Source: Tetraselmis striata (Eukaryota; Chlorophyta; Chlorodendrophyceae; Chlorodendrales; Chlorodendraceae). From it: a stretch of DNA of 64,000 bases. Under the pieces are notes generated by a model. The model made no database searches. It worked only from the letters and a program-made list of their open reading frames with translations, and had not been told where the DNA came from. Positions 1 to 64,000 of the stretch are shown here, one piece after another. The stretch spans positions 19,935 to 83,934 of the forward strand of contig VCJN01002565.1 in NCBI GenBank assembly GCA_006384855.1. The letters run 5' to 3'. The translations under genes and the position numbers were made by a program. How positions within the stretch are numbered: the first letter of the stretch is position 1; each line of letters begins with the position of its first letter.

Positions 1-589
1 TCCAAGGATTCGGTGCGAACCATGCCGTTGCGGTTTAGCTTCGTCAGCTCGACCAAGACATCAGTTGTCGATCGGCTGCCGTCTGGGGAAAGGCTCGGTG
101 GAAATCACACTGCTCGCACTCGTAAGGAGCTGGAGGAGATGAAGCCGTCGACCTCCCATTTCCCGTTCTTATGCAGGAGAAGACAAGCTTTGGTCGCCCT
201 TTTCTAATTTGCACTGTCGGTAACGAGGTAGACCCGAAGTGATCAGACCTTCGAACTCTATAAACGGCATTGCACTGTCTACTGAGCATACAATACATCA
301 CAAGGTGTCTCACACGACAATAGCTGTAAATCCACGAAGGCAAAAATCCGCATGATTCTCTATCACGAATGCAACAATAATTACCTGATGCTTAAGGTGC
401 AGCAGCCTGGCTCTCGCAAGTACTTCTGAAAGGGGCGTAGCGCGTCGGCTGACCTGTCAAAGGGGCGAAGCAACAACTAATGATTAAGAAAGAGAGCCAT
501 AAGAATTATGAGTCTGATGGTTTCTGAAGATATCATATGGAAGCTCTGCTGGGTTTTTCGAAGGAAAGAATAAGTGATTCATTTCATTT
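1..589. other. unassigned left edge
   Basis: No gene is recognised here. If the minus-strand exons at 644-1157 belong to a real gene, its remaining exons would run through this stretch and out of the window. Short open frames are present, but none resembles a known family. Confidence 0.3.
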
Positions 590-1157
590 CAATCGTCTGC
601 TATTTTATCTTGACCATCCGGCTAGGCAGGGGGTTTTCGGTACCTGTAGCAGGGGCTTCAACATGGGAGGACCTAGGGGTATCCGCAGCTGGAGCAGGTG
701 CGACCTCCTCAGCGCCTTCTGCAACTGAAGTGCCACCCGCAGGCGGTGGGGGATCATTCTTGGGCGTCCTCAGTGTTTTCTGCAACTAGAGGGTAAAGGG
801 CTAAAGCCGGAGTTTGATCATTCAAGAGTCATTGCAATTTTCGTTTAGACTAAGACTACTGACCTGGTTTGGCCGCTTGTATTTCGGTAGCCGTAGCACT
901 GGCTTCCAGAGCTGGCGGGGGATCTTGGGCGGCCTCCCAAGCATCTTCAATCTGCAACTACAAGACCAGCGCCGGGAGAGAGCTAAAGCCTTTAGCCGGA
1001 GTTGGATCATTTCAGAGTCAATTTTCGTTTACATTACTACTGAGTGACCTGGTTTGGCAGTGGGTTGTCCAGTACCTGTAGCAATGGCTTTCACAGGTGA
1101 TGGCCCGCCGGTAGGCATGTTTGGTGGTGGCGTGGGCGCCAGGGCCACACCGGTTTT
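590..1157 (-). CDS. partial gene: three tandem Pro/Ala-rich exons
   Basis: Three minus-strand exon-like blocks are bounded by CAG acceptors and GT donors: about 1157-1076, 951-864 and 779-644. Their flanks are similar to each other, and two of the blocks end in the same way (GCTACAG then GTAC), so they look like tandem exon duplications. The encoded peptides are low-complexity Pro/Ala/Glu-rich, in the style of the 153-bp exons of the neighbouring NLR gene, for example APATGTE and EASATATE. The gene would continue off the left edge. The 1076-1157 unit has matching copies near 61590 and 62925 on the plus strand, downstream of the other NLR gene. Function is unknown. It could be the 5' part of another NLR-family gene, which is inference only. 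Confidence 0.35.
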
Positions 1158-2223
1158 CTGCAGGGATGAACGATGAGGCAAAGAAGCTCAAGACCAAGAA
1201 TTAAAAGAAAAAGATATAGTTACAATGGTTAGTTACAATGATTGGTAAGTGGCAGTTGGATCCGTGAGGGGACCCAACTGCCAGCAGACCTTGGACTGCC
1301 CCCAGGGCTGGCTAGGGACGTATTGTGTTTGTTAGAAACTAGGGGGGGCAGCCGGGGCTTTTCCTCACAACAGCACTCCCGCCCACCCGCTCCGGGGAGC
1401 TCAGCGGATCCTGTTGCGCCGGTCAAGTCAGGCCGCATATTACCAAATGTAGCGGAACGCTATCCAGCCGCCGGATACCGCATGAGCGAGATAGTGGATC
1501 CGAGGTTCCTCGGATGGTTTGAAATACCAGCGCGCGTTGTCCCATATACCGCCACAAAACGTGAGCAGCGGTGCTAATAGGCAGGGTGGCGGGGATGCGC
1601 GCCCTGTTTGGCGCCGTCTATCAGCTGCTCACTTTTCGCTGGGGCGAGCCGGGCGTAGGACGCGCAAATGGGAGGGCGTACATCACGGCGCAATGAGATG
1701 CCTGGAATCTGGCGGCGGCGCGGGCAGCCCGTGGTCGGAGACATGTGTTGCAGGCACCGGCATGACCCCTGGCAAGAGCCGTGCACTGTTTGGACCTGCG
1801 AGCCACACGAGTCATACCCGCGCAGTCATGCGATTCCAACAGTGCGCATGGTGCGCACTGCCTTTTAAACATATTTGAAACTATCAAACTGATTCCAGCA
1901 CTCTGGAACTGTCAATGGTGCGCACTACCGACAAAGCGCAAGGGGGCGCCCTGTGGAGTGATCTGTCTGTGGAATAGCGACTACTCGGGATTTATAAACT
2001 GGCAAGCAAAGCCGTGGAGATGAATTTCCTACTACCCAATCCACATCGTCGGCAGGTGACAAAAGCGTCCCAGGCTGAGCCTGAATTTGCTCCGCATCCA
2101 ACGGATACTGGTGTCTCAATTAAGCCTGGTGAAGGCGCCACTGCTTCCAACAGCAATGCTCTTCCATCCATGTGATGCGTCGCTTCTGCAACCTGGCTGG
2201 CCATGATATCAGAGTCGACTGCA
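1158..2223 (-). other. NLR 3' flank, repeated sequence
   Basis: This is downstream of the minus-strand NLR stop codon. It matches the region after the right-arm NLR (60478-61500), and the same unit recurs there in tandem. No convincing coding exon is visible. It contains the recurring segments GTGCACGGCCCTT and CCAGGGGTCA in decayed form, plus Cys/Gly-rich spurious frames. Confidence 0.6.
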
Positions 2224-5200
2224 TTAACCCTCCAGCGGCTGCGGCAGCGCCTCCTCCCCTGTCAGCGCGTTCCACACCCGCACTGTCCCGTCCTCCGACG
2301 CACTGGCCAGCCGCGTGCCGTCCGGGCTGAAGGCCACGCTGGTGACCGCCCCTGTGTGCCCCCGCAGCGGCTGCAGCAGCGCCTCCTCCCCCGTGAGCGT
2401 GTTCCACACCCGCACCGTCTTGTCCCCCGACGCACCGGCCAGCCGCGTGCCGTCCGGGCTGAAGGCCACGCTGTTGACATCCCAGGTGTGCCCCCGCAGC
2501 GGGTGCGGCAGCGCCTCCTCCCCCGTGAGCGTGTTCCACACCCGCACCGTCCTGTCATAAGACGCACTAGCCAGTCGCCTGCCGTCCGGGCTGAAGGCCA
2601 CGCTGGTGACCCACCCAGTGTGCCCCCGCAGCGGATGCGGCAGCGCCTCCTTCCCGGTGAGCGCGTTCCACACCCGCACCGTGTTGTCCCGTGACGCACT
2701 GGCCAGCCGCGTGCCGTCCGGGCTGAAGGCCACGCTGAGGACCGGCCCAGTGTGCCCCCGCAGCGGCTGCGGCAGCGCCTCCTCCACCGTGAGCGCGTTC
2801 CACACCCGCACCATGTTATCCCATGACGCACTGGCCAGCCGCGTGCCGTCCGGGCTGAAAGCCACACTGGTGATCTTCCCAGTATGCCCCCGCAGCGGCT
2901 GCGGCAGCGCCTCCTCCTCCGTGAGCGCGTTCCACACCCGCACCGTCCTGTCCCCCGACGCACTGGCCAGCAGCGTGCCGTCCGGGCTGAAGGCCACACT
3001 GGTGACCTTCCCGGTATGCCCCCGCAGCGGCTGCGGCAGCGCCTCCTCCCCCGTGAGCGTGTTCCACACCCGCACCGTCCAGTCCTCCGACGCACTGGCC
3101 AGCCGCGTGCCGTCCGGGCTGAAGGCCACGCTGCTGACGTAGTGAGTGTGCCCCCGCAGCGGCTGCGGCAGCGCCTCCTCCCCCGTGAGCGCGTTCCACA
3201 CCCGCACCGTCCTGTCCTCCGACGCACTGGCCAGCCGCGTGCCGTCCGGGCTGAAGGCCACGCTGGTAACTCGGTCAGTGTGCCCTCGCAGCGGCTGCGG
3301 CAGCGCCTCCTTCCCGGTGAGCGCGTTCCACACCCGCACCGTCCTGTCCTCCGACGCACTGGCCAGCCGCGTGCCGTCCGGGCTGAAGGCCACGCTAAGG
3401 ACCTCCCCAGTGTGCCCCCGCAGCGGCTGCAGCAGCGCCTCCTCCCCCGTGACCGCGTTCCACACCCGCAGCGTCTCGTCCAGCGACGCACTGGCCAGCC
3501 GCGTGCCGTCCGGGCTGAAGGCCACGCTGGTGACCACCCCAGTGTGCCCCCGCAGCGGCTGCGGCAGCGCCTCCTCCCCCGTGAGCGTGTTCCACACCCG
3601 CACTGTCTCGTCCAGCGAAGCACTGGCCAGCCGCGTGCCGTCCGGGCTGAAGGCCACGCTGGTGACCCCCCCAGTGTGCCCCCGCAGCGGCTGCGGCAGC
3701 GCCTCCTCCCCCGTGAGCGCGTTCCACACACGCACTGTCTCGTCCTCCGAAGCACTGGCCAGCCGCGTGCCGTCCGGGCTGAAGGCCACGCTGTAGACCA
3801 TCTCAGTGTGCCCCCGCAGCGGCTGCGGCAGCGCCTCCTCCCCCGTGAGAGCGTTCCACACCCGCACCGTCCCATCCTCCGACGCACTGGCCAGCCGCGT
3901 GCCGTCCGGGCTGAAGGCCACGCTGAATACCCGGTAAGCGTGCCCCCGCAGCGGCTGCGGCAGCGCCTCCTCTCCCGTGAGAGCGTTCCACACCCGCACC
4001 GTCCTGTCCTCCGACGCACTGGCCAGCAGCGTGCCGTCCGGGCTGAAGGCCACGCTCCTGACTTCCTTAGTGTGCCCCTGCAGGGTGGAAATGCCCGCCG
4101 GCCAGCAGCGCGCCTTCATGCCTTCCAATACCCACCCATTTGGCCGCAGAAGCGCCGCCTGCGGCCAGCTCCTCAGCGCCCGCGAAAAGTGCGTCTCCTC
4201 CGGGGTGTCGATGCAGAGCCCCCGCAGGCTGCCCGGGTCCGCCATCATCTGCGCGTGGTGCGCGCGCAGGGTGCGCACGACATCGGCCACGACGCTGCCC
4301 ATTGCCGCGGGGTCCGCGCGCCCGATGAGGTCCACCGCCGCCTGCGCCTCCCCCGCGGTGTAGCACTTCTCCCAGAACGGCACCCAGCCCACCACCTCCG
4401 CCAGCGCGTCCACGTCGGCCGCCGCCCCGCCGCCCGCGGCCAGCAGCGCGTGGTGCACGATGTTGCGCCGCGCGTAGGGCGACATCGGGGAGCCCACCCA
4501 CGACACCGCCTCCGCCTTGAGCGCGGCCACAAAGGCGCGGTGCCCGGCCCCCGCGTCCAGCCGCCACGCGGAGGAGCCGCCCGGCAGCCGCCCCGCGAAA
4601 AAGTCAAACACCGTCTTGTGCAGGCCGTACACGCGAAAGTCGGGCGCCTTGTGGAACAGGATGCCCAGGCGCGCCACCTGCTGCCGCCCCACGCCCAGCT
4701 TGCGCAGGTCCGCCCACGACAGCGGCTCGCGCGCCGACGTCAGCGCCAGCAGCGCCGGCGCGTCGCGCTCCGGGTCGACGCCCGCCGCCTTCAGAAACGC
4801 CTCGTACGCGGCGGCCAGCCCGGTCGGCACGGGCGGCGCCTCGCCCGCCGGCACCTCCTTCAGGATGCCCTCCAGCACGCGGTAGTACACCAGGCTGCCG
4901 CTGGCGTGCTCCTCCAGCTCACTCTTGGTCACCGAGCTGCCACGCGCCTCCAGCAGCGCTGCCACCCGGCCCGCCATGTCCTCTGGCGCGATGCAGCTCG
5001 AGACCGGCAGCGCGGCCACCTGGGGCAGCGTGCCCACCATGTGGTGCAAGTACTCTTCCGGCCCCTCCGGCACCCGGCTCGTCACCACCAGCCGCACGTG
5101 CGCCGGCAGCTCCTTTGCCAGCAGACGCACCAGCTGGACGATGCGGTTGGCGTGGCACTTGCCGACGACGCTGTTTCTGCCGGGGGTCTCCAGGTGGTCC

Positions 5201-6447
5201 ACCTGCGCCTGGTTCAGCCCCTCGTCAAGCGCGTCCACCAGGATGACCACCTGGCGCGTCTCGCCCAGCAGCGCCAGCGGCTTCACCAGCAGCTCCGCCA
5301 TCGCCTCGCTCGCAGTCTTCAGCTCGGCGATGCCGGCCGGGCCCAGCGCCGCGTAGTGCGCCGCCAGCTCCGCCGGCGCGCTCTCAAACAGCTGGTAAGC
5401 CATCGTCTTGATGGCGCGTAGGTCGCTCTGCGTCTCCAGGTCGTTGTGCTTGGTGAAGTGGTGCAGCAGCAGGCGGTCGCCCGGCGGCCTCTGGTCGTCG
5501 GGGCGATCCTGGAAGTGGCGCACCAGGGCCGCCGACACGGTGGACTTGCCGCCGCCCGCGCCGCCTTGCAGCCACACAAGCCGGCCGACGCCAGCGGCGC
5601 CGTCGACGGCGTCACGGGCGATCTCCTCCAGCACGGGCTGCAGGTCGGGCGGCGTGGCGTTGTCCAGCCGGGCAAGCTCATTGTGGAAGAACAGCGGCCG
5701 CAGGGACAGCACCACCTTGACCTGCGTGTTGAGCTGCTCCGCGCCGCTGCGGCCCTCAGTGGCGTCCCTCTCGATGTTGTCGAGGATCATCTTGCGGTCG
5801 TTCTCACTGAAGGCCTCGCACTTGGCCACGTCCAGCTGCTGCACCATCTCCTCCCACTCCACCGCCGACAGCCCGCGGTCCTGCACCAGCAGGCACCGCG
5901 CGCCGCGCGCCGGGTCACGCACGGTGTTCCACAGCTCGTACACGCACCAGGCGCGCGACATGGGGAGCTGCCGCAGCCCCAGCTTGTCAGGGTCGGTGCT
6001 GCGCTGCATGCTGAAGATGGTGCCGTAGCGCGTGCACAGCAGCACCGCCTGCAGCAGTCTGAGGTCCGAGTTGAGCAGCTGCTTGTCGTGCTGGTTGTTG
6101 GCGCAGATGTCCATCCAGACGTAGGTGGTTTCCACGTCGGCGTTGGGCAGCATCTGCAGTACGTCTTCCACCACCTGGCAGAACCGTGCGGTCCACTGGT
6201 GGCTCAGGAAGTACGCCGGCCAGCCTATCTGCCCGGGCTCCAGGCTCTCAAAGTAGCGGCACTTGCGCTCTGCGGTGTCCTTCACGATGAAGAGCTCCAC
6301 GATCTGCCCGGTGGTCAGGGGTGGTCCGTCCCCCGCCTGCCTCTTCGCCCTCTCGGAGATGGCCATCAGCACCTTGAGGCTGATGCCCGAGCACAGCACA
6401 AAGGGGAGGTCGCCCTCCTTGACGCCGAGCTCCTTCCGGCTCAGCAC
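2224..6447 (-). CDS. NACHT-WD40 (NLR-like) protein, large 3' exon, left copy
   Basis: A 1407-codon open exon encodes a STAND-type signalling NTPase, a class whose WD40 sensor typically controls NACHT oligomerisation (family knowledge). Numbered from the exon start, residues ~80-175 carry [17 protein letters not shown] and [10 protein letters not shown]. This algal/protist signature may be a TIR-like effector domain (inference). The P-loop GGAGGGKST lies near 293 and the Walker [10 protein letters not shown] near 399. Fourteen WD40 repeats fill ~787-1407. The exon starts after the CAG acceptor at 6448-6450. The same acceptor and exactly the same exon length occur in the right copy at 56254-60477, which supports a conserved gene. 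Upstream exons are at 6574-7527 and 7802-8880. All introns checked are phase 0. No frameshift or premature stop is seen. The likely role is immune-like recognition or self/non-self recognition, which is unproven. Confidence 0.82.
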   Translation of the reverse strand: MLSRKELGVKEGDLPFVLCSGISLKVLMAISERAKRQAGDGPPLTTGQIVELFIVKDTAERKCRYFESLEPGQIGWPAYFLSHQWTARFCQVVEDVLQMLPNADVETTYVWMDICANNQHDKQLLNSDLRLLQAVLLCTRYGTIFSMQRSTDPDKLGLRQLPMSRAWCVYELWNTVRDPARGARCLLVQDRGLSAVEWEEMVQQLDVAKCEAFSENDRKMILDNIERDATEGRSGAEQLNTQVKVVLSLRPLFFHNELARLDNATPPDLQPVLEEIARDAVDGAAGVGRLVWLQGGAGGGKSTVSAALVRHFQDRPDDQRPPGDRLLLHHFTKHNDLETQSDLRAIKTMAYQLFESAPAELAAHYAALGPAGIAELKTASEAMAELLVKPLALLGETRQVVILVDALDEGLNQAQVDHLETPGRNSVVGKCHANRIVQLVRLLAKELPAHVRLVVTSRVPEGPEEYLHHMVGTLPQVAALPVSSCIAPEDMAGRVAALLEARGSSVTKSELEEHASGSLVYYRVLEGILKEVPAGEAPPVPTGLAAAYEAFLKAAGVDPERDAPALLALTSAREPLSWADLRKLGVGRQQVARLGILFHKAPDFRVYGLHKTVFDFFAGRLPGGSSAWRLDAGAGHRAFVAALKAEAVSWVGSPMSPYARRNIVHHALLAAGGGAAADVDALAEVVGWVPFWEKCYTAGEAQAAVDLIGRADPAAMGSVVADVVRTLRAHHAQMMADPGSLRGLCIDTPEETHFSRALRSWPQAALLRPNGWVLEGMKARCWPAGISTLQGHTKEVRSVAFSPDGTLLASASEDRTVRVWNALTGEEALPQPLRGHAYRVFSVAFSPDGTRLASASEDGTVRVWNALTGEEALPQPLRGHTEMVYSVAFSPDGTRLASASEDETVRVWNALTGEEALPQPLRGHTGGVTSVAFSPDGTRLASASLDETVRVWNTLTGEEALPQPLRGHTGVVTSVAFSPDGTRLASASLDETLRVWNAVTGEEALLQPLRGHTGEVLSVAFSPDGTRLASASEDRTVRVWNALTGKEALPQPLRGHTDRVTSVAFSPDGTRLASASEDRTVRVWNALTGEEALPQPLRGHTHYVSSVAFSPDGTRLASASEDWTVRVWNTLTGEEALPQPLRGHTGKVTSVAFSPDGTLLASASGDRTVRVWNALTEEEALPQPLRGHTGKITSVAFSPDGTRLASASWDNMVRVWNALTVEEALPQPLRGHTGPVLSVAFSPDGTRLASASRDNTVRVWNALTGKEALPHPLRGHTGWVTSVAFSPDGRRLASASYDRTVRVWNTLTGEEALPHPLRGHTWDVNSVAFSPDGTRLAGASGDKTVRVWNTLTGEEALLQPLRGHTGAVTSVAFSPDGTRLASASEDGTVRVWNALTGEEALPQPLEG
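2227..4089 (-). repeat. 14 x 129-bp WD40 repeats (left copy)
   Basis: There are fourteen 43-codon units. The near-invariant core includes [21 protein letters not shown] and [11 protein letters not shown]. Variation concentrates at the residues after GHT (KE, YR, EM, GG, GV, GE, DR, HY, GK, GK, GP, GW, WD, GA) and around the Asp in S-x-D-x (ED, LD, GD, WD, RD, YD). Fourteen units would fit two seven-bladed propellers. Similarity at DNA level is very high, indicating recent expansion or gene conversion. Confidence 0.9.
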
Positions 6448-6573
6448 CTGGCAGATGTGGACATGGCATGTACACATGTTTTAGCTCATGAGGCCGCCAT
6501 GCCCCCACTCACGGCCGGCAGGGCATCATGCAGGAGGGAGAAGAGTCAGAGCTTGGCTGGGGCGGGTCCAGAC

Positions 6574-7527
6574 CTCCCGCACAAAACCATCTCCCTTTGC
6601 CAGCTGGATCTGGTCATCCATCCGAGCAGCTAGATGGGGGTTTGCGTCAGCAATGCTCTGCCTTGGAATCTGGCCATGTGCACACACAATCCCTCAGCAA
6701 AGCAGCGGTTATCAACAGTGAACACGCGCGCGGCATGTCGCGACCATGCTAGGTGGGCGTTGATACTACTTTGGGACGTCAAAACACACTCGGCGTCATC
6801 AGGTTGAAAACGCCGCCACATACCTCCTCAATGTCATCTTCTTCACCCACGGGAGCCTTCACCGTGTCCGCAGCATGGGGTGTCTCGGCTGACGCCTCCC
6901 TTGGCTCATGCGCTGGCTCCTCAGCTTTGGCTCCGAGGCTTTGGAGCTCCTCCTTGTCCGGAATTGCCTCCTCGGACACCACTGCTGCCTGCACATCAAG
7001 CAGAGTTGTCTCATGGTCAGCATTGAACAGCCCACCGCAGGCCACGCGCTGCCCTCTCGAGGCGGTGGTGAGACTTTTACGGAGTAGCGTGACAGGTGGG
7101 CAGCACTGCACGGTGCCAGCATTACCTCTGTTGATGCTGGAGCAGCCCGAACCTCCTCCACACCCACAGTGCCGACGGGGTCCGGCGGTATAGCTGTGGC
7201 AATCTTTGCCTCCTGGCCCGGACTGGGGCTCTCGGTGGCCTCCTGCATCGCACGGCGATTTTGTGACATTGCTATCACATAGATTGGGCACGGACTTGCA
7301 TTCACATTGTACGATAACATGCGCCCACAGTGTGTCGTAGGTATGCAAGGAGCTGCTGGCCAGGGGAAGCAACTACTGATGAGTATTCGTTTGACAGACA
7401 TAAAATCATGCCACAATGTACAGGCGCAAAGGGTATGTCGGAGCCAGAGGCGCTCTTGCCGAGGCGGCATGAGTACCTTGCCACTGTCGCCTGCTTCAGT
7501 TGTGGCATCCTCAAGGCCATCTTGGGC
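6574..7527 (-). CDS. upstream coding exons of left NLR gene
   Basis: Four exons, read right to left, are 7527-7477 (51 bp), 7242-7126 (117 bp), 6988-6824 (165 bp) and 6669-6574 (96 bp). Each has an AG acceptor and GT donor, and each is a whole number of codons, so every intron is phase 0. The peptides are acidic and low complexity ([33 protein letters not shown]). The last exon leads in frame into the large exon. All four have right-arm counterparts with the same splice sites; two lengths differ by one or three codons. Function is unknown, probably a disordered N-terminal linker. The true start codon was not found. Confidence 0.7.
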
Positions 7528-7801
7528 CTGCATGCGCATAAGCGGAGGTCAGCAAGCAGCACCGCATGAAGAATGCTCTTTCCAAAGAACAAAGTGTCCC
7601 AAATTCAATCGCTCTGAGAATGGCGTTATGCCGACTGCTACCACCACAGTTGCCACAATGCTGTATACATGGGCCGACTCGGTATTTCTGGATTTGACAG
7701 CTGGATTTGACTTCTGAAACAAACTACCCAGGCAACTCATCACAACTATGAGTCTCAGGCAAGTGTCGGTGCATATGTGGGCATTGAGTACAAAAGCTCA
7801 C

Positions 7802-8880
7802 CGCTGTGGGAGCGGCAGTGGGGACCGACACAGCATCTGCAGCGGTTGGTCCTTCATCCTCCGCAGGCGGCGTCACGATGGGTTGCGCTGATGGCGGCAG
7901 AGAGCCTTCAGGTGCTGCAGCCTGGATCGGCGGTGGGCTTGCTTGGACGGCAGCCTTGAGGGGTTCATGCCAACCGCAAGCACGGAATGCCACAAAAAGT
8001 CAGCAAACCCCCAGGATGCAAACACGAGCACGCCACAGCCGCAGGGAGAATGTCCCCTTTGGGGAAAACGAGTGTCGGCTCATGAGCGGTCAAGTGAGGC
8101 ACCAACTCACCGCTTCTGGAGTTGCAGTGGGGACCGACACAGCATCTGCGGCAGCCGGTGCTTCGTCCTCCGCGGAGAGCGTCACGGTGGGTTGCGCTGG
8201 TGGCGGGAGAGGGCTTTTAGGTGCGGCAGCCTGGATGGGCGGTGGGCTTGCTTGGACGGCAACCTGGAGGGGTTCATGCCAACCACAAGCACAGAATGGC
8301 ACAAACAGTCAGCAAACCACCAGGATGCAGACAAAAGCATGCCCCAGCCGGAGGGAGAATGTCCCCTTTGGGCAAAACTGGTGTTGGCTCATGAACGGTC
8401 AAGTGATGCACCAACTCACCGCTTCTGGAGCGGCAGTGGGGACCAACACAGCATCTGCAGCGGTTGGTCCTTCATCCTCCGCATGCGGTGTCACGATGGG
8501 TTCTGCTGATGGCGGCAGAGAGCCTTCAGGTGCGGCGGCCTGGATGGGCGGTGGGCCTGCTTGGATTGCAGTCTTGAGGGGTACGTGCCAACCGCAAGCA
8601 CAGAATGGCACAAAAAATCAGCAAACCACCAGGATGCAGACACAAGCATGCCACAGCCGGAGGGAGAATCTCCGCTATGAGCGAACCAGTGTCGGCTCAT
8701 GAGTGGTCAAGTGATGCACCAACTCACCGCTTCTGGAGCGACAGTGGGGACCGACACAGCGTCTGCGGGGGTTGGTCCTTCATCCTTCGCGGGTGGGGTC
8801 ACGGTGGGTTCCGCTGATGGCGGCAGAGAGCCTTCAGGTGCGGCGGCCTGCGTCGGCTGTGGGCCTGGTTGGATGACAGC
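7802..8880 (-). repeat. four tandem 153-bp Pro/Ala-rich exons (left NLR gene)
   Basis: Exons at 8880-8728, 8572-8420, 8263-8111 and 7954-7802 are each exactly 153 bp (51 codons, phase 0) at a spacing of ~308-309 bp. They encode variants of a segment containing AAAPEG, PPSAQP, VTPPAEDE and VPTAAPEA. Both exon and intron are duplicated, because the intervening sequences are also similar. The right arm holds the same number of copies. The repeats probably extend a flexible stalk between an unknown N terminus and the signalling domains. Confidence 0.8.
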
Positions 8881-10507
8881 CTGGGAAATGTCACAAGCAA
8901 GAAGTCAGCAAACGTTTCTGGAAGCGGATATCCGCGTGCACAGCCCCAGGGGGCATACATCTTCTCAGCGTGGCCAAAGTACATTTACTGAGGCTACTTT
9001 GCTGCCTAGTATGATGGTATGAATACTGTCCGAGAAGACAGCAGTGTATTACTTTGAAACCTGCTATGCCAGGACCTTTGAGATTGTTTCCTCACGCACA
9101 TGCAACGAGAACAGTATCTTATACTGATGCCCTTGACAAGACATAGCTTTAACATATACAGAAAACGCGACTCCTCGTTGTCATGCCATCCCAACGAACA
9201 AGCCATATGCACTAGTAGCAGCCTGGGAAAAGGGGAAGTAAACACCGTTACGATTAAAGTACTCTAGTTCAGGTGGTAGCTGGGTGCTATCCGGCTGCGC
9301 CGATATGACTGTCTGAGGCGTGTGTTTGGATGGCAGGACGAAAGACATGACCACAGGACCAGGCAGGGGGAACCCTAGGGTTGGACACGCCGACCCAGAA
9401 TCCCCCCCCCCCCCCCCCCCCCGGCTCGACCCGGCCAAGGCTTGGAAGTTTGCCAAAAACGGTACGGTATGACACAACGCTTGTCTTCTATTCGCACGTT
9501 CAGGATCTCGCTGGTGGCCCCGTGATCCCCGGCCAGAATAATCCGAAGGGGCGAAGGGGGGGCGAAGGGGGGCGAAGCGGGGGCGAAGGTCGTGACTGTT
9601 CCCTTGTCACATCATTGAATTTGTCCAAACCCCGAGTTTCTCCAACTCGTATCGCGCTGCCCAAATCGGCATGTGTGGGGTATGCCGTCCGCGGCGGCAT
9701 TCAGTCACGACGGTAGATACGGTAGACTACATAGACCGCTGCCACCGCTATAAGACCGCGCGGTCGTTCCAGGGAAGGTGGCAATACCACGGTACAACAA
9801 GCTCAATTTAGGGATCTTGCGTGGGATGCCGTTGTGAGCGGAGAGGGCTTCGAGGTCGGCGCAGGTGCACAACGGCGTGTGCATAAGACAGCATATCTAC
9901 GCCGACCGCACGCGGTGCGACCAAAGACAAAAAGGGCGGGCGAGGAGGGGGGGTGAAGCGAGGGGAGAGACAGGCTTACCGAATTGCCGTGGGTTGCAGT
10001 AGACATGCAGCCACCCATTGTCGCGCGGTTGGTGAAGATGACAGTGAAACAACGTACGCTCGGCCTCAGGCGGCACAGTCGCTATTCTGGGATCAACACA
10101 CCGCAGCGAGGCAGGGTATTGCTGCTGCTGAAAACCACGTCCTGGATCAGTCGGTGTAGTTCAAAGTGGACTTGCGAAGGCTAGCAGTTGAGGTGGCAAG
10201 CGCCAAACTAACGACTATGTGTAGGACGGGAGCCTGGTAGAAGACACAGGGATGGTGGGAAATGGGACGGCTCGGCACTGCATCAGCGTCGGCGTGCGAA
10301 CTACAGGGTACAACTAAAGTAGTAAAAACGCTACCCTGTACCCTGTACCGCCGTCTTCTGGTGCTGCTGTGTGTGAGACCGGGCCCGGGGATCGTTCACT
10401 AACTACCGGAAACGCAGACGTAAGAGCATCCCGAAATTCAGGCGATAAGCCCTACCTATTTGAGAGGGTTTCGCGATGAACGAGGGTTTCGCGATGGCGT
10501 ATACCGT
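8881..10507. other. upstream region of left NLR gene, no firm gene
   Basis: The right arm has a counterpart at ~51730-53250. A conserved minus-strand frame near 9345 begins MSFVLPSKHTPQTV and is nearly identical in the right arm (52781, plus strand). It is a candidate 5' exon, but its donor would not be phase 0 like the other introns. A pure C run occupies ~9403-9422. Another conserved open stretch lies around 9990-10180 (GLRRHSRYSGINTPQRG). No known domain is recognised. Confidence 0.4.
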
Positions 10508-11168
10508 GCCATTCGCTTATTATTTACATGAGCTAGCAGCAGAAGGCGATATCGGAAATCGCCAAAAAAAAGGCAATCAGAAAGGTCCTCTATAGCGACT
10601 GCGGGGTGGAAGCAATAACATGAGAAGACGCAGAGTGGGCACGAGCACACGCATCAGACTTGGCCATCTGCACACCGGCAGAGAGAATGCCGCCAGGGTA
10701 CCATGCACGCAAGCCGAGACCCGCTGCAACAGCCCCCGCCGTGTGCGCGACAGGTGACGGCGGAACTCAGCAGGTTGGCTGGCGACAAAGTTCCGAAGTG
10801 CCTGAACGGATTGACCACGAAGAAAGCAAGAGGTCGGGGCGGAAGGACTGCCAGGGAAGTTGCGCACAGCCAACAGCACCGCAAAGATGTAGACCACCGT
10901 CAAAGCGGACTTCCCGAGACGGCCGCGGTCCTCAACCACAAAAGGGTAGTACCGGTGAGCACCCTGCACTGGGGCGGAAGACGCCCGGTCCGCTGCCAAC
11001 TTAGCATGCTCCGCCTCGGTCGCCGCGATTCCCGGGATGCACCAGCGGGGGTCGTTGCTCCAAGTGGGGGTCGTGAAGGACACGCACGCGAAGTCGATCA
11101 TGTAATCGCACGCCCCCCCCCCCCCCCCCACCCCGCCAGCGTCAAGTTTGACGGCCATTCGCTTATTA
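10508..11168 (-). mobile_element. 5'-truncated LINE insertion with 15-bp TSD
   Basis: A 15-bp target-site duplication, GCCATTCGCTTATTA, lies at 10508-10522 and 11154-11168. It encloses a minus-strand fragment of ~630 bp. The right arm has a comparable uninterrupted sequence near 51695-51720, so the insertion postdates the inverted duplication. The frame contains YYPFVVEDRGRLGKSAL, resembling the C-terminal tail of non-LTR reverse-transcriptase ORFs. The element's 3' tail is GATTTCCGATATCGCC then CTTCTGCTGCTAGCTC, shared with three other copies in this window. 5' truncation plus a TSD fits target-primed reverse transcription. A C run (~11113-11129) lies near the 5' end. Confidence 0.8.
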
Positions 11169-11609
11169 ATGATGGCTGCGCTGCGCGTGCATCAGCGTCG
11201 GGTAGCAGGTGCATGCTGGTCGCCAGCTATCTCGGGCGGCAACACGGCGCGGGCGACCGTATCCTACATGTACCAGTGTCCGTACCGCAACCGCACCACT
11301 CACATCGGCGGTTCCTCGCAGTGCACGCGGCGAGTGGGTGGTTGTGTGTGTGTGTGGGGGGGGGGGGGGGGGGCGGGGGCGCCGGGGGGGGGGGGGGGGG
11401 GGGGGTCCGTTCTGAGGTGCAACCAGAGGCATGCGAGGCGGAGGGGCATGACGCGCTCATCATCGTCAATATTTTTTCCTTAATTAATTGATGGTACTTC
11501 CAGATTATTTGTCCGGGTAGGTTTCGCATGCTCGCGAGATTGCGTGTCTCGTCAACTGCGACCGGTGGCCCGCCGCAGGCTTCTCGTCAACTATAGTATG
11601 TGACTGCGA
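11169..11609. other. distal end of left inverted-repeat arm with G runs
   Basis: This corresponds to ~51270-51695 in the right arm, reversed. It holds a GTGTGTGT stretch followed by long G runs at ~11357-11405. The right arm has a C run followed by CACACA at the equivalent place. No gene is seen. Confidence 0.6.
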
Positions 11610-11718
11610 TGTCGAAGTAACTGAGTCATGCTTTGTACGAATATACTAAATGACACAGTAGTCAATGCAGAGTAAATATCGGCGTGCCCCTTGAGGGCAG
11701 GACTTGAACTGACACATA

Positions 11719-11794
<76 letters not shown>

Positions 11795-12204
11795 CAGTCA
11801 GTATTATATATCACACAGACATTCATGATACAGTCAAGCAGGAAGCTAATGACAATTGTTCAGCAAACGGACAATCAGACAATGATACAACCTTGTTGCA
11901 GCAAAATCTCATGAGCTTACATGTGATGTGATACAGCCTCAAAATCTACAACCTCCAGCAATTGGAGTGTTGAGTGCATTATGCAGCAACAGCCAGCAAC
12001 GATAATATTTCTAGAATCGCTAACCGGCTAACATAGTAATCACTTCTTTGTTTCCCATCAAATCTTGCAGTCTCTACAATCACTGTGCAATCACACATGT
12101 TGTTAGTATAAAGATTTATTAGGTAATGGGCCCTCTCACTGAGAGCTTCCTTCTTCCGACTCCTTCTCTACCACCTATGATCTACACACACATGCTCACC
12201 TGTA
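11610..12204 (+). mobile_element. copia LTR plus leader fragment
   Basis: The LTR spans 11610-12118 in sense orientation, starting TGTCGAAGTAACTGAGT. It matches both LTRs of the copia element at 42028-50537 in inverted orientation. It is followed by the element's leader (TCTCACTGAGAGC) to ~12204, where similarity stops. The fragment is therefore a 5' LTR with a truncated internal region, not a clean solo LTR. It contains an (AT)n expansion absent from the other LTRs. It abuts the end of the inverted-repeat arm. Confidence 0.85.
11725..11792. repeat. (AT)n microsatellite inside LTR
   Basis: About 34 uninterrupted AT units lie inside the copia LTR copy. The other two LTRs have only short AT-rich stretches at this place, so the expansion arose after insertion. 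Confidence 0.95.
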
Positions 12205-12398
12205 GCTACTACAATGTGGATACAGCTGCCATACTCGTGGGATGGACATTACATGCTACGGGTATGGAAGGTCGCTGCGGTGTTGCGAGGTGGTGACAAT
12301 CGCCAACGCTTTGGTCAGCAGGTGCCCCTGACGCAGCAGGGGCTCCCACCTTCCTGTGCCGGCAGGAGCAACCCCCTGGCGCTGCCCCCCTTGGCGCT

Positions 12399-13470
12399 TC
12401 AGTGCCCCTCCGCCAGGCTGGCGAGCACCTCCCGCGGGCGCCTCTCAGCGATGGCGGCCGTCAGCACCGGCCGGCCCCCCCGGTCCCGGAGCGTGCGCAG
12501 GTCGACGGAGCGCAGCTCCTCCGCCAGGGCGCCTCCCCCGGCCGGGAACCCGCCCTTGATCGGGATGGCCGCCAGCGCAAAGCGCCTCCGCTGCGTCTGC
12601 CTCATCCCTTCCAGCACATCCTGCTTCCCCGGGCTGAAGTAGAGCATCATCCGGGCCGCCTCGTCCACCACTGCGCTGCTCTGGATATCCACGCCCCGCT
12701 CCTCCACCAGCCACGGCCAGCAGCTCTCAAGCCAGCCCCCCGAAGCCAGTATTGACTAGCCGATGGTGAGCGCCACCGAGTGGTGGTGGCGGTACCTCAC
12801 CGCCGGAGGGGCGTCCAGTTGCGCCCCGCCCGCCTCCACCAGCAGCTTCAGCAGCGGCAGAGGGGTGCCAAGAGTGGCCGGCGCCGCGGACGCCTCATCG
12901 CCCACCTCACCTTGCTCCGGCGACCGATTGATGCCCAACAGGCAAGAGCGGCGCCAGTCCACCCCGCACAGCACCTCCTCGCACGACACCTCGGGCTGCG
13001 CCAGCACCCACTCTAGGGCGGGCCACGCCGTGGGCGCCCCCCGTGACCCAAGCACGTTGTCCGCGCAGCAAATCGCCAGGAGGTTGGCGAGGGTGGCGCC
13101 GTCAATGGCGGCCCCGCCCTCGTCTAGGGTATCCTCCTCCGACTCCCGCACGTCGGCCCGGCAGAGCTGGCAGTCCCATAACTCGTGGCAGCTGCTGGCG
13201 TTCGGCTCGCCAGAGGGCGCGGCTCTAATCGCCCTCCGCGCGGCCACGTGCCGCTGCCACGCTTCCTGCAACCGGGAATGGGGGGGCACGCGACACACAC
13301 GCGGCATGGAGTTGGGTGCGTTGGGTGGGGGCGGTTGGGGCGGTGAACGCGGGACGTGTGGGCGAGGACTCCATGAGGACGCAGGCAGCCGGGGGTGTGT
13401 GGAGGACTCGCCTGCGGGTGCTCGCGCAGAACTAAGACAATGTCCACAGGAGACTTTGAGGGGTCGCCGG
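12399..13470 (-). pseudogene. ankyrin-type gene fragment, copy 1
   Basis: Two minus-strand blocks of repeat-protein type are seen. The block at 12756-13320 includes TLANLLAICCADNVLG, ALEWVLAQPEVSCEEVL and LPLLKLLVEAGG. The block at 12399-12707 includes DLRTLRDRGGRPVLTAAIAE. These resemble divergent ankyrin repeats in the style of the ankyrin-RING gene at 14786-18138. A second copy in the same orientation lies at 40990-41990. No start codon or full domain set is visible. The upstream frame runs into microsatellite sequence and is not coding. It is probably a gene tail separated from its 5' part, or a pseudogene. Confidence 0.5.
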
Positions 13471-13499
13471 GCGCACTTATCTGAATTTCGTGGTAACAT

Positions 13500-13571
13500 C
13501 GCTATATACATACAAATATACAATAATATATACATATAAACACACACATACACACACACACACATACATAC

Positions 13572-13610
<39 letters not shown>

Positions 13611-13620
13611 CATATATATA
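13500..13620. repeat. (CA)n/(TA)n/(TG)n microsatellite cluster
   Basis: Alternating CA, TA and TG dinucleotide runs form a compound, partly self-complementary microsatellite. Apparent open frames across it are artefacts of the repeat. Confidence 0.9.
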
Positions 13621-14439
13621 TCCGTCTAACTAAGGACCAAAAAAGGCGGGAATTTTCTTGGTGGTGAATTTCTTAGTGCCGCATGGGCACCCGTACATCA
13701 TCATGCATTGTCGAAATGCTTTACGACAATGATTCACCAAGTTAGATTGAAATCGAACTAGTACACTGCTACGATGGCGACGGTGCGCGGTAGCCCCACA
13801 CGTGGATCCACTCGTACACACAGCGTGCGTAATCCGCGTAGAGGCGTACTTTTCATGCTGACAGACTCACGGATCCGAAATCAATTCGAGCTGCCCCTAT
13901 GCAAAACAGGAATAAGGATTAACCTGGAAAATTGAAAGGGTGAGCGGCGTATTTGAGCTAAACGTGCCAATACCTATTACAATTCTTCATGTTGTTCATG
14001 TCATACGAGGATCCACTCATAAGCCGTCCTCATCGCAACTTTATAGCAGATATGAACATTGACATATATGATATGATATGATATTGTACATGAATATATG
14101 AAGTTAAAATACATGCGAGACTTTATATTGCATGTATATTGACTTCATATTTATTGTTGCATAAACCTTAAACACTTTTAAACCTTTAAACTTGAATGAA
14201 ACCCTTAGCGTATCGTCAAGTTACCCAATTTTATTGAAGAAAACGCTGAAGTGCCTACTCTTTAACCTATTATTGGTGGTTTATTCAGTACGCTGTTGCT
14301 ATGGCGATTAATTCAGCGAGTGACACGTGTACCTTTCATTCATATCATAAGAGTTTGATCATTAATGTACGACAACATAAGAAAACACTTACCATTGAGT
14401 AGTTGCATTGTATGCTTAAGAGTGCGAAATCGATGCCGC
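13621..14439. other. AT-rich intergenic stretch
   Basis: No coding signal is recognised. The sequence is AT-rich, with ATATG-type short repeats near 14065-14110. It separates the two ankyrin-type blocks. Confidence 0.6.
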
Positions 14440-14735
14440 AATAATTTACCTTGTGATCGGCGGTCTACATTACTCGTTACGGTCCGACCATTCATGCCTC
14501 GGCAGGCGGGCAGGGAGTGTCCACCAGGCTTTAGGATCATTACCTTGGCCAGCCCCAGGTGTCCATTTCTGGCCGCCACGGCGGCAACGCGGAAGGAGGA
14601 GATGAGAGCGGCTCGGCCGTCATCACGGCGGTCTAGCAGCCACATCGCCAGATCAGCGAGGCCGTGCTTGGCGGCGTAGCACAGCGGCTTGGCAGAGCTC
14701 GCAACGGGGTAGATGTCGTCGTGCGATGATGTCAA
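14440..14735 (-). pseudogene. duplicated ankyrin exon
   Basis: A minus-strand block containing PLCYAAKHGLADLAMWLLDRR and FRVAAVAARNGHLGLAKVM is a tandem copy of the exon at 14830-15010 (PMCYAAKHGLAYLALWLLDRR-type). Flanks are shared (GATCGGCGG, TCCGACCATTCAT against TCCGACAATTCAT). It is two ankyrin-like helical pairs long. It may be an alternative or duplicated exon of the gene to its right, or debris. Confidence 0.5.
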
Positions 14736-14785
14736 GATTTAACCTCATGATCGGCGGTGTACATTACTCTCTATAGTCCGACAAT

Positions 14786-17700
14786 TCATACCTCGACAGG
14801 CGGGCGGGCAGTGTCCATTATTACCTTGGCCATCCCGAGGTGTCCATTCGTGGCCGCCACGGCGGCAACGCGGAAGGAGGCGATGAGAGCGGCTCGGCCG
14901 TCATCACGGCGGTCCAGCAGCCATAGCGCCAGATAAGCGAGGCCGTGCTTGGCGGCGTAGCACATCGGCATGGCAGAGCCCGCACCGGGGTAGATGTCCT
15001 CGTCGACGCGCGCCGTCATCCACCGCTCCGAAGACTCCGCAACGTATTCTTGCCGTGCGTCCTCATAAAGGCGCACTGCCGGAGGGACTCCGGGACCCGG
15101 GACGCGCACGCCGGCATCGCTTGCACCACCGCGCGGGCCGCCTCCACGCTGCCGCTCTCCAACACGGCGCGGGAAAAGTCGTCGGCCTTGGCCTTGGCGA
15201 GCCTCTTGATCTCCAGTAGGCGGTCCGCCTCGTCAAAAACGTCCCGAAAAAGCCGCAACTCCGTGGAGCCCAGCCCCCACTTGGACGCAGCCGCCGTCAC
15301 CGCATCCCGGCTCGCAAAATTCGGGCCCGCGGGTATCGTAAAGTGCACCCAGCGCTGCCAGTCCAGCTCCAGCCACATCCAGGGCAGCACGTCGGCGCGG
15401 CCGTGCCGGACGACCTGATCTTCCACAAAGCGGCGCAGCACGTGCTCCCCCATGCCAGGCGCCGCCCGCTCCGCTCCGCTCCCAGGCTCACGGCGGAGAC
15501 GTCGCCCATCCCGAGCGCGCACGATGCCGGCGGCGTACGCGGCCGCGGCGATCTCGCTCTGCCGGTAAAACTCCGTCCTATGGTAGCCCTCCATGGCGCG
15601 CTCCATGCAGCGGTTCCGCTCCAGCTGCTGCACCACCTCCGCCAGCGGGCACCCCGACCGCAGCCGCTCCTCCAGCCCGCCGCCCAGCACCGCCTGCGCC
15701 ACGTGCCATTCCGCAGCGCCGCGGAACGTCTCGTTGCTGGAAGGGGACGAGACGGTCCCCATCCAGGCGCCCAGCGGCGCCTCCTCTCTGCCGGCGGGGT
15801 CGAGGAGGCGCGGCTCCATGTCCAGCAGCCGGCCGAAGGCGGGCCCCTGGAAGCACACCGCCACGGCCACCTCCAGCGGCCGCCGGCCCTGCTGATCCAG
15901 GCAGAGGAGCAGCGCCGGGAGCCGGCCGGCATGCCTGGCATGCTCCAGCAGCCAGAGCGCGCTGCCGGGCGCTGCCTGCTCGCACGCGATGTGCAGCAGC
16001 GAGCGGCCCTCGAGCCAGCAGAACGGGTCCATTCCCCCCGCCACCAGGTTCTCGACAAAGCGCAGGGAGCTCATCCCAACCGCCATCCCCAGCAGGACGG
16101 GCCCCAGGGGGAGGCCGGGGCAGGAGCCGGCAGTCCGGAGGAGAACAGCCAGGGCGCGGCGCCGGGCAGGTCGCGAGGGGAACAGCCAGGGCGCGGCGCC
16201 GGGCAGGTTGCCGCGCAGCTTCACCGTGACGTCGCTGTGGGCAAAGCGGGGGAAGGGCACCTGATGGACACATGGGCGTGACAGTGGGGGGTTAGTAGGG
16301 ACATCGCCCGGAGTTTGTAGGGGCGCCGCTTCATGGACCTTACCCAGCCCCCAGTGCCGCATGGCGGCGGGAGGGTGGGAACACAGGGAGGGGCGATCAA
16401 CAACGTGGCAGCCAGGGCCGAGGGCTGAGGCGCTCCCGCACTCACCACGCGGCGGCACAAGGGGCAGCTGAAGGCTCCGGTGCCCGCCCCTCCGGTGTCT
16501 GTTGGAGATGACGGGAGGTGCTGGATGAGGCGATGATGGTGCGGCAGAGCGTGTGGCCGCACTGCAGGACGAAGCAGAGCGCGGGATGCGCAGGGGTTCA
16601 ATGCAGACGGGGCAGATGGCCTCGTCCTCCTCCTCCTCCTCCTCCTCCTCCTCGCCAGCCCCGCTGTCCACAAAGGGCGCTCGCGGGTTGATGACGTTCT
16701 GGCTGAGGAGCCACTCAAATACCTGCCAGTTGCCGGACTACGTCCGGGTGAGTGCGGACAGTTGGTGTCAGCGTCCCATGATGGGAAAAGGGCGGGAGAA
16801 GGAGGGGGGGCAAAGGGTGAGTGGGGGAACCAAAGATAACCAAGGCATGATTGGCGACTGCCTGTTGCGAGTCGGAAGAGTTTGGGGATGGGGCTGGGGT
16901 TGTTGGCGGGGGGGGGGGGGGGGGGGGGGGGATCGGCACAGCGTGTGAATTGAGGTCAGAGGGTCCCCGCCCGCCCGAACTGTTGCTTGGGCTGTTGCGC
17001 CATCGTGTGCGGACTTGCCTGCACCAGGAGGTCGAGCCGCGGGACGGCGCGCTCGTTGAAGCGGTCGATGAAGAGCTCCAGCGTGGCGGTGATCTTGGCT
17101 TGGCGGAGAGCGCCGCCCTTGGCGTCCAGGTCGTCCAGCAGCCGGAGCCGTTGCTTCAAACTCTCCTCAATATGGTACTAGCGGCTGTCGCATGGCTCGG
17201 TCGCCAGCGCCTGCTCGATGATCCTGACCAAGTCGGACACTGGCATGGGTCCGTCCGTGCATCCGGCGAGCCATTGCCCAAGGTGCCTTCTCCACAGACT
17301 CGTGTCCTCCGCCGTGTTCCCCCTCCGCACCTTTACCTCCCCGCCGCCGCACGCGTGGTCCGAGAGGGAGTACACCGGGTCCCGCAGCTGGGCGGCCTCG
17401 AAATCGACGCCCCAGACGTCCAGTAGCCACTCCACCACGCCGGGTTGCGCCGCGTTGACGGCGCTCTCGACGGCCTCAGACTCGGCCCACTCCTCCTGCG
17501 GACCCGCCGACTCCCGCGTGCCGGCCTGGCGCCGCGCCTGGAATCTCCCCCACCACGGCTGAGCCTCCGCCCTGCGCCGGACCTCGCCCAGCTTGCTTGC
17601 ACTCCCACGTTTGGGTCCGGCGACTGCTAAGGCTCCGCGGGTCCCGGACAGCCGTGTCGACATCGTAGAGGCCCATGACCCAGAGCAGCCTCTCCATGGC

Positions 17701-18138
17701 GCGCAGCATGCGCTTCAGCCGCCTGTGGGCGTTCCTCCCGGCGGCGGGGTCCGACAGCCCCTGCGTCGCCTCCCGGTAGGCCCGGCAGACCGCTGCGCCT
17801 TGCGCCGTATCCGTTCCGAATGTGGAGAGATCATCCGCTACGTCGCTGTCGCACATGGCCTCCACCCCCTCCACGTACTGCTCGCGCACCGCCTGCAGCA
17901 GCGGCGTCGTGCCACCCGCATCCTCCCTCAACCAGAGATCGCTGCCGTGCTTGCAGCCATGCGAGAGCAGCCAGTCGATGACGCCCGGGCAGCGGTGAGG
18001 CACCGCCTCGTGCGGGGCGGTCCTGCCCTCATGGTACACCTCGACGCCGGAGATGTGCAGCTCCCCGACGAGCAGAGCGAGCGCATTGGCGTTGTCGCTG
18101 CAGATGGCGATGAACGCCAGCTCACCACGGGTGCGCAT
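14786..18138 (-). pseudogene. ankyrin-repeat / RING-finger gene, frameshifted
   Basis: On the minus strand, exons from 18138 carry ankyrin-like repeats (TTPLLQAVREQYVEGVEAM, GVVEWLLDVWGVDFEAAQL). A linker at ~17159-16990 and an acidic run of nine Glu codons (~16660) follow. A C3HC4-type RING then spans ~16610-16445: ICPVC, CGHTLC and CPLC. An intron at ~16450-16260 is followed by more ankyrin-like sequence (LLHIACEQAAPGSALWLLEHA) down to 14786. The three RING Cys/His blocks sit in three different reading frames within ~160 bp, and another frame change occurs near 15085. The gene is therefore broken, or the consensus has indels. If intact, the class would be an E3 ubiquitin ligase. Confidence 0.6.
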
Positions 18139-18838
18139 TAGCAGAGCCGGCGATCAGAGGCCGGTGAGAAGCGTGATGAAACGCTGCCTGGCTGTCAGAG
18201 CGACAGGCGAGAGCCTTGGGCTCTAGGGTTTGGGATATAAGGTTTTAAAACCCTATACTTTTCCTGAACCCTAGAATACAATTCCTAAAATTAAGGTGCG
18301 CAGTGGCACTGGCTCCGCCGGGGCACCGCTGGGCGGGAGCCGAGAGCGTGCCAAATATCTCGCCGGACCCTCCTTGGTCCATTCACATGCACAGTCCCCA
18401 AAACACCGCGTCGGCAGGCACCGGCTCCACAAACAGCCATCCAATGATAAGCCAGCGCTGCCGTAGGATTTGCCTTGTGGTCCAGCCACCACACGCCGTT
18501 GTCAAACCCCCTTGGGCGCGCGCCCTGCCAATGCCCTGTTTCCGTACTTCGAACTCGCCAACAATCTATTAGGATGTCAGTGAGGCAGTTATTAGAAATA
18601 GTATATATATATAAATGTCTTGATGATTTGGATTTATTTAAAAGAAAACTGCTTACCGATCTCCGCTGACCAAAAACTGCTGACCGACATCTCAGGCGTA
18701 TTGCGAATTGATTTCGGTAAGCAGTAAGGAGTTTCTTTTTGTGTATGTATGTCCCGTTTACGTCTGTTGTTTGCAAGTACATAGCAATACAGGAATCATG
18801 AGGACCAAAGCACTACGATAAGGTTACATCAAGGATTG
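18139..18838. other. intergenic, telomere-like traces and a hairpin
   Basis: No gene is recognised. CTAGGGTTTGGG and ACCCTA traces occur at 18220-18290. A 13-bp inverted repeat (AACTGCTTACCGA and its complement) at ~18648-18660 and ~18716-18728 could form a hairpin. Confidence 0.5.
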
Positions 18839-18904
18839 ATACAAACATACGTGATTTTTGGTGATTTCCGATATCGCCTTCTGCTGCTAGCTCATACAAA
18901 CATA
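18839..18904 (+). mobile_element. 44-bp LINE 3'-end micro-insertion with TSD
   Basis: The 11-bp repeat ATACAAACATA at 18839-18849 and 18894-18904 flanks 44 bp. Those 44 bp are only the 3' tail of the LINE family seen at 10508-11168 and 21935-22483 (GATTTCCGATATCGCC, CTTCTGCTGCTAGCTC). It is an extreme 5' truncation. Confidence 0.8.
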
Positions 18905-20747
18905 TGGAGAAACGTGGTATTAGTGCGACGAGTACCGCGCACGTGTAATATATCGTTCTGGTAGTACCAGTACTCGGACGAGCAATCAGGTTTATGGCAA
19001 GCGGTTTCTTCCAGCAACGCTAGAAGGATGGCAAATTCAAACACGGCTATGCACCGCCGCCGTTTCAAATTGATTCCCACCTACGCGCTAGCAATAAGGA
19101 TGATAACGTATTGAGGCCGTGTCTTCGCCCTGTGGAGAGGGTGTCCTGGATGCTGTGCACGTCACGGCGCGTCGCGGTATATGTGTGAAGATGGGTGCAC
19201 GGATAAGAGCGGATCGCGGGCTAGCAGCGACATGGGGTGAGTGTTGCGCCTGCGTGCGGTCTCACCGAAATCAGACGCAGGTCCACAGCGAGGTCGTTGG
19301 GTGCAGTTCGGTGCCCCAATCCTATAGCTGTGCCAGCCCTAGTCGGCCGTGTGCAATCGGCGCCACGATGCTCCGGAAATTTCCGGAATCTTCCTGCGCC
19401 GATTCGTACATCGGCCGCCGGCATCCCCGGCACCGGAAGGTTGGTGGCAGCAGCTCTAGACCCTTCGACATCACTGGCTATTTAGGCGGGACACGGACTC
19501 GGAACAGTCCATCCCTTTTGCTGTTGCTTACGCAACATACAATCGCACGGTGCTCTGCGCCGTGAGGGACCGTGTGCTCGGCATCATCGGTGCACGTTAA
19601 ACCTCCGCAGCGATGGCGTTCCGCTGCTAGGTTGTTCATGGGCCGCCCAATCGCGCAGAGTTCAACTCGGCGTACGAATTCCGCTGAGTTGAAGTATGCT
19701 GCCGGCAGCACTGACCACGCGCATATTACCATGAAGTCGCGCGATGTCGACAACCGTTGTAGTACAGGGTATTAGCAACTGCAGGAACCGGGTTTTAGGG
19801 TTTTTGAAACCCGGTACCGCTCTTTCCCGCCTGGGGTGATGGGGGGTGCAGCCATAGCGACAACTCAGCGTACTAATTCCGCAAATAACGCCCGCGCTCA
19901 AAGGCAGATTTGATTCCAAAGCGCGGCAAGGGAACAAGAGCTCTGCCCGGAAAGCCCGTAGCGCGAGAAGGCAGGCCGCCGCCACATTTACTGCGGAGAC
20001 TTGGCCCGACTGGGTTCTCTCGCCGCCCAATCCAGTGCTCATGGGCGATAGGTACGTTTCTTTTTGAACGAGGGTAACCAGACTCATCGTCTCGTGCATA
20101 ATCATACCCGAGGGGGGAAAAGGGGAGCCATAGTTGCCCCTTAACATTGTACACCAAAGTATTAACGCAGGACGCACACTGAGTTAACAAGCTACGGGTA
20201 TAGCGGCTGGTGTGTCAGGAATATCATATTCCCGGCAGCGAGCGAGGGGGTAGCGACTAATATATTCTGACAACCGCCAATCACTTATTGTGTGTAAGTA
20301 ATCAGATATTCAACTGCAATATCCCATACCGTTGTGGCCGGTGCCTGCACTCCATCGAGTAGGATGTATTTACTAAGATATGCGATCCTGGCGTTGCTCC
20401 TACATACAACCTCTCAGCCCATGCTGTGAAGCCTGCATCGGCTGAGCGCACACAGCGAAAGGATGTCCGCATTGCCTTCTGTTTCCCCTTTTTCAGCATG
20501 TAAGAGCGTTAAGCCAAGATGCATCAAGTGTGGCGAATCTACCGGCGTGGAGGCAAGTGGCTCCATTGAGTGACTATCTCAAGTATGTCAATTGCATCTT
20601 TGAAATCAGTGTAAATACGTATGTCCTGCATTGTGGACAGTATCCTAATGGGCCGGGTGTGGGGGGGAGACTTCTGGACCCGCACCAGCCATGCTCATTG
20701 CATGTCTGTGGCGCATGTCTAGACGTGCCTGCGGTTCGGGAGACCCC

Positions 20748-20781
<34 letters not shown>

Positions 20782-21934
20782 CTACTTGCGTTTCCAGCGC
20801 CAATGTTGCCTGCCCACTGAGCTCGCTGGGGGAGCACGCTATGCGCGTCTGGCGAACCCTTGAAGAAACCTAACTAGACTCGGTAGCGACCTGGGGGATA
20901 GCGCCGCCTGGGCGCTGCCCGCCTAGCCTGCCGCCTAGCTGGGCGCATTGATGAACTGGGCGATATATCAAGTATATATATTTAGCGTAGTAAGTTTGGT
21001 CGCGCAAATTTGCCGGGCATCTATTCTGCGCCCAACCGCGCAGATCATGTTTTATACTTGCAACGCCTTGGCGCAGACCCTGTTGTGGGCAGTTTCAATG
21101 TGGCTGCTGGTTCCCAACTGAGCGGCACGCCAGCAGCACCATCATCGTATCTAAGTAAGTGGCGAACAACAGGTTGCCCCTCACATCATGGGAGCGTCTC
21201 ATCATGCGGAGCGGGAATCTGCCGCTTGAACTGCTGCGCAGTTTCTCTATCATGAGCCATATATTGCTGCCGGCAGCTTGCCATACCCTGCACCATCACT
21301 GCCAAGGAAAGGAGGGCACCTGAGCTGGCTAAGCTAGAAGGTGTCGCGCATGTGCGAAACCCATGAGCAGAGACAACAAAATCTGAGTAGGGTGACAAAC
21401 CTGAGGGTGTGTGAAATGGATGCGGGCGGCGGGGGATGCCATGTGGCGGCCTGTTGTGGTGCCATGATAATTATCAATGAACGATGCTGATATCATCATT
21501 CTTATACATAATGTATGATAACAGCATGTTGTTAATACAAAAATAACATGTTGTGCGCTTCATTGTGTCGCAATCCAGTGAATAGCATGTACCCGCGGGT
21601 GCGCAATCATAATAGCAAATAAACGTATTATTATAAACGATATCTTATGCCATGGCGGAATTGTATTTTTGCATTTTATTATGTGATATCATTTAGCGAA
21701 GCGTCGATTTTTCGGCGGTGAGCTTTATTGCCGTACGGGTACCCGCAAAGTGCAGCGGATCGGGCCTATAGGTGCATGACTAAAGCGCTTATCTACTGGC
21801 ATATACTACCAAGTACTATAATTCACCCACCCGCCCACCCACCCGCCCGCCCACGGTCCTTAATTACACAGCGATCCGATTACGATCTCACGGTTGGGAG
21901 GCTATGAGTACTGACACTCGCTACTCGTTGCTGG
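18905..21934. other. 3-kb intergenic region, nothing recognised
   Basis: No open frame resembles a known protein. Notable pieces are a foldback of GGGTTTTAGGGTTT with its complement near 19790-19820, and a C run followed by CA repeats at ~20746-20778. A run of CCCA/CCCG units lies at 21824-21852. Two blocks share the motif GCCGCCCAAT (~19641 and ~20021), so part of it may be an old duplication. Confidence 0.5.
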
Positions 21935-22483
21935 TACTGCTTGTAATGGTGCATCCCGGGAATCGCGGCGACCGAGGCGGAGCATGCTAAGTTGGCAGCG
22001 GACCGGGCGCGCGTCTTCCGCCCCAGTGCAGGGTGCTCACCGGTACTACCCTTTTGTGGTTGAGGGCCGCGGCCGTCTTGGGAAGTCCGCTTTGACGGTG
22101 GTCTACATCTTCGCGGTGCTGTTGGCTGTGCGCAACTTCCATGGCGGTCCTTCCGCCCCGACCTCTTGCTTTCTTCGTGGTCAATCCGTTCAGGCACTTC
22201 GGAACTTTGTCGCCAGCCAACCTGTTGAGTTCCGCCGTCACCTGTCGCGCACACGGCGGGGGCTGTTGCAACGGGTCTCGGCTTGCGCGCATGGTACCCT
22301 GGGCGGCATTCTCTCTGCCGGTGTGCAGATGGCCAAGTATGATGCGTGTGCTCGTGCCCACTCCACGTCTTCTCATGTTACTGCTTCCACCCCGCAGTCG
22401 CTGTAGAGGACCTTTCTGATTGCCCTTTTCTTTGGTGATTTCCGATATCGCCTTCTGCTGTAATTAATACTGCTTGTAATGGT
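21935..22483 (+). mobile_element. 5'-truncated LINE insertion with 16-bp TSD
   Basis: The perfect duplication TACTGCTTGTAATGGT lies at 21935-21950 and 22468-22483. The 517-bp body, on the plus strand, is the same family as the 10508-11168 insertion but inverted relative to it. It encodes the same YYPFVVEGRGRLGKSAL block and ends in GATTTCCGATATCGCC plus CTTCTGCTG. The shared 3' end and different 5' breakpoints show independent LINE insertions. Confidence 0.85.
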
Positions 22484-22533
22484 ACTGGTGTGAATTACAA
22501 AAAAGGCAGTAACAAATCCTCCTACTGCTAGGT

Positions 22534-22610
22534 GTAGGGTTTTAGGGTTTAGGGTCTAAACCAAAACCCTAAAATCCCCTAAACCCTAAATTCTTAACCC
22601 AAAAACCGAA
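22534..22610. repeat. inverted interstitial telomere-like repeats
   Basis: TTTTAGGGTTTAGGG units are followed at once by the complementary orientation (ACCCTAAA). This is a head-to-head foldback of plant-type telomeric motifs, followed by CTACTCG tandem units (22627-22658). Confidence 0.8.
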
Positions 22611-22930
22611 ACTGGTATTGGTACTGGCACTCGCTACTCGCTACTCGCTACTCGCTGCTGGTAATGGAAAAAAAACTCTGGTACTTCAAAGCGCTGGCAA
22701 TGCAAACGCGCTGGCAATGCAATTCTGTCATGGAACTGTAGGCCAACGATATAGAACCCGTTCTTTTAAAATTTTCTAAAAAATCGACGCATCGCTGATT
22801 CAACTGTCAAGTTACTTCATATGCTGATGATACATTTATACATAGGTAGATAGCTAGATAGATAGACAGAAGTAGTGATATACCGCAGGTACACCATAAA
22901 TGGTATGAGTTCTAATGTAATGTAATGTAG

Positions 22931-22999
22931 TATTCGTATTGTATGTTTCCGATATCGCCTTCTGCTGCTAGCTCATGTAAATATATTCGTATTGTATGT
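22931..22999 (+). mobile_element. 37-bp LINE 3'-end micro-insertion with TSD
   Basis: The perfect 16-bp duplication TATTCGTATTGTATGT at 22931-22946 and 22984-22999 flanks exactly 37 bp. Those bases are the extreme 3' tail of the window's LINE family, ending CTCATGTAAATA. Confidence 0.9.
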
Positions 23000-23318
23000 A
23001 AAATGAGAACTACGGCATTCATAATCACCAACATCATATCTTTCTGTCCCAGAGAGAGGGAGAGGGAGTAGGTAAGCGATTGAAATAAAAAACGCGCGTT
23101 GTATGAACATGCCGCCGACATGCACGACATGCCGACTGCACGATGGTGCGGGCTGCGCACCGGAATAACAGTTTCCGAGGTGGTGGAATGGCAATATCAA
23201 TTACTCAATCCATATTGACGACGCCCATTGGGTGGATGCCAATGCGAGATTGTCTTATATTGAGAAAAGTACCGTCTATACTCTAGTCTTCCCAATTACT
23301 ATATTTTGGACCATCGGA

Positions 23319-23353
<35 letters not shown>

Positions 23354-23640
23354 TGAGGGAAGGAGTCAGTAGAGTGCACCAGGAGAGTAAAGTGCATAGG
23401 GAGGGAAGGTACATTATTCACTATAAATACATCATGTATATTGGCTGTATCGGCAGAGTAGCACTATAGTGCAGTAGTGCACTACTAATGTAGGTTGTTG
23501 CTGCTAAATGCATATAACTACGATGCCGAGGTCGTCATAATGAAAGTGCTCAATCAGCTGCGCATATACAGCAATAGACGCGCATGATGCAATTTCGTAA
23601 ATGACATGTCGTTTTTAAATCAATGTAGATATAATACCGG
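23000..23640. other. intergenic, (GA)n microsatellite
   Basis: No gene is seen. An (AG)n run is at ~23321-23351, and GATA units occur slightly upstream (22850-22872). The right edge adjoins the DIRS element. Confidence 0.6.
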
Positions 23641-23761
23641 TTTACCCAAGGAGGCACTGTTTGCCAAGAATGTCAGCTCGCTTACATTGGAGGCTAAGAC
23701 GAGAACCACAGGCTTGGCCTGGGTGTCTCCTAGCGCAAAAAGATGGTTGAGGGTGGGTGGG

Positions 23762-23939
23762 TGCGCGAGCCGGTTGAGGCGAGCGCAAAGCAGAGAGTGC
23801 CTGTGCCCGAGGGTGGATCCCTCAGGTCGTAGTGCTGGTGCGGGCCGGCAGGCCTTAGTCCGTGCGCCGACCTCGGGGGTCGTGCGCAGTACAACATAGC
23901 TAATGTACTGTAAACCTCTAGATGACTACATCTGACCAT
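23762..23939 (-). repeat. DIRS A2 split direct repeat
   Basis: A 178-bp copy of 28367-28544, in the same orientation. It is flanked on each side by a copy of the 26-bp B repeat that begins TTTACCCAAGGAGGCACTGT (23641 and 23939). Confidence 0.9.
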
Positions 23940-23995
23940 TTACCCAAGGAGGCACTGTTTGCCAGAGACGAAAGCCAAAGGCTAGCACAGGAAGC

Positions 23996-25250
23996 TTAGG
24001 CCGGCGGCCGGACGGGGACGAGCCAACCGAAGAACCTCCAGGCCGCAGGAGTCGGGCGCATGGTCGGGTCGATGTACTTCCCGGTGACCACCTCGCTGTT
24101 TTTCGACCAGTCGCCCATGTGCTTGATGGCCGGCAAAGGGACGCCGACGCAGCTTGCTGCGGAAGCGGCACCCTTGCGTAAACTGTGCGATGTCCACTTG
24201 AAACCGGTGGGAGGTCGGGCGCCTGCCGCCAGGTAGGCTTCCCGCAACCACTCGGTAAGAGTGGCTGAAACCGACCAAGTGGCGGAAGACTCCAGCGGGG
24301 AGATGCTCCAGAACTTGGGCGGCGGGCTGGCGCCGTAGAAACGGCGGCAGTAGGCGTCGCGACTGACGGTGTACCAGTCCAGCAGGTCAGCGAAGTCCGG
24401 AACGGCGGCGATGGGCAGAGTTATCAGGGGCTTCGCGGAAACCCTCGTACGCTGGTCGCCTTTCTGTTTGCGGACGTACAGTAGAATGCTTCCGGACGGC
24501 CGGTCGACCACTAAATCACCGGTCTCGCAGCTAATGCCGGACTCCGCTCGGCACAGGAAGACGTACGCCGTAATCGTCGCGAGCGCGGCTCTGAAAGCGC
24601 GGATGTCCGCAATATTAGCGGGTTCCCACGCCAATGTCTGCCGAAATCCAATCGCGGTGTTCAGGATGTCAGCCGCCACGGGCGCAGGTAGGGCGACGCG
24701 GACGTCTTCCGCCGCAAGACGCTCTTGCTGGATAACCAGGCCGCGGCGCGCGTCGGCTACCATTTCGCCGAGGGCGACAGGCTGGCGCTGATGGTCGCGG
24801 AAGTACTTGTTGATGGACGAGTAATACTGTTGAAGGGACTCCGCGCCGACGGTACCTTGCAAGCCTAGCCAGGCAGTGTAGCGGACGATTGTGCTGGTAG
24901 TAGCCTGCAGCGGGCGTAAGCCTTCCTGCTCGCAGAAAGTAGCGAAAGAGCGCATGCCGCTGTCGTAGTTGCGGTAGGTGCCGGCCGCCAGCGAACCTGT
25001 AAGCAAACCGAGCGCCGCTTGACCAACGTCGTCGGTCCCCAACAAAGACCGGAGCTCGGCCGCCATTGATGCCGACCAGGGCGCCTCCGAGCCGGCGCGC
25101 GCCGCAAGCCGGTAGCGCGCGCGTCGAGTGTGGGACAGGCGGCCCGGGTATTGCACACCGTACTGCACACCGTACTGCACACCGTACTGCACACCGTACT
25201 GCACACCGTACTGCAGCGACGGCTGTACGGTCATAGCCCGGCCTAGCGAC
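23996..25250 (-). CDS. DIRS tyrosine recombinase
   Basis: Lambda-integrase-type recombinase thought to integrate the circular DIRS cDNA. The coding part covers about 400 residues ending at the stop codon at 23998-23996. Visible catalytic elements are an Arg in LCRAESGIS, the HSLRKGAAS box (His-x-x-Arg), a His in IKHMGDWS and the presumed nucleophilic Tyr in TGKYIDP. A core-binding region with SLAAGTYRNYDSGMRSFATF precedes them. The frame is open far upstream through the RT ORF in another frame, so the actual start is uncertain. An overlapping ORF arrangement is usual in this family. Near its N terminus a tandem repeat encodes YGVQ units. The ORF appears intact. Confidence 0.88.
25152..25213 (-). 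repeat. 12-bp tandem repeat in DIRS ORF
   Basis: About five copies of TGCACACCGTAC. In the recombinase frame they encode repeated YGVQ, between the RNase H and recombinase regions. This is a probable length-variable linker. Confidence 0.9.
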
Positions 25251-27066
25251 CCCCGGCGGAGGTGCAGCCATGCCGGCGTGGCAGCCGAAAAGCCACGACG
25301 CTCCAGCCGGGCAGTCCGACCCCCGCGCGCGTTCCCCGCCGCCCAGGAAAGAAGAGGTCGCGGGTAGGCGGGTAGACAATCGTCTCGGTGGCGAGGTCCT
25401 GCAGCAGCTGGTACCAACGCCGTCCTGGCCAGTGCGGTGCGATGACCGTGGCGGCCGCGCCCGACTGGCGCAGTTTGTCCGCCAAATCGTCTAACAAACC
25501 CCACGGAGGATTGCAATAATTGCGCTCCCTGCGCCAGAACTCGTCCGGCAAATGGAGCGAATCCACCGCTTCGCAATGCGGGTCGCGCCAGCGGGAATTG
25601 TACCGCGGAAGTTGCGTATTTTCCATTGACGCAAATCTGTCGACGGTGTGCGGACCCCACAAGCGCTGCAGGTACGCGAATATCCGCGGATTGAGCTGCA
25701 AGTCGGAGTCGTCCAGCTCCCTGCTGAGTCGGTCCGCCCAAACGTTGGCTGCAGACTGGATGTATCGGGGCCTGATGGAGATGTCGTGGATATCCAGGAG
25801 GTGCCACAGCTTGCGGAGCTCCTCCATCATGACGGGCGACCGAGAGGTAAGGTTGGTCAGCGCTGCCACTACGGCCGTGTTGTCCTCGTGCAGTAAGACG
25901 CGCCGTCCTCGGAGCTGGGGCAGGAACGATTCGACCGCGTGACGTACCGCGCGAAGCTCCTTCCATGTGATGTGACGCGAGCGGTCGTCCTCGTACCAGA
26001 AGCCGCGCGCCTGGTAAGCGCTGTTGTTGTTGAGCACAGCCCCCCATCCGTACGAGCTGGAGTCCGCGTGCAGATACGCGGTCTCCACAGGCTTGTACAT
26101 AGAGCGACCGTTGTGCTGCGCAGGTACCTGGGTCCACCACTCTAGGTCGCGGCGCAGCTGGTTTGTCATCTTGACGCGCCCGCCCCAGCCCTGCCGGGTG
26201 GCGAGGACGCAGTGCAGCTCCCGCAAAAAGAAACGGGCCGGCGTAACTGCCAAGTACAGGAACTGCGCCTTGCCCGCAAAGGACGCCAGCTGCCGAGCTG
26301 GGAGCCAGCGGTTGTTGGAGGCTGCGCGGCCAAGGAGCGAACGGGCGGCCTTGGCTAGAGCGATGAGCTTCTCCTCGGGGGCGCGGAACTCGCCGCGCTT
26401 CAGGTCGATGATCAGGCCCAGGTGAGGGCCGACCTGGGTGGGCTCCCAGACTCCCTTGTTGGGGTTGCGCAGTAGGCCCAGGCGGTCCAGCAAGGTGCTT
26501 AACCGGACGCGTAGGTCCAGGGCTGCCTCGCGGGAGTCCGCGAGGAAAAGGAAGTCGTCCATATAGGGTAGGAGCCGCTCGCCCCGCCAGCGAGTGTTGC
26601 GCAGGAAACGGCGAGTAGGCTTGGACGGGGCCGTGGGAGGCAACGCTGGGTCGCGCTGCTTCAGGGGCGTCCGCAGGTAGTCCGTAAAGGCCGCCGTCAA
26701 TTTGCAGAAGTAGTACGACGAGCCTGTCCAACCCATCGGTAGGCAAGCAAGTCGCCACAGCTCTCCTCGGTAGTTCACGGTAAAGAAGTCGCGGTCCTCC
26801 TCCCGAATCCCAAGGGCGTAGTAGCCGTCGGCCACGTCCATCGACACGAACCAATCTCCCGCGCGCGCCAGGTGCCGCAGGTGCTTGAGCGTTTCGTAGG
26901 ACATCGTGAACGTCTTGCACCACTTGTTGAGCTCCCGTAGGTCGATGATGAGGCGCCATTTGTTGGTGCCGGGTTTGGGGACTAGAAACATTCTGGATAC
27001 CCACTTGTTGCAGTGTCCTCGCTCCCACGCGCCAATCGCCTCGAAGCGGGGCAGTTCTGTAGCCAT
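25243..27066 (-). CDS. DIRS reverse transcriptase-RNase H
   Basis: The reverse transcriptase contains FLVPKPGTNKWRLIIDLREL, SMDVADGYYAL, LPMGWTGSSYYF and the catalytic YMDDFLFLAD. It is followed by an RNase H with YLHADSSSYGWGAVL, ITWKELRAV, HEDNTAVVAAL and ANVWADRLSREL. A C-terminal part resembles the methyltransferase-like tail region of DIRS polyproteins (DRFASMENTQLPRYNSR, YCNPPWGLL). This tail assignment is tentative. The conserved segment that normally precedes this domain (WIRQGVRIRFKNG, RPYNHGVSM) lies just upstream at ~27280-27095, but in the frame of the recombinase ORF. The RT start is therefore separated by a one-base frame change near 27090, either a mutation or a recoding site. 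Confidence 0.88.
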   Translation of the reverse strand: MATELPRFEAIGAWERGHCNKWVSRMFLVPKPGTNKWRLIIDLRELNKWCKTFTMSYETLKHLRHLARAGDWFVSMDVADGYYALGIREEDRDFFTVNYRGELWRLACLPMGWTGSSYYFCKLTAAFTDYLRTPLKQRDPALPPTAPSKPTRRFLRNTRWRGERLLPYMDDFLFLADSREAALDLRVRLSTLLDRLGLLRNPNKGVWEPTQVGPHLGLIIDLKRGEFRAPEEKLIALAKAARSLLGRAASNNRWLPARQLASFAGKAQFLYLAVTPARFFLRELHCVLATRQGWGGRVKMTNQLRRDLEWWTQVPAQHNGRSMYKPVETAYLHADSSSYGWGAVLNNNSAYQARGFWYEDDRSRHITWKELRAVRHAVESFLPQLRGRRVLLHEDNTAVVAALTNLTSRSPVMMEELRKLWHLLDIHDISIRPRYIQSAANVWADRLSRELDDSDLQLNPRIFAYLQRLWGPHTVDRFASMENTQLPRYNSRWRDPHCEAVDSLHLPDEFWRRERNYCNPPWGLLDDLADKLRQSGAAATVIAPHWPGRRWYQLLQDLATETIVYPPTRDLFFPGRRGTRAGVGLPGWSVVAFRLPRRHGCTSAGGR

Positions 27067-27281
27067 GAAATCCAGTTGTGCCTGAGTGGCGCATAGAGAC
27101 GCCGTGGTTGTAGGGGCGAGGGCGTCGCCCGTTCTTGAAGCGTATCCGGACCCCTTGGCGGATCCAACTCAAGACTTGTCCGCTCGCGCCGATGCTTTCC
27201 CAGTCTCGCCATCTTCTCCGCACGCGGTGTCGCATGTAGAGGGAGGTAGGCGTACAGGAGTCGGCGCGGCGGGCCACACCG

Positions 27282-28322
27282 TCACTTGGCGACCTTCGCC
27301 TTGGCCTTGTCGGACGCTGCGGCTGTCGCTGCGGCCTTCCGTGCCGCAGCGGCTTGCTCGCGTTGCTTGCGCCTCTCGGCGGACTCCATGGGGGCGGGCT
27401 TGTCGGGGGTAGCCTTGGCGAACGCGGCCGCGGCACGGGCCTTGCCCGCTGCGGAAAGGCTGATCTCGAGGGTCTTGTCGTCGAACGCTCGGCGGAGTTG
27501 GTCGAGTTGCCCGGACACGGCGATGCGCCGTGGGGTGCAGAACTTTGCGTGGGCGAGCTCGGCGAAAACACGGTCCGCCTCTGTAGCCGTTGGTCCATTC
27601 TTGGCGAGCTGGAGGTAGCCCAACCGGGAACGGGTGGCCTCCTCCGTCGCCAGGTGGGTGCGGTAGCAGGCGCGGAGCTCGGCAAGGGCCGCAGCCTTGT
27701 CTGCCGGCGTAGCAGACTCGGTCGAAAGCGACTCCAGAGCGCAGCGCATCGCCTCGTTGGCGCAGCTACTGAAGAAGGCATAGCAGCCTAGGTGCAGGTA
27801 TTCGTCGTACGCTGCCTGACTCCGCTTATCCGCGAGGGCGCGGGCGGTGTCGTCGGTCAGGGTCCACAAGCGGGGCTCGTCGACGTCGCGCGGGGGGCGC
27901 TCCAGACCGGGGGGGATGACTCGGCCGTAGTAGGCAAAGTCGACGTACTCGAGCTCGTTGTCGGGTGCGTCTAGCTCAGCAGGAAGGGGCTCTCGCGCTC
28001 CTTGCTCACCACCCTCGGGCGCAGGCGTGCCCGCGGGGTTGGCTGGCTGGGTACCTTCGGGAGGAAGCGGGTCAGTGGGGGGGGCGAGTCGAGCGAGCAA
28101 GGCAGCCGTAGCAGCCTCAAACTGCCCGGCCAGCCGCTTCTCCAGGGCTTCCGCTTGGGCCGTCAGGCGTTTCTCCAATTCCGCGACAGATGCCGCCGTG
28201 GCGCCGCCCGGGGCGTCGTCCGCTAAGGCGTCTTCCGGTACAGGGCGAGGGGGCATCCTGCTGTCGCGGGGTGGGGAAGGTGTAGCGTCTCGGGAGGCAG
28301 AGGCTCGGGTCCGAGTCGGCAT
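27282..28322 (-). CDS. DIRS gag-like protein
   Basis: 346 codons, starting at the ATG at 28322 just inside the A1 repeat and ending with TGA at 27284-27282. It begins MPTRTRASASRD. Features are a Pro-rich N terminus, a heptad-like coiled coil (ELEKRLTAQAEALEKRLAG), a central region (YVDFAYYGRVIPPGLERPP, EAMRCALESLSTES) and a Lys/Ala-rich basic tail. The position and coiled coil match DIRS ORF1, presumed nucleocapsid. No zinc knuckle is seen. The ORF is intact. Confidence 0.75.
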   Translation of the reverse strand: MPTRTRASASRDATPSPPRDSRMPPRPVPEDALADDAPGGATAASVAELEKRLTAQAEALEKRLAGQFEAATAALLARLAPPTDPLPPEGTQPANPAGTPAPEGGEQGAREPLPAELDAPDNELEYVDFAYYGRVIPPGLERPPRDVDEPRLWTLTDDTARALADKRSQAAYDEYLHLGCYAFFSSCANEAMRCALESLSTESATPADKAAALAELRACYRTHLATEEATRSRLGYLQLAKNGPTATEADRVFAELAHAKFCTPRRIAVSGQLDQLRRAFDDKTLEISLSAAGKARAAAAFAKATPDKPAPMESAERRKQREQAAAARKAAATAAASDKAKAKVAK

Positions 28323-28366
28323 AGAGTAAGCTGACACTCTGCTCGACTGCTAGAGTCGAGACTGCT

Positions 28367-28544
28367 TGCGCGAGCCGGTTGAGGCGAGCGCAAAGCAGAG
28401 AGTGCCTGTGCCCGAGGGTGGATCCCTCAGGTCGTAGTGCTGGTGCGGGCCGGCAGGCCTTAGTCCGTGCGCCGACCTCGGGGGTCGTGCGCAGTACAAC
28501 ATAGCTAATGTACTGTAAACCTCTAGATGACTACATCTGACCAT
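28367..28544 (-). repeat. DIRS A1 split direct repeat
   Basis: 178 bp, near-identical to 23762-23939. It forms the 5' end of the element on the minus strand, shortly upstream of the gag start. Confidence 0.9.
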
Positions 28545-29052
28545 ATATGTTATGCTATGCCGCCAGGATATCTACACAACTACTCATTGTCAGCAGTTTA
28601 CGTAGTACGCACAAAAATAATACTCGCGGGAGATTACGGGCACATTATAACTAACAATCCGTATAAATCTAAAATGACTTTTTGGTGGCTTCTGAAATTT
28701 AACAAAACTCGCATATCCTCGTGTACAATGCAATTGAGTACTAAAATAATGATATTGACTGGGATGTTACGAATTTTACCTACTAATTGCACCGGCCTGG
28801 AAATTCAATAATTAGACGATGCACGGAGGATAGTTATACCGCCCCCATGATTTATTTATCTTTGACAAATCATAAAAATACCCCCATGATTTGGAAACAT
28901 TCCGTCCCAGGCGGTCCCTTATTTTTATCATTTGCCGCCGATGATGCGCGCTGTGCGTGTGATGTGCGATGGATCTGCTGCTGCGCTGAATAATCATGGA
29001 AAAGCTTCGTCCACCGCCCCGTCAGCAGCCCGTGCAGCAGCGCATATGTATT
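28545..29052. other. AT-rich spacer between DIRS and Ginger elements
   Basis: No gene is recognised. The rightmost ~100 bp is GC-rich and continuous with sequence beyond the Ginger insertion. It may be upstream or promoter DNA of the FDM-like gene, displaced by the transposon. Confidence 0.5.
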
Positions 29053-29076
29053 TGTTGAGACCCATGTACGAAAATG

Positions 29077-29500
29077 CCCTGTGTATACACAGGTCGCCCT
29101 GTGTATACACAGGTCATCAATTTGACCTGTGTGTACACAGGTCATATTTTTAATTGACCTGTGTACACACAGGTCATTATTTTGCCTGTGTATACACAGG
29201 TCGATACCGTAATGACCTGTGTGTACACGGGTCATCTTCACTTTGATCCGTGTACACACAGGTCACCTTTTATGACCCATGTACAAACAGGTCAAATTGA
29301 TCATGACCCCTGTACACCCTGGTCATTACAGTATCGACCTGTGTATACACGGGTCACCAATGATTACCTGTGTATACACAGGTCAAATTATTTTTTGACC
29401 CATGTACACATAGGTCACTTTTTTGACCTATGTACGAACACCTCTAATTTTCTGTACATAGGACATATCGAATTCGACCTGTGTGCGAACATGTCTGTCT
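29077..29500. repeat. left subterminal palindrome array
   Basis: About fifteen variants of the 20-bp palindrome GACCTGTGTATACACAGGTC are spaced by ~5-12 bp of unrelated sequence. The outermost variant starts GCCCTG. They probably serve as multiple transposase-binding sites (inference). Diverged units such as GACCCATGTACA lie toward the inside. Confidence 0.9.
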
Positions 29501-30064
29501 GGATGTCCCATGTACCGCGTACTGGGACTGAAACTACAAGGATTCAAAACGCCCGACGTTACGGCTCTTGTGCGCCCGGTGGTGCGAAGCTACTCTACGG
29601 GCGTGCGCATTTCAAACCAGCCCGCCAACATCTGCCCAGATGCATGCATGCTCATCCGCCCCGCCCGCCCCAAGTGCCAACAAGGCAGACGCCGAACCGA
29701 CCCATACCCTAGGTATGGCAGACCTGGCCGAAGCTGCGGCGTTTGCGTCAGAAAGCGCCCACCCCCGGAAGGATGCCGCGGAAGCCGCCGCCGCCGCCGA
29801 CGCCACCACGAGGCAGCCGGCCACGCGGCGCTGGAGCGCTCCGCCGCCGTGGCACTCCACCGCATAGCGTTCAACGATAAACTGGCCTTGTGGATAGAAT
29901 CCGCCAGACACAACATCACGCGGCTTACATAGGAGGCTTGGCGAACTGCCAAGCACGATGTCATGGCATGGCGACTGCCGAAAGGGTAGGTTCTCCTGCG
30001 TGATCTTGCCCCCCCCCCCCCCCCCCCCCCCCCCACCTTCCCCCTTTCGCGCAGAGCTTCAGAT

Positions 30065-32083
30065 ATGCGTGATCGTGAGCATAGCATGACGCCGAACGCG
30101 CCTGTCCGAACGCGCCTGTTGTGCATCATAGGTCCACCTCTGATCTTGCAGTCTGACAACGGGAGGGGGTTCCTCAACCTTGTTGCACGCAGTGGCTCTA
30201 ACAATGGTAACATGGCTGTAGCAGTGGCTCAGTCTATCATCGTTTCGCCCGATAACAGTGGCTGTAACAATGTTACTGACTTTGCGCACATGCCCCTGCT
30301 CGTCTTGTTGGTACAGGTTTTACTGATGCTCAAGGCCAAGCTGCAGGTGCCGGTGCCTGCCTTGGTAACAGCCCAAGCAATGGCGGCAGCGAGCGTTTCA
30401 ACCGCACCATTGAAGAGAAGGTGCGCCTCTTCTGTTGTGAGCACAACACACCAAACTGGCCGGTGGCGGCTCACCTGGTAGCATGGCAGTACAACACCAG
30501 CTTTCGCTCAGCCATCCAGCATGGCGACATGCGCGCCCCATTCATGATTGTATATGCCGCATATAATATTTCGAATGCCAACCACTGATATGCTGTCTGA
30601 TGTGCAGGTGCCGTATGTTGCAGTCTTTGGTCAGGTGCCGCGTGTAGGCCTGCAATCCCTGCGCCTTAGCGATGACCTGGCCAACTCGCTGACCACGGAG
30701 GCGGACCTCAATGCTGCACTGGGCTTGCCGTAAGACAAGGCCATCGATGATGACAGCCCCGCTGCATCTGAGCCGAGGGCAGAGGATGCAGCAGCCCCGC
30801 CCACCGATGGCTAACCAGGTGCGACATGCGCACCCCATTCAGGAATAGAAATGCCGTATGTAATGTTTGGAATGCGTTCTACTGATATATTGTTTTATGC
30901 GCAGGTGGCGCAGGTCAACCTCAGGCGCCGGGGCGGGTGGCACCGCGGGAGTGCAGCCCTGGCCCTGGCCACAAGGAAGATTGGAACCCATTGACATCCA
31001 TTGTTGCGTGCAAAGTTTATGTGGCTGGTGGAGTGTGTGTGATAGGCCAGAGGATACCTACGGAAGAGCCTCTGAAGGGGCACCAATGCAAGGGATGCGG
31101 GATGCTCTACCACAACATCTGCACAGGTAATACAGGTGCCATTCCCCCATGTCCGTGCAAATGTATATATTGTGAATGCAGACTGACACAATTCATGTGC
31201 GCGCAGGAGGGACAGAGGAGGGCTACTGCAGCGAGCAGTGCCCCTCTATAGGGCTCAGCTGGCAAGGGGACTTCTTCGCCCCAGCTCTGCAAGACCCGGC
31301 GGAGCAGCCGCATGATAACGGTGGCACCGCAGAAGGCCAACATCATGTGACACATGTTGTACGCAAGCGCCCTCTCGACCCTGTAGGCTCTCCTGAAGAT
31401 GCAGCTGTGACGCCCTTTAGGCGGAGCGTTTGCCAGGCATGCGGTGTTGCTCAGGCCAAACGAGCTGGCCCCATGGCGGCAGCTGTGGCACGGCGGTTCG
31501 GCCCTGCGCCTGAGGTTGGCGACACTGTGCAAGTTGCTGTCCCTGGTGTGGATCGTGGGAAGGTTGATGCAACGACATTCACATTGGTTATCATTGAGGT
31601 GAGGAGCAGACTGTATGAATTTTGCCTCTGTTGGCCGCACATCACACCTGCAGTAGGTATATTTGTACGCCGGTGCCTTTAATGAATTAGTGAGCTTCCA
31701 CCCCATTGTTGTGTTGCCAGGTCACCGCCAAGGGCATGTACCGCCTGGCAAACCTGGCTGGCGTTGTGAACAGATGTTACGGTCAGTCAGACCTTGCTCC
31801 CATGAGGTCAGTGACCCCAGCACAGCTGGGACTGCAAGGGGTGGTTGACAAGTGGAGAGATCCAGGGAGTTGGAAGAAAGTCTCGCTCCGGGCCGCTGTT
31901 AGATCGGTGTCCCTCCATGGCGGGCAAGGTATGATTAATTGCAGTTGCAAGGGGCCATGCAAAACCAACGCATGTGCCTGCCGAAAAGCAAGGCGAAAGT
32001 GCAACTCTAGATGCCACAACGGCAACGCCACTTGCGTGAATTTGTATGACGCAGGTGCGTCCACCAGTGGGGGAAATGTGTAG
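30065..32083 (+). CDS. Ginger-like transposase (integrase core, Zn motif, CXC tail), exons
   Basis: In order: ILQSDNGRGFLN near 30140 (integrase motif with the second catalytic Asp); SPSNGGSERFNRTIEEK near 30375-30430 (catalytic Glu region); YVAVFGQVPRVGLQSL near 30615; and a Zn-binding block (HQCKGCGMLYHNIC then GYCSEQC, 31080-31240). Then come RRFGPAPEVGDTVQVAVPGVD (~31490-31560) and a CXC cluster (CSCKGPCKTNACACRKARRKC, ~31940-32000). This order matches Ginger/KRBA2-type proteins, in which the protein cuts and pastes the element. Coding is split by introns. Parts lie in different frames, and one intron donor near 30526 has lost its GT. An Ala-rich frame at 29713-29867 (MADLAEAAAFASES) may be a 5' exon. 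The first catalytic Asp was not found. A C run (30009-30034) sits in the missing region. Confidence 0.75.
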
Positions 32084-32179
32084 AAAATGGCAGAATGTAG
32101 TGGAAAACCCGGTGAAAAACGGTTTAATTTGATATATTTGAAAATCAAATGCAATTTGGGCAATGTTCGCACTTGGGGC

Positions 32180-32665
32180 ATACCGGGTGATAGCCCTGTG
32201 TACACACAGGTCAGTCTGCATTGGCCCAAGTAGCAAATCTGGTCTGGAAATGGCGTGTTCGCACTTGGGACATTACCCATGTTTGACCTGTGTATACATG
32301 GGTCACCAATGTAAAAAATACCTAAAATCCGACACCTTGTTTGCACATGGGGCATCTGTGAAATGACCTGGGTGAAAACATGTACTTGGGTCATATGTCA
32401 TATGACCTGTGTACAAACAAGGCAGCGATGTTCGCACTTGGGTCATTCTCTATGACCTGTGTGTATACAGGGCGATTTCAAGTGACCTGTGTATACACAG
32501 GTCATGGTCAAAATGACCTGTGTGTACACAGGTCAATGCAAGTGACCTGTGTGTACACAGGGCATACAAGGTAATGCCCTGTGTACACACGGGTCACCTA
32601 AATGCCCTGTGTGTACACAGGGCATTTTGACCATGACCTGTGTATACACAGGGCATTTTCGTACA
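32180..32665. repeat. right subterminal palindrome array
   Basis: Some fourteen palindromic units of the CCTGTGTRTACACAGG type mirror the left array. The outermost units are the GCCCTG variants. Inner units (TTCGCACTTGGG, ACATGGGTCA) are more diverged. Confidence 0.9.
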
Positions 32666-32781
32666 TGGGTCTCAACATATTCACTGCTCGCGCCCGCCCA
32701 GCCAGCCCTCGGTGCGATAGACGAGAGCGCCACTGACTGAGAAGACGCAGCTCGGTGGGATCCTCCCCTGGAAGAATAGCC

Positions 32782-35700
32782 ATGTACACTAGCAGCGACG
32801 AGGACGGCGCGCACTACAGCGATGACGCCGACATCCATAGCTGTAGCTCCGGCGGCAGTGAGCACGAAGCGCGCAACAAGCGCCGACGCGACGTCGAAGC
32901 TGATCAGCTCGCGGCGTACCGCAGCGGGCGCGCCCGGTTGCGCTTCACTGGTGACAATGACTCGGTGTTCTGCCCCGTCTGCACGAGTCGAGACCCGAAA
33001 CTCGATCTGCAAGCGCTCTGGCAGCATGCCAAAGACGTGGCGGTCTCCCAGTGGGTGCCCTCCTCGCCGCTGCCTTTGGCTGCCCTTCCACTAACCGGCG
33101 CTGTCCCACTTCAAGTCTTCGAGTAATAACACATACAGGCTCGTCCTGGTGTCAACATCGCCGTAGCGCCCACTGGGTGTCAGGGTGTCACTATGTGTCG
33201 ATGTTTAGCTCCAATCATTGTATATGCATGTTGCGCGTGTACTGTGGTGTGCCATTGCTAGGCTCCCACCCGCTCTGTGCAGCAATATCGTGCCGCTGGT
33301 GGACAGAAGAGAGGTGTCTCCCCCACAGTCGGACTCACCTGCTCGTGGGATCGCTCACCTGCGCGTGGCCTCGGCATGTGCGCCCGCACCAGTAACGCGA
33401 AGAAGCGCCCGCAGGAGCACGCCGCACTGCAGACATTTGTAGCTGTGGACCATCTCCGGCTGCCCAGCGGCCGGGTCCCACCCATGGATGTGGCGCGTGC
33501 TTGCGCCGAGTGGAAGCAGCGAAAGTCGGCTCGGCAGGCAGGGCAGCCTCCCCCGCCGCCACCGGCCAACATGCCCCCACCCCCGCCTCCACTTCCTCCT
33601 GCCCATACTCAGCTGGCCGCCGACCCAGCCGAGCGGCCAGCCAAGCTGTACAAGGCCTTCGTCGACATCACCAAGAAGGCCGCCGATGAGCTGGACACCC
33701 TGCAGATCGCCTGGCCCCCCTGCGTCATCATCTCCAGCGTCACGCAGGTGAGATGGTCACCACCCGATGCCCCATCCGATGCGCAGCATGTCAGCGCCCC
33801 CGCCCACCATGCCTGCTGCTGAGTGGACATGCCTCGTTGGATGTGCCGGCAGGGCACCGGCAGCCGGCCCAGCAGCTCGGATGCAAGGGCGCGATTTCAG
33901 CGTGACAGGGACCTGGTGCGAGCGCGGGCATTGCCATGCCGGCACATGAGCTCGAGCAGCCACTCCCGGCCCCGCCAACAGTCCGGCGTTCCCCCGGCCA
34001 TTGGTGCCCCCGCTGAGCGTAAAGCGGGGACTTGATCCTCGCGTTGGGTGTCCTGGCCGGCAGGTGCAGGAGTGGATGCAGAGCCTGGCCAAGTTTGATC
34101 TGTACGACAAGATAACGTTCAAGTCCAGGTTCGCTCCTCGGCATGTAACCTGTGTCTTGGCATAGGCGGGCAGTTGTCGCCATCGGCCTCACCACGCCGC
34201 GATGGGCGCAGGTGGACGGCAGACGGCCCCACAGGCGACATCCTCTGCAAGTTTCCCGACCGGCTGGACGGCTTCCTGGAGGCGGTGCACCTGGACCTGC
34301 TGCTGCGCAGCAACGCGCGCCACCGCATCGGCAGCAAGGGCATCAGCCTCCGGGGCAGCCTTGCGCTGGCCGCCGACGTCAACAAGGGCTGGAGCCAGGC
34401 GGGCGTGAGGTGCATTCCAAGGCACCCTCTCCCACTAGCAGGCGCCGCCCGTGACCCTGAAAGCGCTGCGCTGTGGTGACGACACTGATGTGATGTGGCA
34501 ATTTGGTTTGACTGTGCTGCTGCGTGCAGGGACGCCCTGTTCCGTGCCACCATCCTCAAGAATTACAGGCGGGAGGCGCAGATCCGACTCAACACACTCA
34601 CTGAGAACATGTGACCCCCCCCCCCCCCCCCGCCCCCGCCAAACATGGCGGTGCATGCTGCGAGATGCGCCAAAGTGCCCTCAAGAGTTTCAGCGATGAC
34701 TGAGACACCGCGCGCCATGCTGGGCACAGGGAGAAGGAGACGCAGGTGCGGAGCCTGCAAGACGAAGCCAGCGCCTCCATGAGCAGGTTCAACGCCACCA
34801 AGCAGGAGGTGCGTCCCCGTCTCTGCGCGGCGGGCCGGCAGGCGCTGACGTGAGCGGGGCCGGCAGCGCTGCCGTGCCTTGCCCCATGACCGGGGCTCGG
34901 GCTGCTGGCTGCCGTGTAGCTGGAGCGGGAGCTGGGCGAGACAAAGGCGCTGGCGCTGGAGGTGGAGCGATGCATGCAGGCCCAGATCGCCGAGCAGCGC
35001 GCCAGGTATGCGGTCGCCCCGCGCGGTTGCATGTTGGCCGTCATGCTGAGCACCCAGCCGGCCGTGCGTATGTTGCGACCCGTGTGGACTTGGCCTCATT
35101 TGTACATGGGATGTCCCACTTGTACATCAGCCCCCTGATAATAGCATTGTGTTAGGGTTAGGGTTTTAAGGTTTGTGGCAAAAGTAAAAGGGTTTGTGGT
35201 ATTGATGATTGTTAGGTTAGGTTAGGTAAAGATTTGGGTTTTAGGGTTTGTGGCAAAAGTAAAAGGGTTTGTGGTTTGATGATTGTTTGGGGGGTTGGGG
35301 TTTGGTTTTATGGTCCAGGGTTTAGGGTTTAGACCACATGTACACATGGGACGCGTGTACACAGGCGTCGTAACATATAGCTAGCGAAAGTGAAACTCAC
35401 ACTAGCGAAAGCGAAAGTTGACCACTCTCGACGCTTTGGCCAGGCTCGCCGCTATACAGGATCAGTTCCAGGAGCAGCTGACAGCCAAGGACGGAGAGAT
35501 GGATGCGGTCAGCCGGGAGATGCAGCAACTGTCACTTCAAATGGAGGTACGAGTATGCCCGCTCATGCAGCGCGTCCCTCGGGGAGGAGGAGGGGGGGGG
35601 ATCCTCAGCCCAGGACTCGGTTGCGCTGTTAGATCTGTTGCCCGCTGCAGCAGCAGATTTGGTAGTCCGTGTCCGGAATGGCGCCATGACCCCCCCCCCC

Positions 35701-38700
35701 CCCCCCCCCCCCCCCCCTTTCCGCTTTGATATGCGCAGATGCGGCAGGAGCAAGAGCTGGACCGCAAGACCCGGGAGCTCACCCAGAAGTGCGCCCCTCG
35801 CCCTCCCTGCGGTGTCCCATCGCTGAGCGTCGCGTTCGCCTCCGGCAACGTCAGGGGTAGGCCCACCCTGACGACTCGAGGTGCAGTCGCTGGCGAGGAC
35901 TCCTCTCCCCCCTGGTCAGAGGTAGCTCAGCGCAAGAGGGTAGACAAGGCAAGGTGTAGCCAGGAGACTGGTAAGAAACCTAAAGAACGCTGCCCAACAT
36001 GCATCGGGAAGGGAAGGGGGTAGTCCAATGAGACACTCACAGTACTGTCAGCCGCACAGTTGGCGCCCGACGCTGGCGGTGAGATGGGGCAAGGCGGCCG
36101 CGTCATCATGCGAGTTTCCTGCTGCAGCCGTATCGCAGTGTGCTTGTCATCGTGATGATGACACGCTCCTGCCCCCAGGTACCACGAGGAGCGGCAGCAG
36201 CTGGTCGCGGACCACGAGAGGGCCACGCTTGACGAGAAGGCCAAGTACGAGGAGGAGCTGGCCAAGGTGCGGCGCCGGTGCTTTGCGGCGACCGAGCTCG
36301 TGCTGCCATACAGAGCCCATTCACCGTTTCACTCCAGCATGTGCATGGGAGGTATCCCCTGCGACGGTCCGTGCAGCACCGGACTCAACGGGTAGCACCA
36401 AAGCAAAACTCGGCGGTGGTGCTCGGCAGCGTCATGTGATGGGTTCCATGCGGTGGTGGGAGCCACCGCCGTGTAGCTGAGCAGAGTGCGCGGCGTGCGG
36501 TTCGATGCGGTGTGCTCCGCAGATGAAGAACTCCAGCAACAACGTGGAGTCCACCCGACGGGAGCTGGAGGCCGCCAAGCGCAACCGTGCGTGGGTGCTC
36601 CAGGAGCGGCGGCTCAATGATGAGCACAAGAAGGAAATGGAGAGGTAACGCCGCTCTGAGTTGAACCCCCCGGGTGCTCGGGTCAGTGGTGCGCTGAAGA
36701 AATGGCACCTGGTACCTTGCCATGCTGTGGTGTGGCCTGGCGGTGTGGCCAATCGTATTTAACTTGATGTGACGGGCTCGTAGGAAAATGAGCATCATGA
36801 GGAAGGCTATGGAGGAAGAGTTCGCGAACAACATGTGCAAGTTCAAGGAGAAGTACGACAGCGAGGTGGACGCGGTCACGGAACACAGGGATTGGTATGA
36901 GAGCATGGTGAATGCGCTTCACACCAAGTTTGTCACCGCCAACGATATGGTGCGCTCCCACAAAGAGAACGAAGAAGAAAAGTAGAGAGAGAGCAAGGCA
37001 GAAAGGGAAAGAAACAAAGCATGGTCCATCGCCATGACAGGCAGCCGGGCTGACACCAATCCCCATCACCATCATCACTATGATGATGATCATCATCATC
37101 ATCACCAACAGCATCATCATCACCACCACCATCAACATCGTCGTCACCATCATCATCATCATCTCAATCTCCATCATCATCACCACCATCATTACCACCA
37201 CCATTATCATCATCAGTGTCATCATTATCACCACCATCGCCGCCCCCTTGTTAGTAACCGCCGATTCAAGCTCTGCATGGATTGCGCCAGGCATGGTGCA
37301 TGAGCGGTTTCTGTGGCTGGGATGATTCCATTGCATTGTTGCCAGGTCACCCAAGTCAATGACTACTCAAAAACCATGGACGAGGAGAGTCACTGGGCGC
37401 TCGGAACGGCCTGTCAACACATATTCAAATACCCTTCACCCATCTACATACGCTGGGTGCGCCGGCCTCACTTCTGCGTGCTGCACAGTATGGCTTAAAT
37501 GCTTACGTCCAATCATCGTTGCGTCACAGTAGCCGTCATGCGCATGCATGCCGCTGATTTGCACGCCTTTGGGATGACCCCCCTCCCATACTGAACCCCA
37601 ATCCTCGCACCCTCGGGCACGCGCCACATACATTGACGGTTCGATTACTACTGACACCGTAGCACGTGGCATCTGGTCTTACTTTCTATGGCCCTCTGTG
37701 TAACAGATTGGAGATCTTTCCACGGATGCGGCATTCAATGAGCGCATGTGGCGCAGCATCCTGGAGAAGCACAACTTCCCCGCTCACTGGACCATGACAC
37801 AGGCGGCCCCGGACAGGTGAGGCAGCCTCTGTGCGCTTGTTGGTTCATTGATGGGCCGCAAGGAGCTGGGGCAGCTGAGAGCAGGATGCCTCCACGTGAA
37901 ATTTTCCAGGGACATCGACATTGAGAAGTTTGAGCGCGCCCACTTGCTACATGCCACGGCGACCTTGACCCTGCAGGAGGCCTACATCAAGAACCCGGAG
38001 TGGATGCCATTCAGGACTGTTCCTACTCAAGATGGCGGCGGTGAGTGCGGCGGCAAGTGGACTGACCGGTCTGTTAGGATGGAAGCTCGGCAATTATAAA
38101 TGCAATAGAATATGAATAGGAAATGTGTTGATAAGTTGGATTTCCTTCAAAGAAATCTGATTGATACATCTTGTACTGCAAGTCGATTTCAGAAGTGCAT
38201 TGTTTGAGCTTGTATTACCCATTTATCAAGGAAAAATGTACGTGCACTGCTTGACAGCGTAAAGCTACGCCGGAATGCGTACCGATGCACAACGAGAAGA
38301 TTGCGATGACGGTTACTACGCGTTATTAGGTATCGGTAATATCTTATTGTATCATCGAAATTCTTACTGGTACTGGGTAAAAGTACCGGTAAATGACCGG
38401 CTGAACTCAGCGCGTATGTATACAACGCGTACATACTGCTAAGGATAGTACATAGCTCGTTCGGTAAGGATTGCAATAGACAATGTGCTTGTAGTCAAGC
38501 AGCGTAGACATGAATGATCACATACTCCTTAGCATCGCGTCTGAATAGTCTACCGCGATGGAATATCTGCAGCGTTAATGCGAACAATCAAAGAAAATGA
38601 ATAGCGGAATAGAATAGAAATATATCAGAAATATAAAAACGCTAGAATGATGGCAGATTAGACACGGCCAGGCCGCCCGGCCGTTAGCATTGTTATGTGC

Positions 38701-39533
38701 CACCTACGCGCCAGTATGTATTAGGTCTATAATCACCGAAATAAATTGTGACACCTCTGACGATTACCATCGCTGGGCAGCCAAGGAGGTGCCTGTGGAA
38801 GAGGCCATCTCGGCGCTCGTCCAGGAGCATGGTCGGGCCGTCGCCGAAGCTGTGCGGGCGGTGAAGAAGGAGCTGTTGCAATACAACGCGTCGGGGGACT
38901 ATGAGGTCCGCGCGTTCTGGAACAAGGAGGCCAGCCCGCAGCGCCGCGCCACGCCGCTCGAAGTCCTGGAGGTCATGGACAAAAGGTCGGCCCGCGCAAG
39001 CAAAGTCGGAATTCCAAATTTGTCACGACTGTATTCCCGCCAGTCCTTCAACCACACAGGCCAGCTGTCTTACGGCCCGACCGACATGAACCTGCTTAGG
39101 GTCTGCTGCCCCCGTTAGGTGGCATTGCACGTAGCATGAGGTCCTCTGAAGGCCAAGCGGCGCAGGCGTTGGCGTCCTGCGTGCCATGCGTGTGTTGTAC
39201 CCCCGGCATGCATCGGGGTTGGCGTCTCTTTGGGGCAGGGGGCCCGTCAGCCTTCCATGTCAGCATCGCCACGCTAGCTGTGCCCCCTCGGATGCGGGCG
39301 CCGCCCAGGCTCACCGAGCACCCGGTGCCGCGTGTGCTTCGCTCTGTGTGCATGTCAGGGGTCGCGAGCTGCAGCGGATGCTGGGGAAGCAGGCGAAGCC
39401 TCGGGCCGCGCGGCGGGCCACCCGCAGCGAGTCGCGCCAGGCCAGCGCGAACGCGCGCAGCCAGTCGCGTCCCGCGCAGCGACGAAGGCGCGAGCTGGCG
39501 CTGGGGTCTGAATCCTCTGAGGACGACGACTGA
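32782..39533 (+). CDS. IDN2/FDM-like RNA-directed DNA methylation factor
   Basis: About 17 exons: 32782-33050, 33393-33747, 34064-34128, 34212-34409, 34530-34610, 34730-34808, 34920-35005, 35444-35546, 35739-35788, 36179-36266, 36523-36644, 36784-36949, an unsure one at 37346, 37707-37816, 37910-38040, 38781-38985 and 39359-39533. Together they give ~760 codons with consistent phases. Residues 64-99 form a C2H2 zf-XS finger (CPVC, H82, H99). The XS domain follows at ~195-295 (IAWPPCVII, DGPTGDILCKFPDRLDGFLEA), then coiled coil to ~554. The XH domain ends near 702 (NPEWMPFR, YNASGDYEVRAFWNKE). The tail is basic then acidic (SESSEDDD). In plants, IDN2/FDM proteins bind RNA and dimerise to support Pol V-directed DNA methylation. 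The first ATG is used. A transposon lies ~100 bp upstream. Confidence 0.88.
37034..37240. repeat. CAT/ATC triplet repeat in intron
   Basis: An imperfect (CAT/CAC/ATC)n tract lies between the exons at 36784-36949 and 37707-37816. It gives His-rich or Ile-rich spurious frames but sits where the FDM-like reading phase requires an intron. Confidence 0.8.
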
Positions 39534-40438
39534 GGAAGGTCGGCGCCCAGCCTCTCTCCAGTCTCTGCTGCAGCGTGTGCGCTTTTCGCCTTTTTTTCTC
39601 TCCATCCGTGCTGGCCACTCGCTGTCTGTTACCTCGCCTTGCCTTCCCTGGCCCGACTGACTGGCTGTGCACTGTGCTGCCGGCAGCATCTCCACGGCAC
39701 GCAAGTGCGTCGCGGCTGCCTCACCAACACCTTCTCGCGGCAACCTCCCTGACTTCCTCTCTGCGCTGGGCCTCCGCCGCCGCATCGGCCGTTCCGTGGG
39801 CGCATTGTGGCGGCCGCGACCCACCATGACCTGTCTGGTTCAGATAGAGTTTCATACCCTGGTTAATTACCCATTTAGGGTAATACTAGACCTACTATGA
39901 CGAGGCGTGGCCGACATCACAGCGGCCGCTCGCTTATTAGCGACTGCCCGGATCCTCGCCGGATTACGTGGCACAGTGTACGTATCTCTTTCCATGTCTT
40001 CATAGATCTCCACAGGACTCGCAAGTCTATCACGGCTGACTCACCTGGAGCCCTGAGTGATGAAGCACGGCTGGGGCTCCCTCTACGCTTAGCATCGCAG
40101 CGACAAGACAAACACATAGTTGCTATATACTTTTTCTAATGAGAAGCCACGCTCCGGCAGGGTCCGACACCGCCCCGTGCACAGGAGCAGCGTGTTTGCA
40201 CCACATCAGCACAACTGCATGTCATACATCAATACAGTCTCACTTAGACGAAAATGGCTACAACCAGTACGCCCGTGCTGGTTTTAATGCGCAGATTACG
40301 ACTTTTGTGTGCGCTGGGTCATGCTTATGTTTCTGCGTAGCTACGGGGGAATTTAATCGGCGCTTTTCCTAATGTGGCTGCGCACGCTGTGCAGCGAGTA
40401 TACGCAGCAAGTTTATTCATACGACAATTTCACACACA

Positions 40439-40483
<45 letters not shown>

Positions 40484-40989
40484 TATGAAATAATGTATAC
40501 ACACAAAATTGTCGTATATGTAAAACTATTAAAAAGTTCTTATATATATTACTTATGTATGGTAGCCTCGAGGCACCCAACACAGCTCAGCATGCCAATA
40601 CGCCGGGGTTACTGTTATACATCAGCCATTGTAATGTTATTGATGAGATAATTAGTATACCACCCGTACCGGTAGCTACGTGTAGCGACTATTCTACTCG
40701 GGGTTTGAAATGTGGTGGTGATGAGATTTTGTTTCGGGGGCGCCGGGGGGTGGGTTGGGGTCGGGGGGGGGGGGGGGGGGGGGGGCATCAGACAACAGCG
40801 CTGGCTTATAAATGGGCGCTTTTTCGTATCTACCTGTAGTGCAACTTTGCGTGACTTGTGAATGTCGTGCTGCGGCGACAGCAGAGACTGACTATGGCTG
40901 GTATCCCAGAGGGCAACTCAAGCTCGGGCGATGGGGAGTCAAAAGTCGATCAGTGTGATATGATAAAAAAACCTAAGAATCCAGCTTCG
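39534..40989. other. intergenic region downstream of FDM-like gene
   Basis: No gene is recognised. The first ~350 bp may be the 3' UTR. An (AC)n microsatellite lies at ~40433-40482 and a G run at ~40760-40785. Confidence 0.6.
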
Positions 40990-41990
40990 ATTTCGGCCGC
41001 AGTGCAGACACCCTGATAGCGGATTTTTTCTTGGAGCTTCCGGGCGTTCGTAGTGCTATCGAGCACCTCCTGCGGGCGCTGCTCGGCGATGGCGGCCGTC
41101 AGCACCGGCCGACCCGCCCGGTCCCGGAGCGCATGCAGGTCGACGGAGCGCAGCTCCTCCGCCTGCGCGCCCCCATCAGCCGGGAACCCACGATCGACGA
41201 GGATGGCGGCCAGATCAAAGCGCCTCCGCTGCTCGCGCATCAGCCTCTGGGATCCAACAAATTCCGGTTGCACCGGAAGAGTCTCGCCGCCTCGTCCACA
41301 ATCTCGCTGCTCCGGATGTCGACGCCTCGCTCCTCCACCAGGTAACCACGGCCAACTGTTCTCGAGCTAGCCCCCGAGGTAATCATCAGCAGCCGAATCG
41401 TCAGCTCAGGCATATGGTAAGTCGTGATTCTCTCGGCGGACGCGGCGTCCAGGCTCGCGGCTCGCGCCGCCCAAATCCACCAGCAGCCGCAACAGCAGCC
41501 GCAGCGGAATGGGGTTCGGCTCGGCGGGCGCCGCCTCGGCAGATGCCACTACGTCACCCGACGCCTCGTGCTGCCGCAGTCGGCACAGGATGTTCGTGCC
41601 AAGCAGGCGCCAGTCGATGCCGCACGGCACCTCGCGGCATGCCACCTCGGGCCGCGCCAGCATCCATTCCAGGGCGGGCAACGCGGCATCCCCCGGCGCT
41701 CCGCCACCGGCTCGTCGCCAGGGCTGAGCACGATGTGCGCGCAGCGGATGGCCAGAAAGTTGGCGAGGGCGACGCCGTTAATATCGGCCCCTTCCCTGTC
41801 GAGCTCGTCTGCCGCCCTGGACTGTTCAATATAGTGTCGGCAGAGCTGGCAGTTCCGGAGAGCTGGCTGGTGGCTCTTGCGCCGCAGCGACGATGCCTCC
41901 CCTCCCCTCTGCTACAATCCCCTGGCACGATTCCTTTACGGGGCACCACACATGCGAAACATGGAATCAGAAGCACGCGCCGCCGGTTGT
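40990..41990 (-). pseudogene. ankyrin-type gene fragment, copy 2
   Basis: A diverged direct duplicate of 12399-13470. It contains DLHALRDRAGRPVLTAAIAE, ALEWMLARPEVACREVPCG and LRLLLRLLVDLGG on the minus strand. Coding is spread over different frames with indels, so it is decayed. Both copies lie directly beside a copia LTR (11610 and 42028), which may have mediated rearrangement (inference). Confidence 0.55.
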
Positions 41991-42027
41991 GCTGCGCTTT
42001 TGTACATAGCGTTGCCTCCGGTACTAA

Positions 42028-42478
42028 TGTAATTTCAGACTAACAAAGCAACAGGTGTGATTGCACAGTGACAGTAGAGACTGTAAGGTTTGGTGGGAAA
42101 CAAAGAAGTGATTACAATGCTAGTAGCGATTCTAGAAATATTATAGTTACTGGCTATTGCTGCATCTCACGCTCTCAGCACTCCAATTGCTGGAGGGTTG
42201 TATATTGTAAGGCTGTATCACAGCACATGTAAGCTCATGAGATTTTGCTGCAACAAGGCTGTATCATTGTCTGATTGTGCCTTTGTTGAACAATTGTCAT
42301 TAGTTTCCTGCTTGACTGTATCATACATGTCTGTTTAATAAACAATTGAAACGATAAATATTTATTATGTGTCAGTTCAGGTCCTGCCCTGAACAAGGGG
42401 CACGCCGTTATTTGTTCTGCACTGACTACTGTGTCATTTTAGTACATTCGTACAGATAATGACTCAGGTACTTCGACC
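42028..42478 (-). repeat. copia 3' LTR
   Basis: 451 bp. Its outer sequence TAGTAGCGATTCTAGAAATA is shared with the other two LTR copies. The conserved first base pair TG of the sense LTR is changed to GG. Confidence 0.85.
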
Positions 42479-42549
42479 CCCCTCCTAACTGAGGACATGT
42501 GATGGATGAGGATACCTGCAGAAATGAATATATGATAATTGCACAGTGA

Positions 42550-45500
42550 TCAGAGCTTATTCACCACATTCATAACCCTGGTCGACAGTGCCTCAAACTG
42601 AGGATTGCTGACCGGCTTGGTGAAGATATCAGCAAGCATAGAGCTGCTGGGCGCGTAGTAGATCTCGATGATGCCATCCCTGTGGGCGGTCGCGCACAAA
42701 GTGTTGGCGAATATCCAGGTGTTTGGCGCGGCTGGATGTGCTGCCCGCTGTCGCAATAGCAATGCATGCCTGGTTGTTTTCTGCAATGGGGGTTGGCAGT
42801 GTTTGCGGGAACCCTAACTCCCCCATCATTTGACGCGGGAACTTGGCCTCTTATTGAGTAGCCAAACTGATGAGCGCAAGGTATTCAGCCTCAGCTGTGG
42901 AGAGGGTTACCAGGGGCTGCAGTTTGGAGGCATAACTGACAGCTGCGCCGCACAGGAAGAAAACGTAGCCGCTGGTGGCTTTGCAGCTACTGCGATAAGT
43001 GGTCGGGTGGTTGGCGTCACTGCACCCACAAAGATTGAGCGTGCTTCCCCCAATAAAGGTGCGACCTTGACCATGTGTACGGCTGAGGTAGCGCAGGCAG
43101 ATTCTGGCGTCCTCTAGATGCGCACGAGTAGGAGTGCACATAAACCCAGTGATACAATTGGTTGACTGTCTGGGTGATGTCTGGTCGTGTAGCAACTGAT
43201 GCATAGAGTAATGCACCCGCGAGACTGCGGTGGTGTAAAGCAATATCGTTGTTCAGCGGTGGTGACTGCGGGGGTCGTTGGCGGATGTTGGCAGTCGTGC
43301 GGTGGGCTTGCAGTTGTCCACCCCGTAGCGCTGAAGTAGGTCCTTCATATACTGACTCTGATGAATGGTGATGGTGCGTGCTGACAGGTTGCGTTCAACG
43401 GCCATGCCCAGCAGCCATCTGCAAGTCCCGAGATCCCCGAGAGCAGATTTGAAGTCGGCAATCCAGGTGGGTGGCGTGCTGCAGATCAGGATGCCGTCGA
43501 CAGCATAGACAGCAATGACGCTGAATATCTAGTTCACGGTGTTATCAGTGCTGCGATAGACATATGCGCCAGGGTCGGCTCAGAGTTGGATACAGCCTTG
43601 GCTGCGCAAGAAGTTGAAGAGTAGAATCCACCAGTTGTGGGGTGCCTGCTTAAGCCCATATATTGCCGCCTTGAGAAGGCAAACCAGGCGCGTGCCGTCC
43701 TTGCCGCGCTGAACAAACCCATCTGGCTGATCCATATGGATTTCCTCCTCAAGGTTTGCATAGAGGAAAGCACAGTCAACATCAGCTTGCTCGCAATATG
43801 GAGGCCAAGGAGGGCAACAAGGCTGAAGATGACGCGGAGAGTGGTGAACTTGACGGTAGGTGCGAAGGTCTCCGTGCAGTCCAGCCCTTGTACATGGGAA
43901 AATCCCCTGTGCACACAGGCGCGCCTTGTACCGTGCAGTGCTGCCATCAGCATGGTGCTTAGTTTTGAAAACCCATTTGCATTTGACTGTCTTTCTGCCA
44001 GCAGGAAGAGTGACGAGCTCCCGTGTGACGCGGCTGATGCGGGAATCATAGTCGGCTTGGATAGCGAGTTGCCATTCGGCAGCATGAGGTGAGGCGGGGG
44101 CCTCCCTGTAGGTCTGCGGGTCACCGTCCCGGGGATTCGCCTGCTACCAGTCCAGCCGGCGGCTGATATCCGCGTGAGGGGAACACATTGTCTGAAGCAG
44201 GAATTCTGACATTTGGTGTGATGCTGCGGCGCGGTCATGGAGCTGGTTCCAATTGTTGTTGGCAGTGGTATCGCTGATCAGTGCTTCAGGCTGGCCGGCA
44301 CGAGACGACACATGCTGCTGGTTGGCTACAGTACCGGCGCATGCCTCAGACTGGCTGCTCGGGTCAGCTGCGGTGGTGGATGTTGAGGTCGGAATCGGCT
44401 GCATCGGAATGGGCTGGCTAACAACGGGATCACTTGTCGATTGTTGGGGCTATTGAATAGCTGATGATGCAGCTGGGGTTGTCGGACTAGGTATAGGCTG
44501 AAGGGGAGCTTGCTGAGCAGGTTCTATCGGTGGCGGTGTGTGTCGTCGTTGCTGAGGGGCGATCGGGCAGCACTGCAGGTTCTCGTCATCATTATCAGAA
44601 GAGTCGCTGTCCGAGGGATGGATAGGCTGCCCCTCCTGAGGTTAGTGCCCCTCCCCAGCTGGCTGCCCCTGTTGAAGTGATGTATCTCCTGTACCTGCTG
44701 AGGAAGAGCTGTCACGCCCCTCCCGAGTGGCTGCATGCCACTCGTCAGGCAGCTTTGGATCAAATCGTCCGAGTCGATCAGACTCGTTTAAGGCCATAAC
44801 ACTGCGACTGGACACCACCATTCGAGTGACATCCATTGTTTCCAGCCACGCTGGTAAATCATGTTAGTATCCCTCGAAGTTGCCTTCATGTGAAGATGCT
44901 GCAATCTTGTTGCGATTGGCGTGGGGGACGTACACATAGGCTGGGCAGCCAAATGTCCGAAGGTAGGAGAGGTACGGTGTAACTACGCCAGTGAGGCGAC
45001 GCAGTGGGATGTCGCTGATACCACGACGGAAGGTGTGCGATTATGTATATGCACAGCGGTAGCCATGGCAAATTCCCCAACTTCGGCACCGAGGCCAGCG
45101 TAGTCCAGCATGCACCAGGCCCAGGTAGTAGCTAGGGTATTATCCCAAGTGCGCTCAATTACACCCTTCTGGAATTGACTTTAGGGCGCGGCGTATTTCC
45201 GACGGGTTGGCGATTCATCCGTTGCGAATATGCACTCAGCGCTACGAAATGCGTTGCCGTTGTCAAGGCGCAGCGTTTCTAAGTGATAACCCAGGGCTGA
45301 AGCCATGGTGCGGTACGCTTTGAAGCAATTAGTGGAGGCTGCGCGAGAACGGCAGGTGTAGAGCGCCACGACTGACGTGGCATAGCCGATGGCTCCGCAT
45401 GAGTTAACATTGCCTTGCAACGATGTGACGTGATTCTGACAGAAATTCCAGCCAGGGCGTTGAAATAGCTGTGTGGGCTTGACGTGCATGCCTCTAGGAC

Positions 45501-46110
45501 GTGGGGCGGCAGTTGATTTGACGAGGGCGCACGTCCGGCAGAACGGCAGAGCGGGTCCGGCAGGAAGGATGCTCACGCCGCTGCGGGTAAGTGATGCCGT
45601 ACCACGCCCGCGGATGTGCCCGAGACGAGCATGCCAGAGTTGGCGAGTTAGGTGTAGGCGATGTCATGTTAGCGAATAAAAGAGCAGTGGATGGAGCCAT
45701 AAGGGTATGGCGGCGAGGCTTGGGCTGGATGATGTGGGAGGAAAGGGTTCGTAGGGGCCGGTGTGTCAGGATGGGAACAACGGTTCTGTCGGGCAATAGG
45801 AGCCGAGGGTCGGTAGCTTGTAGAATAATCTCGAGACCGGCATTGACATTGGCCGCTGCTGAATAGCCGCCGTTTGTCATTGTTGATCTTGGCAGCAAGG
45901 TCGGGGACATGCAGTGCTGAAGACTAATGCGCACTGGTGTCCCTGTGTTATCCTGCAGGTAGAGGTAGGCGTTGCCTTCCCCGACTGCGTATGCGTGGAG
46001 GCCTTTGATCCAGCGGCATGGAATGGTGCGGTACTCAGCGAAGTCGAAAAGTTGCGCGGTCATGTGTGTAGTCGCGCCTGTGTCAGACACCCACATGTCT
46101 GAAAATGACT
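42550..46110 (-). pseudogene. decayed copia pol: protease, integrase, RT, RNase H
   Basis: The protease is at ~46100-46050, with the aspartic motif WVSDTGATTHMT. The integrase region at 45576-45181 has an HHCC remnant (CRTCALVKS) and LETLRLDNGNAF. The RT region at ~44240-43480 has GFSHVQGLDCTETFAPTVKF. Where copia RT has its YVDD box there is YAVDGILI, so the catalytic site appears lost. RNase H and the C terminus at ~43240-42550 show CGCSDANHPTTYRS, LSTAEAEYLAL, KHLDIRQHFVRD and LADIFTKP. Frames change several times, and an internal stop near 45181 and others break the polyprotein. This copy cannot be autonomous as it stands. Confidence 0.85.
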
Positions 46111-46149
46111 GAATGCTGATGTCTTCTGAGTGGGCGACAAGCAGATGGA

Positions 46150-47080
46150 GTAATGGCAGACACAAGCCATCGACAGATGTTGGAGTCCACGTAAGCGCCC
46201 AGCAGGCGACGGCGCCGAGTGTCTTCTGACAAGGTAGAATGTTGCAGCATGCTGACGGGATAACCCATAGCGATAGCCCAAATATCACAGCATGGTTAAG
46301 TCAACTCCCCGCAGAGTATGAGCATATCGCTCCAAGGGCCATCAGGATGGATGACACGGTATGCATAGCTGCCGCGTCGAGAGACAAACTTCGGGAAGAT
46401 ACTGTCTTGCAAATGTGGTGGCGCCGTCCAGGCACGCAGGTGAGAAGCCCTACTGCTTGAGGAGGTCACCGACTGGTGGTGGGCGGCAAAGGGAGGACTG
46501 AAAGTGTTGCTGAAGGGTATCGGTGTCAAGGATGTTGGTCGATAGTAAGGTATTCCGACGAGCCGACGAGCCGAGTTCGTGGGCACGGGCAAGGAATGGA
46601 TCCCCAAGAGCAGCGCGCAGTTCGGGGAATCGCGCCGCCCCAGGGTGCATTGGCAATGATATAGTTCAGCACCCCGGATTGTAGTTTCATTGGCGAGCGG
46701 GGCGATGATGTCACACACAGCATAGAAGGGCTTGGCGTCCGGGTCGCGAAGTCCATGTTGCAGTCCGGCAGTAGAGAAGGGATTGCATGGTGGAGTAGCG
46801 ATGACTAGATCGACATACGGAAGTTGGGCGAGATCCGCGCCGGTGATGGACATGATGTCTTGAGGAAGCCGCTTGTACTGCAGACGGTGGAAGCGTGTCA
46901 GGTGATGAAAAGGACAGCTTCAGAAGCTCCATTATGTCCATGGCGGCACGTGCAGTCTCGTCGGAGTCCACCAAGGGAAGTATGCCAATAGGCAGGCCGG
47001 CCGCTGCAATGTGCCTGATGAACCCTGGCACAGCGCCAGAACAAAGGAGCAGGATATGAAGTGGCGCCGGTGTTTAAAGT
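46150..47080 (-). pseudogene. retrotransposon-borne cytosine-5 DNA methyltransferase domain
   Basis: About 310 codons on the minus strand hold the C5-methyltransferase motif series in order. Motif I is ILLLCSGAVPGFIRHIAAAG with VDSDETARAAM. Motif IV is LVIATPPCNPFSTAGL, with the Pro-Cys nucleophile. Motif VI is NYIIANAP, where the usual Glu of ENV is Ala. The motif VIII region is HELGSSARRNTLLSTN. A motif IX-like part is FPKFVSRRGSYAYR, and motif X is WAIAMGYP followed by RRRRLLGAYVDSNICRWLV. The enzyme class methylates cytosine in DNA. The parts occupy different frames (changes near 46910, 46660 and 46300), so this copy is broken. The end lies ~50 bp from the protease, consistent with a polyprotein domain. 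Confidence 0.85.
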
Positions 47081-48752
47081 AGACGCTAAAGGCTGGATGT
47101 GGAGCACTGGCGGGAGTGGTGCCGGTCCAGATTCAGTGGCGTGTAGAGCTGTGTCCTCAGTGGCGATGAGTGCGCTATTAGTATAAGGACTGGATGTGGG
47201 AGTTGTGGTGACGCGTTGGCGGTCAGCAGCTTTGGCAATGTTCCAATCAGAAGCGGCAAGGGGCTTTTGGCGGACTTCCGCAAAGACTGCGCGGCGGAAT
47301 GACTGCATAATTGGCCAGCAAGGGTCCATGGGGCGCTGTGACGGTCCAGCGCGCTGAAGGGCGCGATAGAGCTGCATCAAATCAGTCTGATTGTTGTGGT
47401 GGATGCAGGGTATGTTGTGGAAACCATACGTGACAAGCCGCCTCGTAAGAGCGTTGCCATGCAAATCACGGTGAATGACCCTGTGGCAGCGCAGCCGGGT
47501 GTCGCGGATATGAAACGCAGAGAGGTCAGGGATGCGTGTGCTGTCGGGAACAGCGGCAAAGTTGCTGAGCTCCGCCTGAAAGGCTCCGTGCCACTCATGC
47601 TGGGCAGGAGCATGGACAGGAACACGGCGCCACTTGCCGCAGGCAATGCTGCCATCAGCCCGGCGAGGGATGTAGTTGATGAGGCGAGTGGCTGGTCGAG
47701 ATGGAGGTGGAGTGAAGTCCGGCAGATCCCAAAGGTGAGCCGCAATTGCAGCAGTGAATGCAGCATGGCAGACAGGTAGTAGCGGCGCGGTGGCGAGCGG
47801 AGCGCATACGGCGGCGGTTGCGACGCTGGTATGTGGTATCGCGAAGCCGTGCGCCACGAGGCACGTGCGTTGTGTTGATGGGCTCCAGCGCCACGTGAGT
47901 CAGGTCGATGCGGGGTTGGTAGGCATCGAGGTCTGCAGTAGAGGACTTGTCGTTGTCATCTGGCGAGGCGGCGACATAGAGAATGCAGTACCGAGAGCCT
48001 CGATTGTTGATAGGCATGGCAACGACCCGCAGTTTGACTTGCCGCTAGAAGTACGCCATCTCCGCATCGTAGCTGCGCTGACGGGCGGCAGCCTGTGCCG
48101 GGGATGCTTGGAAGGGGTCCGCAGGGCGATTGAACGGAGGCTGGATGAGAAGCGACTGCTGGGGGAAGATCATGGACGGAGGAAGAGGTGCCTCGGCCGG
48201 CTTAATCGCAGAGGGCGAGGTACAGCGAATGAAGTGAAGGACGGAGTCCTCATACTCCTTCCCGTGTGCGTTTGCATCCGCCTCTATCACGGCGGTGGCA
48301 GCAAGGTCACACGCGAGGTCGGCCTAGTCGAAGGCCATCTGAGCAGCCGTGATGTCCGCAGGGTAGAGTGACGACAGCTGGCGCGCACTCGGGCAACCAA
48401 TAAGCGGGACACGCAAGTTGAAGCTTGTTGATGGGCGACGCTAGCAGTGTCGGCGCGGAGCTGAGCGGCCATGGCATCGACACCGTTCATCTCAACCGCC
48501 AAAGTAGCCATAGCGATGGATGGCTGAGATTCGGTGTGTGGCGATAGGTGAAGAGAAAGAGTGGGCTGCACAGGCGCGGCGGAATGAAGGTGGCGCTCAT
48601 CAGTCATGTCGCCGCAGATGTCGTCATTGGTGTCGGAGCACTCGCCGGATGACTCGGAGGTGAAGTTGTCGAAGAAGGTATCAGCAGTGGCAACGCTGCT
48701 GTCTTCGCATTTAGAGTTGACTGGCTTCTCGTCTTGTGCTACCATGGATGGC
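47080..48752 (-). other. unassigned coding-like segment upstream of methyltransferase
   Basis: A long minus-strand frame (~47857-47080) contains HEWHGAFQAELSNFAAVPD and IRDTRLRCHRVIHRDLHGNAL, with further frames to 48752 (MPINNRGSRYCILYVAASPD near 48017). An acidic region is present (SSGECSDTNDDICGDMTDE). No family is recognised. Its position between gag and the methyltransferase suggests it entered with, or serves, the methyltransferase. It could be a target-recognition or reader region, which is speculation. Confidence 0.5.
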
Positions 48753-49741
48753 CTATGGGACGGTGCCACCAGCTGAGGGCTCGGGGGCAGGTGTAGTAGA
48801 ATTGTTGCCGGCAACCACGGCGGTCACGCTTCCTCCTGGGCGCTCCCTACGCTTGATGTCGAGCTTCCTCTTGAAACAGTCGTAGTCCATGGTGTGGCCA
48901 CGCTTGTCGCAGTACTTGCGGATGGGTACGTCTCCATGTGGGCGTGACGGCGGTGGCGGGGCATTGGCCAACGCGCGACGGAAGAGTCCATGCTCTCCAT
49001 GTTGGTGCTCAGCATCTTCAGGGTAAACAGGATGGCAGCGTTGGAGTTGATGGCGACATTTGAAGAGTTGTCGGCTGCAAACGTTGAGGTAGGTTGATCA
49101 GCGGGCTCCGGGTCCACCGTAAGCATTGAGTCCCTGACATGTTGGACAGCGGCATCAAGGGTGGTAGCAGTGACAACTCTCGTAGAAAGTATCTGCGCAA
49201 CGGTTCGGAACTCATCGCGAAGGCCCTTGATGAACGCGATGACTAGCGTGGACTCATCAGGCGCCTTGTCCATGCACTCCAGCTCTCTACGCACCGGGTT
49301 AAGACGGTTATCGTAATCCGTGAGGTCCTCGGTTGTCTTCATTCGCATGTGTAGCGCCTCATTACAGGTCTGAGCACGAAAGCGAGGTGACTGTAGAAGG
49401 GTGGCGAGAAGTGCGTCGATCGCTTTACGACCACGCACTACGGGGTCGGTGTTGTTGGTGAAGCGGAGAAGCTCGGTTCCGGCTTGCTTGTCCGGAACGA
49501 TCTGGTTGAGGATAGACATGAAGGTAGCATGATGTTGTGGGCTGGTATCAATAGTCCAGAGCTCATCAAAGCCCGGCTTGGAACTGACATCCGCCTTGAC
49601 TGGCAGCCACCCGACCAAAGTGCCATTGGCCTCCTTGGCATTGTGGAGAGGAAGGTGTTTGAAGCCCTTGATGCGAAGAGAGACCACAGAGGAGTCCTCG
49701 TCGGCAGGCATGCTGACAGCTGATTTGAGCAGCTGGAGCAA
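48753..49741 (-). pseudogene. copia gag
   Basis: It encodes a copia-type capsid region (ECMDKAPDESTLVIAFIKGL, DSMLTVDPEPADQP), normally the particle-forming protein. A remnant of a CCHC knuckle (YCDKRGHTMDYDC) lies in another frame (48971-48800), so a frameshift near 48970 separates capsid from nucleocapsid. The first Cys of the knuckle is not visible. Confidence 0.75.
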
Positions 49742-50085
49742 CAGAAATAACTATAGTTGTTGAAGCACAGAAAGGTGCAGCTATAGCTGGTTGGAGCCGT
49801 AGCAGGCAGAACTGCAGCAGCAGGTATCAGGGAGAGGGCTCATGTGGGCAGCAATGTTGTCAGGCCAACATGGGACCAAGGCTGCAACAGCTGTGTCAAT
49901 CCGAGGGTTGCGTCGTGTCGACGAGCAGGTGCGTGTCGTGTAGAGCACAGTTGAAGAAGGAAGTTGGTGATACCAACTACATGCACAGAGCTCAACAGGT
50001 GAGCAGATGAATGTGTTTGCAGATCACAGGTGGCAGAGAAGGTGTCTGAAGAAGGGAGCTCTCAGTGAGAGGGTCCATAACCTAA

Positions 50086-50537
50086 TGAATGTTCAGACTA
50101 ACAACAGGTGTGATTGCACAGTGACAGTAGAGACTGTAAGGTTTGGTGGGAAACAAAGAAGTGATTACAATGCTAGTAGCGATTCTAGAAATAGTATAGT
50201 TACTGGCTATTGCTGCATCTCACGCTCACAGCGCTCCAATGGCTGGAGAGCTGTAGATTCTAAGGCTGTATCACAGCACATGGAAGCTCATGAGATTTTG
50301 CTGCAACAAGGCTGTATCATTCTCTGCTTGTGCCCTTGTTGAACAATTGTCATTAGTTTCCGGCTTGACTGTATCATACACGTCTTTGTTAATGTATATA
50401 TAATCCTGCGATGTATGTTGATTCTGCTGTGTCAGTTCAGGTCCTGCCCGCCTGAAAGGGCACGCCGATATTTACTTTGCATTGACTACGGTGTCATTCA
50501 GTACATTCGTACAAAGCATTACTCAGTTACTTCGACA
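50086..50537 (-). repeat. copia 5' LTR
   Basis: 452 bp, ending (on the plus strand) CTTCGACA at 50537. The leader with TCTCACTGAGAGC lies immediately inside. It is the best preserved of the three LTRs in the window. Confidence 0.88.
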
Positions 50538-51269
50538 TAGATAGGCACATGTCGTCTCCCCACCCATCCGCTGCCTGGGTGGACCCGACGACCGTCCTCG
50601 GCCCTCTGATTTGCGAGCCCCCCGTCCGCCTCCACCCCCGGATGGGGATGGGGGCAGGGATCGTGCACGGGTTGCACCTTGGTAGCCTTGGATCCGCCCG
50701 TGCTGTCACTGCCGCAGAGGAGCAGTGCGAGCTGGACACCGGCGTCCAATGCCGTTGCTGGTCCGGTCAACTCGTTCGCTGTTCGTTGAGCACCCTCTCC
50801 CTTCCTGTCCTGTCGGCGCCTCCACATCACATTCGGCCTAGTGCCGCTATTGGAGTGGTTCGGGATGTTGTGCTGGGAGGGAGTTCTACGTTCGGCGGAA
50901 GGGGACGCGACCGAGCTGCCGGCGGATCTGGCGCTGGGAGGCCCGCGTCGGTTACCCGCCCGTGGCGGCCCGTTCTGGGTTGAACCCCCCCACTTTCGCT
51001 CCTTGCTGCGAGACCTCTTCGAAGCCCCTCTTCGAAGCCCCTTTCCTGTCGGCGCCTCCACATCACGTTCGGCCTAGTGCCACAATTGGGACTATGTGCT
51101 GGGGTGAGCGTCCCTACTGCGTGGAGCGGCGGCTGGCGGGTGGCGATGCCTGGTCGGTAGCTGCCATGGCGGTTCCCCCCTCTGGAAGCTTTAGCTGGAT
51201 TTCCTTCTGGATTTCGTTCTGGATCTCTGTATGGATATCTTGATTGTCCATTTAGCACATGTAATCTTA
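50538..51269. other. spacer with a short direct repeat
   Basis: No gene is recognised. A ~45-bp segment containing GTCGGCGCCTCCACATCAC occurs at ~50812 and ~51045 in direct orientation. Short CTTCGAAGCCCC and GGATTTC tandem units are nearby. Confidence 0.6.
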
Positions 51270-53250
51270 CGCACATCGCACTCACATCACATATAGTCGC
51301 CACGAGTTGACGAGAAGCCTGCGGCGGGCCTCCCATCGCGGTTGATGAGACACGCAATCTCGCGAGTATGCGAAATATAGACGGATACATATAGGAATGA
51401 CTGCTTAGTAATTGGGGATAGTAGTGTTGACGATAATGAGCGCGTCACGCCTCTCAACGCGGGCCTCTGGTTGCACCTCACCCCCCCCTCCCCCCCCCCC
51501 CCCCCCCCCCCAACACACACACACACCCACAACCACCCACTCGTAGCGTTCACTACGAGGGACCACCGAGGTGAGTGGTTCGGTTTTGATACGGACACTG
51601 GTACAGATAGGAGACGGTCGCCCGCGCCTTGTTGCCGCCCTAAATTGCTGGCGACCGGCATGCACCTGCTACCGCCCGAAGATGATGCACGCGCCGCAGC
51701 CATTAGCAGATGGCACAGTATACGACATCATCGCGAAACCCTCGCGAATCGGTAGGGCTTATCGTCTTAATTTCGGGATGCTCTGACGTCTGCATTTCCG
51801 GTATTTCACGGCCCCGCGGCCCGGTCTCACCCACAGCAGCAGACAGACGGCGGTACAGGGTAACGTTTTTAGTTTAGTTATAGTTGTAGTTCGCATGCCG
51901 ACGATGGTCCAGTGCCGAGCCGCCCCCGTTCCCACCATCCCCGTGTCTTCTACCAGGCCCCCGTCCTACACATATTCGTTGGTTTGGCGCTTGCCACAGC
52001 AACTGCTAGCCTTCGCAAGTCCACTTTGTACTACACCGACTGATCCAGGACGTTGTTTTCAGCAGCAGCAATACCCTGCCTCGCTGCGGTGTGTTGATCC
52101 CAGAATAGCGACTGTGCCGCCTGAGGCCGAGCGTACGTTGTTTCACTGTCACCTTCACCGACCGCGCGACAATGGGTGGCTGCGTGTCTACAACCCACGG
52201 CAACTCGGTAAGTCTGTCTCTCCCCTCGCTTCCATCCCCCCCGCCCGCCCTCTTTGTCTTTGGTCGCACCGCGCGCGGTCGGCCTAGATATGCTGTCTTG
52301 TGCACATGCCGTTGTGCACCTGCGCCGACCTCGAAGCCCTCTCCGCTCACAACGGCATCCCACGCAAGATCCCTAAATTGAGCTTGTTGTACCGTGGTAT
52401 TGTCACCTTCTCTAGAACAACCGCGCGGTCTTATATAGCGGCGGCAGCGGTCTGTGTAGTCTACCGTATCTACCGTCGTTACTGAATGCCGCCGCGGACG
52501 GTATACCCCGCATGCCGCTTTGGGCCGCGCCATACGAGTTGGAGAAACTCGGGGTTTGGACAAATTCAATGATGTGACAAGGGAATTAGGGAACAGTCAC
52601 GACCCCCCGAGATCACGGGGCCACCAGCTTGATCCCGAACATGCGAATAGAAGACAAGCGTTGTGTCATACCGTACCGTTTTTGGCAAACTTCAAGCCTT
52701 GGCCGGGCCGAGGCCAGCCGGGGGGGGATTCTGGGTCGGCGTGTGCAACCCTGGGGCTCCTCCTGCCTGATCCTGTGCTGATGTCTTTCGTCCTGCCATC
52801 CAAACACACGCCTCAGACAGTCATATCGGCGCAGCCGGATAGCACCCAGCTACCACCTGAACTAGGGTGCTTCAATCGTAACGGTGTTTACTTCCCCTTT
52901 TCCCAGGCTGCTATCAGTGCTTGTGGCATGTGGCTTGGGATTGCAAGAAAGAGCCACGGTTTTATAGCTATGTTATAGCTATGTCTGGTCTAGGGCATCA
53001 GCATCTCGTACTGCTCTCGCTGCATATGCGTGAGGAAACTATCTCAAAGTTTTGGTACTAGCAGAGCAGTTTCCTAAGTAGTACACTGCTGTCATCTCCG
53101 ACAGTATTCATACTATCACACTAGGCAGCAAAGTAGCCTCAGTAAATGTACTTTGGCCATGCTGGGATCATGTATGCCCCCTGGGGCTGCTACACGCGGA
53201 TATCCGCTTCCAGAAACGTTTGCTGACTTCTTGCTTGTGACATTTCCCAG
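51270..53250. other. upstream region of right NLR gene
   Basis: Conserved with the left arm (8881-11609). It includes a C run (~51488-51510) and the candidate 5' exon starting MSFVLPSKHTPQTV at 52781. There is no recognised domain, and the true gene start is unresolved. Confidence 0.45.
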
Positions 53251-54340
53251 GCTGCCATCCAACCAGGCCCACCGCCGGCCCAGGCCGCCGCACCTGAAGG
53301 CCCTCTGCCGCCATCAGCGCAACCCACCGTGACACCGCCTGCCGAGGACGAAGCACCGGGTGCCGCAGATGCCGTCCTGGTCCCCACTGCCGCTCCAGCA
53401 GCGGTGAGTTGGTGCATCACCTGACCGCTCATGAGCCGACACTTCTTTTGCCCAAAGGGGACATTCTCCCTCCGGCTGTGGCATGCTTGAGTTCGCATCT
53501 TGGTGGTTTGCTGACTTTTTGTGCCGTTCCGTGCTTGTGGTTGGCATGAACCCCTCAAGGCTGCCATCCAACCAGGCCCACCGCCGGTACCGGCCGCCGC
53601 ACCTGAAGGCCCTCTGCCGCCATCAGCGCAACCCACCGTGACACCGCCTGCCGAGGACGAAGCACCGGCTGCCGCAGATGCCGTCCTGGTCCCCACTGCC
53701 GCTCCAGAAGCGGTGAGTTGGTACATCACCTGACCGCTCATGAGCCGACACTTCTTTTGCCCAAAGGGGACATTCTCCCTGCGGCTGTGGCATGCTCGTG
53801 TGCGCGTCCTGATGGTTCGCTGACTGTTTGTGCCGTTCCGTGCTTGTGGTTGGCACGAACCCCTCAAGGCTGCCGTCCAAGCAAGCCCACCGCCGGTCCA
53901 GGCTGCTGCACCTGAAGGCCCTCTGCCGCCATCAGCGCAACCCACCGTGACACCGCCCGCGAAGGATGAAGGACCAACCGCTGCAGATGCCGTCCTGGTC
54001 CCCACTGCCGCTCCAGAAGCGGTGAGTTGGTGCATTACTTGAGCTGACCGCTCATGAGCCAACACGACACTCGTTTTGCTCAAAGCGGACATTTTCCTTC
54101 CGCCTTTGGCATGCTCAAGATCGCATCCTGGTGGTTTGCTGACTGTTTGTGCCAATCTGTGCTTGCGGCCGGCATGATCCCCTCAAGGCTGCCATCCAAG
54201 CAAGCCCACCGCCCATCCAGGCCGCCGCACTTGAAGGCCCTCTGCTGCCATCAGCGCAACCCATCGTGACACCACGTGCGGAGGACGAAGGACCAACCGC
54301 CGCAAAGGCTGTGTTGGTCCCCACTGCCGCTCCTACATCG
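53251..54340 (+). repeat. four tandem 153-bp Pro/Ala-rich exons (right NLR gene)
   Basis: Exons 53251-53403, 53560-53712, 53869-54021 and 54188-54340 are each exactly 153 bp. They have AG acceptors and GTGAG donors and are in phase 0. They encode PEGPLPPSAQP, TVTPPAEDEA and ADAVLVPTAAPE variants. The copy number equals that of the left arm. Confidence 0.8.
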
Positions 54341-54724
54341 GTGAGCTTTTGTACTCAATGCCCACCCATGCACCGACACTCATAGTTTTCATGACTTGCC
54401 TGGGAAGTTTGGCTCTCGGTGGCTATCGCATGTCCGTATCTGTTTCCTGATAGATGCGGAAGCACACGTGAATGTGCCATCCTGACAAATATATAGGCTA
54501 CCTTTACAGTCAATAACGACATTGTACTAGTTACTGCCACCTAGTTACTGGCGGCTATCGCATGTCCGTATCTATCGCATGTCTGTTTCCTGATAGATGA
54601 GCAACCATACGTGGATGTGCCATCCTGATGTGCCTACCTGATGTGCCTACCTTTACAGCTAATAACGACATTGTACAAGTTGTTACTGCCAGCGCAGCTG
54701 ACCCATCCGCAGCTTGACATCGGG

Positions 54725-56127
54725 GAGGCGCTGGATGTCCTGACACAGTTACACCTATTCCATCAGCTACTGATTTGGCTGATTTCCCACTTTGCCTCCG
54801 GCAGACTTCTGCCATGGAAGCAGCGGCTGCGCCACAAGTCGAGGAAGTGGAGGCCGCAGCGCCTGAACCTGTTCCGACAGGGGAGCATGGCCTGCCCGCC
54901 ACTTTCAGCAACGTCGGCGCAGTGGCTGCTGATGCCCTGCCGGTAAGCGGCCTAGCTGATCACCAACCAGTCAATGCGAATATTCAGCTGTTAAATCCAG
55001 AAGTACCGAGCCGGTCAATGTGTGCTCTATACAGCATTGCGGCAACTGTGGTGGTAGCAGTCGGCATATCACGCCATTCTCAGAGCGCTTGAATTTGGGA
55101 CACTTTGTTCTGTGGAAAGGAGCTTCTTCACGCGGTGCGGCTTGCTGACCTCCACTTATGCTCATGCAGGCCCAAGATGGCCTTACGGATGCCACGACTG
55201 AAGCAGGCGACAACGGCAAGGTACTCATGCCGCCTCAGCAAGAGCCGCCTGATGCCGCCTCGGCCTCCGGCATACCCGTTGCGCCTGTACATTGCGGCAT
55301 GATTCTACGTCTGTCAAATGAATACTCATCAGTAGTTGCTTCCCCTGGCCAGCAGCTGCCTGCATATCCATGGCGCACTGCCTGGACGCATGATGCACAG
55401 TGTGTATGCAAGTCCATGCCCAGTCCATGTGATAGCAATGTCACAAAATCGCCGTGCAATGCAGGAGACTACCGAGGGCCCCAGTCCGGGCCAGGAGGCC
55501 AAGGATGCCGCAGCTCTACTGCCGGACCCCATCGGCATGGAGGAGGTTCGGGCTGCTCCAGCATCAACAGAGGTATTGCTGGCACCGTGCAGTGCTGCCC
55601 ACCTGTCACGCTACTCCGGAAAGTCCGACCAGCGCCTCGAGAGGGCAGCGCGTGGCCTGCGGTGGGCTGTTTGATGCTGACCATTAGACAACTCTGCTTG
55701 ATGTGCAGGCAGCAGTGGTGTCCGAGGAGGCAATTCCGGACAAGGAGGAGCTCCACAGCCTCGGAGCCAAAGCTGAAGAGTCAGCGCATGAGCCGGGGGA
55801 GGCGTCAGCCGAGACACCCCAGGCTGCAGACACCGTGAAGGCGTCCGTGGGTGAAGATGACATTGAGGAGGTATGTGGCGGCGTTTCCAACCTGTTGACG
55901 CCTTGTGTGTTTTGACGTCCCAAAGTAGTCTCAACACCCACCTAGCATGGTCGCGACATGCCGCGCGCGGGCTCACTGTTCACTGTTGATAACTGCTGCT
56001 TTGCTGAGGGACTGTGTGTGCACATGGCCAGATTCCAAGGCAGAGCATTGCTGACGCAAACCCCCATCTAGCTGCTCGGATGGATGACCAGATCCGGCTG
56101 GCAAAGGGAGATGGTTTTGTGCGTGAG
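54725..56127 (+). CDS. upstream coding exons of right NLR gene
   Basis: Exons ~54725-54942 (acidic, with [20 protein letters not shown]), 55170-55220 (51 bp), 55465-55572 (108 bp), 55709-55870 (162 bp) and 56032-56127 (96 bp, [20 protein letters not shown]) have whole-codon lengths where both ends are clear. They lead in phase 0 to the large exon at 56254. The first of them has no left-arm counterpart. The others match left exons 7527-6574. The content is low-complexity acidic and of unknown function. Confidence 0.65.
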
Positions 56128-56253
56128 GTCTGGACCCGCCCCGAGAATGCTCTGACTCTCTCCCCTCCTGCATGGTGCGCTGCCGGCCGTGAGTGGGGGC
56201 ATGGCGATCTCGCGAGCTTAAACATGTGTACATGCCATGTCCACATCTGCCAG

Positions 56254-59200
56254 GTGCTGAGCCGGAAGGAGCTCGGCGTCAAGGAGGGCGACCTCCCCTT
56301 TGTGCTGTGCTCGGGCATCAGCCTCAAGGTGCTGATGGCCATCTCCGAGAGGGCCAAGAGACAGGCGGGGGACGGACCACCCCTGACCACCAAGCAGATC
56401 GTGGAGCTCTTCATCGTGAAGGACACCGCAGAGCGCAAGTGCCGCTACTTTGAGAGCCTGGAGCCCGGGCAGATAGGCTGGCCGACGTACTTCCTGAGCC
56501 ACCAGTGGACCGCACCGTTCTGCCAGGTGGTGGAAGACGTACTGCAGATGCTGCCCAACGCCGACGTGGAGACCACCTACGTCTGGATGGACATCTGCGC
56601 CAACAACCAGCATGACAAGCAGCTGCTCAACTCGGACCTCAGACTGCTGCAGGCGGTGCTGCTGTGCACGCGCTACGGCACCATCTTCAGCATGCAGCGC
56701 AGCACCGACCCTGACAAGCTGGGGCTGCGGCAGCTCCCCATGTCGCGCGCCTGGTGCGTGTACGAGCTGTGGAACACCGTGCGCGACCCGGCGCGCGGCG
56801 CGCGGTGCCTGCTGGTGCAGGACCGCGGGCTGTCGGCGGTGGAGTGGGAGGAGATGGTGCAGCAGCTGGACGTGGCCAAGTGCGAGGCCTTCAGTGACGA
56901 CGACCGCAAGATGATCCTGGACAACATCGAGAGGGACGCCACTGAGGGCCGCAGCGGCGCGGAGCAGCTCAACACGCAGGTCAAGGTGGTGCTGTCCCTG
57001 CGGCCGCTGTTCTTCGACAACGAGCTTGCCCGGCTGGACAGCGCCACGCCGCCCGACCTGCAGCCCGTGCTGGAGGAGGTCTCCCGCGACGTCGTCGACG
57101 GCGCCGCTGGCGTCGGCCGGCTTGTGTGGCTGCAAGGCGGCGCGGGCGGCGGCAAGTCCACCGTGTCGGCGGCCCTGGTGCGCCACTTTCAGGATCGCCC
57201 CGGAGACCAGAGGCCGCCGGGCGACCGCCTGCTGCTGCACCACTTCACCAAGCACAACGACCTGGAGACGCAGAGCGACCTGCGCGCCGTCAAGACGCTG
57301 GCGTACCAGCTGTTTGAGGGCGCGCCGGCGGAGCTGGCGGCGCACTACGCGGCGCTGGGCCCGTCAGGCATCGCCGAGCTGAAAACTGCGAGCGAGGCGG
57401 TGGCGGAGCTGCTGGTGAAGCCGCTGGCGCTGCTGGGCGAGACGCGCCAGGTGGTCATCCTGGTGGATGCGCTGGACGAGGGGCTGAACCAGGCGCAGGT
57501 GGACCACCTGGAGACCCCCGGCAGAAACAGCGTCGTCGGCAAGTGCCACGCCAACCGCATTGTCCAGCTGGTGCGTCTGCTGGCAAAGGAGCTGCCGGCG
57601 CACGTGCGGCTGGTGGTGACGAGCCGGGTGCCGGAGGGGCCGGAAGAGTACTTGCACCACATGGTGGGCACGCTGCCCCAGGTGGCCGCGGTGTCCGTCT
57701 CGAGCTGCATCGCGCCAGAGGACGTGGCGGGCCGGGTGGCGGCGCTGCTGGAGGCGCGTGGCAGCCCGGTTACCAAGGGTGAGCTGGAGGAGCACGCGGG
57801 CGGCAGCCTGGTGTACTACCGCGTGCTGGAGGGCATCCTGAAGGAGGTGCCAGCGGGCGAGGCGCCGCCCGTGCCGACGGGACTGGCCGCCGCGTACGAG
57901 GCGTTTCTCAAGGTGGCGGGCGTCGACCCGGAGCGCGACGCGCCGGCGCTGCTGGCGCTGACGTCGGCGCGCGAGCCGCTGTCGTGGGCGGACCTGCGCA
58001 AGCTGGGCGTGGGGCAGCAGCAGGTGGCGCGCCTGGGCATCCTGTTCCACGAGGCGCCCGACTTTCGCGTGTACGGCCTGCACAAGACGGTGTTTGACTT
58101 TTTCGCGGGGCGGCTGCCGGGCGGCTCCTCCGCGTGGCGGCTGGACGCGGGGGCCGGGCACCGCGCCTTTGTGGCCGCGCTCAAGGCGGAGGCGGTGTCG
58201 TGGGTGGGCGCCTCGATGTCGGCCTACGCGCGGCGCAACATCGTTCACCACGCGCTGCTGGCCGCGGGCGGCGGGGCGGCGGCTGACGTGGACGCGCTGG
58301 CGGAGGTGGTGGGCTGGGTGCCGTTCTGGGAGAAGTGCTATACCGCGGGGGAGGCGCAGGCGGCGGTGGACCTCATCGGCCGCGCGGACCCCGCGGCGAT
58401 GGGCAGCGTCGTGGCCGATGTCGTGCGCACCCTGCGCGCACACCACGCGCAGATGATGGTGGACCCGGGCAGCCTGCGGGGGCACTGCATCGACACCCCG
58501 CGGGATACGCACTTTTCGCGGGCGCTGAGAAGCGGACCGCAGGCGGCGCTTTTGCGGCCGAATGGGTGGGTACTGGAAGGCATGAAGGCGCGCTGCTGGC
58601 CGGCGTACATCTCCACCCTGCGGGGGCACACTGAGCCGGTCAGCAGCGTGGCCTTCAGCCCGGACGGCACGCGGCTGGCCAGTGCGTCGGGGGACAAGAC
58701 GGTGCGGGTGTGGAACGCGCTCACGGGGGAGGAGGCGCTGCCGCAGCCGCTGCGGGGGCACACCGATTGGGTCACCAGCGTGGCCTTCAGCCCGGACGGC
58801 ACGCGGCTGGCCAGTGCGTCGTATGACAAGACGGTGCGGGTGTGGAACGCGCTCACGGGGGAGGAGGCGCTGCCGCAGCCGCTGCAGGGGCACACTGGGG
58901 GGGTCACCAGCGTGGCCTTCAGCCCGGACGGCACGCGGCTGGCCAGTGCGTCGCAGGACGAGACGGTGCGGGTGTGGAACGCGCTCACGGGGGAGGAGGC
59001 GCTGCCACAGCCGCTGCAGGGGCACACTGACTACGTCTACAGTGTGGCCTTCAGCCCGGACGGCACGCGGCTGGCCAGTGCGTCGTGGGACAAGACGGTG
59101 CGGGTGTGGAACGCGCTCACGGGGGAGGAGGCGCTGCCGCAGCCGCTGCGGGGGCACACTGGGCGGGTCACCAGTGTGGCCTTCAGCCCGGACGGCACGC

Positions 59201-60477
59201 GGCTGGCCAGTGCGTCGGAGGACAAGACGGTGCGGGTGTGGAACGCGCTCACGGGGGAGGAGGCGCTGCCGCAGCCGCTGCGGGGGCACACTAAGGAGGT
59301 CACCAGTGTGGCCTTCAGCCCGGACGGCACGCGGCTGGCCAGTGCGTCGGCGGACGAGACGGTGCGGGTGTGGAACGCGCTCACGGGGGAGGAGGCGCTG
59401 CCGCAGCCGCTGCGGGGGCACACTGACTGGGTCACCAGTGTGGCCTTCAGCCCGGACGGCACGCGGCTGGCCAGTGCGTCATCGGACAAGACGGTGCGGG
59501 TGTGGAACGCGCTCACGGGGGAGGAGGCGCTGCCGCAGCCGCTGCGGGGGCACACTAAGGAGGTCACCAGCGTAGCCTTCAGCCCGGACGGCACGCGGCT
59601 GGCCAGTGCGTCGGAGGACAAGACGGTGCGGGTGTGGAACGCGCTCACGGGGGAGGAGGCGCTGCCGCAGCCGCTGCGGGGGCACACTGGGCCGGTCACC
59701 AGTGTGGCCTTCAGCCCGGACGGCACGCGGCTGGCCAGTGCGTCGTATGACAAGACGGTGCGGGTGTGGAACGCGCTCACGGGGGAGGAGGCACTGCCGC
59801 AGCCGCTGCAGGGGCACACTGGGGGGGTCACCAGCGTGGCCTTCAGCCCGGACGGCACGCGGCTGGCCAGTGCGTCGGAGGACAAGACGGTGCGGGTGTG
59901 GAACGCGCTCACGGGGGAGGAGGCGCTGCCACAGCCGCTGCAGGGGCACACTTACTACGTCTACAGTGTGGCCTTCAGCCCGGACGGCACGCGGCTGGCC
60001 AGTGCGTCAATGGACGAGACGGTGCGGGTGTGGAACGCGCTCACAGGGGAGGAGACGCTGCCGCAGCCGCTGCGGGGGCTCACTGGGCCGGTCCTCAGCG
60101 TGGCCTTCAGCCCGGACGGCACGCGGCTGGCCAGTGCGTCATATGACTGGACGGTGCGGGTGTGGAACGCGCTCACGGGGGAGGAGGCGCTGCCGCAGCC
60201 GCTGCGGGGGCACACTGACCGGGTCACCAGCGTGGCCTTCAGCCCGGACGGCACGCGGCTGGCCAGTGCGTCGTGGGACAAGACGGTGCGGGTGTGGAAC
60301 GCGCTCACGGGGGAGGAGGCGCTGCCGCAGCCGCTGCGGGGGCACACTGACCGGGTCACCAGCCTGGCCTTCAGCCCGGACGGCGCGCGGCTGGCCAGTG
60401 CGTCGGAGGACAAGACGGTGCGGGTGTGGAACGCGCTCACGGGGGAGGAGGCGCTGCCGCAGCCGCTGGAGGGATAA
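56254..60477 (+). CDS. NACHT-WD40 (NLR-like) protein, large 3' exon, right copy
   Basis: A 1407-codon exon after the CAG acceptor at 56251-56253, ending TAA at 60475-60477. It has the same architecture and length as 2224-6447. The SHQW / [10 protein letters not shown] / [10 protein letters not shown] domain is at residues ~80-175, the P-loop GGAGGGKST near 293 and Walker [10 protein letters not shown] near 399. A helical linker follows, then 14 WD40 repeats from ~787. The NTPase half is very similar to the left copy. The repeats differ at the variable positions. The open frame continues upstream to 56014, but that part corresponds to an intron, because the left copy has a stop codon there. 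It is probably an oligomerising sensor, with ligand unknown. Confidence 0.85.
58612..60474 (+). repeat. 14 x 129-bp WD40 repeats (right copy)
   Basis: Fourteen 43-codon repeats. Residues after GHT read EP, DW, GG, DY, GR, KE, DW, KE, GP, GG, YY, GP, DR, DR. The S-x-D-x site is most often DK or DE. Two multi-repeat blocks inside the array (GP/GG/YY-type and DW/GG/DY-type) resemble each other, suggesting block duplication. Confidence 0.9.
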
Positions 60478-62353
60478 AGTGGCCGACTCTGGTATCATGG
60501 CCAGCCAGGCTGCAGAAGCGACGCATCACAGGGATGGAAGAGCACTGCTGCCGAAAGCACTGGCGCTTTTCACCGTGATCTCAGCCTCCATTGAGACACC
60601 AGTATCCCTGCGTTAGACCCAAAACGAATTCAGGCTCAGCCTGGGACGCTATTAGCACCTGCCGGCGATGTGAATCGGGCAGTCGGAAAGTAATTTCCAC
60701 GGCTTTGCTTTGCCAGTTTGTAACCATCAATTAGTTGCTATTCCACAGAGAGGTCACTCCACATTCTCGCGCTTTGTCGGTAGTGCGCACCGTTGACAAT
60801 TTCACAGTGCTGGAATCGCTTTGAGTCAGTTTTAAAGATCAGTTTTTTGAAGGGCAGTGCGCACCATTCACACTGTTGGAGTTGCATGACTGCGCGGCCA
60901 CGAGGCATTTCAGCCGAGACTCGTGTGGCTCACAGGTCAAAACGGTGCACGGCCCTTGCCAGGGGTCACAACGGTGCCCGCAGCACATGACACGGGCTGC
61001 TTGTGCCGCCGCCCGATTCCACTCATCCCACTGATGTGCGTGATGTGCGCCCTCCCATTCGCGCGCCCTAGGCCCGGCTCGCGCCTGCGAGAAGCGAGAA
61101 GCTGGTCGGCGTCGCCAGACAGGGCGCGCCTCCCCGCCACCCTGCCAGTTATCAGATCAGCACCGTTGCTGACTGTTGGTGGCGGCATGGGATAACAATA
61201 CGCTGGTATGAAGCATCCGAGGTAATGATCCACTATATCGCTCCTGCGGTAACCGGCGGCTGGAGATGAGCGTTCCGTCACATTTGGTAATATGCGGCCT
61301 GACTTGACCGCCGGGACAGGATCCGCTGCGCTCCTGGGACCGGGTGGGCGGGAGTGCTGAAAATGCTGGCTGTTGTGAGGAACAGCCCCAGCTGCCCCCC
61401 TGGTTTCCTACAAACGCAATGCGTTTCTAGACAGCCCCGGGCACATCCCCAGGTCGGCTGGCAGTTGGGTCCCCTCACGGATCCAACTGCCACTTACCAA
61501 TCATTGTAACTCATCATTGGAAGTATTTCTTTTTGTAATAAGTCTTGGTCTTGGTCTTCTCTTGCCTCATCCTTCATCTGCAGAAAACCGGTGTGGCCCT
61601 GCCCCACAGGCCACCACCAAAAATGCCTTTCTGAAGAGATCATGAGGCAGTGTGTTGGTAGCCTCAAAGGGGGGCGCTTACATGGGTCTGTAGGAAACGT
61701 CCTGCCACTGAGTAATAACGGTGTCGGTGAAGACGCCGCTGCACTCCCATTGGTCCAGTGAAGAAGTAGTTAGGGATGGAAGAGCATTGCTGCCGGAAGC
61801 ACTGGCGCCTTCACCATGATCTCAGCCCCCATTGAGACGCCAGTATCCCTGCCCTGGATCCGGAACGAATTCAGGCTCAGCCTGGGACGCTTTTAGCACC
61901 TGCCGATGATAGTAATCGGAAAATTTGATTCCTGTCTCCCCGGCTTTTCCGGTTTAGATATCGACTAGTCGCAATGCAAGTCGCAAGGAAAGGCCCCGCG
62001 CGCTTTGTTGACAGTGCGCATCATTCGCAATTTCATGTTGTTGGAACCGCATTAAATCACTTTAAAAGATGGTTTGAAATCAGTTTAAAAAGGGCACTGC
62101 GCAACATTTGCATTGTTGGAATCACGTGGCTGAGTGGCCAGGAGGTATTTGAGCCGAGCATAATGTGGCTCGCAGGTCAAAACAGTGCACGGCCTTTGCC
62201 AGGGGTCATGCCCGATGACGGTCGGTGCCTTCACCACATGTCTCCGACCATGGGCTGCCCGCGCCGCCGCCCGCCTCCCTTGACATAGGGGGGGCGGGGG
62301 AGGGGGGGGGCTACTGCGCGCAGCCATGGGCGCCCGGCCGCGCCGAAGGGGGG

Positions 62354-62393
<40 letters not shown>

Positions 62394-63710
62394 ATCCCCC
62401 CCCCGCCCACCCCCCCCCCCCCCCCGCGCTCTGTAAAAAAATCGATTTTTATGGCTTGCTAAATATGTCGCCATCGCGCGTTCGACCCCCCCCCCCCCCC
62501 CCCCCCCCCCCCCGGACTGCTAGCTGCACGAGCGACGCACCCCCTCGCCTTGCTGTCGGCGAGTCGCAACCGGCCTCAAAAGAAGCGACGCCAGTCGCAA
62601 GGTGGGCGGCCTTGCTGCGATGTAAGGCTATGTTGGGTTTTTTTAGTTTCCGACTTGCTGATTATGTAGACGCCATCGCACATTCGACCCATACCTCCCG
62701 ACTGCAAAATCTGGCACGAGCGACGCACCCGCTGCCCCCGCTGCAAAAGGCCCGAACGACCCTCACAGTTTGCTCACAGTTGTGGCAATCCTTTGGTGAC
62801 GCCTGTGCAGGCCGGGAGAAGCAAAAAGAGTGCAGTCATTTGAACTAATCATTGCAACCACATATTTTTGTAGTAAGTCTTGGTCTTGGTCTTCTGTTGC
62901 CTCATCCTTCATCTCTGCAGAAAACCGGTGTGGCCCTGGCCCGCAGGCCACCACCAAACATGCCTTTCTGAAGAGATCATGAGGCAGTGTGTTGGTTACC
63001 TCGCTCACACGGGGGCGCTTACACGGGTCTGTAGGAGAAGTCCTGCCACTAAGTTATAACGGTGTCAGTGAAGACGCCGTTGCACTCCCATTGGTCCAGT
63101 GAAGAAGTAGTTAGAGATGGAAGAGCATTGCTGCCGGAAGCACTGGCGCCTCCACCATGATCTCAGCCCCCATTGAGACGCCAGTATCTTTGCCCTGGAT
63201 CCGGAACGAATTCGGGCTCAACCTGGGACGTTTTTAGCACCTGCCGATGATAGTAATCGGCAAATTTGATTCTTGTCTCCCCGGCTTTTCCGGTTTAGAT
63301 ATCGACTAGTCGCAATGCAAGTCGCAAGTAAAGGCCCCGCGCGCTTTGTTGACAGTGCGCACCACTCACAATTTCATGTTGTTGGAACCGCAGCTTTGAA
63401 TCAGTTTAAAATATAGTTTGAAATCAGTTTAAAAAAAGGGCACTGCGCAACATTTGCATTGGTGGAATCACATGGCTGAGTGGCCAGGAGGTATTTGAGC
63501 CGAGCATAATGTGGCTTGCATGTCAAAAGAGTGCACGGCCTTTGCCAGGGGTCATGCCCGATGACGGTCGGTGCCCACACCACATGTCTCCGACCATGGG
63601 CTGCCTGCGCCGCCCGCCCGCCCGCCTCCCGCCCCCGACCATAGTTGGGGGGGCGCCCACCGCGCATAGCCATGGGCGCCTGCCACACTGAAGGGGGGGG
63701 GGGGGGGGGG
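60478..63710 (+). repeat. three tandem copies of NLR 3' flank
   Basis: The segment starting GGATGGAAGAGCA recurs at ~60532, ~61776 and ~63115. Each is followed by GAGACRCCAGTATC, CTCAGCCTGGGACG and, later, GTGCACGGCC with CCAGGGGTCA. Units are ~1.25-1.35 kb. Between units lies sequence matching the exon-like block at 1076-1157. No complete gene is seen. Confidence 0.75.
62345..62513. repeat. long G and C homopolymer runs
   Basis: A G run (~62345-62392, slightly interrupted) is followed by C runs (62395-62425) and another C run at 62487-62513. The G run and the adjacent C run can pair. This stretch is likely prone to replication slippage and sequencing error. Confidence 0.85.
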
Positions 63711-64000
63711 AATACAACACACGCATGGCACGCAGGACGCCAACGCCTGCGCCGCTTGGCCTTCAGAGGACCGCATGCTACGTGCAATGCCACCTAACGG
63801 GGGCAGCAGACCCTAAGCAGGTTCATGTCGGTCGGGCCGTAAGACAGCTGGCCTGCACGGTTGAAAAACTGGCGGGAATCTGGTCGTAACAAATCTGGAA
63901 TTCCGACTTTGCTTGCGCGGACCGACCTTTTGTCCATGACCTCCAGGACTTCGAGCGGCGCGGCCCGGCGCTGCGGGCTGGCCTCCTTGTTCCAGAACGT
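63711..64000 (-). pseudogene. truncated second copy of FDM-like gene 3' end
   Basis: The reverse complement of this end matches ~38905-39200. It encodes FWNKEASPQRRA and LEVLEVMDKRS, then the intron sequence. Homology stops at a G/C run (~63685-63710), inside what is the last intron of the gene at 32782-39533. The final exon (39359-39533) is not found here. The rest of this copy would lie beyond the window edge. It is probably a truncated duplicate, unless an alternative last exon is used. Confidence 0.8.

Follow-up and report, generated by a model that had tools for sequence, protein, structure and literature searches.

The window, which is the whole stretch of 64,000 nucleotides of Tetraselmis striata DNA analysed here, carries a Ty1/copia element on its minus strand, with two long terminal repeats (LTRs), an integrase upstream of the reverse transcriptase (RT), and an RT of the RVT_2 type (Table 1). 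A C5-cytosine methyltransferase (MTase) lies between gag and protease at 46086-47073, in four pieces and in more than one frame. A model's interpretation of the letters, made without database searches (the sequence-only reading), had placed such an enzyme between the gag and protease of a copia element with both LTRs, and this was borne out in each part. The Pfam profile search that it proposed gave a PF00145 match above the cut-off, profile A3 matched all four pieces, gag and the Pol_BBD region lie on either side, and both LTRs are present.

Table 1. Features of the copia element in the window, from left to right. Profile A3 was built from an alignment of related MTases from which the window sequence was excluded; its E-values for the pieces come from a search of a handful of frames.
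Feature	Position	Strand	Support
3' LTR (left copy)	42034..42478	-	392/439 aligned positions identical to right copy (89%)
pol C-terminal end, RNase H by position	42568..43252	-	tblastn match of L009 (to residue 2287) stops at 42568
Reverse transcriptase (RVT_2), two frames	43256..44143	-	PF07727 E 4.8e-21 at 43583-44143, above cut-off
Pre-integrase domain and integrase	45034..45645	-	PF13976 E 1.2e-4, 22.2 bits, below cut-off of 28.4, in 45184-45663
Protease / Pol_BBD region (VSDTGATTHM)	45843..46117	-	Pol_BBD E 0.0011, 19.6 bits, below cut-off of 27, in ORF 45497-46300
MTase piece 4, motifs IX-X	46086..46295	-	A3 E 4.9e-14, model 291-342
MTase piece 2, motif IV (VIATPPCNPFSTAG) and part of C-terminal half, second frame	46299..46919	-	PF00145 E 1.5e-7, 31.6 bits, cut-off 22; A3 E 8e-30, model 90-284
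MTase piece 3, after motif VI through motif VIII, first frame	46453..46665	-	A3 E 1.4e-20, model 168-230
MTase piece 1, motif I region, first frame	46714..47073	-	A3 E 2.5e-9, model 25-92; no Pfam match
Long linker from gag to MTase, no recognised domain	47074..48826	-	Pfam search empty
gag (copia-type) open frame, 308 aa	48827..49750	-	PF14223 E 7.7e-4, 19.4 bits, below cut-off of 27
5' LTR (right copy)	50091..50538	-	Pairs with left copy, 392/439 identical

Several Pfam matches along the element did not reach their cut-offs, which is what a decayed copy would show, while RVT_2 and PF00145 exceeded theirs. The second RT frame (43256-43528) matched PF07727 below the cut-off (E 2.4e-4), and no Pfam match was found at the pol end (42854-43252) or in the linker stretches 46901-47899 and 48290-48823. 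The linker counterpart in the intact relative L009 (residues about 301-790) is also without a Pfam domain. L009 further supported the protease side, where its residues 1129-1311 aligned at 46117-45590 by tblastn, and the integrase region, which matched its residues 1292-1493 with 47% identity. In a larger protein set, MTase piece 2 was matched with an E-value of 1.3e-28 (93 bits). No target-site duplication could be read at the window copy. When the genome was searched with the right LTR, 47 matches were found in 39 candidate regions, the window's own among them. Fragments of a related LTR also lie at window positions 11610-12107 (C2068:31544-31650 and 31721-32041, minus strand).

The sequence-only reading had listed motifs I, IV, VI, VIII, IX and X in order. 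Motifs I, IV, VIII and IX/X are indeed present in order, spread over frames, but motif VI is ruined: the window, read by eye, has IIANAPWGGA (third frame, ORF 46526-46804) where the relatives have IIENVPGA. Judged by its sequence, the window copy is dead and cannot encode a working MTase, because the domain is split over several frames and motif VI is not intact.

The MTase was far from confined to this copy. A genome search with the L009 MTase gave at least 123 matches (120 scored of 497 candidates), the weakest with an E-value of 1.2e-20. After the pieces of one domain were merged, we counted at least 112 or so MTase segments in the same 120 of 497 candidates, a count of related MTases rather than of copia settings confirmed segment by segment. 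Among the matches listed, identities to the L009 MTase fell into three groups of at least 75%, about 41-55%, and 33-39%. The second, a mixed group, took in L023, frames of 2147 aa, and most of the window's subfamily, and the third took in the 2164-aa frame of contig C193. A search with PF00145 brought in an additional group (L018/L019/L031).

The sequence-only reading had advised a hunt for other copies with an intact gag-MTase-pol frame, and several were found. Intact relatives from several subfamilies had open frames of 2147-2483 aa, which run from the gag zinc knuckle through the MTase to the RT. In the single open frames of L009, L016, L023, and L029, the order was zinc knuckle, linker, MTase, Pol_BBD, pre-integrase, integrase, SH3, and RVT_2. 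Some of these domains scored below the Pfam cut-off, namely the integrase in L009 and L016, the zinc knuckle and pre-integrase in L023, and PF00145 (18.7 bits), the zinc knuckle and pre-integrase in L029, where RVT_2 was strong (E 4.4e-68). For each of the seven RT rows in 2147-aa frames, the contig also had an MTase row whose frame was 2147 aa long. Three copies (L014, L020, and L024) shared an in-frame deletion of about L009 residues 1628-2118. They lack RVT_2 and retain the zinc knuckle, MTase, Pol_BBD, and integrase in one frame, together with the C-terminal end, RNase H by position. Two Tetraselmis proteins were nearly identical to copies found here: the T. striata gene model P0002 (jgi/Tetstr1) differed from L016 at 2 of 1171 residues in the longest match, and P0001 differed from L017 at 1 of 570, which points to T. 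striata or a close relative as the host.

The MTase-bearing relatives are recent insertions, as judged from their LTRs and target duplications. LTR pairs were found in 14 of the 16 loci examined, with identities of 98.1-100% (six at 100%; for L009, L010, and L029 the analysed stretch ends within the LTRs), and the two loci with no LTR-like pair were L018 and the LINE L013. The LTRs of L020, one of the RT-deleted copies, were identical over 470 bp. By eye, 5-bp target duplications were seen in six of seven copies inspected (L011, L016, L017, L019, L020, and L022), and none was readable in L014. The relatives showed motif I, PC in motif IV, ENV in motif VI, motif VIII, and motif X in order, and the motif IV cysteine and motif VI ENV were kept in all 18 proteins tested (17 copia, 1 LINE). 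Motif IV was unusual in L030 (PCCEP) and L029 (PPCAP). The MTase is kept in young relatives with intact frames in this genome, and it therefore looks like a functional component of the element and not an accident.

A copia family without the MTase was also abundant, its 1561-aa frame accounting for 45 of 150 scored RVT_2 rows by our own count. None of six such frames tested matched the MTase profile at an E-value of 10. This MTase-less family is at least as successful, which weighs against the self-methylation model proposed below.

Purifying selection on the MTase was evident when more distant copies were compared. The three most informative pairs set RT-bearing against RT-deleted lineages, and in them the MTase dN/dS was 0.21 (L009/L020), 0.18 (L011/L020), and 0.22 (L016/L024), with 0.10-0.20 for gag and 0.67-0.83 for the linker. 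L018/L019 gave 0.30 for the MTase vs 0.73 for the linker. The linker may evolve fast for reasons of its own, which would weaken this contrast. Two distant pairs near saturation had MTase values of 0.25 (L009/L023) and 0.27 (L009/L029). The nearest pairs, with few changes, did not show such selection (L009/L010, 1.01; L009/L014, 0.84; L020/L024, 0.76), and further near pairs gave 0.56 (L009/L016) and 0.40 (L009/L021). Neither did the window's own, older subfamily, whose MTase dN/dS of 0.49-0.81 is as expected of decaying copies. For L011/L020, dS was 0.19 in the MTase vs 0.06-0.07 in gag, linker, protease, and integrase and 0.03 in RNase H, and L014 looked mosaic by window counts. Both observations hint at an exchange of segments.

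In its family profile, the retrotransposon MTase resembles DNMT3. Among solved structures (PDB), the best match of the family profile was DNMT3A (E 1.8e-11, 173 positions), and the rows for DNMT2 covered 75-120 positions. The single L009 domain matched HaeIII best and also DNMT2 (E 4e-4) and HhaI, with no DNMT3 among its matches, and the MTase of the LINE L013 matched DNMT3A over 187 residues (E 0.0011). Since the family profile prefers DNMT3A while the single L009 domain prefers HaeIII, we call the enzyme DNMT3-like and leave membership of the DNMT3 family aside.

Strong relatives in protein databases (E < 1e-40) were Tetraselmis gene models and ENA proteins, the next row of one search having an E-value of 8e-11. 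A Gypsy-type protein of ENA source (P0004) carried a relative at 3e-32. The L013 query added LINE-like proteins from ENA, a Gypsy-type protein from jgi (E 2e-37), and Gypsy-type proteins of Cymbomonas tetramitiformis (E 6e-17 to 1e-11). We built an MTase tree of 35 rows, rooted on six general MTases taken as a bacterial outgroup (part of them named). Ten copia rows grouped together (93/93), as did 14 LINE-labelled rows (97/96), some of which are short MTase-only proteins assigned by similarity. The Gypsy-type P0004 fell beside copia (99/97), and four Gypsy rows lay at the base (100/99). On a long branch, the window piece fell within the copia group with L009, L020, L023, L029, and P0003 (97/89). 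An unrooted RT tree of nine copia rows agreed with the MTase tree in its two main groups. The MTase-less L032 was placed between them, which implies either one gain followed by a loss or two gains.

L013 (G000:C2687) is LINE-like, with an open stretch of 2731 aa that contains RVT_1, a PCIF1-like domain, a related C5-MTase, and RNase H. Similar LINE-like elements were found at C596, C2172, and C653. All seven ENA relatives (P0121-P0127) combined PCIF1, RVT_1, and MTase, with RNase H in four and a PHD finger in two. PCIF1 is the methyltransferase that forms m6Am next to the mRNA cap. A single MTase lineage may have passed among copia, Gypsy, and LINE elements in green algae and been kept as a shared tool of retrotransposition, and its LINE branch may edit its own RNA and DNA. 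We hold this wider reading tentatively, at a little under even odds. If it were true, LINEs with C5-MTase-like and PCIF1-like m6Am domains, sometimes with a PHD finger, may be elements that edit both kinds of their own nucleic acid.

Other sources and other MTases in the genome were set apart from this family. A scan of IMG/VR with alignment A3 showed that at least 112 places encode a relative. The best listed had an E-value of 4e-10 over 78 positions, and the matches listed were mostly short, around motifs IV-VI, with no close viral home for the MTase among them. A bacterial-type C5-MTase of 323-325 aa (L001-L006, L008, and L028) does not belong to the retrotransposon family and scored 14 bits with its profile in the three tested. 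It is carried by a repeat of about 3 kb, whose main alignments among L001-L006 and L008 are about 95-99% identical, and Pfam found no domain in four neighbouring frames. MTases beside virus-like genes (L007 and L025) were also outside the family, with no match to its profile at an E-value of 10. The L007/L027 locus (G000:C2385) is a virus-like stretch with a C5-MTase and an RNA polymerase large-subunit gene that bears an intein domain, and it also encodes a protein whose Cas12f1-like TNB match did not reach the cut-off. At L025 (G000:C2009), the C5-MTase lies beside a DUF4942 protein with a methyltransferase domain and a primase-helicase-like protein with DnaG zinc finger, Toprim, and AAA_25 domains, in a cluster that is virus- or phage-like.

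We propose, with a probability of about 0.6, that the window element is a decayed copy from a copia lineage with an ancient, in-frame DNMT3-like MTase in its Gag-Pol that methylates new cDNA or new insertions. Such a lineage would long ago have gained the enzyme in frame, between the linker that follows the zinc knuckle and the protease. The element's protease would free the MTase inside the virus-like particle, where it would be packaged together with the RT. Its target on the new cDNA, or on the insertion just made, would be a short site that probably contains CG, and a copy methylated in this way might reach the nucleus with a host-like mark. Self-methylation of element cDNA, through which the sequence-only reading had suggested that such an element may hide from or exploit host silencing, is plausible. 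A methylated copy could evade the sensing of unmethylated foreign DNA, could be shielded from nucleases or from deamination, or could have its own expression kept in check, and the data favour none of these benefits over the others.

No CpG footprint specific to the MTase was found when CpG content and transitions were compared between MTase-bearing and MTase-less copia, since neither measure was more altered in the MTase-bearing copies. CpG observed/expected was 0.81-0.96 in the coding sequence of MTase-bearing copia and 0.80 for the MTase-less L032; two other stretches of the window gave 0.87-0.92, and the window's element as a whole gave 0.84. The window's right LTR had a value of 0.59, for which the comparison held no MTase-less counterpart. 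Transitions at CpG, relative to other C/G positions, were in 1.67-fold excess in eight MTase-bearing copies (39/7678 vs 69/22705; two further pairs had too few changes to compare) and in 2.63-fold excess in six MTase-less copies (13/3942 vs 16/12756). CpG methylation may exist in this genome.

The missing footprint is one of several points in favour of an RNA substrate. The MTase might act on element RNA or primer tRNA, for example by stabilising or marking the packaged genomic RNA, rather than on cDNA. It lies towards Gag from the protease, in the part of the polyprotein that has RNA-binding functions, its LINE relatives join it to a PCIF1-like domain, and the L009 domain on its own matches the tRNA enzyme DNMT2 and no DNMT3. 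RNA methylation has also been raised for SymbioLINE (de Mendoza et al. 2018, PMC5890265). The family profile, however, favours DNMT3A, which acts on DNA, over a longer alignment than any DNMT2 row, and we consider an RNA role unlikely. An MTase that marks new copies for silencing, in a truce between host and element, or that attacks rival mobile DNA or viruses would also be compatible with purifying selection and with related MTases in three kinds of retrotransposon, and such roles are discussed by de Mendoza et al. (PMC5890265) and Morozov (2019). But the MTase does not stop spread, because young copies have identical LTRs, and we regard this role as rather improbable.

A PF00145 match that arose by chance, or through shared motifs in a protein without the methyltransferase fold, is very improbable. 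Pfam covers about 50-80 of 324 positions in the copia rows examined, and L029 scored below the cut-off, but motifs I, IV, VI, VIII, and X follow one order when copia, LINE, and Gypsy elements are aligned, and the LINE L013 matches DNMT3A over 187 residues, albeit at an E-value of 0.0011.

That a host gene fragment landed by chance in the window copy alone, the outcome that the sequence-only reading had named as fatal to its claim, is scarcely credible. The window MTase is broken over several frames, and LTR pairs 4-5 kb apart at C2552 and C1114 showed no MTase match, but these short pairs may be deletion derivatives. The whole window MTase segment was found in four further copies of the same subfamily (C2711, C2544, C551, and C1047) at 89-93% DNA identity, with related LTRs flanking it on both sides on the same contigs. 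At C551 and C1047 the LTRs are about 8 kb apart with the MTase between them, as in the window, and the C551 copy (L118) has a single open frame across model positions 6-340 of 347 (E 7.6e-91). Other subfamilies hold the MTase in open gag-pol frames. The persistence of the MTase in other copies, with the frame intact in several of them, rules out a single chance insertion.

The capture of DNMTs by LINE, DIRS, and Gypsy retrotransposons has been known since 2018. The sequence-only reading had referred to this study (de Mendoza et al. 2018, PMC5890265) and named its hosts correctly, although none of the elements described there is copia: the dinoflagellates have LINE and DIRS elements, and the charophyte has Gypsy. 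Symbiodinium Copia elements are described there as lacking any DNMT domain. Like the copia elements here, KnitGypsy-Dnmt3 of Klebsormidium nitens is an intronless LTR element with a DNMT3-type domain (DNMT3-like here) in its polyprotein, and purifying selection was seen in both (Ka/Ks < 0.2 there; dN/dS of 0.18-0.22 in three pairs here). KnitGypsy-Dnmt3, however, is a Gypsy element with the domain in its Pol ORF, whereas the Tetraselmis elements are Ty1/copia in a chlorophyte, with the integrase before the RT and the domain between gag and protease. SymbioDIRS-Dnmt3 and SymbioLINE-Dnmt of Symbiodinium also carry DNMTs within retrotransposon ORFs in many copies, but are DIRS (with a tyrosine recombinase) and LINE elements rather than copia, and the SymbioDIRS-Dnmt3 enzymes can methylate CG (PMC5890265). 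The traits of these systems, a DNMT in the coding frame, many copies, and purifying selection, recur in Tetraselmis, except for selection in the nearest pairs and the window's subfamily.

One sentence in a 2025 paper (PMC12344493) mentions some DNMT3 embedded in LTR Copia and DIRS elements of streptophytes and dinoflagellates, and its main text does not name Tetraselmis. Because the paper cites the 2018 study, which reports Gypsy, "Copia" may be a slip. Hoguin et al. 2023 (PMC9998398) found that none of the green algae in MMETSP had a DNMT3. The Gypsy-type proteins of Cymbomonas tetramitiformis (P0129-P0131) and the ENA protein P0004 resemble the elements here in having a related MTase in a retrotransposon polyprotein, but differ from copia in their RVT_1, and P0004, P0130, and P0131 also have a PHD finger. 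Across the main texts and abstracts searched, no copia element with a DNMT in Tetraselmis and no LINE with PCIF1 were found. Within this literature, the chlorophyte copia setting, the abundance and youth of the copies, the place before the protease, and the relatives in Gypsy elements and PCIF1-bearing LINEs are new. Our results extend DNMT capture by retrotransposons to chlorophyte copia, in large numbers and in young copies. MTase-bearing and MTase-less copia in one genome offer a natural comparison for asking what a retrotransposon gains from carrying an enzyme of the kind that hosts use for silencing.

Two further observations concern the arrangement of repeats. A tandem repeat with a period of 309 bases occupies window positions 53249-54000, its later copies being 88-97% identical to the first in the stretches compared. 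Copia RT rows, many of them in the MTase-less 1561-aa frame, cluster several per contig on contigs such as C440, C805, C1776, C1230, C1435, and C776, which are perhaps centromere-like regions.
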